From: Hexactinellida sp. DTS-2022
Taxonomy: Eukaryota > Porifera > Hexactinellida
Direction: 5' to 3'
Length of the DNA stretch: 64,000 bases
Assembly (NCBI GenBank): GCA_028753945.1
Contig: JAPNXP010000002.1
Coordinates: forward strand, 7,874,001 to 7,938,000
In this document: positions 1 through 64,000 of the stretch, one piece after another
How the letters are laid out: each line of letters starts with the position of its first letter
Numbering within the stretch: the stretch's first letter is position 1
Notes under the pieces: generated by a model
Database searches by the model: none
Told to the model about the DNA's origin: nothing
What the model saw: only the letters and a program-made list of their open reading frames with translations
Program-made: the position numbers and the translations under genes

Positions 1-1138
1 TAATTTTCAATTAGAAAATAGAAGACTACTCGATCTCACAGGTGGAATCAATATAATTATCACAGTTGAAACAATAGAATTAGATTTAAGGCCGCACTAT
101 ACTGCATATGAGAAAATGAGTTAAACTCGTTTTCCTATTTGTTTCACACTGGAAGATAATCTGGCAAATTTTTTTAGAATTCTGAGTAGATTTGAAGTCA
201 GTAGGGCTCTGTAAACCAGGAATTCTCTGCTATACAGCCAATTTCGGACGAAAGTTTAAATTACGGACCCACAATGGTGGTCAGATAAATTGAGATTCGA
301 TTGTTTTTGGATAGTACCCCCCAAAGTATACATACATTTCAAATTTCAAGTGAATCTGAGCAATAGTTTTGCTGTAGCGACCTTTATAAAATCCGGGAAT
401 GTGATGGATATCATGGAGGGAGACATTTTCAAATGGGTTAAAAAGTTTGTAGGCTGGCACAGCCATATTGTTAGTTCAATTTCGTTGTTATTCATGCATT
501 AGTATATTTACATATATATTTAGGGCGTAAGACAAAATTTTCAACATTTCAATAAAAAAATTCAGTGTTATAGTCATTTGAAGTCAGTTTTGGACTGTCA
601 ATGTGCCAAGTCTGACTTCAAAGGGCTGGAACTCTGAAAGTACGCATTGTAAAGTTTAGATCAAGGGTCATTCCCAAATTAAATATATATTCATTAGTCT
701 ACACTTGGTTTCAAACAATTTGGATAAAAACTGTGAACGCTCTTGCAATTAAAACTTTGTGACTTTTAAACTCATTGGGTGGTCCTTTCACATTTCCATT
801 CTGAATCTCAGAAACCCGTTGATCAATAAAGAAAATTTTGAGTGCAAAAGGCTCGCAATACCCGGTTTCCTATCCCTCCATAATACATTTTATGACCCTA
901 ACTCGCACAATTTTTCCAAATGACCATATATGGGCATATAATGTGCCCATTTTTGATGATTTTGAAATATTTTTCTCGAAAACTATAAACGCTAGAGCTT
1001 AGCACTAAATTCCTAAACACATCTTCATATCATCACAATGTCATACGCAGAATTATTGAATCATTTATCCTTATGGTTGCAATCCTATAGATTTGCCTGA
1101 TTTTATTCAGAATACTGGGAAATGTAAAATAAAAATAT
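1..1138. repeat. Dispersed repeat sequence, no gene
   Basis: No supported coding region. About 700-965 is an inverted, diverged copy of about 47165-47480; shared landmarks are the CCATATATGG motif followed by a TGTGCCCATTTTTGATGA-like stretch, and a stretch containing CATTGGGTGGTCC. Short open frames here look random in composition. The rest is AT-rich sequence I cannot assign. Confidence 0.5.
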
Positions 1139-1474
1139 ATGTTCTTTAGTCTAGATTTCGCAATTTTAGTCCAACTTGGTTGAAACCAAGTGTAAACAAC
1201 TGATATCATATGTAGTTTTATAGAAACACGAATAACTAAGATTTCACATGGAAACTTTCAGAGTGACATCCCTTTGAAGTCAGACATCGACTCCCAAATT
1301 ACGAATTGTTGACGTTTTGAGGTTGAATTTTGACTTCAAAGTGTTGTAACTCCGAAAGTTTAGATCCAAAATGTTAGATATTCGTGTTTCTATAAAACCA
1401 GATATCCACTCTGTTATTTCCACTTGGTTCTAACCAATTTGGAACAAATTTACAAAATCTAGACTAAAGAACAT
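1139..1474. repeat. Foldback repeat with roughly 100-bp inverted arms
   Basis: The left arm begins ATGTTCTTTAGTCTAGA at 1139 and the right arm ends TCTAGACTAAAGAACAT at 1474. The arms stay alignable for about 100 bp, with shared CACTTGGTT and ATTCGTGTTTCTATAAAAC blocks. The loop is about 130 bp. No coding capacity and no clear target-site duplication. Confidence 0.7.
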
Positions 1475-2258
1475 TGGTAGACGTTTGAAAATTGACCTTT
1501 TGATGATAATGTACACATTCCTAAGCTCTAAAATGGTCGCTACAATAAAAGTATTGTTCAGATTCACCTAAAATTTTGTACACTGGTATACTTTACAGGT
1601 TACTATCCAAAGACACACTAATCTCAAAGTCATTCTTGAGTATAGTGGGGCCTTAACACTTTCAATTGAACTGATTTGTTAGTAACAAAGGAAATTTACA
1701 ACTCAATTGTGGCACAAACTAAGCGCAATTTGAAAATTCGTGTACTCTGATAAGGTGTAAAATTAAAATTTCTATCGAATGGACACAAATTGAATATTCT
1801 GTCTCTATCTTGTGTTCATTTTCGAACATTAAACAGGTGTCCAGAAAAATTTGATCAAAAATCGTGACCCCAGGTGCACATCTATAAATCCCATGAGACA
1901 CCTGTCATAAAAATCCAAAATTGCAGCTGTGCCGACACATGTTCCTTTGTTGGCACTATATTTTGGTGGAGATTTATTGATAGTGCCTCAGGGCCGTGCG
2001 AGCCTATTTTACCTGACCAGGTCAAACCTAATTAGAGTAACATATAAAACATTTGTGTTAATGAGTTTCTCATTAACATATTTTTAGTAACTTTATTAAA
2101 AATCTTGTATTATTAGTGCACAGTAATTTTGATTAATTTTTCTGAAATATACGTTTTGAATGCAATTTCTTAATTCATCTACCATAAGTGTACAGAGAAT
2201 CCCAGAACTAGCGAGCTCAAATTTAAATTTGGGTCGTTCACGTATTTAGTCCAATGTA

Positions 2259-2371
2259 CACGTTTCCCAACCTTTTTCAGCCGTGGACCCCTATATAAAT
2301 TCCCTCAGTTTTTGTGGACCCCCTCCCATAGACCGTTATACATTCTGTGGACCCCAGGTTGGTAACCACTG
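2259..2371. mobile_element. Small hAT MITE remnant
   Basis: The right end GGTAACCACTG at 2361-2371 and a matching left region (TTTCCCAACC from 2264) form an imperfect inverted repeat, with mirrored GTGGACCCC blocks. The left terminal bases are eroded and no matching 8-bp duplication is visible; the right flank is ttctagat. Confidence 0.55.
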
Positions 2372-2470
2372 TTCTAGATGAAGTTCCCTTTTCAGTGCTT
2401 TATACGTATATTATATATTTAATACTAAATAACAATAATAATTGTTTTGAAACTCATCAGCTAGCGAGAA

Positions 2471-2700
2471 CCTGGTTAAATGACCAGGTTGACCTAGTTA
2501 TATGAACAGGTTGACCTGGTTAAATGAACAGGTTGACCTGGTTAAATGACTAGGTTGACCTGGTTAAATGAACAGGTTGACCTGGTTAAATGACTAGGTT
2601 GACCTGGTTATATGAACAGGTTGACCTGGTTATATGAACAGGTTGACCTGGTTAAATGACTAGGTTGACCTAGTTATATATATATATATATATATATATA
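2471..2700. repeat. 22-bp minisatellite followed by a (TA)n tract
   Basis: About nine copies of a 22-bp unit, consensus near CCTGGTTAAATGAACAGGTTGA. Variants swap TAAATG/TATATG and AAC/ACC/ACT. Each unit carries the partial palindrome CCTGGT...ACAGG. It runs into a 25-bp TA tract at about 2676-2700. It lies inside the hAT-like element at 1990-2782. Confidence 0.9.
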
Positions 2701-3230
2701 CCAGGTTGACCTGGTCAGAACCTGGTCTGGAAAAATCTGCCCAGGTTTGACCTGGTCAGTTTGCATTATTGGCACGGCCCTGAGTGCCTCCAAAGGAACA
2801 TTCTGTCTGCACAGCTTCAATTTTAGATTTTTTCGCCCTGTTATGAACGCCTCATGGTGTTTAGACTCATTTAACAAGTTGTCATGGGACAAAGCATCGA
2901 TTGTTGAATTTGAAGTTTATTTCCATCTTAACCATCTTGAGTTTAATGCCATTGACTAACTATGTATTGATAATGAAATATATTATTAGTTAATTATATT
3001 AGCAATTTTATCCAAGGTGAGTTGAGTTAAGTCAACAAATTCCTTATATTATATTATTGTATTTAATCTATTGTATAGTAATACTACAATGAAACAGAAG
3101 CCAGCTGAAAAGCAAGATTTAACAAGTTAAATCAATAGTTTAATAACTCGTAGTATCATAGTTTATTATAATAAATAACAAACAGATATATCACTAAAAC
3201 TTGTTATAAACAAACAACTAACAAGGTATA

Positions 3231-3398
3231 CAGGTAAACCTCTAAAATCGGCACCTCTGAAATACGACAACCTCCGAGGTACGGCACAAACCATTCTCCC
3301 GACTGACTTTCCAATATAAATAATGCATGTGGGAGCAACCTCCGAATATCCAGCACAAGCGCTGCTCCCAAAAGTGTCGCATTTCGGAGGTTTACCTG
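3231..3398. mobile_element. pogo/Tigger-type MITE with TA TSD
   Basis: Bounded by TA (3229-3230 and 3399-3400). Ends CAGGTAAACCTC and GAGGTTTACCTG are inverted repeats, with inner CCTCCGAGG and TTTCGGAGG blocks. Its 168-bp length and CAG...CTG ends with TA fit pogo-like non-autonomous elements. No coding capacity. Confidence 0.8.
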
Positions 3399-3499
3399 TA
3401 TATTTATATGGTTAAATTTGTTGATAGTATACAGTTGAAACTGGGTTTTTTTGCCCCCCCCTAAATGCATGGAAAAGAGGAAAAAAAAACCGATACGCA

Positions 3500-3630
3500 A
3501 AAAAACCCGTATTTAACAATATACAGTTCTATGAGGTTATGAAGAAACAAGGAGAAGCAAGGTGGCAAAATAACCCGGAGATGCAAAAAAATCCGTGGCA
3601 AAAAACCCCGATTTCGACTGTAGTATACAT
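3500..3630 (+). pseudogene. Fragment duplicated from the gene-like segment at 20.98-21.15 kb
   Basis: The translated stretch reads QFYEVMKKQGEARWQNNPE then QKNP, and matches the 20982-21242 frame (QFYEAMKKQGEARRQNNPI) almost residue for residue. Only about 40 codons are present, with no start and no continuing frame. It is either a dispersed transposon piece or a retained gene fragment. Function unknown. Confidence 0.55.
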
Positions 3631-3639
3631 ATGTTATGA

Positions 3640-4086
3640 GTAGAGATTATAAAATAGCCAGAATTATTATTTAGAATCGATATGTAAATTTAAGAAATTA
3701 TGTTAGTTATGGATTTTTGACTAATACTGACTATTGACATTTGTTGAATAACCTTTTATTATTAATAGTTCAGCTCTTTATAATAAGTATTATGTTTATC
3801 AGTTGCATTCACGCAACTTGAAGCGTCTTAGAGACTGACATCAGGATACGAATTATGCCAAAGCAATCTGCAGGGTATAATTGTATAGGTGGGCAATAGT
3901 TTAAACTCCGTTTTCATACTGATTAAAATGAACGGAATAGGTGGATTGAGGCAATGCCAAATAATCCAGGGAGTCTCAAAGATCGAAGATAAATCTTTGT
4001 GCGTGAATCACATTTTGAATTGTTTGGGCGACTGAGTAAAAGGTGGAAAGCAGCCAGTTGGACCTCCTACCGATTTAAATCGGTAA
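3640..4086. other. Unassigned AT-rich sequence
   Basis: No supported coding frame, RNA gene or bounded element was found between the 3.5-kb fragment and the truncated hAT MITE. Confidence 0.4.
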
Positions 4087-4287
4087 ACAATGGCTGGTTT
4101 AACAAACCACTGGTGGTTTAACAAACTTCTGATGCCGTAAAACAACACTAATATTAATAACAAATAATGCAACAAAAAATATAATCTACACATTGCCAAA
4201 TAATCCACAAAATGGAAGATTTGTTAAGCCTCCAAAGGCAATTTTTGGTGGCTAACGCCAACAAACCACCAAATTTGTCGAGCACTG
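4087..4287 (-). mobile_element. Truncated hAT MITE, same family as the one at 5768
   Basis: The right end TTGTCGAGCACTG at 4287 is the mirror of the left end CAGTGCTCGACAAAT at 5768. Shared internal landmarks include GGTGGCTAACGCC-like and ACGGCATCA/TGATGCCGT blocks. The other terminus and its duplication are missing, so it is a broken, inverted copy. Confidence 0.7.
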
Positions 4288-4320
4288 CTAATTAGTGATA
4301 GTCAATAAGCCAATATCTTC

Positions 4321-5365
4321 CTTACATGTGACTTCCTATTCGACTATAATACATTTCTTATGTCTAACTCGAGAATTTGAGATTATTACCATATATGGAA
4401 AGGTGTGAAAACAGCAAAACTCACATTCCACAAATATTCGAGATTAGGAAATATGACCAATGGACTCCCAAAATATGACTTCCTATACGACAATAATACA
4501 TTTCCTGTGTCTAGCCATGGCCTACTATATTATACGGCTAGATAAGTAAAGTATTTGCCATTTTATTTCCAGGCCAGTGTTTACTTTCTAATTGCTCGTA
4601 AAATAAATTACCTATTGTCATGGAATAAACTGGACTTAGGTTTTCAAATACGCTGGAAACATCTAAAATTCTTTTGAGAATGATTTCTCATCGGATTTAA
4701 CCACAATGACTTAATCAAATATACATACCCATATACGGTAATTAATACTAATTATGAAGTAGAGATTTGAAGTGGAGATAGAAGTAGAGATTCAGTGAAC
4801 ATTAGCTAAATAAGTCACAAGAACGGTCATTAAACTGACTGGGCAACATGTACGTCGTCAAACAGCACTTTTAAGACTTAGATTAAAATCTAACTATACA
4901 TTTCAAAAAAATACAAAACATATGGTTTGATAAAAATAGTATAATTATTCACTTACATTGACGTTGAAAAGAATTTGAGAGAAAGGAATGACATAATTTG
5001 TGACTGTAATTAGTATTTAACAAGAAAAATGCATTAGGATAAAAACGGCAAAGTTAGATTCTCAAATTATCTAAAAGATTAACATTTATTTAACATCATT
5101 GCCATATATGGGTATGTATATTTGATTACGTAATTGTGGTTAAATCCGATGAGAAATCATTCTCAAAAGTATTTTAGATGTTTCAGCGTATTTGAAAACC
5201 TAAGTTCAGTATATGCCATGACAATAGGTAATTTATTTTACGAGCAATTAGAAAGTAAACACTGGCCTGGAAATAAAATGGCAAATACTTGACTAATCTA
5301 GCCGTATTATATAGTAGGCCATGGTCTAGCATTAGCGGATTACGAGATATCAATAAGACACAATG
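4321..5365 (-). repeat. 158-bp repeat family copy carrying a foldback insertion
   Basis: 4321-4514 joined to 5325-5365 is the inverted counterpart of 44925-45260: ATTACCATATATGG, ATATTCGAGATT and a final CTAGCATTAGCGGATTACG that matches CGTAATCCGCTAATGCTAG near 44940. The 45-kb copy lacks the 810 bp in between and so serves as an empty site. Confidence 0.75.
4515..5324. mobile_element. 810-bp foldback element with 5-bp TSD TCTAG
   Basis: The ends CCATGGCCTACTATAT and ATATAGTAGGCCATGG begin inverted arms of roughly 230 bp (4515-4740 and about 5105-5324), around a loop of about 365 bp without coding capacity. TCTAG occurs at 4510-4514 and 5325-5329, and only once at the empty site near 44949. 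Element length and duplication are therefore fixed by comparison within the window. The superfamily is not identified. Confidence 0.85.
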
Positions 5366-5439
5366 GACCCAAGTTCCAGGACCCGAGCTGGCAGCCTACA
5401 GTCCTTAATTGAAGTAGTCTATGGAGTAAACAAAGAAAT

Positions 5440-7020
5440 TTCAACCCCCATTTGTGAGGTAGACTAAGTTGCGTCACCAGTGACCCCAACATGTGTAAAG
5501 TTGACTCTGTGGGGTCAATATTGACCCCAACCTGTGTAAAGTTGACTCCGTGGGGTCTCCAGTGACCCCAACTTGTCTGTAATGGACTAAGTGGGGTCAC
5601 CAGTGACCCCAACTTGTGTGAAGTTGACTCCGTGGGGTCTCCAGTGACCCCAACTTGTGTAACGTTGACTCCGTGGGGTCTCCAGTGACCCCAACTTGTC
5701 TGTAATGGACTAAGTGGGGTCACCAGTGATCCCAACTTGTGTAACGTTGACTAAGTGGGGTCTCCAGCAGTGCTCGACAAATCTGGTGGTTTGGTGGCGC
5801 TAGCCACCAAAAGTATGATTTAAGCCACCAAATTTTGACTTTGGTGGCTTAACTAATCTACCATATATTGTGGATTATTGACTTTATGTACATTATATGT
5901 TTCGTTGCATCATTTTTATTAACATTAGTGTTGTTTTACGGCATCAAAACTTTGTTAAGTCATCAGTTGTTTTACTAAACCGGCCGTTGTGTATTCTTTA
6001 GCCACCAGAAAATGTGAGGTGGTGGCTTAATTAGCCACCATCAAAATTTTATTTTGTCGAGCACTGGTCTCCAGTGACCCCAACTTGTGTAAAGTTGACT
6101 CCGTGGGGTCTCCAGTGACCCCAACATGTGTAAAATTGACTCCGTGGGGTCTCCAGTGACCCCAACTTGTCTGTAATGGACTAAGTGGGGTCTCCAGTGA
6201 CCCCAACATGTGTAAAATTGACTCCGTGGGGTCTCCAGTGATCCCAACTTGTGTAACGTTGACTAAGTGGGGTCAACATTGACCCCAACATGTGTAAAGT
6301 TGACTCCGTGGGGTCTCCAGTGACCCCAACTTGTCTGTAATGGACTAAGTGGGGTCAGCAGTGACCCCAACTTCTATAACGTTGACTAAGTGGGTCCAAT
6401 ATTGACCCCAACTTGTGTAAAGTTGATTCCGTGGGGTCTCCAGTGACCCCAACTTGTGTAACGTTGACTCCGTGGGGTCTCCAGTGACCCCAACTTGTCT
6501 GTAATGGACTAAGTGGGGTCACCAGTGACCCCAACTTGTGTAACGTTGACTTAGTGGGGTCTCCAGTGACCCCAACTTGTGTAAAATTGACTCCGTGGGG
6601 TCTCCAGTGACCCCAACTTGTCTGTAATGGACTAAGTGGGGTCTCCAGTGACCCCAACATGTGTAAAATTGACTCCGTGGGGTCTCCAGTGACCCCAACT
6701 TGTGTAACGTTGACTAAGTGGGGTCAACATTGACCCCAACATGTGTAAAGTTGACTCCGTGGGGTCTCCAGTGACCCCAACTTGTCTGTAATGGACTAAG
6801 TGGGGTCAGCAGTGACCCCAACTTCTATAACGTTGACTAAGTGGGTCCAATATTGACCCCAACTTGTGTAAAGTTGATTCCTTGGGGTCTCCAGTGACCC
6901 CAACATGTGTAAAATTGACTCCGTGGGGTCTACAGTGACCCCAACTTGTTTGTAATGGACTAAGTGGGGTCAGCAGCGACCCCAATTTATCTGGGGTCAT
7001 ATTTGACCCCACGTCGTCCG
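5440..7020. repeat. 41-bp minisatellite with higher-order structure
   Basis: About 30 units of 41 bp, each with GGGGTC...GACCCC as an internal short palindrome and a following spacer of two types (AAGTTGACTCC-like or CTGTAATGGACTAA-like). An unusual pair of units (GGGGTCAGCAG..., then TGGGTCCAATATTGACCCC) starts at 6351 and again at 6802. The offset of 451 bp is exactly 11 units, so there is an 11-unit higher-order duplication. Long open frames on the minus strand (5340-5735, 6027-6247, 6355-6660, 6806-7012) follow from the 41-bp periodicity and are not considered genes. Confidence 0.92.
5768..6066. mobile_element. hAT MITE inserted in the minisatellite, TSD gtctccag
   Basis: Ends CAGTGCTCGACAAA and TTTTGTCGAGCACTG form an inverted repeat, and gtctccag is duplicated at 5760-5767 and 6067-6074. 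The duplicated bases are part of the satellite unit, so the insertion is younger than that part of the array. 299 bp, non-coding. A truncated relative lies at 4087-4287. Confidence 0.93.
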
Positions 7021-7186
7021 TGTTGAGTTAATTAAAGAGAGGAAAATTGTTCTTCTTGATGGGAGCTGAAATGTGTTTTGTTTGATTGACAAGTCGATCA
7101 GTAACATAGGTGTCATACTGCTCTTCTCCTAATTTCTCAATTACGCACAGTGTTAATAACGGCTGGATTAGCAAGATCTCTACTAT

Positions 7187-8165
7187 CTAGTACAAGAATT
7201 CGCTTCCGTTCTCATTGAACTGGTTTTTCATTTCTTCTATGGTATTTGCTAGACTTTTCACATCTCGTGCAAACGCCAATTGTACATGTTTAGGATCCTC
7301 GTGGTGTCTCATATAATGTGTTCTTCTAGTGTCAGTTGCTGCTTCAAACTCTCCAATAAGTCTGGAAATCTCAGGTCCAGACACCATCCAGCGTCGCAGA
7401 GCAGCAGGATTCTCAGTTAGTCCTACGGCTCCACCATCATCTTTCACAGAAGCATTGTTTTGCTCGTGGGCATAGTCAATGGCAATAGCGGAAAATCTGC
7501 GTATTGTCTTCTTGACAACAAAATCCCCTTTGAGGAACTCGGAAAACACAGTAGGATAAACGTCCTTTAGTGTAACCATGTCCCGAAGAAGAACAGAGAT
7601 CCATCTAGCGTAATGAGTATGGTCCAAGACGAAAAACCAGGGAACGATCTTGGTGAGAGCGTCTACATGGGCGCCGAAACTCTCAAACGCTAGGGGGGGT
7701 GTGACGTAATATTCAAATGTTAAAGTTGAAAAAAACAATGCGTATGGGATAAAATCAATGTTGGATGGGCATAATTGTATAGATATATACATCATCAACT
7801 GAAATTTACACTAACTCATTATGAAATCAATAATTTCCCAATTTTCTTCCCTGACTTCTCCTCGGCCAGGGGGGGTGACACCCTCCCTGACTCCCCCACT
7901 TTCGGCGCCTATGAGCGTCTATGTATAGCTCGAAATCTTGCTCTCTTATGGATCTCACGTGGACCATCACTGCCATTTCCATCTGCAGGATTAACAACCA
8001 GAACTTGAACTGTGGATATAATTCGGCCCTATTGGAGCATCAATCTTCCAGTGACGAACTATTCTCTTCATCTCCAAAACTATTGCAATACTCTAAGTAT
8101 GCTTTCTGCAGAAGTAAATACATGCTGCAAGCTGTGATTTGGTGAGCTCGTGTGCGTGACACATG
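7187..8165 (-). pseudogene. Broken gene of the DHTHYARW / HEQNN family, function unknown
   Basis: Read on the minus strand from about 8165, the frame gives SRTRAHQITACSMYLLLQ, then KAYLEYCNSFGDEENSSSLED, an in-frame TGA near 8050, then RAELYPQFKFWLLILQ and VRSIREQDFELYIDA (to about 7925). After a roughly 230-bp interruption containing C-rich tracts and inverted GGCGCC-flanked sequence, the frame resumes LTKIVPWFFVLDHTHYARW and continues through FSAIAIDYAHEQNNASVK, AVGLTENPAALRRWMVSGPE to a TAG at 7187. A CCCCCCCTAG acceptor-like site lies at about 7691, so part of the interruption could be an intron. I recall this as a multicopy family in aquatic invertebrate genomes with no known function (from memory, not searched). 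The clustered invariant His, Glu and Asn residues suggest an enzyme-like or transposon-linked protein, but that is inference. Confidence 0.65.
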
Positions 8166-8177
8166 AACGACCCGAAG

Positions 8178-8625
8178 AAAATTATCTATTTAGTATATTT
8201 GGTTTGACTAATACAGAGTTGTGATAGATATAACTCAAATATATGTATTTTTTCGTAATCCATGGTTCATCAATAACAAATTTGTCGATTTTTTAAAAAT
8301 CATGTAACTTTCGTTTAGAAAATCTGATTTGTTCAATTTTTGAGATCTGATAACTAATAAGATAGTAGTCATTGTTCAAGTTTAGCTACAAAGGATTACA
8401 TACATGTTAATGGCGTTATATCGATTTAATCACAATGTATGTGTCATCACTTTTTGTCCGAATCCTTAAGTAAATTTTTACAAAAATTCTAGCATATTGA
8501 TATATTATTGTGCTCTATTTGGATTTTAAATTAATAGGTTCTAAATATTAAATACAAAGAACTACTGTGTATGCAATATTTCTGCAAATCACTCCGGAAG
8601 TCTACGGTTAAATAAAATATTAATA
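8178..8625 (+). repeat. Copy of a dispersed repeat shared with 11.3-13.5 kb
   Basis: Reads in parallel with 13055-13493, with long shared blocks such as TTTGAGATCTGATAACTAA and AGGTTCTAAATATTAAATAC. It is inverted relative to 11344-11590. It starts immediately beside the broken gene at 7187-8165, so its insertion may have cut that gene. Confidence 0.8.
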
Positions 8626-8763
8626 TTGTTTCGCATAGGAATATGTTATTTTCATATTAGCCCAGGAATGTAAAAGTCAAACCGAAGTTAATTCACTTTC
8701 AATTCAAATAGAAAGTGAAAATGGGATTTTTCTATTTATACCTTGTGCCCCTATGCTGTAGAG

Positions 8764-10008
8764 CAGTGGTTCTTAACCGGTGGGGAATCACCCACTAGTG
8801 GGGAATTGAGGATCCTCAGGTGGGGAATGGAGCTTCAGGCTAAAAAGTTTACAAATCATTAACAGTAGTTTGGAATGTTTTCTTGGAATTCAACCTGTTC
8901 AATTTATTGTCTTAAATTATACTTGTACTAATTTTTAGACTTCTAGGTTGAACTCGTACGTATATTAAACAGGTATTCACTGCTTCCAGACCATAACTGC
9001 AGTGTTGTCCAGACAAATTCTGAACTTCTATTGGGTTCGAGCGCCAAAAATAATTCGCACGCTCGCTACGCTCGCCCGTTGTTCATTATAAACATTGACA
9101 GGAGAAATAGTTTGAGATTCCCTTGACAAATCAAATATTAAAAATCAAAATGCTCAATCTAAATTTAGTGTGGAAATCATGAATCAATATGATTCTATAC
9201 TGATTTGAGCACCTCTGGGAAATCCGTGCGAACGGAGTTACCTGGGGTGCCAAATCCATATAAAATCAAATTGAAATATCGCCTTGACTTGCTTAGAAAA
9301 TTTAGATTGCCATTTTCAAGAAATATCCTTTGCATAGGAATAACACGCTGTTCTGCTGGTCCGGCTATGGTCGGAGTAGTTTTCATTTGCTTAACTATGT
9401 TATATTACAGGATGGTCTAGTTTGGCTGGACTACAGAAAATCTTTGGCCGGAGAATTTCCAAAGCCTTATTTTCCCTTGTGTGAAAAAAATGCTCTATGA
9501 ACATATAGCAGGGCTGTAAATAAATAATTTATCGTTTCTTAAATCAAATCATTTGAATTTTCAAATAATATCAAATCAATTGCCACTCAATATTCCCGTG
9601 AATTAATTCAAATTACATCAAATATTTGAAATATTTGGCTTGATTTACAACCCTGATATATGGTTATGTATTTATAAGTGTCACTGGAACAGAGGCGGCG
9701 CGAGGGTGGGACCAAGTGGGGCCTGTGCCACACCTAAATTAAGTGTGCCCCACATCATTGATGTCAGTGTGCCCCAGTTTAACAGCCTGTGCCCCACCTT
9801 TGACGCAATTGTGCCCCACCAGTGGCGGCTGGCTGGCGCCGCCAGTGCACTGGACTAATAACAATAATATTAAAAGAGATATTATTAAGTGTACCATAAA
9901 GTATATGAGCACAATTTACTTCTTAAATTATGTTCATATTTAGGTGGGGAATAGAGTAACTAGGTATTCCAAAGTGGGAAATAACAGAAAAAAGATTAAG
10001 AACCACTG
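8764..10008. mobile_element. hAT non-autonomous element, TSD ctgtagag
   Basis: The 1245-bp element starts CAGTGGTTCTTAACC and ends TTAAGAACCACTG, with ctgtagag duplicated at 8756-8763 and 10009-10016. TGGGGAAT blocks recur just inside both ends. No transposase frame. A second MITE is nested at 9690-9847. The TA in the middle of the duplication fits the Buster-type target preference described for hAT elements. Confidence 0.95.
9690..9847. mobile_element. Nested hAT-like MITE with GTGCCCCA repeats
   Basis: Ends CAGAGGCGGCGC and GCGCCGCCAGTG are imperfect inverted repeats. The flanks cactggaa (9682-9689) and cactggac (9848-9855) match at 7 of 8 bases. The 158-bp interior is four degenerate repeats built on GTGCCCCA, much richer in G and C than its surroundings. 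Confidence 0.7.
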
Positions 10009-10016
10009 CTGTAGAG

Positions 10017-11343
10017 GGATAACTTATTAATGGAAATAAAATAATAAAAATAAATCCGCCCGCGTCCGTATTTTGTGAAAAAATCTGGATGATAAGCAAT
10101 TAACGCTGGTTCCTACTATAAATGCATTAGTGAGTATCTATAACTATCTACTCTATTATCCTAGTAAGCTAATACTACCTAATCTATAAGGACATAGTGT
10201 ATAGGCTATTTTAAGACTGCTAGCGCTCTAATATGGCTTCTAAGCACTGATTTATTTTGAAATTCTATATTTAAGCTCCCATGGAGAAGAATATAGTACT
10301 AAATGCTTAGTTTTGAAGAATTGATAAAGATTCCAAAAATTTGAATCGGTTAAATCCATTCGTCCATTTCCCCTTGAGTTACTCTAGGAAGGTGCTAATA
10401 TCAAAAAGTAAATTTTTCCGTCGGAATTGCTGGATTTATGAAAAAACGGACGGTTTTCCACATTTGAGCCACTTTTTTGCTCCTAAATGGCCCAGGTTTG
10501 TAAAATAAGGACGAATTTGGAAAATCGGAACTGTAACAGGTCTAAGTTTACTTATTATAGTGCTATATTCCAAATCTCAGCGTTATAACTTCAAAAAATT
10601 CCCCAAAACTAAGCTTTAAAATTGTGGCATCCTATAGTTCGATATGGTGATATTCAGGTGGCAGAGAGGCTTTTCGACACGTCTACAGGGAAGAATATTG
10701 ATTCGGGAAGGAATTAAAATAGGCCATCTCGCCGGAATTCAATCACTGATAGTGTCTGAAAGTTAGAACTAAGCTCTAGTTCACTTTTGAATTTGGATAG
10801 TTCGTCTTTGATGGCCACATGACACCTCCATATATGGGCATTCAAATTTTATGGCAAGATATCCAATTGGTTTTGACTGATTTTTGATTTTGCAATGATT
10901 TCGAGATGATATATCAATGTGATTAGTAATTTAGAGCTAAGCTCTAGAGTATCCCGTTTAGGAGATACAAATTTGCATGTGTCATCAAAATTGGTCACAT
11001 TCACACTACCATATAGGGCAATCTCGAAAACGGTGCGTCCTAGGCTCACAAAATGTATTATTTACATATGGGAAACTATGTATGCTGATCATTTTTCACT
11101 GGTGAATTTTAATTTATCTCTTTTCCTCTCTAGTTGCAAATTAGTTAAGAATCCGTACCCTGAAGACCGCCGAAGGGCTATAACTTCTGCAATTTCCACT
11201 TTTATCTAAAGATTTTTGTTGAGTTGTGCAAAAATTTTGTCAGACTATCATATGTCTGAATATTGTAACGTTGTATTTACAATAAATAGTTATTTTAACG
11301 TGGGCAACACCTTTGGAGTTATAAAACCGCGTTTGAACCAGCG
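10017..11343. other. Unassigned repeat-like sequence
   Basis: No coding region I can support. CCATATATGGGCAT occurs at about 10830, as in other dispersed repeats of the window, and several AGCTCTA/TAGAGCT blocks recur. No bounded element found. Confidence 0.4.
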
Positions 11344-13290
11344 TTAACATGTATGTAATCTTTTGTTTCTAAACTTGAACAATGACGACTATCATATTAG
11401 TTATCAGATCTCAAAAATTGAACAAATCCGATTTACTATACGAAAGTTACATGATTTTTTAAAAATCGACAAATTTGTTCTTGAAGAACCATGGATTACG
11501 AAAAAATACATATATTTGAGTTATATCTGCCACAACTCTGTATTATTCAAACCAAATATACTAAATAGATATTATTTAGTCTATTATCTTATTTCGGGTA
11601 TTTCTACTTTGAAATTATCACATTTAGAATTTACAAAAGCAAGTTGCAGGCAAGTGGAGCAGTTCACTTTTATGCTACTTCATCATAACAATTTCTGAAA
11701 ATGCTCATTTTTTGAATGAAATCGATGGAGAGTACAAAACCATGTCTAAATCCGAATTTTCTTGAAATTTGAATTATTGATCGAACTGTTTTCCTCCTGT
11801 TACAACGTGTATTAGTTAGGCTGTCTACAGTTAAATTCCTATGCCCTAGAGGGTTTGCGCCAACATTCCCACGGAAGTGTATATACAAGATATCAAGTTG
11901 AATGTGATTCCATCGTATAGTTCATGAATAGATCTGTGATTTGTCGGGTTGTATAAGCTCTATAAAATTTAACTTCTATGTACTCTGTTTATTCCTCCTT
12001 TACTTGCAATCCCGTGTGAACTAACAACAAACAGATAATCTATCAACAATAATCTCGAATTGTAAAATATAGATTAATGTTTTAAAGTCGTATTTGATGT
12101 ATTGTGAATTTGTTATCCAAATTATTTCTCATTTTTTCTAGTTCGATGTGAAATTTGTAACCAGCTCCTAGTCGGCTGTAAATACTGACGTCACTTGTTA
12201 TTGCACCTGCGCAGGAAAGAGATAACATATCTTCTGATGAATTCCATTCTATTTAAATGCAAAACTATCAAAAATAATATTATATTTTCCAAAAATCGAA
12301 TCAAAAATTGGCTAATATGTAGTTTCGAATCTTGTGGTAAACATGTTTTAGATCTGGCCACACATCGAAGGCGGGTTCATAGAACCAAAGGAATTATCTT
12401 TCGCCAAGTGATGGAATCATCTGGCATATGCCAGCGCTCACAAATTCACAAATCTTCACCGTTGATACATCCAAATACCGAAAACTTCAGATGTTGTTTT
12501 TAATTACGTGAGCGATTCCGACTCTAACCAATTCTTACCCATGATAATCATTCGAGAAATGTCCACCTTCGGTAAGTATGTCAATACTTCTAATTTTTCA
12601 TCTGCATTGGATATTATCTGGAATTTCTATCTTCTTCCTGGGGCGGATCCCATTCTCCGCGTAGAATTCAAACAGATTGTTCGAACCTATTTAATATTTA
12701 TAATTCTTTAAGAGATAAAAAATTATTTGATCCTACTACCCTTAACTCCTACCTTACAGACGAATTTAATAGAGGTAAAGCACCAACGACCTTAACTGTA
12801 GACTGCCTAACTGATACACGTTGTGCCAGGTGGAAACAGGTAGATAAAATTATTCAAATTTAGTGAAAATTCGGATTTAGACATTGTTTTGTACTCTCTA
12901 TCGATTTCATTCAAAAATCAAAATTTTCAGAAATTGTTATAATGACGTAGCATAAAGGTGAACTGCTCCACTTGCCTGCAACTTGCTTTTGTAATTCTAA
13001 ATGTTATAATTTAACTTTAGAAATACCCGAATGAAGAAATTAGACTAAATAATATCTATTTAGTATATTTGGTTTGAATAATACAGAGTTGTGTAAACTT
13101 GTGTTTGCTATTACTCAAATATAGGTATTTTTTCCTAATCCATGGTTCATCAATAACAGATTTGTCGATTTATTTAAAATGATGTAACTTTCGTATACTG
13201 AATCGGATTTGTTCAATTTTTGAGATCTGATAACTAATAAGATAGTCCTCATTGTTCAAGTTTAGAAACAAAGGATTACTTACATGTTAA
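11344..13290. repeat. Long inverted repeat with about 490-bp arms
   Basis: The left arm 11344-11834 and right arm 12793-13290 are inverted copies. Matching landmarks are GTTAACATG / CATGTTAAC at the outer edges and CTGTCTACAGTTAA / TTAACTGTAGACTGCC at the inner edges. The approximately 960-bp spacer holds the short frame at 12195-12503. The repeat continues outward on the right to about 13493, as in the 8178-8625 copy. Foldback structure; no duplication identified. Confidence 0.85.
12195..12503 (+). pseudogene. Short frame with degenerate C2H2-like motif
   Basis: The 102-codon frame includes CSFESCGKHVLDLATHRRRVH, which has a C-x4-C-x9-H-x4-H pattern, shorter than a classical C2H2 finger (usual middle spacing 12). 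It lies in the spacer of the long inverted repeat. Similar Cys/His motifs sit at the start of some invertebrate recombinase-like proteins as I remember them, and the segment downstream at 13.85-15.3 kb may be related. Neither a start nor flanking exons can be fixed. Confidence 0.3.
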
Positions 13291-13588
13291 CAGCGTTATA
13301 TCGATTTAAAGAGAAAGTATGTGTCATCTCTTTTTGTCGAAATTTTCTAGTAAATTTTTTCAATAATTCTAGCATGTTGATATATTGTTGTACTCTTGTT
13401 GGATTTCAAATTAATAGGTTCTAAATATTAAATACAAAGAACTACAGGGTATGCTATTTTCCTGAAAATCACTCCGGCATTCTACGGTTAAGCTGCTGAT
13501 TATATTCTTACAGACGCTTTTTGACTTGTTTAAGTGTAAAATATCCAGAATTTCTACCTACACAAAAATCTTTAACAATGCTGTATAC

Positions 13589-13843
13589 CAGGGGTGCCCA
13601 ACATACGGCCCGCGGGCCGGGTCCGGCCCACGTAAAATTTAATCCAGTTAATATTTTTGATCATTTACGTAGTTTGTAATGATTTTAGATGTGTTTCCTA
13701 ACCTTTTCTGTTCCATTTCCGCTTGGATACCCAAACCTATCTCTCCCTAAATATATCTGAAATTTAGATTGGCCTTCATGGACCACATAAAGATTTGAGG
13801 AAACCAATGTGGCCCGCAGTTATTGTCGAGTTGGGCACCCCTG
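13589..13843. mobile_element. hAT MITE, TSD ctgtatac
   Basis: The ends CAGGGGTGCCCAAC and GTTGGGCACCCCTG are inverted repeats; ctgtatac is duplicated at 13581-13588 and 13844-13851. 255 bp, with a GC-rich GGCCCGCGGGCC palindrome just inside the left end. It resembles the MITE at 51313-51601. Confidence 0.95.
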
Positions 13844-13851
13844 CTGTATAC

Positions 13852-15318
13852 TATGCTGAAAGGAATCTACAATACCTTCCTAAATCAAAGGAAGAAACAC
13901 CAAACCATTATAATGGAAACAGTAGAAAGGCATATGATGGTTGCATTAAAGTATTGCATAAGTGGAGTTTTGAACGCCATGATACGGAGTTACTATTATT
14001 CGAAAACTTCGACGTTGATAGCAACCTAGCACATTCAGAGTATGAAAAAATGAGAAACTTTTTGATTTCCGTACTATTCTGTCAAATGCCAAGAGACCCG
14101 GAGCTGTAACTGGTATGAATATTTAGGAAGTGGATGATGGATTAACAGATGTTGCACCAGAAGGATTTCATCGGGTAATGGTTGTCAACATAAAACAGTA
14201 TTATCCAACCCGCTACTCTATTTTATTAGCCAGACATTTTTAAAGCACTCTATGAATTTTTGCACACAATTCTCCCTAACTTTTTTTTAATAGTCATGAA
14301 AATTTATTGTCCCAAAAATCGCATGTTTGCCTTACTTACTATGGTAAACCTTTACTTAGTTCCAATGTGTCCCCTATTTTGAGATCGTAGTTCTCTTCTC
14401 ATGATATTCGGTTTTCTGGCACCGCAACTGATATTAGTGAGCTTGTGCAACTCTAACGTGCAAACTTCTGACTTTCAATGCCACTCGCGTATATGCCACT
14501 ACAAACAATATAGGGTTCAACCCAGCCATCCTGGATTTGTTCGAGCATTCGAGGCATTAGTTAAAATCCAATTGAACCGAGATGATAAAAATCCTCAATT
14601 TTCTTCAAATACATCATTACACATTCGATTACAAAGCGAAACATTTGATGCTAAAGTATTATCTAATACGAGTAAACTTTCAGTATCTGTTAATTCACAA
14701 CAACAATGTCAGTGTATAAATCCTGCCAATTCGTCAAAAGATATTCCTGAACTATCTTCCTTTAATAACTCGTCAATTATTTCAGAGAACATTGATATTT
14801 CTCCAGCTGATGCTTATGATGATTTTACTTGGTAGTATAGTAGATAAAGAATTAGATTTCTCTTTGGATTATACATCTGATTCAAACAGTTGTTTCCAAA
14901 AGACAAATTTTCCATAGATATTAATGAAGATCGAAAATCAATGGAAGTAGAAGGCGATAATGATCTTGAAATCCCTGTATCTGAATCCTCGTCAATGGAT
15001 TCCTGTTCTGATAAACTAATACATTCTTCACCAGAGGAATCCTCAAATGAATCTTTTCTTGAATGCGTACGAGCACACCACAAAAGTTTATTTAGTCTAA
15101 AAACAGACGAAATAACTTTTAGAGAGTCTTCAGAAATATATAAATTGGGTCCAATATAAAAAGGGTTTTACACGCAAGGAAGTTTTGAATCATGCATATA
15201 GCAACAGTTCCTTCCGTGAGATAATGAAGAAATTAAAATGGAAATTTTCCACTGATATAGTTGAAAAGAAATTGTACAACAAGGTCAGAACTCTCGGTAT
15301 CTGTAACCGCACCAAGCT
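13852..15318 (+). pseudogene. Degraded gene, possibly tyrosine-recombinase-like
   Basis: Several coding-like blocks follow one another in different frames. Block 1 (13852-14107) has KAYDGCIKVLHKWSFERHD and FLISVLFCQMPRDPE. One base later the frame continues AVTGMNI, a stop, then EVDDGLTDVAPEGFHRVMVV to about 14190. Block 2 (about 14400-14835) has ATRVYATTNNIGFNPAI in one frame and a serine/asparagine-rich stretch in another. Block 3 (14890-15159) is acidic and serine-rich. After a further shift the last block reads KGFTRKEVLNHAYSNSSFRE and ends GICNRTKL at the TAA at 15318. The order hydrophobic helix, then RDPE-AVTGM, then a strand before VMVV resembles the core of phage-integrase-like recombinases in invertebrates, but the catalytic residues cannot be assigned. 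A spliced gene with small exons is an alternative. Confidence 0.4.
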
Positions 15319-16243
15319 TTAATGATATCATTAGGGTGTTTCTTGATTCTACAATTTCTTGATTATCTAATTTGTATATCTTTTCATATTTCTACATTTT
15401 TTCAAAATGTTTTTGTAAGTAACATATTCTATATTTCGGCAACCTGGTCAACTAAATTGCTATACATTATAAACATACCAAACAAAAGAAGCATATTCAC
15501 CATGTTTCGGATTCTGTGCTGGGCTTGCCCTCCTCCAGCTCTGGAATTGAGAAGTGCCAACTATATATTACGTTTTTGATTGATTGAATCGCTTCAGAAA
15601 TGAAAAATCAGATAATCTAGAAGGAATTTGGGAGATTTGTCAGGATTCGATAATGAATAAACGCAGTGATTCAATGGTCTAACCAATATACAATTCCTAG
15701 ATTTACATATATTAAGGTTTCAACATTCTCAAAAGGGGGTATGAGTTGTAGGGATCTAAGTAATTTTTCGCACCTCCAGAACAGTGAAAATTATGTCATA
15801 ATTTGGCAAAGAGTGGGAAATTTTAAACGGAAAGCTCAAGCTTTGGGGAGGAACAATGGTTACCCATGTTTCTTCAATCATTTCAGGTATCTTAATATAT
15901 AAAATATACTTTATGCCATAGCCTACGAGTCTATAACAGGCCTCACAATAGAATGTGGATTTTGGAACCAGGGATGGAGAGGTCGAATGGATTCAAAAAT
16001 TACAATATATATGACTCATAGTTAGAAACCATTAATTTAGAGTATAATAATGCATTCTTCACCGTTTTAATGAAGGTATAATTTTTCCTAATTTCAATAT
16101 TAATATTTTCAGATTTTTGTTTAACCATAATAGTTAATATCCCACGGATATTATTCAATTTAATCTAAAAAATCATTGATTTCGATTTCTAGCCTTTTAC
16201 ATATGATATTTTTATGCAACACTAACTATTTAAGCACACTACT
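15319..16243. other. No gene recognised
   Basis: AT-rich sequence with short chance frames only (for example 15322-15579 and 15666-15902). I see no bounded repeat, RNA gene or conserved motif. Confidence 0.4.
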
Positions 16244-16387
16244 ATGCCCAGTCACTGTTTTGCTCCCTGTTGTAAATGCAATTATAACAATGAAGAGCGA
16301 GCAACAGTTTTCAAGAAGCCGAATAAACCAGATGTACTTCAATACGCTGGGCTTACTGACTCCACAGGGAAGATATTGGCGAACTGA
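16244..16387 (+). pseudogene. THAP zinc-finger N-terminal half
   Basis: The frame starts MPSHCFAPCCKCNYNNEERA, then TVFKKPNKPDVLQY, and stops after 48 codons. The N-terminal Met-Pro, the first Cys pair and the VFKKP segment fit the THAP domain start (C2CH DNA-binding finger). The remainder of the domain is not in frame. In THAP proteins this finger binds transposon ends or promoters. Together with the P-like transposase block at 17.5 kb it looks like the front of a decayed P-element-like gene. Confidence 0.55.
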
Positions 16388-16439
16388 AGGCTGTTTTCGT
16401 TTGTTCCAGCACTCATAGAGGGATAGATAGAATATACAC

Positions 16440-16568
16440 ATAAAGTACCTAATGGAGATGGCACTTTTTCGTGAAATACCACGAAAATGTCTAAAGCTTA
16501 AAGAAAATGCGGTAACCTCTATTCTACCAGGCTTTCCGACTTACTGTTCGTCACACTCTACCACCTAG
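16440..16568 (+). pseudogene. Probable C-terminal end of the same THAP domain
   Basis: After frame changes, 16440-16568 reads KYLMEMALFREIPRKCLKLK and then ENAVTSILPGFPTY before a TAG. The LKENAVTSILPGFP ending resembles the terminal AVPT-type motif of THAP domains. The central Cys/His section is not readable in one frame, so this is a decayed or intron-split copy. Confidence 0.4.
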
Positions 16569-16803
16569 CGCAGCCGTCTATCCCTACAATCCAAAGATGA
16601 TGAACTCTCTCCCAAGCACTGACTCTAAGCCTGACATCGTACAGACCGAAGAAAACCGCAAGTTTGTGATCTGCAATTTCCAGGACTTGCAAGATAAGTT
16701 CCCATTTCTATCTATTTCTAAAACATGGTCACTTTAGTATCCAAATAATCCAAATCCAAATTCTTTAATATTTATGCGCCCTGGTATAGATAAACACAAT
16801 ATA

Positions 16804-16976
16804 CAGTACATAATAGATATAGTGATCATGGATATAGTGATATATTGGATATAGTGATAATTTTGCAGCCTTAGGTGCTTCCCCGAGCAAATCACATACA
16901 AATTTGATTGGTTATAGTTAAAATTTGGCCACAAATCAGATGTCCCCACCATTATCACTATATCCAATATGTACTG
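16804..16976. mobile_element. MITE with TA TSD and repeated GGATATAGTGAT
   Basis: Flanked by TA (16802-16803, 16977-16978). The ends CAGTACATAATAGATATAG and ATATCCAATATGTACTG form an inverted repeat. The left side carries three GATATAGTGAT motifs, one of which pairs with ATTATCACTATATCCAAT on the right. 173 bp, pogo/mariner-type by its ends. Confidence 0.75.
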
Positions 16977-17504
16977 TACTAGTTGAACTATATTTAGTGG
17001 TAAAATTTGATTTGTTCGTAAAGGAATTTGTAAAGGCGAAATTCTGCCAATTTCTCGAATTTCTTTAAATGATACTCGCCAACTTGAAATGTTATAAGTC
17101 TAAATTTCTACCCCTTTTATTTGTGAAACTTCATCAAATTGCTGTACCAATTCCAACGCTTCTCTTATTTCATCAGTACAAAACCATTTTCAACAAGTTA
17201 TTGACAATTCCCACGATATAATGTCAGATACGTATTGATTAATTATCCTGAAGCACCCAGGATCCAATTTTTTACCTGTCAGCTTCAAAACATTCTGTTC
17301 CGAAAAATAGACGCCGATGAAATATTTTAACCAAAGTTTTGTCTCTTAAATCACCGTTAATTTCACCCGCGTATTATAAGTATCTTCAGTGTTTGTCTTG
17401 CTCATCTCTACCACATTTCAATATTTGGAAATGTTGTATTCATCCTTTGGTTTTGAAATAAATTTTTCTCATTCCTTAAATAATCTACTCAATCGTTTTC
17501 TGCT

Positions 17505-17787
17505 GAGCAAAAGCATGTAATTGTATAAATGGTAGAGATACATGTCAAATCGGATATTTCATACAAAGGAGGTAGGATTTTTGGTTCCACTATTGATGCT
17601 AATGATCCTGTAGAAACTGTTTTTGCTATTATGTTGTCCAGTTTATTTAAAAATTGTCTTGTATTGTTCGTCTACTTCCTTGTGCGGTCTGTACCAGCTG
17701 AAAAGTTATCTGACGTATCAAATCTTGTACCCATGACATTGAGCATTGTGGTTTATTCGTTCAATTTATCTCTACTGACAACTATCC
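17505..17787 (+). pseudogene. P-element / THAP9-like transposase fragment
   Basis: The frame reads MVEIHVKSDISYKGGRIFGS, then TIDANDPVETVFAIMLSSLF; about ten codons later a shifted frame resumes SVPAEKLSDV. Members of the THAP9/P-element transposase group have a segment like MIDEIHVK...SYKGG.I.G at the first catalytic Asp. Here that Asp codon appears lost (MVEIHVK) and a stop lies just upstream, so it is dead. A THAP half-domain lies 1.1 kb upstream on the same strand. The TTAA element copy at 17794 begins directly after the last readable codons. Confidence 0.55.
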
Positions 17788-17793
17788 CCTTAA

Positions 17794-18420
17794 GGTTCAT
17801 GTATACTCTACAAAATCCCAAATTTCGATAAAATCCCAAACTATTGAAAATCTCGTTTTTATTGCATTTTCGGATTGTGTGGGTACCCATGTGGACTCTC
17901 ACGAAATTTCTAAGAAAAATTAGATTATTTCACCAGTTTTCACTCTCCTCGAGTTTTGAAAAAAACATAGGGGTTCTGGTGTTGGTTGCCGGTTGCAGTA
18001 TACCCTAGAAACTTGATAATTTCGGGACATTGCCACATTTAGGTTTGATCTTATATTTGGATAGAACAGCATATATCGCATCTTAATTCAAATCTTATGG
18101 AAAAATATTGAAAACTTTCATTGATACAGACTTTTAGTGTCATCCACCATAGCCACATACATAGGGGACACTTTTTTTCAAACCCCGCTATATCCAAACA
18201 CAATTATTGCCATTGCGGAAGTCATATTATTACTCATATATACCACCTAGAAACAAAATCTCAACGGATTTGGACAGCTCTCAATTAGTTCTATGATATG
18301 AGTGCAGCGATTTCATTTGTGAATTTTATTTTTATTTTTATTTAATTTATTGATGATGAAAAAAGTGAAGTCCACATTAATTGATGAAAAATTGGACTCA
18401 TAAGTGATCAATAGCACAAA
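17794..18420 (-). mobile_element. Truncated copy of the TTAA-flanked element
   Basis: Starts TTAA at 17790-17793, then GGTTCATGTATACTCTA, which matches the 17-bp end of the complete element at 45837-46710 with one difference. Homology runs in the opposite orientation to about 18420, through blocks such as ATTTATTGATGATGAAAAAA. The second terminus is absent. Confidence 0.8.
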
Positions 18421-20185
18421 TGCATTTCACAATAATAAAAATTCATGCTTCAATTAAACAATTATTGTTTTTTTGACATATCCCGAATTCTGTCTAATAA
18501 AGTTCATTAGGGATTGCTTTCAAAAATTCATATATAGTTCTTAGTAGTATAAAGAACAGTTTGCAAGCTCTTTGATGCAAACTAACGATTAGTGTCTGAG
18601 TGGAGACCAAGCAAGGAGCAAAGATACCACTTTCTGGACTCTATTTTGACGAATTTTAGGATTCGTAGGTTAAGAATTGGTTAAATTTGGGATAGGCATC
18701 TTGTGAGCTAAGTAAATCTAGTGCTAATAGTACTGATCAATAATACAAATTTTTGGAGCTATAAAGAATATACTTTATGAGATTTAATTCAGTGAAATCT
18801 AATAAAACAGTATTACCCCTATGGGGAGGCATTTCCTAAATTATTTAATGCTACTCGAAAAATAGTTTGGACTTAGACATGCCTTACACATTTTATGCTT
18901 AGTACAGAGCAGTTTGGAAAATTACACTTCAATATCTACAAGACGCTAAAACCACTCATACCGCTAATACATTTTTCACCCTAAGCATCCTTAATGCCAC
19001 CTCAATTAGAAATATTGAAATGAAATCTTTGGCTGTGCAAAACATGCTAGTTATGGAATTCAATGTATATTCCCTTTTTAGAATGTGTTACACGTGTTTT
19101 CTTAGAGTTGTGGGAATACAAAAGAATTTTTTTACATTTCTTCGTCTACCATGGTTCAAAAAAAAATTTAGTAATTTAACTTATTGAGGTAAATTAAATA
19201 TGTCAATTTTTTTATGAGTATTTAATGTCAAAATAGTATATATGTTATGGGAGATGTTGTCGAGTCGCAAACATCTCCCGACAGACATCAGGCCCCATTA
19301 TACAACAGAACAGAATATCAATGAGATAATTGAGCAAGTAAAGTATAATTGTGCACCTAACTAAATTCTAAAATTGAATAAATGGCAGGAATTTGGAACG
19401 GTTGCGAAATTAAATTGATAATTGAGTATCTAACCAAATTCTAACAATCAGTACATACAACAATGGAGTAATCAAATAACCAGTAGCCAATTTATACTCA
19501 AAAGTAGAGTTTGCATTTTATTTATATATGGTCTCGTTTGATTGAGTAAAGTTCATTATTCTTAAACATTAACTTTTCAGAATAAGAAATTAAGTCATTC
19601 TGAGAAAATGTGCCAAAATGATAATTGATACTTGTATAAATTTTCAACTACAAAGATCTAAATTTTATTGCACATTATGAGCATAAGTACAAATCACCTA
19701 TTCATGTTCAACCCACTATTTTGCTAGAGACAGATCAAGTGAAATGAATGATTTATCTTGCATGTACATTTAATGACCAAGTCAAAAAATTGAATGGGAA
19801 TTGCGCACACGTTCACCCAAATTTCGGGTACAAGTTGACAGACCAAAACGAAACGAGGATCTATGTGATGTACGGTTGAGAAGATGAAGTTTGAAAACAT
19901 TTTGAAGAGGAGATTAGTGTGGTTAAGAATGGGTTAAACCTGAATAGGTGATTTGTACTTATGATCATAGCGTCGAATCACTGTGGATTAGAACTTAGAT
20001 GTACGTAATTGAAGAGAAAAAGTGTGGTTTGTCGAGTAGGGCAAATTCAGATATTACTATAGTATTATATTTTATATTAAATAGATTGAACTACAGTTAT
20101 AATTTTGGGAGATGCGAGTTGAAGCAAATCTTACCACTGTATCGACAACATGCTGTCCGTACAGCGTGAATTTTTTTAAGCTTTT
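18421..20185. other. No gene recognised
   Basis: AT-rich sequence with no supported coding frame, RNA gene, tandem repeat or element ends. Confidence 0.4.
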
Positions 20186-20270
20186 CCATGTTCCTTTGGA
20201 GGCACCATATTTTGGTATATAGTTGGCTAATAGTGCCTCCAAAGGAAAATGAAGTCGGCACAGCTGGAAT
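20186..20270. mobile_element. Small palindromic MITE, empty-site relative of 1921-2820
   Basis: CTTTTCCATGTTCCTTTGG on the left pairs with CCAAAGGAAAATGAAG on the right around a loop with GGCACCATATTTTGG. It holds the uninterrupted AATAGTGCCTCCAAAGG that is split by the hAT-like insertion at 1990-2782. Confidence 0.7.
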
Positions 20271-20782
20271 TTCAATTCTTAGATCATATCATCCTTTTAA
20301 AGGTGTTAAACCATTTTAGAAAGGTGTTTCGGAATGTACCGACAATTGGTATGTTAGAAGTTTCTTTTCAACCCACTTAATTTCTGAGTTATTATAGTTT
20401 AAGTATAAATATTATATGTGATGAGTCTGAAATTGTCTCATGATTTTTAAAAGCACGAATAATTTCAAGATTAATAATGGGTGTATTATATTTACAATAT
20501 AACTAGGTCATCAATTACTTAACACCCTGTAATAACCTTTAATTCAGTTATATACGTTGATTAACCACAATTTGTTATATGATACTTTGCACAATTACTG
20601 TTTCATTGTTATCTTTTTCGTTATACTATTATACCTTTTTGCCACCAATTGGGTTAATTAATTACTAGCACTTCAAAGAGGCACGAATTCTTAATGTTTA
20701 TTGTTTTTTTATCAATACTAGCTGCCTAATTTGTAAAAATGGATGACTTCCTCGAAGTCGAAATAACCTTTTAGAATTTTCA

Positions 20783-21242
20783 ATGGATCAACCGAGTAAC
20801 GCTTCTTTTGCTACTCCTGATACCCTCCCAGCTGAGGAAATGTATTCATCGCATGACGAGATTCTCCCGATTGAAGGAAAGTCATCACCCGTTGATACTC
20901 AATCCTCAAAAGTATTAAATACCTCCCAAAAAACAGAAGATACAGTGGAAGGATATTTCTTCATTAACTTTACACCCGAATGTGGCAAACGTGAAGCGAA
21001 GCACCGTATATGAACATATCGATTTCTACCAGTTTAACAATAGACAGTTCTATGAGGCTATGAAGAAACAAGGAGAAGCAAGGAGGCAAAATAACCCGAT
21101 AAGACAAAAAAATCCCGTGGCAAAAAAACCAGATTTCGACTGTATTTGCGAATTTTCAGGGGAGAACTCTCTAGAGGCCCGTAACGCGGGACCCTTAATG
21201 GGCCCCCTCAGGCCCTGGGACCTGGTACTGCAGCACCCTTAG
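20783..21242 (+). pseudogene. Gene-like fragment with one frameshift, function unknown
   Basis: The first frame (20783-21013) starts MDQPSNASFATPDTLPAEEM and is acidic and serine/threonine-rich. It overlaps a second frame (20982-21242) with YEHIDFYQFNNRQFYEAMKK followed by a basic, proline-rich stretch. A single shift near 20990 would join them. Part of it recurs at 3500-3630, so it is probably from a repeated element. From about 21180 the frame runs into GC-rich sequence ending TTGGTGCGGCCCTG, which looks like a hAT terminus, so the C-terminal codons are not native. Confidence 0.4.
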
Positions 21243-22675
21243 CACCCCCCTTGGTGCGGCCCTGGACATTTGAAACCGTTATCCTCCATGCAGCCATCCG
21301 GAGAGTCAAAGATCTGTGGCACCGACAGATTGAAAGGATCATGAACAGACTCATTTGAGTTGGTGGGGTAACAGCTTCATCGTCTATCACTCGTCCAATC
21401 ATCGTTTCTTGCGACGTATAAATAAAAAGGCTTATTGTTCACTACTTTTTAAAATTATTGGGGTTTCCTTCTAGAAAGTAGCTGCTATCAGGTCTATTTG
21501 ACATGATTGCTATGTGCAACAAATATAATTATATTATTAATGGTGTCCTTAAGGTTAAGGTTAAATTACCCCACGTCAATGAAAGATATTGTATTAATCA
21601 GTAATTGTGAGAAATAGATACATATACGATACAAAGCAATAAACCAAAAAGAAAATGTCTCAATCTATTATACTTTATATTTTTTGTCGGTTTCAAAATT
21701 TAGATAATACAAATCTCCCATAGGGCGATTTCCAAAAGTGGTTGTCGATATTAAGCGGTATTTTGGGAATGCGGCTATCACTGTTTTTTTATCAGAATCA
21801 ATATTTAAAGATTATAGGCGAACGGAGTTGGTTTATGGTTTACATTTTTGAATTATGACTTGAAATTTCTTTTTCAAACATTTTATCAAATTTCGCATAA
21901 AAAGATGACCTTTTTATTGCTTTTTTGCGTTCAAAAGGTCGCAATATTTTTTATTTAGATCTTATCAAAATTTTAAACCGCCCACCAACCGCTCATAACG
22001 ATGATCTATATGATAGATCACACAGTATAGGTATTTAGCTAATAATGATCTTGAAATCCACACACAAATCAGGTGGAGTATGAAGAAATCCCCCTAGGGA
22101 CTTTTGTATTAGCATCAAACTGCACGCCCAATAAAATCGAGGTTATAGAATATAATTTGATTTCGTTTTAAGTTTGAATCTAGCTATAAAGTCTTCTATC
22201 ATATATGTGAAATTCAAACTCCCACCTTCAAAACTTAATTCATGTGTTTCTTTGGCTGAATCTGCCGTAATTTAACCATAACGATTAATCACTTGGTATT
22301 GAAGTTCTAGTAAGGAATTATGTTCTGATTGTTTCGTTATTGTTTGAATTATGTTATATAATGTTACTATACCATGGACCTTATAACGTTATGTCTTATT
22401 ACTATGTTCAATAACTTCAATTCACAATAGTTTGTAATGTGCATTTCCTATCAACTTTCTGTGATCTGTGAGAATTTATTCAAGCGTCACCTGGGTACTA
22501 TAATTAGTTCTGTTTGTACATATTGGGCAAATTTCTCTAACCTGAATTCCCATTCTCTCCTCCGTTACCTACACAAATTAGTTTTATTTAACTCTCGTCC
22601 AATCCTGTGGTTTTAACTATTCATTCGATGAATGTGGTTTGACTCGTTAGTGGATTTATTTTAACTTTTTAATTA
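21243..22675. other. No gene recognised
   Basis: AT-rich sequence without supported coding region. No tandem arrays; no bounded element identified. Confidence 0.4.
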
Positions 22676-22960
22676 TATTTTATATTAAATCACAATTATT
22701 TTTTTGTCTGATGGTCCAGAATTATTTGAGGTACTGGTAAAATCTGTAAACTTGAAATTTGGCAGAAGTGTAGGGAATACCTTATCTAGGCCAAGTTGAA
22801 TTAAATTTCTAAGAAAATTATTCGCATCTTCGCTCCCAAAAGTTATAAAACCATAAACCAATTAAATTGCAATGTTTTAGTTACTATAAATTGAAATTAG
22901 TGTCTTTATCAGTTGTCAAGTGTGCATTATAGAATGCCTATCTGAGACAGTAATATATTA
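22676..22960 (+). repeat. Solo, diverged copy of the Helentron 5-prime region
   Basis: TTAAATCACAAT, then GAGGTACTGGTAAAATCTGTA and CTTGAAATTTGGCAG parallel the 5-prime region of Helentron copy 2 at 34735-34990, including the later GCATTATAGA and CTGAGAC blocks. No coding part follows in this orientation, so it is a remnant or a non-autonomous relative. Confidence 0.65.
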
Positions 22961-22964
22961 ATGG

Positions 22965-23180
22965 GTGGGATAAAATTCATGCATCCAATGAATAGCCATG
23001 CATTTCTGACACCGTTTTTATCTATTTGATAATGAATATTTGTATCACCAATATCTTAACAGAGGTTCCTAATATGCGGTCCAAACACAAAGTTAAGCAT
23101 CCATTAGCGGAAAAAATTGTCTATTGGTTCACGGGTTGGACTGTACCTTAGTGATATTTATATTCTTTATTCCAGCATGG
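22965..23180 (+). other. Weak 5S-like stretch in unassigned sequence
   Basis: TCCAAACACAAAGTTAAGCAT followed some 35 bp later by TTGGTTCACGGGTTGGACTG loosely resembles the internal promoter half of 5S rRNA. The match is short and imperfect, and no poly-T terminator or full gene is present. Probably chance or a very old 5S-derived SINE. Confidence 0.15.
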
Positions 23181-23559
23181 TGATTCGTTTTAACTACCTC
23201 CATTATAACAAATAACTTTCTATTTATGTAAATAGTTTAATCTAATACTTATTTCGCTACAGTAAAATTCAACTAAGTTCCCAGATATTATTCAAGTTAT
23301 TATAATGACAAGCTGCTCGTCCGCGCTACGCGCGTTCTTACAACTTGCACTCGGGCCTGCGGCCCTCGCTTGTATTAAAGTAAATGCTCTTTCTGATGTT
23401 ATGCCGTTTATCCAGCGATGTTCGCATAATTCGTTTATTATTTAACTGCTCCTTCAATTTATAACCAAATCTCCTTGCCAAATTTCAGTTATATAATTAT
23501 CCCTTATAATTACAGTTCCGAATTAAAGTGCAGACGGACAAATAATCATCGCGTTTAAT

Positions 23560-23650
23560 ATATAGTGCTAGATATACATAGATAGATACATAGATATAGA
23601 TATAGATATAGATACATATATGATATATAGATAGTAGATTAGTAGATAGA
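23560..23650. repeat. GATA/TAGATA microsatellite
   Basis: Imperfect tract of ATAGATA and ATAGATAC units, downstream of the copy 1 accessory gene. Confidence 0.85.
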
Positions 23651-23723
23651 TGTGTGAGAATCTAAAAGAGACAGATGTAAACTTCGATTTAAAAGAATAA
23701 AATGAAAAAGAAAACTCACCAAA

Positions 23724-24084
23724 TTATAAGTTAATATTTAGCTTGATTTTATTGCCTGATATGAGCTTCATTACTTCTGGGTTCTAAGGTGATTATAATT
23801 AAGCACAATAGTATATTGATATTATTAAATATAAAAGTGATTTTGCGGTAACTTACACCAATAATATCCTTCAATAGTTCAATTTTTTTAAATTGCAATG
23901 CAATATTGGCGTTCCCTCTTTTCCGCTTCCTGGAAACTGCAGCGGGCGGTTCTTCTTTTGCGGGAGGTTCTTCCTCGATATCTTTGTTATCAGGGTTATC
24001 AGAGTTATCAGGATGAGTCAATTCTTCCTCAGGGATTATAGAATTTAGTGAGAGTTTATCCATCTTAGCAATAGTATTTTGCAT
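23724..24084 (-). CDS. Accessory small gene of Helentron copy 1, two exons
   Basis: Exon 1 is 24084-23857 and exon 2 is 23783-23724, joined across a 73-bp phase-0 intron (GTAAGT...CCTTAG). The product is 95 residues. It has an acidic, proline-rich first half (PDNSDNPDNKDIEEEPPAKE), then SRKRKRGNANIALQFKKIEL, a likely nuclear localisation signal and short basic-amphipathic segment, then NPEVMKL from exon 2. Copy 2 has the same organisation with the intron at the same codon, so the gene model is supported by comparison. A second in-frame Met (MDKLS, codon 8) could be the start. A TATA-like box lies just upstream at 24111-24120. Function unknown; a nuclear DNA- or protein-binding accessory factor would be a guess. 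It is not a domain I recognise. Confidence 0.65.
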
Positions 24085-24110
24085 TATTGGTTTAAAACTT
24101 GCTTTATATA

Positions 24111-24120
24111 TTTATTTATA
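24111..24120 (-). promoter_or_regulatory. TATA box of the copy 1 accessory gene
   Basis: TATAAATAAA on the minus strand, about 27 bp before the first ATG. The matching position in copy 2 has TATAAATA, which supports a dedicated promoter for the small gene. Confidence 0.5.
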
Positions 24121-24975
24121 GAATTATTTGCTTATGACTATTACGGGAGCCAATGAAATAATGGGCCAATGCTCTAAATATACTGGTGTATTATTTGATT
24201 GGACAATTTAAATTTGCTTATGACTACTTCGGTAGCCAATTAAATAATGTTTCAAAACGCCAAATTAACATATTATTATTTAATTGGGCAGGTTAACGAA
24301 ATAGAAACAACATTACATTCCTAAGTTACCTCTTTCTTATAGTGATCTTGTTTGCTGCTGCTACGTATATTTGTGTTGATTTGGAGATATTGATCTAGTC
24401 AGTCCGTAGAGGTGGGTATAATGGGGTGTTTTTCGCTTTGTGAGGTGTGAGTTTGCTCAAAAGAAAATATAAAACAAATAAACACGTTTTTGTATAGAAA
24501 TAATGAAATGGATATACGTATAGATTTATACATACATCATGGAAAGAAGTAGAAGCTCAAAATAGAATCTTTTAGAATGCAATTACTCAGGAATTACACG
24601 CAACAGAGACACTACCCGAAAGCATACATTCATGATTCGTAAGAGCTATCATTAGTAAGTGATGTAAATCACAGATATACAGTAGTATAGAATAATAGAA
24701 TAAAAATATCATAGAGGGAAACTGTTAGGATCTCCTCTAAATACGTATACACAATGTTGTCGGATCAAAATGTTCAATACCTGAAATAATTAGTCTTTGT
24801 TAGACTAATCCCAACTTCTGTCCAATGTTGGCGGAAGTCTATATTCATGACGATGCATTGACTGAAATACTTATCTATAAAGATTAAGAATTAGATAAAA
24901 GATCTTGGAGTAGCATGCCGAAGCAATACTCCGAGAGAGAGTTCTTAAAGTGTAGCCGACATATATTCCTAGGAG
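24121..24975 (-). other. Spacer between OTU end and accessory gene, copy 1
   Basis: Non-coding; homologous to 39980-40759 of copy 2 but visibly more diverged than the gene region, with small indels. Shared block near the small gene: CACAAAGCGAAAAACACCCC. No terminator or polyadenylation signal can be assigned with certainty. Confidence 0.6.
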
Positions 24976-27900
24976 CTACTTATAATAAAATGGATCGAAG
25001 TGATAGAGCTCTTCGACATTGTGTAGTCGGTGCAGCACTACACAAAGTTTCTGGCCGCTGAACACAGGGTTACACAGTGTTGTAGATGACAATGTGTCAT
25101 GAGCATAGATAGTGTCTACTCAACACATATTAGGATTAGTGTTAGTAGCGTTGATTACTAATACATCTATCTCCGCTAGAGAACCCAATATAGCTAATAC
25201 TACATCAGTACCCCATTCATTTGGTTTGCTTATGACGTCTAAATGATTGTTCAAATCCTCTTCACAGCTATTATGTAACATTTCCATTACATTATAACAG
25301 TTGTAGAGGGCTGTTTCGAAATTTACGAATCAATTGAAATTTTAATTGTTCATATATTGCCTCTGAACCAAAAATAATATGTGCTAAGGATCGGTAAAGA
25401 CAATTACCATCTCCAGTTACAGGGCATAATTCAAAATTGTGACCAAACAAATGTGATAGCCTTGCTTCAAGCGATGCGTAGTAATTTTTTAAAGTGCTAT
25501 CAACAATAACCATTTCATTATTTCGGATGGATAGTATTGGTTGTACACTAACCGGCCAAAAGTATTTGAACAGCAATAATTTGTATTCAGATATTTGAGT
25601 TTATACCAGCATTATAACAATAGTAGATTCTACAAAATGGCTATTTACATGAAACAATATTTAAAGTATATTAAAAAAGCAAAATTTTCGAATTTACATT
25701 TTTATGGAGGAGTTAAACTCATTAAATATATAATTAGCTCATTAAATAATTAATTTGCGATAATTAAGATGCAATGTTAATATATTAATTCTGATAGCAG
25801 ATTTGAATTCCACATAGTTAAATTACTCTAAGTGCATAATTTCAAATCAATCCCAATATTTTCTACTATGATACAGCCACATTTCCATTTGTGCCACTTA
25901 TGCCACAAGTGGCACGTGGCAGAAACACTTATGCCACTTCGTGAATATTTTCTAAATTTAAATGAAATCACAATATTTTCATACGTATATCTATAATAAG
26001 TTGTTTATAGTCATTTCAGAGTAGTTTAGATAGCAGTTAATAAGTTACCGGGTGAATATTGTGTGTGCATTAAAATCCCTATTGTTCAAATACTTTTGGC
26101 TGGTCAGTGTATTTCCATATCAAGAGTCATTGCTATATGGTTACGCATAAGTAGGGAAAATTGGTTAACAGAACCTGTTAGAGATTCTATAAATTCATGT
26201 TGTCGAACTTGAGAGATAGGCAAACTTCCCTATTTTTCAGTATTACCTGGAACCAAGTCTGGCTCAGAATCAGAAAATGCATTCTCGAATGACAAATCCA
26301 TCGGGGAACAATATCCAGAGTTTTGGTCGGAGGGAGAAATGTTTCCCAGATGATATTGAAGTACCTCCTTATAAACTACATTCCGTACCGAAACTCCACC
26401 AGAAGCAGAGTAAGTTCATCCACATACCATTACTTTCAAGCCGCGAGGATTCTGTACTCTGCTGAGAGCAACATATAATTGTCCATGACTAAATATAGCA
26501 TTCGGAGTAGGTAAAAATATACCAACTGAATTAAGACTCTGGCCCTGACAATTTGTTAATAGTAATACAAAATGCAGGACGAATTGGAAATTGTTTTCGC
26601 CTGAGAACAAACGGGAAGTCTGTCTCAGAAGGTATCATCACTATGCGAGGTATGAATACTCGTTTGCCACGATGTGTGCCAGTTGCAATTTCAGCATCAA
26701 TAACATGGCTTGACATTTCAATAATTGTTAAGCGAGAGCCATTACACATTCCTTGAGTGGGATCTAGACTACGCAAAAGTATTACTGAGGCGTATTTCTT
26801 AAGGTAGAGACGATGCGGAGGTAAGCTAGCAAGCGTAATGGAATTTAAAAACTCAGTTCGATACATGGCAGCCTGATCTGAATCTACAGAATCCGCACTC
26901 AAAAATACTTTAGCCTCACCGGGTATTATATTCATCACAAACTCATTGATTTGATCTGTGGTGTCGTTCTTAGGATACATAATTATGCGGGAAGTGATAT
27001 AATCACGATTTTGATAATTTTCCTTAATATCAGAGTAGATAGTTGTGGCCAAGTCTGCGAAAGTTTCACCACGTACTATAAATTTCTCATTTATATGAAC
27101 CATATTATCTTCGTTTTGAGGTTCAGTACCATCACCTACTCTTAGCAATAAATCTGAGAATTCGCTCACTTCACAGAATCCTGAGAAGATAATCGCTGAA
27201 GACGCATGTTGATCGTTAATTTCATCACTTTAACACAACGCAAAAGTGGTGACCTATTTAAACAGGATGATACAACTTCTGATCTAGTTCCGTGCCTAAT
27301 CACTGGTAGAATTTGACGAAAGTCACCTCCAAATACGATAACCTTTCCACCAAAAGGTTGGTCACACGAACAAAGGTCTCTCAAACTCCGATCTATACAC
27401 TCAGCAGCATGCCTATGTATCATTGGGGCTTCATCCCATACTAATAACTTGGCAGATTGTATTAGTTTAGCTAAGGCGCTCTGTTTAGAAATGTTACACA
27501 CGGATAACTCATTCACAGGAATTGGAATCTTTAGCCTGGAATGAACAGTCCTCCCCGCCTTGCAGCAGGAGAGCTGCTATAAAAAGAAGAAGCCATGGCT
27601 AGTTCGATCTGACCCGGTGATCGGACTTTAGCTAATATATTGTTGTACAGAAAGGTTTTGCCAGTACCTCCGGGTCCATCAATAAAAAATGCTCTCTGGG
27701 CAATCATTGGATCATTGATTGCCTCCATTATGCATTCAAAAACATCAGTTTGATCAGAGTTAAGCCCACAGATATTTTCCTCAGCAACAGTTAATTGTTC
27801 AGTGACATTATAATCCATTTCATATCGAATTATGCTAGGTTTGTCATAGGGACTCTTGGCAAGAGACGGAAGTGGCATTCCAGGAAAATCTGATAGTGAT

Positions 27901-30900
27901 TTACCCTGTTGTTCTAGTCGATACTGAATATCTATTAATGCCTTGTTAGTCAAGTGCTCGTTCAATTCGAGATTGGGAGCTAATACTCTAGCTTTAAATA
28001 AATAGTCCTCAGACAGGGAGACTTTATGCTTATTCCACAAAGCTAGTGGTTCAGATGGCTCGTTGAACAAAAGAATAGTCACACACAGCTGGCGTAGCTG
28101 TGTTGGTACTTCACTTATGGCAGCTGCTGTTAAGCAGTCATCAGATTCCTGATCATCCTCCAACAGGCCTCGTCTACGGGCTGCTTCTTTAAAGGTATCA
28201 CACACGGTGCCATCAGGGAGAGTGCGTATATCTTGAAAACTGGTACAGCCCGTGACATGATTGAGAAGCATTCTTAAGAAATAACGGTCACCGTCACCTG
28301 GATGAGCTGAATAGACACGGCCTATCACGGTGCCATGCCGTTTGATCCGCTCCTTCCATTACGATCAGTCTTATCCCATGCAAATTTATTGGGAAAATTT
28401 GTATAAGTCAGTTCCCTTGCACTCGCAAATTTTTGATTAGCAACAAACCACCCAGTGAGGGTAGTGTGTTTCTGCCTACTGAGCACATCTTCTATAGAAG
28501 CACTTTCAGCAAACACTACAGGCTGCTGATCTTCCAGGTGCAAAGCTAGTCTCATCACATGTGGAAAATTTGCGTGGAGATCAAATGCAAAGAGACGATA
28601 GCAAGCTTCAGTAGCAGACGCGTATCGAGCTTCTAGATAGTTTACAATTTCATCTACGTTCTTAGTCTTACCTCTTTCACTACTGTCGGCAGTATGGAAC
28701 TCTACAATGGCTCTATCATGACCCTTGTACACGTATTTGTATAGATATTTAACTGCACTAACTGTACTGCAAATCTCAACATTAATATGTGCATTGTATT
28801 TCAGAAGTAAATAAGGATTGTATGGAACAACCGAACGATTGTCTAATTCAATACCATTTACTTGTACAGTTCGTTTGTTATCACGACGTTGGTATATAGG
28901 ATAGCTATCGTTGCCTGTTGTAGTACATTCAGCAAAAGCTTTTGGATATTTTTCGTGCATTTACCATCACGCATGCAAGGAGCGTTCCTCCTTATAGAGC
29001 CACACGGACTATGCATCATACAACGCTTAACAATATCGTGAAGCCTGGGGTTATGGATTGGGTCGGGAATTTCCGCACATACAATTTTGTCATAATCTGA
29101 TGGTTCTCCAGGTTTATCGCTCTTACATAAAATTACCAAAAATTTGTGCATGGGGAATGCCCCGTTTTTGGAATTCTATTGTATAAACATCCGCCAACGG
29201 TTTACCTAATACGTGTTTGTTACAGATATCATTAAGTAATTCTTTCAATTTCATCTTAAACACTCTAATAATTAAATCAGGACGATCGGTCGCTTTTTGG
29301 TTTCCTGATAAGAGCAGAGGATATCTCCTCCCATTTAGGATTGCATGTAAATGTAATGAATAAGTTTGGCTTACCATATTTTCCTGACTATAGACATACT
29401 GTCCTAGTATAACTCAAACATTTGTCGAGGGCTACCTGTGAAGGAAGAAGGCAATATCACTTCACGTCCCAAATCTCTAGGATTAGATTCGCCAGCAGAA
29501 ATAGCATCAGCAAGGCCACTGTATAGATCTACTCTAATCTTTTGCTGATTGCACTTAATATAGTTCAGTCGCTGTTGCTCCACTTTAGCAAACATATCCA
29601 CCAAGTACTGATGAAATATTCTGCCAAACATGTGTAGATAGCTCAAATCACTTCACACCATCAGACGGGAAGAGTAATATTCCAATGCAGTCACATCTCC
29701 TTTCCCTCTGCTGTGAGAGATTTTCAGATGCCAGCCATTATCTCCTGAGGGGAACAAAAGTACATAATGCAAAGAATCATACGCGCAATTGCACTCGGTT
29801 ATACGCTGTAAACCCCCTGTACGTGCATGTAGCACTATGTCTCTGCTGGCTACGCCTTCTGAATACCCGTCTCCGGGCATGATGACGGCTACCTCTGGAG
29901 CAGCAGGGGCGTTATAGCGTCTGTGATCAGGGACACCATCTTCTCGGATGATCATCCTAACATCAGTTCCTCCTTGCGCTCTCATTAACTCTATTCCGTG
30001 TCTGAAGTACTGCACATAAGGATTGACCTCGTGCATTAGCGCCTGCAGAGCTTTCAGTTCTGGCAGAGATGCCTCTCCCAGATGCCGCTGCCGGTTTTCT
30101 ATCTCGCCCTCAGCTGTGCCATCATGGATGTATATCTGGGCAAAGGAGGGAGCCTCTCCCTCTCTGGGTGTCAGCTGTCCGATATAATGGTGTACAACTC
30201 CCTGGTTACGGAAGGTGTACACTCCACGTCTCGCGCTAGCAAGTTCCTTATCGAGGTTTACTCCCAGCGAAGCAAAGGCTAGAGCTGAGTTGTAGGCTCG
30301 AATTTTATCTCTGAACTCTCTCCCTCGTTTGTCAGAAGTAGTCAGCAGATGCAGTAGCATCTCAGGCGGTGAGACTAACGGGGTAGAACCACCTTTCCAA
30401 GTCCACAACAGAGGGGGAACTTGTTGCATTTCTTAGTGCTACTGGTAAGCTTTTTGCTCTCCCAAAACTTCGCGCCACAAAGTGGACAAATAAATTCCAA
30501 TGCACCAAAAGAATTTTCTTTGATTAGATTATCGTTAAATTCAGATGCAAGAACGGAACGCGCAATATTGAGATAACTATCATTACAATTACCTTTGGTC
30601 CTTAAGGACTGGTATTTTCTTTGATAATCTAGACGGGCAATTCGCCTCTCATTACTCTGCTCCTCGAAATGAGACTTTTGATAATCTAGCCGGCGCTTGC
30701 GGCGGCTAATTAGTTCTTCACAGCTCTCGCTTAAATAGTAAGCTTTCTGATATTCTAGCTGCCGTTCAAGACGGGTAGCTTGCCAATCTGAACTCTGATT
30801 ATCACGGTAAGATAGTTGATATTTATGTTGTTGACCGAGACGGGATTCTCGATCGTCTGAACTCTGATTATCACGATAAGATTATTGATAATTATGTTGT

Positions 30901-31160
30901 TGACCGAGACGGGATTCTCGATCGTATGAACTCTGATTGTCACGATAAGATAATTGATAATTATGTTGTTGACCGAGACGGGAAGCTCGATCTTCATCAT
31001 TCTGTTTTATATAATATGCCAGTTGATACTCTTTTTGCTTCTCAAGCCTGGCTTGTTTAGTTTCCAATGTTTCATTACTCCTCAAAATTTCCATTCTCAA
31101 TGCATCGTTTTTAGTAAAACGTGATTTGCATTGAGGACCGCGTTTTGTAATTCGAGGCAT
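24976..31160 (-). pseudogene. Helentron Rep-helicase-OTU gene, copy 1 (broken)
   Basis: The start at 31160 gives MPRITKRGPQCKSRFTKNDA, followed by an Arg/Gln-rich tandem repeat of about 21 residues (31.0-30.65 kb), then CPLCGAKFW and a Cys pair (about 30.5 kb), typical of Helitron N-termini. The Helitron-like N domain follows (SLGVNLDKELASARRGVYTF; FAQIYIHDG). The Rep segment has EFQKRGIPHAQ near 29.16 kb, where the second His of the HUH motif is lost and the frame shifts by one inserted base. YLYKYVYKGHD carries the usual Tyr pair. The Pif1-like helicase has GPGGTGKT (27.66 kb), LLVWDEAPMIHRHA and VALSRVQNPRG. The OTU domain (DGNCLYRSLAH, later YHFDPFYY) ends at 24976 and is interrupted by the MITE at 25546-26109. 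Frameshifts also occur after Walker A and in OTU. In life the protein would nick, unwind and copy the element by rolling circle; OTU domains cleave ubiquitin linkages. Confidence 0.9.
25546..26109. mobile_element. Tc1/mariner-type MITE in the copy 1 OTU region
   Basis: Ends CACTAACCGGCCAAAAGTAT and ATACTTTTGGCTGGTCAGTG form a 28-bp imperfect inverted repeat, flanked by TA (25544-25545, 26110-26111). Copy 2 has the uninterrupted sequence GGAAATACAACCAATAC, giving an empty site. The 564-bp interior has no transposase. The insertion is therefore younger than the sequence shared by the two copies. Confidence 0.92.
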
Positions 31161-31213
31161 AATGAAGATTGTAAAATGAAAATGAAAGTAAGAAAGGTTA
31201 GACTCCTTCAAAA

Positions 31214-31223
31214 CTATTTATGC
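31214..31223 (-). promoter_or_regulatory. TATA-like box upstream of copy 1 Rep gene
   Basis: GCATAAATAG on minus, about 55 bp before the ATG at 31160. Copy 2 has GTATAAATAG at the equivalent place, so the position is conserved even though surrounding bases differ. Confidence 0.45.
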
Positions 31224-31562
31224 GATTAATATTAGTAGTGTAAGGTAATATTCATTGGTCGAATATATTGGCCAGTATTATTTGTGCTAATTTTTTAAGC
31301 CAATAAAATTTTAGCCTGAATAGGCATTATTAAAATCCTTTTATACGAATTGAATGCTATCTGCTAATCCATACTAGAAAACCCTCGAATTTAATAGGCT
31401 AAAGGTTTTGTCACCTATAGGGAGGGAAGATGTGAATATCTTTCTTAGATATTAGAACTTGTTTCTAGATACAGTATTCCCTATTCCCCTGCCAAATTTC
31501 AAGTCTGTAGCTCTTACCAGTTCCTCAATCAATTCTGAACAAACAAACAAACAAACAAAAAA

Positions 31563-31654
31563 TTGGATTTTTGAATAACCGTGGTTAAGCAAAAATGATT
31601 TGAATCATATTATTCAAATCATTTTTGCTTAACCACGGTTATTCAAAAATCCAA
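31563..31654. repeat. Perfect palindrome, 43-bp arms and 6-bp loop
   Basis: The left arm 31563-31605 starts TTGGATTTTTGAATAACCG and the right arm 31612-31654 is its exact reverse complement. The loop is catatt. It begins two bases beyond the (CAAA)n tract that marks the 5-prime edge of Helentron copy 1. It is not present at the 5-prime edge of copy 2. Confidence 0.95.
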
Positions 31655-31746
31655 CCACTATTCTGAATTATTCAATTAATTAATCAATTTCTTATTTGTT
31701 CATTGGTTATCTATTATAGATCATAGATATTTATTATCATCTACCT

Positions 31747-34172
31747 ATGTCTCGAAGATCTAACCCTACGAACAGTTCTCAATTAACTTTGTTTGATACT
31801 TTCAAGAGAATGAGGCAGGATTCTGAAGATGATAATGATACTATCAATGAACATCAGCAAATACAAGACTGTGACCCCTTACTTAAACTATTATTGGATA
31901 CTACAAACTCTGTTAGTTCTGGTGAAATTGCGGGAACAACGCTCCTCAGAGTACACTTACGCAAGTTTCAATTTCAGTTGTTATTCACAATGCTAATCTA
32001 CAGTCACCGTTAGATATTGCTCAAGGTCTTAATGATAAGCCTGTTCAGCCCAATCTGTATACTTGTAGTTTTCCCTTAACATTAGTGGGAACTAAGAGAA
32101 GATCATTCAATCCAGATTGGTTAATTAAATATCGTTGGTTGGAATACTCAGTAGAAAGAGACGCTGCTTTTTGTTACCCTTGTTGCTTTTTTAATACTTT
32201 GAGTGGTAGAACTGAGGAAAAGTTTACTATTGCGGGATTTAGAGACTGGAAGCATGCAACAGGCAAAGAAGTTATTATCTCCTGTCATGCAAAATGCCTT
32301 ACACACATCAACGCAATGACTTTGTGGCATGAATATAAGCAGAATGAAGAGTTAGGTACATCTGTTGTGAATTCTATCAAGTTGGCAAGAAGTGAGCAGA
32401 TCCGCCTGAACCGGCATTATATTAAGAGTGTATCGGAAGCAATACTTTTGTGCAGTCGTCTTGAAATTTCTTTTCGAGGACATAATGAATCCGAAAATTC
32501 ACTAAACAAGGGAAATTTTATTGAAATATTGCAAGTTATTGGCAAACATGACCCAATTATCCAACATAGATTCGAACAAGGCCCACAAAATGCAACTTAT
32601 CGTTCACCAGAAGTTCAGAATTCATTATTGAATATCATGGGTAACATGCTTAGAAAACAAATTTGTGATAATGTACGAAAAGCGAACTACTTTTCTCTAC
32701 TTGCAGACGAATCAAAAGATGAATGCAAGAAGGAGCAACTGGCTATCATTGTTAGGTACGTTGATGAAGAGGCAATAATTCACGAGAGATTTCTTACATT
32801 TGTTGAGGCAACAAGTCTAAATGCTCAGAGTTTGACAACTCACTTGATCTCAACTCTCAATAAACATGGATTGAATCCTGCATGTATCGTATTATTCGTA
32901 TCTCAAGCATATGATGGAGCTGCAGTCATGAGTGGAAACTGTCATGGTGTCAGCAGCGAATCAAAGAGATATATCCTAGTGCAATGTATATACATTGCTA
33001 TGCACACAAACTTAACCTGGTTCTAGTTGATTCAGCAAAGAAAATTCAACTCGCTTGGGATTTTTTCATATTGCTTGAGGCTACCTATGTTTTAATTTCT
33101 ACCTCTAAAGCAAATGTTATCTTCGTAGCAAAGCAAAAAGAGCTTCACCCAGAAAAACAAGTTTGTCAGCTACCAAAACTTTCAGATACAAGATGGTCTT
33201 GCAGACAAGCTGCTGTTAGTGTAATTTGCTACACTTACGATTCGTTGAATGCTACTTTGGAATAAGTTTCTGAGGAAATTAATCGAGCAAAAGCTGTTAG
33301 GCAACAGGCCTTCTTCTACAGATAAAGAGTTTCAAGTTTCTTCTCTTACTCATCTTGTTTGATAGGATTTTGACCTGTACTAAGAGTTTGTCAGACTGCC
33401 TGCAAAATCCTAAAGTCAATTTAGATAGTGCAGCTGATTTAGTTTCATCAACAGTGTCAACACTTGAATATTTTCGTACCGATGAAGAATGGGATAAAAT
33501 ATTCAACTATACTGAGAACATAGCCAGATCTAATCATATTGATAACACTAACTATAGACCACCGAGACAAAGACACTTTCCCCAACACTTGAAAGATAGC
33601 AATATAGATGCACCTACTGGAAGAAGGGAACCCCTTTCAAACAATCAGCAATATAAACTCAATCTCTATTTTCCTGTATTGGATGCTTTTCTGACAGAGT
33701 TAAATCGCCGTTTTAGTAGCGGCAACATTGATATCATGAGGGCAATACACTCATTTAATCCGCAATCAGTGTACTTTTTGGATCCGGTTCATATGAAACC
33801 TTTAGCACTTAATTACAATCTTGAATACGAATTGCTATGTATGGAATCAATACTAGCAAAGCGTACTCTAGGAAATGCAGAGATAAATGGTATAAATGAT
33901 TTATTTCTTAAACTCAAACCATTAAGGGATGCATTCCCAACTTTGTTAAATGCCATCCAAATTTCCCTAACGATTTCAATCAGCACAGCGGAATGTGAGG
34001 GGTCATTTTCAGCACTCAAACGTATCAAGACTTACTTAAGGACGACAAGACTAAACAAAGGCTCACAAATCTAGCCATTCTTACTATTGAAAAAGAGCTG
34101 ACAAGTCAATTATCTTTAGATGATGTTGTCACTGAATTTGGAAAATTGAATAAGAGAATTTTGCTAGCATGA
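31747..34172 (+). pseudogene. hAT transposase (TTF zinc finger, DUF4371, hAT dimerisation), broken
   Basis: The ATG at 31747 gives MSRRSNPTNSSQLTLFDTFK. After a shift near 32000, the frame 32085-33026 has NPDWLIKYRWLEYS, CYPCCFF and the Trp and His spacing of a TTF-type zinc finger, then a DUF4371-like region with LLADESKDECKKEQLAIIVR and VSQAYDGAAVMSG. A shift at about 33000 continues YIHCYAHKLNLVLVDSAKK and LSDTRWSCR. After another break, 33355-34074 ends in AECEGSFSALKRIKTYLRTT, the hAT dimerisation signature. A last shift yields TKQRLTNLAILTIEKELTSQ to a TGA at 34172. At least four frameshifts make it inactive. The usual protein length for this ZMYM1-like hAT type is about 700-800 residues, which agrees with the 2.4-kb span. 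Terminal inverted repeats were not identified. Confidence 0.88.
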
Positions 34173-34244
34173 ATTATGTAGGCGTCTGTTTAGTCTTTAG
34201 TGTATTACAAGTAGAATAGTGCCTTAATATATAAATACATTATG

Positions 34245-34444
34245 TTAATTAATGAGCATCCTTATATGTAGACCGTCTAGAAATAGACGGTCTTTAAAAG
34301 CCCATACAAATAAGCCAAAAATTTGTAGACCGTCTATAAATTCTGTAGACCACTTGCCCTGCTTTTTATGGGTAATACTAATGTATAGGGAATAAAAACT
34401 GGTCTAATTCTAGACGGTCTACATATAAGATATCTCTTAATTAA
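34245..34444. mobile_element. 200-bp MITE built on GACCGTCTAGAAATAGACGGTC-like palindromes
   Basis: Begins TTAATTAATGAGCATCC and ends ATATCTCTTAATTAA. The inverted ends extend about 37 bp through TATATGTAGACCGTCTAGAA. TAGACCGTCTA recurs four times in alternating orientation. The TTAA-containing ends make the exact duplication ambiguous. Confidence 0.7.
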
Positions 34445-34477
34445 TAGGCTTGAGTTTTACAAGATTTTATATCTGAA

Positions 34478-34720
34478 ATGTCACGAATCGATTCATTCAA
34501 GAATAATTATTCAATTGACAAGAAGGAAAAATCTCGTCAACTAATCGAGTTGAAGAGGAAGAAGAATTTAGCAAAACAAAAGAAAATACACAAGAAGCCC
34601 TTTCTCCCCTGTGGCCGCGCGAGCATGAACAAAACCTCTCTCAACTTTGAAACAGCTGCGCAAACTTCCAGATCCCTGCCATACAGTCTCACTGCGAGTA
34701 ATTACGCTAACAGAAATTAA
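34478..34720 (+). other. Open frame of doubtful status
   Basis: An 80-codon frame with a Lys-rich start (KKEKSRQLIELKRKKNLAKQ) after the hAT gene. No domain recognised and composition changes halfway through, at CCTGTGGCCGCGCG. The end overlaps a hairpin at 34690-34727 (CTGCGAGTAATT / AATTACTCGCAG). Possibly a remnant of another element. Confidence 0.2.
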
Positions 34721-35060
34721 TTACTCGCAGTATATATTAAATCACAATGATTTTTTGTTTTTTTTGTTTGTTTGTTTGTTTGTTTGTTTGTTCAGAATTG
34801 ATTGAGGAACTGGTAAGAGCTACGGACTTGAAATTTGGCAGGAGGGTGGGAAATAATGTTTCTAGGAACAAGTTCTAATATCTAAGAAAGATATTAATAT
34901 CTTCCCTCTCAAAAGGTGACAAAACTATCAGCTGTTAAGTATGCATTATAGAGAGCCTAACTGAGACTGCAATTTAATTGGCTAAAAAATAAACACAAAT
35001 AATTCTGGGTCAATACATTTGACAAATGAATATTACCCTACACTTTACTATTATTAATCG

Positions 35061-35068
35061 TATAAATA
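35061..35068 (+). promoter_or_regulatory. TATA box upstream of copy 2 Rep gene
   Basis: TATAAATA, 58 bp before the ATG at 35126, at the same relative position as in copy 1. Confidence 0.5.
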
Positions 35069-35125
35069 GTCCAACTCTATCAAACTCTATCAAAAACTCT
35101 ATCAAAAACTTGAACAAGCTTCATA

Positions 35126-38100
35126 ATGCCCCGAATGATAAAACGCGGTCCTCAATGCAAATCACGTTTTACTAAAAACGATGCATTGTGAATGGAAATT
35201 TTGAGAATTAATGAAACAATAGAAGCTAAACAAGCCAGGCTTGAGAAGCAAAAAAAGTATCAACTGGCATATTATGTAAAACAGAGTGATGGAGAACGAG
35301 CTACCCGTCTCAGTCAACAACAAGAATTCAAATTATCTTACCGTGACAAACAGAGTGATGAAGAACGAGCTATCCGTCTCGGTCAACAACAAGAATTCCA
35401 ATTATCTTATCGTGCCAATCAGAGTGGTGAAGAACGAGCTACCCGTCTCGGTCAACAACTAGAATACCAATTATCCCACTTTGACAATCAGAGTGCAGAT
35501 GATCGAGCTACCCGTCTTGATATCACGTACAGGGGGTTTACAGCGTATAACCGAGTGTAATTGCGCTTATGATTCTTTGCATTATGTACTTTTGTTCCCC
35601 TCAGGAGATAATGGCTGGCATCTGAAAATCCCTCACAGCAGAGGGAAAGGAGATGTGACTGCATTGGAATATTACTCTTCCCGTCTGATGGTGAGAAGTG
35701 ATTTGAGCTATCTACACATGTTTGGCAGACTATTTCATCAGTACTTGGTGGCAGTGGGGCACACTAGGGGGCTCTAGGGGCGCTCAAGCGCCCCCAATAT
35801 ATTCAACGAAATTGTGTATTCATTAGAGAAGGTGATATATAATTTAATTAATATTACAATAACAAACTAGGATAATTAGGTCAGAGCGCCCCCAATAATT
35901 AGCAAAGTGACGCCACTGCTTGGTGGATATGTTTGCTAAAGTGGAGCAACTGCGACTGAACAATATTAAGTGCAATCAGCAAAAGATTAGAGTAGATATA
36001 TACAGTGGCCTTGCTGATGCTATTTCTGCTGGCGATTCTAATCCTAGAGATTTGGGACGTAAAGTGATATTGCCTTCTACCTTCACAGGCAGTCTACGAC
36101 AAATGTTTGAGTTATACCAGGACAGTATGTCTATAGTCAGGAAAAATATGGTAAGCCAAACTTATTCATTACATTTACATGCAATCCTAAATGGGAGGAG
36201 AAATCCTCTGCTCTTATAGGAAACCAAAAAGCGACCGATCGTCCTGATTTAATAGTTAGAGTGTTTAAGATGAAATTGAAAGAATTACTTAATGATATCT
36301 GTAACAAACACGTATTAGGTAAACCGTTGGCGGATGTTTATACAATAGAATTCCAAAAACGGGGCCTCCCCCATGCGCACATTTTGGTAATTTTATGTCA
36401 GAGCGATAAACCTAGAGAACCATCAGATTATGACAAAATTGTATGTGCGGACATTCCCGACCCAATCGTAATCCCAGGCTTCACAATATTGTTAAACGTT
36501 GTATGATGCATAGTCCGTGTGGCACTATAAGGAGAAACGCTCCTTGCATGCGTGATGGTGAATGCACGAAAAAATATCCAAAAGCTTTTGCTGAATGTAC
36601 TACAACAGGCAACGATAGCTATCCTATATACCAACGTCGTGATAACAAACGAACTGTACAAGTAAATGGTATTGAATTAGACAATCGTTCGGTTGTTCCA
36701 TACAATCCTTATTTACTTCTGAAATACAATGCACATATTAATGTTGAGATTTGCAGTACAGTTAGTGCAGTTGAATATCTATACAAATACGTGTACAAGG
36801 GTCATGATAGAGCCATTGTAGAGTTCCATACTGCCGAGAGTAGTGAAAGTAGTAAGACTAAGAACGTAGATGAAATTGTAAACTATCTAGAAGCTCGATA
36901 CGCGTCTGCTACTGAAGCTTGCTATCGTCTCTTTGCATTTGATCTCCACGCAAATTTTCCACATGTGATGAGACTAGCTTTGCACCTGGAAGATCAGCAG
37001 CCTGTAGTGTTTGCTGAAAGTGCTTCTATAGAAGATGTCCTCAGTAGGCAGAAACACACTACCCTCACTGGGTGGTTTGTTGCTAATCAAAAATTTGCGA
37101 GTGCAAGGGAACTGACTTATACAAATTTTCCCGATAAATTTGCATGGGATAAGACTGATCGTGAATGGAAGGAGCGGATCAAACGGCATGGCACCGTGAT
37201 AGGCCGTGTCTATTCAGCTCATCCAGGTGACGGTGACCGTTATTTCTTAAGAATGCTTCTCAATCATGTCACGGGCTGTACCAGTTTTCAAGATATCCGC
37301 ACTCTCCCTGATGGCACCGTGTGTGATACCTTTAAGGAAGCAGCCCGTAGACGAGGCCTGTTGGAGGATGATCAGGAATCTGATGACTGCTTAACAGCAG
37401 CTGCCATAAGTGAAGTACCAACACAGCTACGCCAGCTGTTTGTGACTATTCTTTTGTTCAACGAGCCATCTGAACCACTAGCTTTGTGGAATAAGCATAA
37501 AGTCTCCCTGTCTGAGGACTATTTATTTAAAGCTAGAGTATTAGCTCCCAATCTCGAATTGAACGAGCACTTGACTAACAAGGCATTAATAGATATTCAG
37601 TATCGACTAGAACAACAGGGTAAATCACTATCAGATTTTCCTGGAATGCCACTTCCGTCTCTTGCCAAGAGTCCCTAAGATCAACTTAGCATTATTCGAT
37701 TTGAAATGGATTATAATGTCACTGAACAATTAACTGTTGCTGAGGAAAATATCTGGGGGCTTAACCCTGATCAAACTGACATATTTGAATGCATAATGGA
37801 GGCAATCAATGATCCAATTATTGCCCAGAGAGCATTTTTTATTGATGGACCCGGGGGTACCGGCAAAACCTTACTTTACAACACAATATTAGCTAAAGTC
37901 CGATCACAGGGTCAGATCGCACTAGCCATGGCTTCTTCTGGGATAGCAGCTCTCCTGCTGCAAGGCGGGGAGGACTGTTCATTCCAGGCTAAAGATTCCA
38001 ATTCCTGTGAATGAGTTATCCGTGTGTAACATTTCTAAACTGAGCGCCTTAGCTAAACTAATACAATCTGCCAAGTTATTAGTATGTGATGAAGCCCCAA

Positions 38101-39979
38101 TGATACATAGGCATGCTGCTGAGTGTATAGATCGGAGTTTGAGAGACCTTTGTTTGTGTGACCAACCTTTTGGTGGAAAGGTTATCGTATTTGGAGGTGA
38201 CTTTCGTCAAATTCTACCAGTGATTAGGCACGGAACTAGATCAGAAGTTGCATCTGCCTGTATAAATAGATCACCACTTTGGCGTTGTGTTAAAGTTATG
38301 AAGTTAACGATTAACATGCGTCTTCAGCGATTATCTTCTCAGGATTCTGTTGAAGTGAGCGAATTCTCAGATTTTTGCTAAGAATAGGTGATGGCACTGA
38401 ACCTCAAAACGAAGATAATATGGTCCATATAAATGAGAAATTTTTAGTACGTGGTGAAACTTTCGCAGATTTGGCCACAACTATCTACTCTGATATTAAG
38501 GAAAATTATCAAAATCGTGATTATATCACTTCCCGCATAATTATGTGTCCTAAGAACGACACAACAGATCAAATTAATGAGTTTGTAATGAACCAAATAC
38601 CCGGTGAGGCTAAAGTATTATTGAGTGCGGATTCTGTAGATTCTAATCAGGCTGCCATGTATCCAACTGAGTTTTTAAATCCCTCACGCTTGCTAACTTA
38701 CCTCCGCATCGCCTCTACCTTAAGAAATACGCCTCAGTAATACTTTTGCGTAGTATAGATCCCACTCAAGGGATGTGTAATGGCTCTTGCTTAACAATTA
38801 TTGAAATGTCAATCCATGTTATTGATGCTGAAATTGCAACTGGCACACATCGTGGCAAACGAGTATTCATACCTCGCATAGTGAAGATACCTTCTGAGAC
38901 AGACTTCCCGTTTGTTCTCAGGCGAAAACAATTCCCAATTCGTCCTGCATTTTGTATCACTATTAACAAAGGTCAGGGCCAGAGTCTTAATTCAGTTGTT
39001 ATATTTATACCTACTCCGGAGGCTATATTTAGTCATGGACAATTATATGTTGCTCTTAGCAGAGTACAGAATCCTCGCGGCTTGAAAGTAATGGTTTGTG
39101 GAGGAACTTACTCTGCCTCCGGTGGACTTTCGGTACGGAATGTAGTTTATAAGGAGGTACTTCAATATCATCTGGGAAACATTTCTCCCTCCGACCAAAA
39201 CTCTGGATATTGTTCCCCAATGGATTTGTCATTCAAGAATGCATTCTCTGATTCTGAGCCAGACTCGGTTCCAGGTAATACAGAAAAAGAGGGAAGTTTG
39301 CCTATCTCTCAAGTTCGACAACATGAATTGATAGAATCTCTAACAGGTTCTGTTAACCAATTTTCCCTACTTATGCGTAACCATATAGCAATGACTCTTG
39401 ATATGGAAATACAACCAATACTATCCATCCGAAATAATGAAATGGTTATTGTTGATAGCACTTTAAAAAATTACTACGCATCGCTTGAAGCAAGGCTATC
39501 ACATTTGTTTGGTCACAATTTTGAATTATGCCCTGTAACTGGAGATGGTAATTGTCTTTACCGATCCTTAGCACATATTATTTTTGGTTCAGAGGCAATA
39601 TATGAACAATTAAAATTTCAATTGATTCGTAAATTTCGAAACAGCCCTCTACAACTGTTATAATGTAATGGAAATGTTACATAATAGCTGTGAAGAGGAT
39701 TTGAACAATCATTTAGACGTCATAAGCAAACCAAATGAATGGGGTACTGATGTAGTATTAGCTATATTGGGTTCTCTAGCGGAGATAGATGTATTAGTAA
39801 TCAACGCTACTAACACTAATCCTAATATGTGTTGAGTAGACACTATCTATGCTCATGACACATTGTCATCTACAACACTGTGTAACCCTGTGTTCAGCGG
39901 CCAGAAACTTTGTGTAGTGCTGCACCGACTACACAATGTCGAAGAGCTCTATCACTTCGATCCATTTTATTATAAGTAG
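35126..39979 (+). pseudogene. Helentron Rep-helicase-OTU gene, copy 2 (broken)
   Basis: Begins MPRMIKRGPQCKSRFTKNDA, then a TGA at 35189. Four Arg/Gln-rich repeats of about 21 residues follow (LSYRDKQSDEERAIRLGQQ). At 35524 the sequence jumps directly to TGGLQRITECNCAYDSLHYV, so the Cys motif and much of the Helitron-like N domain are deleted. The Rep part keeps an intact HUH motif, EFQKRGLPHAHILVI at about 36.37 kb, and the Tyr pair in YLYKYVYKGHD. The helicase has GPGGTGKT (37.85 kb), LLVCDEAPMIHRHA, GGDFRQILPV and VALSRVQNPRG. The OTU domain carries GDGNCLYRSLAH (Cys codon at 39553) and, after a frameshift near 39650 and one in-frame TGA, YHFDPFYYK up to the TAG at 39977-39979. Further breaks lie at 36219, 37676 and 38381. 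The frameshift after Walker A and the two OTU defects are shared with copy 1. Confidence 0.9.
35752..35918. mobile_element. hAT MITE private to Helentron copy 2, TSD cttggtgg
   Basis: Ends CAGTGGGGCACACT and AAAGTGACGCCACTG are imperfect inverted repeats; cttggtgg occurs at 35744-35751 and 35919-35926. Copy 1 reads straight through with one cttggtgg. 167 bp, with GGGGGCTCTAGGGGCGCTC on the left mirrored by GAGCGCCCCC on the right. Confidence 0.93.
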
Positions 39980-40759
39980 CTCCTAGGAATATATGTCGGC
40001 TACACTTTAAGAACTCTCTCTCGGAGTATTGCTTCGGCATGCTACTCCAAGATCTTTTATCTAATTCTTTATAGATATTTTCAGTCTATGCATCGTCATA
40101 AATATAGATGTCTGCCAACATTGGACAGAAGTGGGATTAGTCTAACATAGACTAATTATTTAGTAGGTAGTGAACATTTTGATCCGATTTACTTAATAGT
40201 TCAACATTGCGTATACTTATTTAGAGGAGATCTTAGAAGTTTTCCTCTATGATATTATTATATCTATACTATATCTGTGATTTACATGACTTTACTAAAG
40301 ATAGCTCTTACGAATCGTAATGAGTGCTTTCGGGTAGTGTCTAAGTTACGTGTAATTCCTGAGTAATTGCATTCTAAAGATTCTATTTAGAGCTACTGAT
40401 ATATCAATTGATAACGTTGTAGGAAGATTCCATAATGTGTATGTATAAATACACTAGGTGTACTTTTCAATACTTTTATACAAAAATGTGTTTTTTGTTT
40501 CTATATTTCTTTGAGGAAACTCACATCTCACAAAGCGAAAAACACCCCATTATTGACACTTCTACGGACTGAGCTAGATCAATATCTCCAAATCAACAGA
40601 AATATACTTAGAAGAAACAAACAAGATCACTTTAAGAGAGAGGTAATCATATAAATGTCATGTTGTTTCTATTTCGTTAACTTGCCCAATCAAATAATAC
40701 ATCTGTTTATTTGGCCTATAATTTCATTGGCTCCCGAAATAGTCATAAAGAAATTATTC
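39980..40759 (+). other. Spacer between OTU end and accessory gene, copy 2
   Basis: Non-coding, homologous to 24121-24975. The first 80 bp match copy 1 almost perfectly; from about 40060 onward substitutions and indels become frequent. Confidence 0.6.
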
Positions 40760-40767
40760 TATAAATA
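40760..40767 (+). promoter_or_regulatory. TATA box of the copy 2 accessory gene
   Basis: TATAAATA, 45 bp before the ATG at 40812, in the same context as in copy 1 (ATTCTATAAATA). Confidence 0.5.
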
Positions 40768-40811
40768 GATAAAAGCAAATTTTAAACAACTAATGCAAAT
40801 ACATAGAAAAA

Positions 40812-41082
40812 ATGGCAAACTTAAATATTAAAGAAATAGAAGCTGAACCTCAACCTGAACCTGAATTAGAAGTGGAAACTCCTGTGGAAACTAGGAAGAG
40901 GAAAAGGGGCAATGCAGAAATAGCGTTGCAGTTTAAAAAGATCCAACTAATGGAAGAAATTATTGAAGTAAGTTGTCTTAAAATCACTTCTATAAGTAAT
41001 AATACAGATATATTGTGCTTAATACTAATTACCTTAGAACCCAGATGTTATGATGCTGTTTAAATCAAGTAAATCAAATTAA
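40812..41082 (+). CDS. Accessory small gene of Helentron copy 2, two exons
   Basis: Exon 1 is 40812-40967 and exon 2 is 41038-41082, with a 70-bp phase-0 intron (GTAAGT...CCTTAG). The product is 66 residues. It has an acidic start with repeated Glu-Pro (EAEPQPEPELEVETPVE), then TRKRKRGNAEIALQFKKIQL, MEEIIE, and NPDVMMLFKSSKSN after splicing. The basic block, the IALQFKKI segment, the intron position and the NPxVM start of exon 2 match copy 1, while the acidic half is poorly conserved. No known domain recognised. Both copies being open and spliceable, although the large gene next to them is broken, is worth noting. Confidence 0.65.
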
Positions 41083-41284
41083 ATATCAACTTATAATTTG
41101 GTGAGTTTTCAAATTTTAAATTATATTTATTTTGAATCAAATTATTATAGCAGCAAATAATTATCTATTTCTTTTAGATCTACGTAAACCATATCATATA
41201 AAGTCTACGTACAGTATAACCATATCAAGCCAGTGTTTATTTAAAATTTATCTATCTATCTTTGTCTATTCGTATCTTATGTAT

Positions 41285-41420
41285 TAAATCACATTGATTT
41301 GTTTGTTTATTTTGTTCGGAGTTGATTGGGAAACTGGTAAGAGCGAAGATTTTGAAATTCGCCAGGCGGGTAGGGAATACTATATGTGTAACAAATTTGA
41401 ATGTCTAAGAAAAATATTCA
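41285..41420 (+). repeat. Partial copy of the Helentron 5-prime repeat near the 3-prime end of copy 2
   Basis: TTAAATCACATTGATTTG, then GATTGGGAAACTGGTAAGAGC and a TTTGAAATTCGCCAGG stretch parallel 34735-34880 in the same orientation. The element therefore has related sequence near both ends. Confidence 0.65.
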
Positions 41421-41614
41421 CACTGTATTTTAATACAACCAGCATATAATCTTAAATGAATACAAGCGAGGGCCGCAGGCTCGAGTGCAAGTTGTAAGGA
41501 CGCGCGTAGCGCGGACGAGCAGCTTGTAATAATAGAATATCGAGCAATCGAAGCATAAACTATTAACGAGTGTGAAGTTAGCAGCGAATTCCAGCAGCGA
41601 AATTTGAGCACAAC

Positions 41615-41805
41615 TTCGCCCTCAATAAAGTACTCATTTCTTATCCAATTCATCTGAAATTTGGCAGCCCCCTTCAGTCAGTATGGTGCTTTTTAAATAT
41701 TTAATTGTTAATCCATATCACACCTACTATTCCCACAATGACGTTGCAAAATTTCTAATACAAAATTCCCATAGGCAATATTGAGCACAACTTCGCACTT
41801 AAGGG
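41615..41805 (+). repeat. 177-bp repeat unit, solo copy
   Basis: Unit beginning near TACTCATTTCTTATCCAATT and containing TTGGCAGCCCCCTTCAGTCA. The same unit occurs as a tandem pair at about 43850-44190. Confidence 0.85.
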
Positions 41806-43847
41806 TAATCTGTATTCATATTCGGGCGTTTTCGGTGAATCTCAGAATTGCATAATTTACTACTAGGAATACTCTAGATGAGATAGAGATTGACTTCTAT
41901 GATTTTTTTTCTTCTTAATTTTCAATCAAGATGGTGTTTTTTAATAAAATAAGACGTCGACTTCCTTATATGGGCATGACATTTTTTCAAAATTGTTGAA
42001 TCTTTTTGAATTTTTGAACATATTATTATGAGACTATTTCCTCTCAGTAATAATTTTTATTTTATTTATTTTTGCAGAAGAAACGATGCTAAAGGCCATT
42101 TTTTCAAAATAATCATAAAACGCAGTCGTGCACTAAACTATAGTTATAAAATGTTAGAAGAAAAAATTTTCAAATCTAGTTCAAGGGTCTGAGGATGTAT
42201 CATGTGTTACCCCAGAGAAATTTTTTGACTTTCTGATTATTATTTTTGGTTTTATAAGCATTCTAAGGCTGCGGCCCACGAATTTTTCCGAATTTCAAAA
42301 TCAAAAGAGGTGATAAAATTCTACACTGCCATATATTGTTCCCAAAATTAAAAATTTCGGAATCTACAGGTCAAAATATACAGGTTCACGTCAAAAAGTT
42401 CAGGAATATGTCAAAAATTAGGAAATTAGGGGCATAAAAGAATATGAAGGGTATGCAAGTACCCGGTGATCATATATTACTGTGGGAAATTGGACAGCAG
42501 AATAATTCTGTTATTCTTCATAAAAATGCGCCAGCTTCTTATCTATGCGTAGCATTTGTTTTCAACACTTTTACAATAATATATCATGAGTTATGACCAA
42601 TTTATGACTATGGTTTTGTCTGTTTTGTCATATTTTCACACCTCAAGGCCCTCAAATATACAATAATGTATTATATAAAACACCAATTTGGTAATACAAA
42701 TATGGAAATAGCATTTGCGCACAAAATGAGACGTTACACAACACGATCCAATCATTATTCGATAAGTTATGGACTTTTGGGCCACAGAAGGGGGCAAAAA
42801 ATCTGACATTTCACACCTGTTGATATTTCAGAAACGCTTTGAGATAAAATGATCATAGGCATTAGAAAATACTGTAAATACCTGACTTGCTATACGTTTA
42901 TAATACATTTTAGGACTCTAAGTGTCACACTTTTTAACATGACCATATATGGTAATTTGATGTGCCCAATTTTGATGACGAAGCAAATATTGTAACTCTT
43001 GATCTCTGGACAGCAGAGACTAGCTCTAAAATTCTAGTTACATCATGATTCTATTTCTTACTCATTGGATAAACTTTTGGGATTATATTATAATTCGAAT
43101 GATGTGTTCAGATTTCAAATGCCCAAATATGGTGGTGTCAAAGTGGCAATATGTTAAAAAGCTGACAAAAATCCAACTTCTGATCCAAATGAGATAGAGC
43201 TTAGCTCTAAATTGCTAAAAATAGTCTAATTCAATTTCAAATGACATTATCTATTTTATGCAGTTTAGGAACTCCTTTTCCTCGCACTTTAATATTCTGG
43301 ACTCAGCCACTTCGACACAAATTAATTAAATGCTAATTATGAAGGTGTAAAAAAATACCATTTGGGCATATGGATGTAAAAAAGAGAATTTTTATTCTAG
43401 AAAGTCAAACTTTTTTTTAAAATGCTCAGTATATGTAGGCGCATGTTTTAAAAGCGGGCAGTTTTGGCAATATAATACAAAAAAATTGAATTAGTATACT
43501 TTTAATGAAAAATAGTGGGTTTTTTTTGACCAATTTCACAAAAATGACAATAACATAGAGTAGATTAAAGAAAAAGCATATTTCGGTTCGATTTAAAACA
43601 TTGAGTATTGACTCAGGTATATTTTATAATTGACATGTTTCGCGCTAAAAACTAACATAAAAATTTTTTTTAAATATTTGGCTAGTATGGATTAGGCCTA
43701 TATTGACATTGTCTAGTTCATAACTAAGGATATATACATAGTAGAACTCTAATATTTTCAGGGATATCTTAGATATATTAGTACTATCCAAAAACGCAAT
43801 AAAAACATTAGGTCGTCGGGTGTCTAAATATCAGTACAGAGCACCCT
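41806..43847. other. Unassigned sequence between 177-bp repeats
   Basis: No coding frame supported. CCATATATGG at about 42943 and surrounding TGTGCCCAATTTTGATGA match the dispersed family of the first kilobase and 47.2 kb. With 177-bp units at both ends, this could be the body of one non-autonomous element, but no termini were found. Confidence 0.4.
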
Positions 43848-44190
43848 TAATAAAGTACTCATTTCTTATCCAATTCATCTAAAATTTGGCAGCCCCCTTC
43901 AGTCAGTATGGTGCTTTTCAATTATTCAATTGTTAATCCATATCACACCTACTATTCCCACAATGACGTTGCAAAGTTTCTAATACAAAATTCCCATAGG
44001 CAATATTGAGCACAACTTCGCACTTAATAAAGTACTCATTTCTTATCCAATTCATCTGAAATTTGGCAGCTCCCTTCAGTCAATATGGTGCTTTTCAATT
44101 ATTCAATTGTTAACCCATTTCACACCTACTATTCTCACAATGACATTGCAAAATTTCTAATACAAAATTCCCATAGGCAATTTTCTGGGT
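43848..44190 (+). repeat. 177-bp repeat, two tandem units
   Basis: TTATCCAATTCATCT starts at 43866 and 44043, exactly 177 bp apart. The units differ by a few substitutions. Same family as 41615-41805. Confidence 0.88.
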
Positions 44191-44351
44191 AACAGTTACA
44201 ACAATATAGTATATTACTTTATGGTGTTTTCCTTCATTTTCATAACTAATTATTATTACTTGAATAATTTTTCCAAACCTTGGTTTGTATAAGTTTGCTT
44301 CTATCACAATTATTTATTCATTATCATTTTACGTACAAACATATCCTTTTA

Positions 44352-44430
44352 CAAGGTGTTGAGAAATTGATGTCCTATTCTAGGAAAACCTATTAATCTG
44401 ATTGGACATCAAATTCTTAACACCTTGTAC
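44352..44430. mobile_element. Short hairpin MITE of about 79 bp
   Basis: ACAAGGTGTTGAGAAATTGA on the left pairs with TCAAATTCTTAACACCTTGT on the right, with GATGTCC / GGACATC inside. Loop of about 25 bp. No duplication determined. Confidence 0.6.
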
Positions 44431-44509
44431 TAACTAATCACCACTTGTTCGTTATGAATTGTTGTGCTTCAATCATTATAGATTGGCTCATCTATAGTGA
44501 TTGAATAAA

Positions 44510-44660
44510 GTATAAATATGACATACTATGCCCTTACTATATTATTTTTGTCATCATTTTATCTTTTCATAATTCGTACAGCTTGTTTTTCTTCTTATTT
44601 ACACTCACATCAATTTTACAAAATGGAGGCAAACTCTGGTCCCTCTTCTTCAGGTAACGA
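44510..44660 (+). CDS. Candidate first exon (MEANSGPSSS) with TATA box
   Basis: AAGTATAAATATG at about 44508-44520 is a TATA-like box. About 110 bp downstream, at 44624, ATG opens MEANSGPSSS, ending at a strong donor CTTCAG|GTAACG at about 44655. An 11-codon coding start followed by a donor is the kind of exon a frame scan misses. No matching downstream exon was found; downstream sequence is repetitive. It may be the remnant of a host or transposon gene. Confidence 0.25.
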
Positions 44661-44753
44661 TTATATATATCTACTTTTAGTTATATATTCTTGATATTAT
44701 TTTCTCTAATCTTTGCAAATACTAGTAAAATACTAGTCTCGTTATTTTTTAGT

Positions 44754-44868
44754 ACAGTATAAGCTCTCTCATTCGAACCTCGTTAGCCTTAAACTTAAAC
44801 TTAACTTTTTACTTAGTTATTATTTGTACTTAAGCAAAACCAGGGACTTCTTTAATATAGGGACTGTA
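44754..44868. mobile_element. Probable small MITE with TA TSD
   Basis: TACAGTATAAGCTCTCTC at the left and ATATAGGGACTGTA at the right are TA-flanked CAG...CTG ends about 115 bp apart. The inverted repeat is short and imperfect. Confidence 0.4.
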
Positions 44869-44924
44869 AACTTAGTTTTACGGTAAATTAGCGTAGGCCT
44901 AAAACAGTATTGTTACTTATTGAT

Positions 44925-45330
44925 ATCCCGTAATCCGCTAATGCTAGACACATGATATGTATTATTGTCGTATATGAAGTAATATTTGGAGAGTCCATCG
45001 GTGATATTGGTTTATCGAAAATATTTGTGGAATGTAAGTTATGCGATTTTCACACCCTTCCATATATGGTAATATTGTTAAAATCTCGAGATTACTTAAC
45101 TTTATACAAATGAAATGTATCATTTTCGTACAGGAAATCATATTTTGGGAGTCCAACGGTCATATTAGTTTATCGTAAATATTTGTGGAATGTAATTTAT
45201 GTGATTTTCACACCTTTCCATATATGGTAATATTGTTAAAATCTCGAGATTACTTAACTTTATCCATATTAAATTTATTATTGGCGAATGGGGAATGGGA
45301 ATTCATATTTAGGAACTCAGTAGATCACAT
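44925..45330 (+). repeat. 158-bp tandem repeat, about 2.5 units; empty site for the 4.5-kb foldback
   Basis: CCATATATGGTAATATTG occurs at 45060 and 45218, a period of 158 bp, each followed by CTCGAGATTACTTAAC. The inverted relative at 4321-5365 carries the foldback element, absent here (TCTAG present once). Confidence 0.85.
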
Positions 45331-45739
45331 TGATTTACCTAAGCCTTAACATGGCAATAATTTTCCCATCTTATTATTTCGCTCTTCTTACCCGTTCTCT
45401 TGCATTAAATTTTGTGGTTAAACATATGTAATTTCATTCTGAAATTAAATTCTTGCTAGAATTTAATTTCAGAATGAAATCTTCTGGATTACTTTGTCTC
45501 GCTGAATGATTTAATCACTGAGTAATTAAAATTACCTAGTATTATTAATATTGACAGTTCTCATCAGTGGCGTCGAACTATTACATTTTTCGGAAAATCA
45601 TGCCGGGGCGAGTTAGGGATTTTTTAAAATTTCACCTAGTATAAAACGTGTTTTTCCGAAAAGTTGTTTTCACGAAATAGGTTCGTGTCGAACTAATCGT
45701 ATGAATACTTTTCCAGCGATGTTCTCAGTGGGTCCAAAC

Positions 45740-46831
45740 CATGCTTTCATCCAGACAAAAATTTCTGCGCGCCTAGATTTAGTTTGAGCTCGTTCATTTT
45801 TCATTTTGTACGCCTAGTTTGCACATTTTGTATTAAGGTTCAGGTATACTCTAGAGCACTTCTACCAAAACTATTTACCCGAATTAATTAAATTTTTTAC
45901 AGCGGTTTTACTTCATCTTCTAACCGGCAAAAATGCAATAATATTCGATCTGGGTAACTCAGTGAAAAAATTTTTCTCTAGAAAATCGTATTTTGCGGGA
46001 CGGATAGGTTTTTTCCTGCTAATGATTAGGAGTAGATTGTTGTTGCATTGCATTAAGAAACTCCTAAACTATCATATGAGTGCAAGAATTCTTTTAATCA
46101 CTTATGAGTCAAATTTTTCATCAATAAATGTGGACATCACTTTTTTCATCATCAATAAATTAAATAAAAATTAAATAAAAGTTACAAATGAAATCGCTGC
46201 ACTCATATGATAGAACTAATTGAGATCTGTCCTAAACCGTTGAGATTTTGTTTCTAGGTGGTATATGAGGCATAATATGACTTCCGCAATGGCAATAATT
46301 GTGTTTGGAGATAGCGAGGTTTGAAAAAAAGTGTCCCCTATGGCAGTGGCTTAGGTAGAGGACACTAAAAAGTCTGTATCATTGAGAGTTTTCAATATTC
46401 TTCCATAATATTTGAAATTAAGATGCGATATATGCTGTTCTATCCAAATATATGATAAAACCTATATGTGGCAATGTCCCGAAATTATCAAGTTTCCATG
46501 GTATACTGCAACCGGCAACCAACACCAGAACCCCAATATTTCTTTCAAAACTCGAAGTGAGTCAAACTGGAGAAATAATTGGAATTTTTCTTTGAAATTT
46601 CGTCAAAGTCCACATGGGTATCCACACAATCCGAAAATGCAATAAAAACGAGATTTACCATATTATGGGGTTTATCGAAATTTTGGGATTTTGTAGAGTA
46701 TACCTGAACCTTAAGTTTATGGGAGCATCTCTCAATATTGTACACCTAGACACGATTTTTGTACGCCTAGATCAAAATCCATCCAAATTACGCTCCTTTA
46801 GGAGCGCCTAATACGCCTGGATAAAACCCTG
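45740..46831. mobile_element. hAT MITE, TSD gtccaaac, split by a TTAA element
   Basis: Ends CATGCTTTCATCCAG and CTGGATAAAACCCTG pair at about 12 of 15 bases. gtccaaac is duplicated at 45732-45739 and 46832-46839. Without the nested element the MITE is about 210 bp. GTACGCCTAG blocks occur on both sides of the nested insertion. Confidence 0.9.
45837..46710. mobile_element. 874-bp element with TTAA duplication and 17-bp perfect ends
   Basis: GGTTCAGGTATACTCTA at the left and its exact reverse complement at the right, flanked by TTAA at 45833-45836 and 46711-46714. TTAA targeting is typical of piggyBac-type elements, although the GGTT end is not the usual piggyBac CCC start. It has an internal hairpin TATCATATGAGTGCA near 46070 and 46200. 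No transposase. A truncated copy lies at 17794-18420. Confidence 0.9.
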
Positions 46832-46954
46832 GTCCAAACATGCCGGAAATTTGCTAAAAAGAGTTCAGAATTAATAGAAAATAGTAATCTATAATGCATA
46901 CATCCAAATTATCACGAAACTCCACCAAAAATCACCGGATTTCGGCAGATTCAT

Positions 46955-46988
46955 GCCGGGGGCGGAACAGTGGCCGCCCCGGCATGAT
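46955..46988. repeat. GC-rich hairpin
   Basis: CATGCCGGGGGCGG pairs with CCGCCCCGGCATG around AACAGTGG. The same CATGCCGGGGCG word occurs at about 45600, upstream of the nested elements, so it probably belongs to an older hAT-like unit that starts CAGTGGCGTC at about 45565. Confidence 0.6.
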
Positions 46989-47119
46989 TTTATAATGAAG
47001 GGGCACGCTTCGGTATTATTTATATTTCAGTTAGTTTTTCAGGTTATTTCAATACCAAAATTCTACATTGTAGTGCTGGGGGGAATTACAGCAAAAATAG
47101 AGGTTAGGGGGGTAATATC

Positions 47120-47160
47120 GTGAAATTTTTGGGAAAAGTTTGGGAACCACTGCTCTAGAG
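47120..47160. mobile_element. Isolated hAT right end
   Basis: AAAGTTTGGGAACCACTG ends at 47152, followed by ctctagag, a typical hAT target sequence. No left end with the same flank was found as a convincing partner, so the element is truncated or rearranged. Confidence 0.5.
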
Positions 47161-47164
47161 TCAT

Positions 47165-47480
47165 TATTTGAGGAGTAATAAATTTGCTGCGTCATCAAAA
47201 ATGGGCACATTACATGCCCATATATGGATCATTTTGAAAACGATGCTTGTTAGGGTTACGAAAAGTATTATCGACTAATAGGAAGTCGGGTATTGCGAGC
47301 ATTTTGCGCTCAAAATTTCAATAATAAGTGGACGGGTGCCTGAGAATCAAAAAATATTAAAAAATGGACCACCCAATGAGATTACAGTAATAAAAGTCAA
47401 CGAGGTTTATTTGGTGCAGCAGTCACAGATTTGGCCCAAATTATTTGAAACCGAGTGTAAACCATAGAATACATATCTAG
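47165..47480 (+). repeat. Dispersed repeat, inverted relative of 700-965
   Basis: CATGCCCATATATGGATC, then GGAAGTCGGGTATTGCGAGC, GGACCACCCAATGAGATTAC and GAAACCGAGTGTAAACC mirror the order of blocks in 965 down to 700. Non-coding. Confidence 0.75.
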
Positions 47481-48555
47481 TAAGGGATTAACCGAATACT
47501 GCCTGAAAGAATAGTGTGAAATTTAAAATATTTTATCCATCTCAATTTTAAAGCTTTTTCTAATCTTTTTTCGTTATATAATTAATAAATGTTGTCCTTC
47601 TACTACACTTTTTTTCAGCAGTTTTTGAGTAACATTTCCCTGTCAAAACCTTTCTCATAATTCTACACTTTTTACTCATAACTTAACAAATAATTCATGA
47701 ATCTTCTCGATAAAATGTCAGTTTGGTAACAAGTTCCTATCTTTGATTCAATATATTTCTAGGTGACTTTGGATAATTATATAAATAGGTATTCAAGGTA
47801 ATAGAACTATCCATATTTACTACCAAAATACAAATGACCTTACAAATCCTCATATCCATGGCACATTTTCCTTGATCTATATTGTCCTTGGTACAACTCA
47901 CTTGATATTCATTTTTCTACGTTCATTGGTTTTTATCTCATATTACCATTATACGAATATTATTCCCTCAAAACTATTTTAAATTGGTTTATATTTGTAT
48001 TATTATATTCTATATTTTATAAAAACTATAGTAAATTGCTTTATACCTTATTAGTTATCTCTAATATTCTGAGATATCAAAGCTATGTATTATATAATGG
48101 TTTATTGGTATGTATCTACTCTCAAGTATACATTACTAATTTGGAACTTCATTGCTATTATAAGGGCCTCTAATCTATTTATATGACATGCATGAATAGA
48201 GTCTAAAATCATTCCATTCCCAAAATAGTTACAATCTGACTGAAACATAGATATTTTTAGAACACATACAAATATACAATGCTTCCCCATTTTAGTGTCT
48301 GGCATTATACAAGTCTTATATGAGCATTCTAAACTTCTAAGCCTATATTTATTCTATTTAGTTTAATCCGATAATATTCCAAACTATGAAAACGCTTGGC
48401 CTCAGCGAAATTTTATATAGCATTAATTTTCGGTATTTTTTATCGATCAACGGCAAAATATCGTTGTTTTCATTCGCATACAGTACACAGTATTGCACAA
48501 TACACGTTTTAGTGTCAATAACTGGAATAAATTTATAATCTTTAGAACGAAGCAT
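47481..48555. other. No gene recognised
   Basis: AT-rich sequence; short frames on the minus strand (48102-48305, 48358-48555) show no motif. No repeat with clear boundaries. Confidence 0.4.
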
Positions 48556-48816
48556 TCAGAGATAATGTTTGTACTAAGTTGAGAACTAACCGCTAGGAAC
48601 GTTAGAGGAGCAACAGAGTCGAGTTATACGAAAGGAATACTGTGATTAGCTCCCGTGATTGTAAGCGAATTAGAAGGGACAGGAGCATGTTATTTGAGAA
48701 CTAACGACTGGGTTACGGTAGAGGAGTAAGCGAGTCGAGTTATACGCACGGAATACTGTCATTGGGCTCCCGTGATTAGGTGTAAGACAGGGCGAAGCGT
48801 CAGGAACCAGTTAGTC
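48556..48816 (+). repeat. Two diverged units of the 121-bp repeat
   Basis: GAGTTATACG words are about 119 bp apart and are followed by GGAATACTGT and CTCCCGTGAT, as in the array at 62300-62865. The array abuts the piggyBac fragment at about 48817. Confidence 0.8.
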
Positions 48817-49204
48817 CCTCTGTGGTAATTACACCTCACGAAAAATGACATCATCCTTCCAGTTGTCAAATCCTGTGTTACCAATCCAATCCTTAACCGA
48901 AATCGTACAGCACCACATTCAGCCGAAGAAAAATATACCAGAGTTGGAAGGTAAAGGAGTCGGGAGGTGTCTTATTTGCAAGAAGCCACTGCGTACAGCT
49001 TGCATCATCTGTGAACAACACTACTGTTATGAATGTGGCTGATAGCATCTGCTAGATCTGTTGAAGCATCACACCAAGGACATGATGGAATCTGAAGAGA
49101 GACAGGTCACAATGCCGCCACCAAGCCAAATTTCTACCAAGTACGCTGAAGTAATCTCAAGCGAAAGTGATCCTGATTCCCTGAGGATTGAGGATGCCTT
49201 GTAA
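48817..49204 (+). pseudogene. piggyBac transposase C-terminal fragment
   Basis: Reads MTSSFQLSNPVLPIQSLTEI, IPELEGKGVGRCLICKKPLR and ACIICEQHYCYECG, then a TGA-TAG pair where the complete copy has Arg-Gln, then HLLDLLKHHTKDMMESE to a TAA at 49204. It is collinear with 56230-56600. Only the last fifth of the transposase, including the Cys-rich domain, is present; the break with the 121-bp repeats is at about 48817. Downstream sequence continues to match the region behind the complete gene. Confidence 0.85.
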
Positions 49205-51312
49205 CTAGCAAGTATGGAAGGTCACCAGCTGCTGACGCATTGGGGTGATTAGATTCAGTCGTTACACACAAATGATTATGTAGTACAGTATGCATGAACT
49301 GATTATAATTGTACAGATAGTTGTAAGTGCTATGAAAACACAAGAATAAATACAAAATGAAACAGACTCTAATCATAAATTTTACGAGAACAAGTGAAGG
49401 GGAGGGGGAAAGGAATAGGGGCTAACGTGGATACGTATACAGAGCTCAGATAAATGACTAAAACTGACAAAGATGCTTGCCACAGGTGTATCCTGAGCAT
49501 CTGATTAACACTGACTTAGCTAAGTCCCTGAGTTTACATTCAGTACCAAGGAATCGATTGGAGTAGGCTAAGAGACGTACGAAATGATTTAGAGCAAAGT
49601 TTCAGTTTGTAAATACACAATATGTGTCTACGAACAACAATTGAATCTAACTAACACGGGAAACAGACAGCGTAATCGCGTAGTCTACAACCACAAGATA
49701 TATAAAGGGCGAACCTCTCCATAATACATGGTATAAAAGTATATGAGAGCGGGCGAGATAGCACAGATCAACTAAATGAACAAGAAAATAAATTGAAAAC
49801 CATCCAATAGATGTGTCCAGGTGGATGAGTAACGTTAGATGTGTTACGGCTCATGCTCTACCGTTGAAAGACACAATACTATGCATGGACTATCAGACAT
49901 TGCCACTCCATAATCAAGGTGCTTACTTCGAATCAGACACAGCTAGGCTCTATATATAATACTGTCAGGTACCTGACGGTATTGCCACCTGCAGGTGGCA
50001 ATGGCTCAAGTCAAACTTCTGGAAACAGTGGCACACCTTGTGGTCAGGACTGGTCAGGTCAGATCTAACATTGATCACATATCTAATCCCGTATACTCGG
50101 GGGAATGTACATACATAATTAATTATAACCTCATTCAAAACCAAACTAGTACTGTCATCGTAATTACAGCCGATTAAAAACGGATGATTACTATTACAAC
50201 TATACTATCTGACTAGAATGAGTAGTGTATGGCAGCTCATCCATTGTACAAGATAAACAATCAGCAACGTGTAGTCGGTAGTTCCCAGGATAATTTGATT
50301 ATAGGTACAAGCAATCGATATAAATCTTCACAATATCTAGTGAAAATAGGCTGCTATCGGGGCTAGCGATATTCCCAATATAACAATCGAAACGAAGGTT
50401 CATAATTATAACCATTACAAAATACAGAAACATTACACACTAATAATATCTGAAAACATACGTAATTTGAGACTAATATTGAGGAATAAACTAATAGCTA
50501 TCACATAGAAATATGTTATGAACAGATCAGACGTATGAGTATAATCTATAGCTAATAAACAGTGTTTGGTCTGGCTAGGCATACAACAAGTTCTGTCAAT
50601 CCCTGTTTGAGACCATATCGTGTTAGATCATATCGTAATTGGGAGGATGTCGAGCTACGAGTGTAAACACTTCGCATTGGGGATCGATAAACCAGGTTGG
50701 GTGAAAGAGTAAAACGACAACTTGAATACAGACTTCAGGATGAATCTTCCTCCCGTACTGAATAACAATAGGAACATTTTTGGCAGCAGGGTGTCTAGGA
50801 GGGTGTCTAGGTCCAGTCCAGGAGATAGCTAAACATTCTGAACACTCTCATACGTTAAAATTTGTACATAATACATGCCGCGATGCCTGGGGGCCTTACC
50901 TCCGTGTTCAGTCTATCTCAACTAACAGGAGCTTAATACACTTATGCTAATTGCCATGAGTATATACTCGAAGTTCCAGGAGACAGAGTTTCTTTTACTA
51001 ACAATTATAACTAACAATTATGATTTACTAACAATTATGTTTCTGTATAAATATTTATCCAGTTCCATCAATTGTCCGATGAATCCGATATTGGGGTCGA
51101 TGCAGGATCTCTGTTGTTTTACAAACAAGATTGACTCTGTGAACCTCCATCGACGGGACCACATAAGGTATGCGATCACCATGCTGGATGATCGAGAAAA
51201 ACTTGACCGTATTTCTCTTTGGCAGCTTCTATGATACTTCAAAGAATTCTGTCAGTGTTTGTCTGTGCGAGTCCAGAGCTGGTATATTTAGGTATTATAT
51301 TTCTCTGTAGAT
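49205..51312 (+). repeat. Non-coding duplicate of the 56.6-60.4 kb region
   Basis: Shared blocks in order: GATTAGATTCAGTCGTTACAC (49247 and 56673), CATGAACTGATTATA, CCAGGTGGATGAG (49820 and 57098), CAGGATAATTTGAT (50287 and 59158), TATCTGAAAACATA (50448 and 59311) and ACTTCGCATTGGGGA-like (50670 and 60040). No coding region recognised. The pair is well diverged and collinear. Confidence 0.75.
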
Positions 51313-51601
51313 CAGGTGTGTGCAACCTCTCTTAACACTGGGCCGCATTGTGCTTCTCAGATCTGTTCACGGGCCGCGATTCGGATAGTTTTCGAATCTT
51401 CAGATTTAGATTAGAAGAAAACATTGTTTAAATTTTGAATAATTAGAATGATTAAGTGTTTAGACTAAGAGAAATATTTTCACAAGGTCACATATGTGTT
51501 CCTTAGTGTGAGATCTGTGATTGTTAGGATTACTTCGCGGGCCGCAGCACAGAGCGTTGCGGGCCGCATATGGCCCGCGGGCCGAAGGTTGCACACCCCT
51601 G
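51313..51601. mobile_element. hAT MITE, TSD ctgtagat
   Basis: Ends CAGGTGTGTGCAACC and GGTTGCACACCCCTG; ctgtagat duplicated at 51305-51312 and 51602-51609. 289 bp with GGGCCGC / GCGGGCC blocks just inside the ends. Non-coding. Confidence 0.95.
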
Positions 51602-52992
51602 CTGTAGATGAAATAGTTTGGGATTTCAGTCCAGTAGACAATTGATTGGAGGAAGGTCCGGCGAAGATTGAAATGCAGCGGTAATATTATATATACCATC
51701 AGCACACTAATTTACAATAAGACTAACCTATGCAAAAAGTGCTCTGGATATGAGAGACTGTCATTGTCTAGGCTACGGATGTTGAGAAGACCCACTACCT
51801 GAAGAAACACAGCTTGGTAAAACATTGTATAAATCATTACTACAAGTCACAATAAATATTGATATAGTGTGCCAGATAAAATAAAACCAAAAACATGGCG
51901 AGTGTTAACCAAGAACCGGAAAAAGAATTTGTTACTGCTTCAGGGGTAAACATTGGTATCTAATATGAGCCTCAATACGATTATCAACCGACTAGAATAT
52001 ATATGTACTTATGTAGTATATATAAGTATACAGTCTAACAACATATCATATTCTCGAAAACTCATAACTAAAATTCGGTCCCAAAAAAATCAAAAACATT
52101 CAGGCCCCCAAAAACGAAAAGATCACTAATAGTCGGTAGCATACGAGTAATGGTATGGGACAAAATATCTTTGTTTGGCACTGTTACTTATAATTCTAGA
52201 GTTGTGCTGCCCACCTATATCAGTAGAATAATGAGTGTATTGCAACAGCGATCAAGCTTCTTGCTAGAATTTATAGGTTGCAATCTAGGAGTAAAAATCA
52301 AATTATAAATATATCTCGCTATCTGCAGCTATAATTATAACTGCATCTGTTTCTCTGGGCGCAGTGTACATTATATGGTATAATTGATCAATGGTTAGTG
52401 GAGTTGAAAGTACTCCAAGCTCATACTATAGTAGCATCATACACAGGTTAGAAATAGAGCCAGCCATGCTTACCCTAGGTCTATTATGAGAAGCTTAGAA
52501 AAACAAACTCACCAAAGTGCATGAATTTGTATTCAGTGCATTTCCAACTTATTTGAGCCGAAATAACCATGGGCATGCAGGCTTTGAAAGATGAGTGCAT
52601 AGTAAGCAATAACTCACAAACAACCGGTCATGATGGATGATAAAGTGTCAGGTGTGTGACTACTGAATGCTGTCAGTGGAAGCACTAATGAGGCTGGGTA
52701 GTGCACAGTGCACAGCCGACAATAGACAAGGATCCTTCTCGGTAATACTTTGCAAGGTACTAAGCAAAGCTCAATTATATAAAATATTAGTTTGCATTTT
52801 CAGAAAACAATGTAAAAGAGTGCCATTTCGAAGGTAGCAATTCAGAACTTGGAATAAAAATATGTTGATACAAACAATGAAACTTCTCAGTAATAATTTT
52901 GCAAGATTCTGAACAGAGAGAAATCATACAATCAATAGTCTGGTTGTGGAAGAAAAAAATAGGAATTTTCATATAAAGCTAGCAATTCAAAA
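51602..52992 (+). other. Unassigned sequence with a candidate short exon
   Basis: 51720-51840 is a diverged single unit of the 167-bp repeat at 61.1-61.75 kb. At 51895, ATG gives MASVNQEPEKEFVTASG ending at GG|GTAAAC, an exon-like start, but no partner exon was found. The rest resembles parts of 56.9-57.1 kb. Confidence 0.35.
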
Positions 52993-53199
52993 ATGGGAGA
53001 CAGGTACGTGGATACAAACAGGAATATACACATATATAACGAATTAAATTCAAACTATTCCACGATAAGAAGGGCAGGAGAAAGAATAATATACAAATTC
53101 AAGTATATAAATAAAAATGCCATGCTGTTACAACATATGATATCATATGAGCAATGTAGTGGAGAGGAAAATAGTCAAGAACCATTAGCAGCATTATAA
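52993..53199 (+). CDS. Small open frame upstream of piggyBac, unknown
   Basis: 68 codons: MGDRYVDTNRNIHIYNELNS, then IIYKFKYINKNAMLLQHMIS, ending SQEPLAAL. A TATA-like TATATAAAAT lies about 220 bp upstream. Codon composition is plausible for coding, but no motif is recognised and no second copy exists in the window. May be chance. Confidence 0.2.
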   Translation: MGDRYVDTNRNIHIYNELNSNYSTIRRAGERIIYKFKYINKNAMLLQHMISYEQCSGEENSQEPLAAL

Positions 53200-53254
53200 C
53201 AGGAATAGAAAATTGGGGGAACGAGATAGAGCGTCAGTAATCAACACAGATTTG

Positions 53255-53386
53255 ATGGATAAGAGGTTGCTGTTTGAATACCTACAAAAGATTGTGATTG
53301 CATATGGATACAAAAGAAGACTAGTTGTTGTGTTTTGCAAATATGAGAATTATCAGGGCGAACAAGCAATTGAGATAGGATTGTAA
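53255..53386 (+). CDS. Small open frame, unknown
   Basis: 43 codons plus a stop: MDKRLLFEYLQKIVIAYGYK, RRLVVVFCKYENYQGEQAIE, IGL. Shorter than usual cut-offs. Amphipathic helix-like start, then a hydrophobic strand. It sits between the previous frame and the piggyBac gene on the same strand. Confidence 0.2.
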   Translation: MDKRLLFEYLQKIVIAYGYKRRLVVVFCKYENYQGEQAIEIGL

Positions 53387-53469
53387 TATGGTCATGATAA
53401 TTTTAAGGAATTAGTACTTCATCATTGAAAACATTTGAAAAAATAGCTGCCATTCACAATTTTCAAATA

Positions 53470-53735
53470 ATCATTACGTGAGTGCGGCTGGCTTGAAGGA
53501 GAAAGTTTTACAGCCACACATGGTAATACGATCAGCTTTGAAATAGGATTCCTTTTGCGTCACTGATCATGGAATTTCTAATCTCTATTTTTAGCCACTT
53601 CATTGCTGCTGGCTTGATGGAGAAACCATTACTGCCACACATGGTAATACGATCAGCTTTGAAATAGGATTCCTTTTGAGTCACTGATCATGGAATTTCC
53701 AATCTCTATTTTTAGCCACTTCATTGTGTCCATGT
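53470..53735 (+). repeat. Tandem duplication, 121-bp period, upstream of piggyBac
   Basis: GCTGGCTTGAAGGAG (53488) and GCTGGCTTGATGGAG start two units that share CACATGGTAATACGATCAGC and CTCTATTTTTAGCCACTTC. TGGTAA words lie at 53521 and 53642. It is a different sequence from the 121-bp array at 62.3 kb despite equal length. Confidence 0.9.
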
Positions 53736-53748
53736 GGTACCCTTCTCC

Positions 53749-53756
53749 TATATATA
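53749..53756 (+). promoter_or_regulatory. TATA box of the piggyBac gene
   Basis: TATATATA about 90 bp before the ATG at 53846, directly after the tandem duplication. Confidence 0.5.
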
Positions 53757-53845
53757 GACGATTATTTTGTGCAAATGTTACCAATTTCAATCATTCAACT
53801 ATTCAATCACACACAACACTCAAAAACACAACTCTGTCAAATCAG

Positions 53846-56600
53846 ATGGCAACTAATTTTCCCACACTCACAACTGTGGATCCGGAAGACGATCAGCTGC
53901 AGACTGATAACAATCAGAGCCTTCACCCAGCAGGCACTGCTCCAACCCAATATCAGAACGATTCCGACGATGAGTCACTGTCGGAGGATGAACGGGAAGA
54001 CGATGAACTTTACGGTCTACTACAGGCAGACTATTTAACTAACCCAGTGCCTGGCTCAACAAATACGCCTACCGCCTCGACAATTAACCCGACACTCGGT
54101 CCTTCAACAGCTAGCGAGGACGTGTCGGATAGTTTATTTACAACTAGCAGCCCCCTGTCCAGCCCTGCTAGCCAATTTGCTGGAATGGCCTTCCCACAAC
54201 TACACATTCACTCGTCCTCTCAGACAGAGATACTAGCAAGCACACAACAGTTTACCTACCCCTATCCACCACCAGCTCAAACATCTTTCGATACACGGTC
54301 AACAGGAAAACGTAGCTCAAGCCCATCCATACTCAACAGCAGAACCAAACGTACTGACTTTCGCAACAATCCAGAATCTCAACAAGTCAAACCCCTTACA
54401 ACTGTCACTTACATCGCTGAACAGATGCAACTGCAAACTAGCCCACAAATATTCACAATGCGAACCCCCATTCCAGAAGATAAGATTCCCGAGTACTATC
54501 CCGACAATTACAAAATCTGGGAAAACCGACCCATCTTCAAGCCGGATACCAATCTAAAATCACCCACAGGGCTACCACGTGTAGATCTCTATGTATACGC
54601 GATTGTTGCAAACACGGAAACAAAGTCACAATGTGAAAGAAAAAGTATCGCAGACGCCTGACCCTAAGAAACACGCCCATTGAACGATTCTATCCTGAGA
54701 TCTGGGACGCAGAGCACAAACAGCTCATAGGGTGTCCGATCCAATCCACAGAATTTCTCCAAGCACAGCCTTTCTTCCAGGAGCCATATGAAAATGCTCT
54801 ATCAGTAGACAGAAACTCACTAGATAATATCTCCAAGGTAGCACCAGCCATTCCAGAACCACTCAATCAGCTACACCCTGATCCACCATCTCAGCAGCAC
54901 ACACTGTCTCAACAAGGACGGTACCTAGTCGACTGCGAAGAACCGGTGGAATTTTTCGACGCAATCTACAGCCCACACCAAATAGAGAGCCTTCTCCTTC
55001 AGACCATACTCTACCGCAACCAAAAGGGGCTACAAAATTGGCAAGTGCCCACCTACAACGAGATGCGCTGCTTTTCAGGACTCCTCCTTTGGACATCGCT
55101 TGCACAGTTTCCAAATCGTCGAGAATATTTCCATAAATCCGCAATCTACAATCTGCCACATTTCACAGCACACACCTCGCGAGATCGTTTCGAGCAGCTA
55201 CTAACCATGTTGCACTTCACGGACAATGAAAACATCCCTCAGGACCTCGGCACAGCCAGACGCTTTGAGTCAAAACTCGCAAACCAGCTCACTGATGTCA
55301 ATCATAACTCCGCGAAACTTCTCACGACAGCCAGAGCACTCTCCATCGACGAAATGATGGTAAAGTTCTTCGGGAGGAGTGTGCTGCGTCAATACATGCC
55401 CACTAAGCCGAATAAATACGGAATAAAGTTATGGGCCATCTGCTGTGCCTTTTGCGGATACTCCTTCACCCAGAACATCTATCTCGGCAGCAGTGTACAG
55501 ACTGTGGGAGGGCGTGATGTTGTGCTACAACTAGCTGAACCCTACTTCGAAAAGGGTCATGTCATTTATTGCGATAGGTTCTTCTCGCAACTCGACCTGG
55601 CTGCCTATCTTCGCGCACGACAAACCGGCATGGTTGGAACAGCAGACATAACCACCCTCGAGAAGGATCTGAAATACCTGGTCACCAAAATGCACCCTCT
55701 AAACGGGGCATACAAATGGTACAGCTATAAGGCCAACTTCACTCATTGTACAAGGCAGGTGAAGAAAGGAAACTTGTGGCGGAAGAGCCGGTGTGCTTAC
55801 TCGTTTGGATGGATAAGAAGTATCGTACGACGAACAAACAAGTAGTATTCATCACTAACTGCATACCCGCCATTCCAACCGATCCGGAACTTCAATGCCA
55901 CCGAAAGAACATCCGACACGTAAACGGAAATTACACTCGACAGCTTATAGCGAGTCCACCTGTTGTGAAAGCATACAACTATAGGATGGGAGGGGTTGAT
56001 AGGCATGACAGACTCGTGGGACAACATACCATTCCTCTCACATCCAAACGCGGATATATCAAGATATTCTTCCACATTCTAGACTCAGCTATGGTCAACG
56101 CCTGGATCCTATTCAAAACAGCTAAGCAGGCAAACGGTCAGTGGAACACAGCTTCACAAAATAGACACACTTTGGCATGGTTCAAAGAGTGTGTAATTCT
56201 ATCTCTCTGTGGTAATTATACTTCTCGGAAAATGACATCATCCGTCCAGTTGGCACAGTCACTCTTGCCAGTACAATCGTTGGGCAACATAGTACAGCAT
56301 CGAATACAACCGACGAAACATATACCAGAGTTGGAAGGAAAAGGAGTCAGGAGGTGTCTTATTTGCAGAAAATCAAGGCGTACAGCTTGCATCACCTGTA
56401 AACAATTTTACTGTTTCGAATGTGGCAGACAGCATCTCCTTGATCTTTTGAAGCATCATAGCAAGGACGTGACTGAATCTGAATCTGAATCTCAGGAACA
56501 AGTCATAGTGCCGCCACCAAACGCAACTTCGACTCAAACCGCGTATCCGAGCTCCAGCGAAAATGATCCTGATTCACCCGAGGATGACTTCGAATATTAG
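53846..56600 (+). pseudogene. piggyBac transposase gene, nearly complete, two frameshifts
   Basis: The preferred start is 53846 (MATNFPTLTTVDPEDDQLQT), after the TATA box. An acidic, Ser/Thr/Pro-rich leader of about 270 residues ends at a frameshift near 54640. The frame resumes LRNTPIERFYPEIWDAEHKQ and leads into the DDE_Tnp_1_7 core: NEMRCFSGLLLW, SIDEMMVKFFGR (first Asp at 55348), YMPTKPNKYGIKLW, HVIYCDRFFSQLDLAAYL (second Asp at 55573). A second shift lies near 55790, then VWMDKKYRTTNKQVVFITN, YNYRMGGVDRHDRLV (third Asp at 55998), and a C-terminal CLIC-x7-CITC-x4-CFEC plus His cluster as in piggyBac zinc-binding tails. All three catalytic Asp are retained. Family members excise and insert at TTAA in the nucleus. 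Terminal repeats were not found. The two shifts look like recent single-base changes. Confidence 0.9.
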
Positions 56601-58650
56601 CAAGGCACGCTCGCATCAAAGCACTAAATTCACGCGGGCACCAATGGATGATCCCCAGCTGACCCATTCAGAGATTAGATTCAGTCGTTACACAAATTAA
56701 TATAGCATAGTGTATATATATATATATATTAATTAGTAGGATTTAGCACTGTAGGCATGAACTGATTATACATATACTAATTATAATTGTCTATTAGAAA
56801 TATATGAATAAATACAGAAGCAAACAGTATCTTTTCTAAATATTACGACAAGGGATAGCGGTAACAGGTAGACATATACCGAGGCTCAGTTGTTTCAAAC
56901 TTCCCAAAAGAGGCAAGCATGGTTACCCAAGGTCTATCATGAGGTTATCATAAAACAGACCTATCTAAGTGGCTCAATTTACATTCAGTACAAGGCTAAC
57001 TTTTGGAGGAGTGTGATTCACATACTAATCGTACAATAGTATATCAGTAGAGAGAGATAGAGCAATCAAATAGTGATAACTCACCAAAACATATGTGCCC
57101 AGGTGGATGAGAAACTGTCAGAGGTGTCCGTTTCAGTATTCTGTCTTACTTCTTGTTTTGTATTTGAGAAATTCAATGTCAAGAATCACCAATTCATATA
57201 GTAATAGGTAATAGGTGACATCAAAGCTCGTATGAGAGGGTAAAGTGGGTAGGGAAGCAACTGGATTGAGGGATAAGCGGCATTCTTGGATGCGAGAACT
57301 AAACTTTAGAGAGAAGGTTGGGTGGGTAGGCAATAAATAGCTGCGACTGGGTTGAGATTTATCTGCACGGGATAGAGCAAGAGGAGGCCTTGTGTTGTTG
57401 CCATTCAGTCTACACTATCAACTGTGGGAACACTCCAACTAACAGGGGCAATGTCCACCACTCAGAAACAAACAGAGATCTAACTCTCATATATTCGGGA
57501 AATACACAAATTAGACTCCTTTCGGCCAAAAACAATCATGTGATTTGATAACACCGTTGAGGCTTATAATATATAAAGTTTTATCGCACTACAAACAATC
57601 AAAATCAAAGAGAAGTATAATTTGTAGCGCAAGGTAGTAGTTCTACTATTGCATTCAATACAAGTAGCATGGCTCTACAGAATCGGAAATGAGTCTACAA
57701 GCATTTTGATTACTGTTACTCAATAACTGTGATAATATGATAAGTAGAACATGATAGCATATCCATTGTGCACGTGAATAAGTTCGTATTATATTCACGG
57801 TTTGATGTAATATACATGTGTATCTAAATTGAGAACTGGCTAAATTGAGAATGAACGTTCTATACTATACGAGTGTTCCCCTAACAAATGGAACACTTCT
57901 CTTTAGTAATATAACTGAATCAATTTATGTATTGCCAATAGAACTGCTGAGCTATATTTCACAACCCAAAGCAAATAAAGATGGCGAATTATACTGATTA
58001 TAAATGTACATGTATAACAGAGCAACATTACACGCTATCACTATCACTATAGGGCTAACATTGGACACATCCTGGCAGGAAGAAAAATATTTTGATCAAA
58101 TATGTAAACAGAGTAAAATATTATACAATTTAAAGTTTAGTTCCTGTCAATTAGGTGTACTTGAGTAGAGATATCAACGAGTTTCAGTCAATTAGGAAAA
58201 GCATTGTCAGAAATATTTTCAATGGCAATTTCCCAAATTTTATCAGGTGTTCACAAGCCAGTGTCCACCGAGAGTCTTCTTGAATTCTACCGTTTCAAAT
58301 CGACTTATTGTGCGGGCCCTCCAACACAGACTATAATATTTGCCTTAGTACATATGTAGATATATCTCAAGCCTCTAACTTGCTCTAAGTAAAAAGTCAT
58401 AATCAGTATGGAAGCTCACATTCTTGAAAAAAGCGGCTGATTTCCCTAACAACCAATGTGCATACCTTGAGGGTGCTTTCCAAAGCTATTGAGAGTGGAG
58501 AAAAACAGCCTCCAACAGCAAGCCCGACCCTAACACCACTTTGAGCGCAACTCAGGAGACTCAGTAGCTATATCGCGTGCTTATTACTCAACTCGGCTGC
58601 CACTGTACCGCCGAAAATGGGCACCCCCTATTACATCTATACTAGCCAAC
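56601..58650 (+). other. Non-coding region downstream of piggyBac
   Basis: Collinear with 49205-50220. It includes a (TA)n tract at about 56714-56731 and no supported gene. Short minus-strand frames are not conserved in the duplicate. Confidence 0.6.
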
Positions 58651-59065
58651 CAGAGTGGACCATGGGTCGATGGGTCATGGGTCATGGGTCAGATGGGTCA
58701 CCTAAATCGATGGGTCAGATGGGTCATGGGTCACGGCTCCGTGACCCATGACCCATGTGGAATTTCAATGTAATTTTCAGTTAAAATACGTTTCACTCAT
58801 CATCATCAATATTATTATAACATTGATGTGCATTGAAATACTAAACGTATTCGACATTGCAACAAGTAGGTTTGTTGAGGTAATTTAAACGGTTATTCTG
58901 TTATTCTGTTAATGTTACACTATAGTATTTAGATATTTAAAATTGTGTGATGGGTCAATGGGTCACTCGATGGGTCATGGGTCAATGGGTCAATGGGTCA
59001 TGGGTCAGAAATGGGATGGGTCAGATGGGTCATGGGTCACCAATGTTGACACATGGTCCACTCTG
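58651..59065. mobile_element. hAT MITE made of ATGGGTC repeats, TSD tagccaac
   Basis: Ends CAGAGTGGACCATG and CATGGTCCACTCTG are exact inverted repeats; tagccaac duplicated at 58643-58650 and 59066-59073. Both flanks of the interior carry arrays of ATGGGTC/ATGGGTCA (about 10 on each side), one reaching a CGGCTCCGTGACCCATGACC inversion. The duplicate at about 50210 lacks the insertion. Confidence 0.95.
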
Positions 59066-59073
59066 TAGCCAAC

Positions 59074-59428
59074 TATAACGAGTAGTGTGGGGCAGCACAT
59101 CCAATGTACAAGATACCAAAATTGATTGAACAATAAGAAAGTGTTGACGACAGTTCTCAGGATAATTTGATCACACGTACAAGAAGAAAATCCAGGAAAT
59201 TGGCTGTCAATAGTTCGCTATCGGCGCTAGCGATGTTCCCAACGCAACAATCATAGGGAGTTGCATAATTATAACCAGTATCAAACTATATAAACAGAGC
59301 ACACAAACAATATCTGAAAACATAACCTGAGGCTGAGACTAACATTGAGAAACAAACTAACAACAATACAAATAAGTGATGAACAAACTACAACGTATGG
59401 GTGGTCTACTAAACTAAAGATAATAATA
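59074..59428 (+). other. Non-coding duplicate of 50220-50510
   Basis: Matches the upstream copy in order (AGTAGTGTGGGGCAGC, ATGTACAAGATA, CGGCGCTAGCGATGTTCCCA, ATAATTATAACCA). No gene. Confidence 0.7.
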
Positions 59429-59928
59429 CAGTGCAACCTCTATAAGTGGGGTCTCTATAAATATGGAACCTCCATAAAGTGGGGAATTTTTTTACCATAT
59501 TCGTATATATCCATACAAATGAACCTCTATAAGCGGGGAAGTGGGGAATGGGGGACCATAGATTTCAAGGAGTTTTTATCTCCATACAAAACAACCTCCA
59601 TAAATGGGGGAATGGACAAATCCTAACATGATTCTTATAAAATAATACAATATTTCCAATAAATCGACTCAAAAGTTCTACAGAAAAAATATTTTCGATT
59701 GATCTACTCTGATGTTTTTAGAAGAAATTACCTAGTATAGATCAGCAGTTAACTAAATTGTCATAATATACAAATAAGAACTAGAACGTGCATTAATGTG
59801 TGTGTTATATGAATATTTTGTATAATATAGCATATATAATGTTTTTCCAATTGAATTTTATAACCGGGGAATGGGGGGCAATTGAAATTTTCCCCGTCCC
59901 AGCTCCCCCACTTATAGAGGTTCCACTG
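59429..59928. mobile_element. pogo/Tigger-type element, 500 bp, TA TSD
   Basis: TA at 59427-59428 and 59929-59930; ends CAGTGCAACCTCTATAAG and CTTATAGAGGTTCCACTG. CCTCTATAAGTGGGG-like words recur four to five times near the left end. Non-coding; absent from the corresponding part of the upstream duplicate. Confidence 0.88.
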
Positions 59929-59930
59929 TA

Positions 59931-60633
59931 CATTGTTTGGAGAATGTCACTTTCTCAGGAAGGAATACTAGGGCGGGAATAACTCTCCGTTGAAATACAC
60001 AATATATTATGTGATAAGGTGTCGATGCACGAGAGTAAAAGACTACGCATTGGGGACTGCTATAACCGAGTTTGTGCGAAAGAGCAATTCAAGGAGAGAG
60101 CAGCAATAACTTGGTCTCAAACTCAGAATGACTCTGCTCGACACACTATTGTTCTTCCAATGATTGATTGAAAGTATGTGTAAGTGTGTGTGAGCTCCTG
60201 ACTCGTGCAGACAGAAATTGATAATAAGAACCTAATTCTATACAAAAGGAGAAAACTCACATTTACATCATGGAGGGATCTCTTTGCGCATAACACATGT
60301 CTTGGCAGCAGCGACTCAGAACAATATAAGGAAAAACTCGTGACTGCAAGGTATCTAGGGCCAGGAGGCCAGTGATGGGAGGAAGATCCTGGAAGATGGA
60401 CAGGTACGTGGGAGGGTGCACCAAAAACTGTAAAAATAACACAAATATGTTCGGAGGATGGCTATACTAACAGTAAATTGATTTACAATATGACTAACCT
60501 TTGTAAATCTGCCCTGGCTGCAGTGGTGCTCTCCTCAATTTATAACTATGGGAGCGGTAGTATGATTCCAAAAATTGAATAAATCGACAAGTAATTGATT
60601 AAGTAATTACTCACAAAATACCAAACCACTAGT
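59931..60633 (+). other. Non-coding duplicate of 50640-50900
   Basis: GTGTCGATGCACGAGAGTAAA, then CGCATTGGGGACTGCTATAA correspond to 50648-50690. No coding region recognised. Confidence 0.6.
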
Positions 60634-60895
60634 ACAGTCATTATAACCAAGTCGGATATAACGAAGTGCCTGCTTATAACGAAGTCATTCAATGGTTGGA
60701 AAATCCTTCTATCATATTACATTATTAAAAATTCCGTTACACCGAAATGGAATTAACGAAATTCGGCTTATAACGAAGTGATTTAAATCCCATATACCCT
60801 CTAAGCTATTGATTTACTCCGGTCATAACAAACTCTGATTATAACTTAATGAAACCACGGCCCCGAGCACTTCGTTATAATGGGGGTTAAATGTA
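60634..60895. mobile_element. pogo-type MITE, TATAACGAAGT repeats
   Basis: TACAGTCATTATAACCAAG at the left and CTTCGTTATAATGGGGG then TTAAATGTA at the right; internal TATAACGAAGT words on both sides in inverted orientation. Ends are imperfect and TA-flanked. Confidence 0.65.
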
Positions 60896-61039
60896 CTTCA
60901 ATATCTCATTATATTCCTGAGATTGGGAAATACTAGTTTAACTCCACGTTTATATTGGGCAGAATTCTAAGCCACATCAACCTAGTTGTTAATAACTTGT
61001 TATAGTCTCACCAACAGTAAATTATATAATTTAAAAGAT

Positions 61040-61100
61040 AAGTAAGGGAGCGGCGCTCCCACAATCTGAAACATTATGGGAGCGGCGCTCCCACCCGTTC
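61040..61100. repeat. Two GGGAGCGGCGCTCCC palindromes
   Basis: GGGAGCGGCGCTCCCAC occurs twice about 32 bp apart, separated by AATCTGAAACATTAT. The GC content contrasts strongly with the surroundings. Could be the ends of a very short element. Confidence 0.6.
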
Positions 61101-61114
61101 CCACAGCAGGACAC

Positions 61115-61745
61115 CACTGCCTGGCTGTGAGAGAATCGTCACTGCAAAAGCTATGGTGCTGAGAAGACACACCTCCTGAGCAGGCAAAGCATGTAATACA
61201 ATTACCGGGTCTCTGAGTAACATTATACAGATGAATTATAATAAAGATCAGAATAATGTGAATAACTAAACTTATGCAAAATCTGCCCTGGCTGTGAGAG
61301 AATCGTCACTGCAAAAGCTATGGTGCTGAGAAGACACACTACCTGAGCAGGCAAAGCTTGTAATACAATTACTGGGTCTCTGAGTAACATTATACAGATG
61401 AATTATAATAAAGATCAGAATAATGTGACTAACTAACCTATGCAAAATCTGCCCTGGCTGTGAGAGAATCGTCACTGATAAGTGGCAAAGCTTGTAATAT
61501 AATCACCGAGTATCTGAGTTACAATAGACTGATAAATTATATAACAATATAACAATAATATGACAAACTAACCTAGGCACTTCTGCCCTGGCTGTGAGAG
61601 AATCGTCACTATAAAAGCTATGGTGCTGAGAAGACACACTACCTGAACAGGCAAAGCTTGATATACAATTACCGGGTCTCTGAGTGTCAATAGACTGATG
61701 AATTACCATACAAGATTGCAATAATGTAAACATAGTTTGCCAAAT
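61115..61745 (+). repeat. 167-bp tandem repeat, four units
   Basis: CTGGCTGTGAGAGAATCGTC occurs at 61121, 61288, 61454 and 61588 (periods 167, 166 and a shortened 134). Units carry CTATGGTGCTGAGAAGACAC and GGGTCTCTGAGT. A diverged single unit occurs at 51720-51840. Minus-strand open frames here come from the periodicity. Confidence 0.9.
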
Positions 61746-61752
61746 AAAAATA

Positions 61753-61933
61753 CAGTCGAGCCTCTGAACAACGGACACCTTGGGACCGGAGTCGTTGTAC
61801 GTTATTAGGAGGTTGTCCGCTATTTAGAGGTTGCTTTTCTATTAGACTAAATAAATAAATCCGTGACACGAGGGTTGTCCGTTATTTAGAGGATGTCCGC
61901 TATTTGGAGTGTCCGTTATGGGAGGCTCCACTG
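61753..61933. mobile_element. pogo/Tigger-type MITE, TA TSD
   Basis: TA at 61751-61752 and 61934-61935; ends CAGTCGAGCCTCTGAACAAC and GTTATGGGAGGCTCCACTG. TGTCCGCTATTTAGAGG words are repeated inside. 181 bp. Confidence 0.88.
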
Positions 61934-62299
61934 TATCTAAAAATGAGTGTAATCCCTAATGGATAAATACTATCTAAACATGAACACTAGTCGACCCCTT
62001 CAGATTACAACTTCAACCTAGATTACAGTGCAATGTATAAAAAAACAAAGAACAGATAGCTCGTTGCCAAGGTAGATATTATTATACCTCATGAATAGCA
62101 TATTTAGACAAATCCAAATTTGTTAAAAAAAATTAGTATAGCATGACAAGATAGCAATAACAGAATTTGTAATACCGAGTTTTGTAAATAAAATCGGTGA
62201 ATGTAAAATGCGCATAATTAGTTTTAGGGCACACTTGCACAATTTCTACAATTGAACTAACTAATGTTCATCTAAAATGTCATAAAATTCGCAATTTGA

Positions 62300-62865
62300 T
62301 AAGGTCTCCCGTGATAAGGTGTAAGCGAAGGATAAGCGTCAGGAACAAGTTAGTTCAGAACTAACAGCTGGGTGACGGTAGAGAAACAATATAGTCCAGT
62401 TATACGCAAGGAATACTGTCATTGGGCCCCCGTGTTAAGGTGTAAGCGAAGGATAAGCGTCAGGAACAAGTTTGTTCAGAACTAACAGCTGGGTGACGGT
62501 AGAGAAACAATAGAGTCCAGTTATACGCAAGGAATACTGTCATTGGGCCCCCGTAATAAGGTGTAAGCGAAGGATAAGCGTCAGGAACAAGTTAGTTCAG
62601 AAGAAACAGCAGGGTGACGGTAGAGAAACAATAGAGTCCAGTTATACACAAGGAATACTGTCATTGGGACCCCGTGATAAGGTGTAAGCGAAGGATAAGC
62701 GTCAGGAACAAGTCAGTTCAGAACTAAGAGCTGGGTGACGGTAGAGAAACAATAGAGTCCAGTTATACGCAAGGAATACTGTTATTGGGCCCCCGTGATA
62801 AAGTGTAAGCGAAGGATAAGCGTCAGGAACAAGTTAGTTCAGAACGAACAGCGCGGTCCCTTTTT
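62300..62865 (+). repeat. 121-bp tandem array, nearly five units
   Basis: AAGGTGTAAGCGAAGG (one unit reads AAAGTG) occurs at 62316, 62437, 62558, 62679 and 62800, each exactly 121 bp apart. Units are about 95 percent alike by eye. Diverged relatives lie at 48556-48816. No coding capacity. Confidence 0.95.
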
Positions 62866-63480
62866 AAATTTAGCATTTTCTTAGAAAACATAGGTAAAAA
62901 TGGCCCCCAATAATGAATTCTATAGATAACTCATAGGGAGGACGGCCCCCCCAGGGATATAAGCGCCCCCTAGCGAAATAAGTTGGGGAGCGCCTCCCCC
63001 CGAGCCCCCCCCACCCCCAAAACATCACTAATAATGCGACTAATAACCTCATTATTTTGTGATGAGTGCGATGAGTCCTAATAGATCAGATCTCTATGTC
63101 TTTATTGTTTTTATTTGTTTTAGCAAACCTCACAAAAACTATTAGCGTTCTCTACCTTTGAATGGCGTTTTCTAAAAACTTAGATTTAGAGTGACTATCA
63201 GTCAAACACATCCACATCAAATTTTAGCGAATATTCAGGGCTAATATCAAATACTCTAATCATTCAAATTATAAATATATACATAATTCTATCGTTATCG
63301 CGTTTTTTTTTTTTTTAAATCATTATGTAGATGTAGTATCTAGTAGGAGTGTCTGTCCTAAACTCATGTGCACCAACTGGAAAATCGCCGTTCGTGACAA
63401 TAAGGTGTGTGTAGAAAAACACAGCGTACAATCGCTTGTAAAATATCGCTGGGGAATATTGTCAACATATACTAAAATGG
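62866..63480. other. Unassigned, with a GC-rich block
   Basis: 62930-63020 contains CCCCC/GGGGG-rich sequence with GCGCCCCCTAGC and GGGGAGCGCCTCCCCCC, resembling the inside of the hAT MITE at 35752. The rest is AT-rich without supported genes; a poly-T tract lies at 63305-63316. Confidence 0.4.
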
Positions 63481-63482
63481 TA

Positions 63483-63601
63483 CAGTCTGTTCTCTCGAAT
63501 AGTCCACTTATTACTTGTCTAAATCACTATACACGTATATATATCTGAATAGTCCATATTCTCTAATAGTCCACTTTTGGACTATTAGAGAGAACAGTGT
63601 G
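63483..63601. mobile_element. Small MITE, TA TSD, GGACTATT palindromes
   Basis: TA at 63481-63482 and 63602-63603; ends CAGTCTGTTCTCTCGAATAG and CTATTAGAGAGAACAGTGTG are inverted repeats. An internal hairpin CTCTAATAGTCCAC / GGACTATTAGAGAG makes the right half palindromic. 119 bp. Confidence 0.7.
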
Positions 63602-63603
63602 TA

Positions 63604-64000
63604 TACGCAATATTCAGTAGTATACAATGTGTGTAGTAATCGTTGGACGCAAAAACTTGTCAATTATTCTCAATTGAAGACTATAGATAGATTTCCAAAA
63701 TAAACAATAGCAGAAAAGGATAATAGGTTTGTCGTTATATATATCATAATAATCATTCTGAAAATATTCCTAAGTAAATACCAAAACTAATTGTTATTTA
63801 GGTCGATTAATATTAGATATAATAATTTTTGGACCATGGATGAGACTAAAAATCAAAAACAAAATAACAACCCCAAAGGATCCCGTGTGACACAATTTCT
63901 TTGTGCATTCGATTGACAATGAACTATTATGTATGTTGAATTCCTACCAAATATTAGTATTCCATTATTATTGTTTTTGAAAATTTCTGTAATGGGACCA
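63604..64000. other. No gene recognised at window end
   Basis: AT-rich sequence; the only frames are short chance ones. The window ends without a recognisable boundary. Confidence 0.4.

Follow-up and report, generated by a model that had tools for sequence, protein, structure and literature searches.

The window, the whole 64,000-nt stretch of Hexactinellida sp. DTS-2022 DNA analysed here, carries two Rep-Helicase-OTU elements, A on the minus strand and B on the plus strand, each with a small gene. Sequences from elsewhere in the genome are given by L numbers. The features of the window were as follows:

24084-23724, minus strand: two-exon small gene, copy A, start ATG at 24084
24115..24120, minus strand: TATA box of copy A (TATAAA), 36 nt 5' of the ATG
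24084-23857, minus strand: exon 1 of copy A, 76 codons (MQNTIAKM, then the linker, then SRKRKRGNANIALQFKKIELLKDIIG)
23856-23784, minus strand: intron 1 of copy A, 73 nt, phase 0, GTAAGTTA...CCTTAG
23783-23724, minus strand: exon 2 of copy A, NPEVMKLISGNKIKLNINL, ending with a TAA stop
23662..23719, minus strand: putative intron 2 in the 3' UTR of copy A, 58 nt, TTTG^GTGAGT ... CTCTTTTAG^, suggested by a donor after the stop and an acceptor in the alignment
23308..23373, minus strand: 3' terminus of element A (66 nt, two GC hairpins), with ...GCAGCTTGT at its end
25295..30881, minus strand: broken Rep-Helicase-OTU gene of element A, its pieces in different frames
34731..34760, plus strand: 5' end region of element B, TATATATTAAATCACAATG
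35204..39663, plus strand: broken Rep-Helicase-OTU gene of element B
40760..40765, plus strand: TATA box of copy B
40812-40967, plus strand: exon 1 of copy B, MANLNIKE...KRKRGNAEIALQFKKIQLMEEIIE, the MQN start gone through a frameshift
40968-41037, plus strand: intron 1 of copy B, 70 nt
41038-41082, plus strand: exon 2 of copy B, NPDVMMLFKSSKSN and a stop, with a frameshift near the end relative to L024 and L028
41462..41527, plus strand: 3' terminus of element B

For copy A, the spliced plan put forward in the first-pass annotation (exons, 73-nt phase-0 intron and TATA box) was recovered from the DNA as predicted; another TATAAA lies 26 nt 5' of the ATG. The predicted product reads MQN, a low-complexity linker, KRKRGNxxIALQFKKI and, after the intron, NPEVMxLI...KIKLNINL. 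The phase-0 intron of 70–73 bp that had been described in both copies measured 73 nt in copy A and 70 nt in copy B. Both frames had also been called open, which held for copy A but not for copy B, where two frameshifts relative to its nearest relatives were detected. One deletes the MQN start and the other turns the C-terminal end into SKSN and a stop, while the relatives L024, L028 and L018 start with MQNTIEKM and end with KIKLNINL. A Ka/Ks near 1 between the two copies, which had been named as an outcome against the first-pass annotation, was not observed, the exon 1 core giving a dN of 0.17 with 9.5 of 11.7 synonymous sites changed. The acidic leader, previously described in both copies, had to be given up as a feature of the family, as the net charge of the linker ranged from −13 to +9 across seven sequences; the kept trait of the linker is low complexity, often built from repeats, and not acidity. 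A palindromic insert at window 31563-31680 seems to have deleted the first nucleotides of element A. Transposase-like open reading frames, which we take to be hAT-like, occupy 31926-34074 between the two elements, and further frames at 53663-56600 are presumably piggyBac-like.

We searched the genome (112 Mb, 18 contigs) for relatives of the small gene, with the best candidates scored; the DNA search returned 32 matches and the protein searches 44, 60, 61 and 26 rows. Of two marker comparisons bearing on organism identity, COX1 gave no match although 8 of 14 controls were detected, and the cuticle family gave none either, with controls equally silent, so that the latter result carries no information. 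The 44 loci used for the linkage count left out exon-2-only rows, second rows of the same locus and five low-identity, stop-containing rows (C2:3013962, C5:1277272, C13:2942043, C18:6190709 and C2:3894060). The results showed a same-strand Hel-OTU match no more than 8 kb upstream at 31 of the 44 loci, none on the opposite strand and two downstream on the same strand, the Hel-OTU side comprising 155 rows among the matches listed. Random placement on 13 of the 18 contigs gave a mean of 0.18 and a maximum of 2 in 2000 draws. The other 13 loci had no upstream Hel-OTU match. The small gene is genome-wide and exchanged between elements, which was not visible from the two window copies alone.

Helicase segments of about 190 aa defined three Rep-Hel lineages, R1 (that of the window), R2 and R3, with identities of 57–61% between R2 and R1, 70–72% between R3 and R1, and 64–66% between R3 and R2. 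Form 1 of the small gene accompanies R1, forms 2 and 4 accompany R2, and form 3 accompanies R3. Form 2 reads M(D/E), NPKD-type repeats and KRGAAETALQFKKIKILNDILQ, then the splice GTATGG...TTTAG, then GNTQIKNLKLTVAF; form 4 has PPAT-type repeats, NRGKRGG and QQLAFRMLDVLDKVIK, then the splice GTAATTT...TTTTTAG and a basic exon such as PKQQFKKKKKRLV. Form 3, located 3' of the OTU domain, has a TATA box and an ORF running from acidic to RGG-like repeats, which ends with RAQAWRARVMGVLEYVINLN in L055 and L056 and is interrupted in L057; a splice site was looked for in form 3 and none was visible. The GC-rich repeats of these three form 3 sequences are open in more than one frame. Among the Rep-Hel copies checked downstream, L058 (C12:914976, a 1476-aa frame with one stop) has lost the small gene, and L059 and L060 carry form 4, the linker and core of L059 lying in different frames. 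L030 and L031 (C9:54557 and C18:199264) have a linker of many SSPGSKQ/SSDSKQ repeats and an exon 1 about twice as long.

The relationship among the forms was assessed on the protein core. Form 2 cores were 46–58% identical to the first form 1 core, and form 2 is nearer to form 1, which sits on R1, than to form 4 of its own lineage R2. With the underlying alignment picked by eye, permutation showed order-specific similarity of the 15-residue helix between forms 1 and 4 (p 0.0008) and between forms 2 and 4 (p 0.0002); when form 3 was compared with forms 1, 2 and 4 in turn, p was 0.0143, 0.0251 and 0.0023. Aligned by hhalign, the form 1/2 core matched that of form 4 weakly (probability 5.4%, P 0.007), so the case for homology of form 4 draws on its position and on the plan of the gene. 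On these grounds we take forms 1, 2 and 4 to be one gene, and form 3 is likely a relative of theirs. A placement of forms 2 and 4 on different Rep-Hel families was rejected, as the helicase segments place both in one lineage.

Evidence for a selected, spliced gene came from substitution patterns and splice sites. In form 1 (10 pairs, five types), the exon 1 core had a pN/pS of 0.15, compared with wrong-frame values of 0.70 and 16.9, and exon 2 had one of 0.25, compared with 1.26 and 1.75. The spread of variable sites over codon positions was uneven for the exon 1 core (8/1/16, p 0.001) but not significantly so for exon 2 (8/6/13, p 0.24). Form 2 gave 0.16 for exon 1 and 0.49 for exon 2, the latter value including L034, which is out of register there through a one-codon length change, and the form 4 core gave 0.14 against 0.92 and 16.9 in the other frames (nine copies). 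A chance ORF was rejected, low pN/pS being confined to the spliced frames of forms 1, 2 and 4. All 30 modelled introns of forms 1 and 2 end in TTAG, with starts of GTAAGT (18), GTATGG (11) and GTATGA (1), and their lengths leave remainders of 1, 0 and 2 on division by three in 16, 7 and 7 cases. Intron length thus does not preserve the frame, yet the spliced frame of exon 2 is kept, which counts for splicing. In forms 1, 2 and 4 alike, the helix is immediately followed by the phase-0 donor.

Promoter motifs and complete models were also counted. TATAWA was present at −32 to −36 in 16 of 17 form 1 copies with an MQN start, L019 being the one without it; in form 2 it was found at −57 to −66 in 6 of 13 rows, several of the other rows being too short 5' to show one. 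A TATA box was present at −31 in 3/3 form 3 sequences, and 7 of 10 form 4 rows had one at −30 to −57. A single script applied to 58 sequences (both window copies plus 56 loci, with form 3 left out) yielded models with a start and a second exon for 33, comprising 15 of form 1, 10 of form 2 and 8 of form 4; 19 sequences were incomplete and 6 lacked the core. Three of the 33 models were flawed: exon 2 of L026 is truncated, L068 has a stop ahead of the splice site, and L066 has a start that derives from other sequence. The gene plan and the selection on both exons, like the linkage to Rep-Hel-OTU and the mosaic history described below, are read directly from the DNA. At this level, good support exists for the earlier proposal that the element has a second gene, spliced and under a TATA box of its own; the remainder of that interpretation stood only in part, the name Helentron being loose and the statement on open frames wrong for copy B.

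An intact element was used to define the host transposon. The L009 element, bounded by A|TCTTATATATT and GAGCAGCTTG|T, covers 7.7 kb, with the small gene about 0.4–0.8 kb from the 3' end. Its Rep-Hel-OTU ORF is intact (1890 aa, L009:1767-7436, minus strand) and comprises STPR repeats, Helitron_like_N, Pif1 and OTU domains; it is the sole frame of at least 300 aa on the gene strand. Pfam matches to PF14214 (E 5.5e-63) and PF05970 (E 7.6e-79) identified the Rep and Pif1-type helicase that mark a Helitron, and the OTU domain matched PF02338 at residues 1746-1849 (E 2e-6). The STPR-type 23-residue repeats (PF21107) form three stretches at the Rep N-terminus, at residues 54-126 and neighbours (E 3.6e-5, below the curated cut-off); the literature search found no papers joining Helitron and STPR. 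The first ~120 nt of the element reappear as a diverged direct repeat near the 3' end (window 34731-34850 and 41278-41418; L009 oriented 2092-2200).

The ends were compared with published accounts. Helitrons, as characterized in PMC4067079, have a 5' TC, a 3' CTRR, a hairpin about 11 nt inside and insertion between A and T. Three copies with the structure A|TCTTATATATT...hairpin...GAGCAGCTTG|T fitted the TC, the A/T flanks and the hairpin, but their CTTG differs from CTRR. The elements share with Helentrons and Helitron2 a Rep-Hel with an OTU domain, which is common though not obligatory in Helentrons, and 3' hairpins. Helentrons and Helitron2 have asymmetric or subterminal inverted repeats; here, the longest exact inverted match between the 5' 80 nt and the 3' 160 nt was 7 nt in L009, with none of 7 nt or more in L020 and L027 (exact repeats only). 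The Helentron name derives from an AP endonuclease according to PMC4067079, and no AP endonuclease appeared in the Pfam result for the one ORF tested, the intact 1890-aa ORF of L009. The earlier designation as Helentrons agrees with the OTU domain but not with the missing endonuclease; lacking the latter and any exact terminal inverted repeat above 7 nt, these elements should not be regarded as strict Helentrons, and the label calls for reserve. They resemble the Phytophthora proto-Helentron in domain content and in Helitron-like ends, as that element is described in PMC4067079. There, proto-Helentron-Pi of Phytophthora infestans is an endonuclease-less Rep-Hel element with Helitron-like termini and extra genes, encoding hypothetical proteins of 218 and 266 aa and a SET protein of ~153 aa; the likeness is one of description. 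Other comparison papers concern fungal Helitron2 (PMC5148889) and deubiquitinase domains in Helitrons (PMC9741609).

Comparison of small genes with their backbones revealed repeated exchange. In R1, the Rep-Hel-OTU frame after the first 700 nt differed between L009 and L020, L016, L026 and L027 by a dS of only 0.03–0.09, whereas the small genes of L009 and L016 differed at 19 of 23 synonymous sites. Small-gene dS reached 1.69 for L009 against L024 (the type of L026) and 1.65 against L022 (the type of L027), so that both measures come from the same pair for L009–L016 only and the L026 and L027 values are those of same-type sequences; in this comparison the dN of L033 is inflated by a two-codon insertion in exon 2. 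The N-terminal STPR segment was also diverged from that of L009 in R1, with a dS of 0.50 (48 codons only), 0.43 and 0.28, and 0.03 in the exception L027. Most BLASTN breaks fell in the stretch that starts at the OTU stop (reference 8138) and runs to the opening codons of exon 1 (9030-9043).

The exchange was clearest in L027. Relative to L009, its 5' end was 98% identical, the STPR part 86%, Rep-Hel-OTU 97%, the near spacer 96% and the next spacer 77%; exon 1 reached 55%, intron plus exon 2 73% and the 3' UTR 96%. In 50-nt bins, identity was 96–100% at 8451-8700, 0–80% at 8701-9400 and 96–100% at 9401-9650; further out, the bins at 8401, 9651 and 9701 gave 69%, 74% and 33%, and over the first ~300 reference bases the 0% bins reflect non-overlapping slices, the segment comparison giving 96% there. 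The sharp rise at 9401 places the right edge of the block at the stop codon; the replaced block measures 0.7 kb and includes promoter and gene. Fast protein evolution was rejected as the cause of this divergence, because the intron and upstream DNA have diverged along with the exons; segment replacement by recombination fits. L022 and L025 carry the same block, which may therefore reflect a single event.

A second lineage gave a corresponding picture. When four form 2 elements of R2 were compared with five form 4 elements, the helicase segments were 95–100% identical (dS 0.01–0.04) in 20/20 between-form pairs. The small genes on these near-identical helicases align weakly and have the linker, basic block, helix and splice position in common. 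As judged from these comparisons, the small gene behaves as an exchangeable cassette, swapped on near-identical Rep-Hel backbones in two lineages. Such exchange on fixed backbones means that the elements evolve by cassette replacement and that a phylogeny based on Rep-Hel alone would give a false picture of how the remaining parts of an element arose.

What is kept in the protein is a basic block of KRKRG or RGG-like type together with a helix and a short tail, whereas the linker is free in length and charge. The structure predicted for exon 1 alone from the single sequence showed one helix at residues 58-75 (block pLDDT 85 and 77), with a mean pLDDT of 70, a pTM of 0.22 and low confidence ahead of the helix. 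An amphipathic helix was rejected (hydrophobic moment p 0.25–0.71 in seven sequences). Pfam searches of nine small proteins gave nothing informative for helix or tail and no RPA, Myb or other known DNA-binding domain; matches to Extensin_1 in the repeat linker of L049 (E 6.6e-6, below the cut-off) and to Collagen in the form 3 repeats (34.9 bits, above the cut-off of 27.2) were taken as low complexity. The PDB search was likewise unconvincing; its top row for the window protein, at E 9e-4, spanned 19 residues and was a designed helical repeat protein. With these searches uninformative, nucleic-acid binding is a guess from composition; the nuclear role suggested earlier draws on the KRKRG-type block, which resembles a nuclear localisation signal. 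In viral contigs, 4 and 42 pattern matches were obtained and none was confirmed as a relative. No comparable gene was named in the listed titles or abstract openings of the open-licence PMC literature. Accessory proteins beside a transposase are familiar from the Myb-like second protein of Harbinger transposons and from the regulators TnpA and VANC; the small protein is alike in this position, but Pfam detected no Myb domain in it.

We tentatively propose that the small protein, the product of a second gene of a group of Rep-Helicase-OTU rolling-circle transposons, may well be a nuclear, nucleic-acid-binding partner of Rep-Hel. Its own TATA promoter would give a short transcript, and removal of the phase-0 intron would yield a protein of ~80–170 residues in the spliced forms. 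We infer this transcription and splicing, as well as nuclear entry, nucleic-acid binding and partnership with Rep-Hel. The linker of low-complexity repeats would be free in length, the KRKRG or RGG-like block could serve nuclear entry and nucleic acid contact, and the helix of ~15 residues with the short tail might contact the protein itself or the Rep-helicase. By analogy, it may aid transposition much as has been proposed for the RPA-like protein that a second ORF encodes in other Helitrons, those of plants among them, and in Helentrons, namely by binding single strands (PMC4067079, PMC4683698). The kept block, helix and tail, the RPA-like ORF elsewhere and the single frame of at least 300 aa in L009 together suggest an RPA-like role. 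The mite Helentron RPA differs in being 358 aa long and intron-free, with RPA70 DNA-binding domains A and B (PMC4067079), whereas the small protein is spliced and without a Pfam RPA match. Recombination would shift the gene between elements as a unit, which would leave near-identical Rep-Hel genes with long-diverged small-gene versions. Helitrons may need partners beyond Rep-Hel, and this small second gene, kept by selection and present in three Rep-Hel lineages of the genome, offers a concrete candidate for such a transposition factor or for a regulator.

The exchange pattern keeps alive a different role, that of a trans-acting regulator of element activity, either a repressor or an anti-silencing factor, although we consider it rather unlikely. 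If versions did not cross-react, a rare one would escape the control of resident copies, which would explain gene exchange on a fixed backbone. Consistent with this, the gene alone was replaced in L027 between 250-nt flanks of L009 type, four diverged types (A–D) occur with almost identical Rep-Hel-OTU genes, and, independently, the very different forms 2 and 4 sit with 95–100% identical helicase segments. However, the conserved part is under strong purifying and not diversifying selection, the variable part is a low-complexity repeat, and the A-to-D swap in L022, L025 and L027 was possibly one event amplified later. It is unlikely, too, that the accessory gene is an allelic cassette whose versions would each set an identity group, for mutual control or escape from host silencing, as plasmid incompatibility genes do by analogy.

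A reading in which the small protein and Rep recognise the element ends, with the 5' end, STPR repeats and 3' segment as a varying specificity set, appears distinctly unlikely. The 5' end with the STPR segment and the 3' segment did diverge between types while the catalytic core did not, but L027 combines L009-type ends with a different gene, which means that a given gene type is not tied to particular ends, and the 3' terminal motif is identical in types A–D (found in 13/18 sequences). Helitrons capture genes, and capture of a host gene by an ancestral Helitron that carried it along would agree with the intron and with the loci that have no upstream Hel-OTU match; it is nevertheless very improbable, given three Rep-Hel lineages with the gene in the same place and with a TATA box, and no stand-alone host copy recognised among the best search candidates. 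That the frame is open by accident, within 3' DNA conserved for noncoding reasons, as the fairly conserved intron (71–79% for L009 against other types) and the non-significant codon-position result for exon 2 alone might suggest, is extremely improbable in view of the low pN/pS in spliced frames only. The partnership with Rep-Hel is the reading we retain, on a tentative footing.

The 66-nt 3' terminus recurred in at least 40 perfect genomic copies, with 40 of the 746 first-look candidates scored; such a number suggests that non-autonomous elements form a large set.
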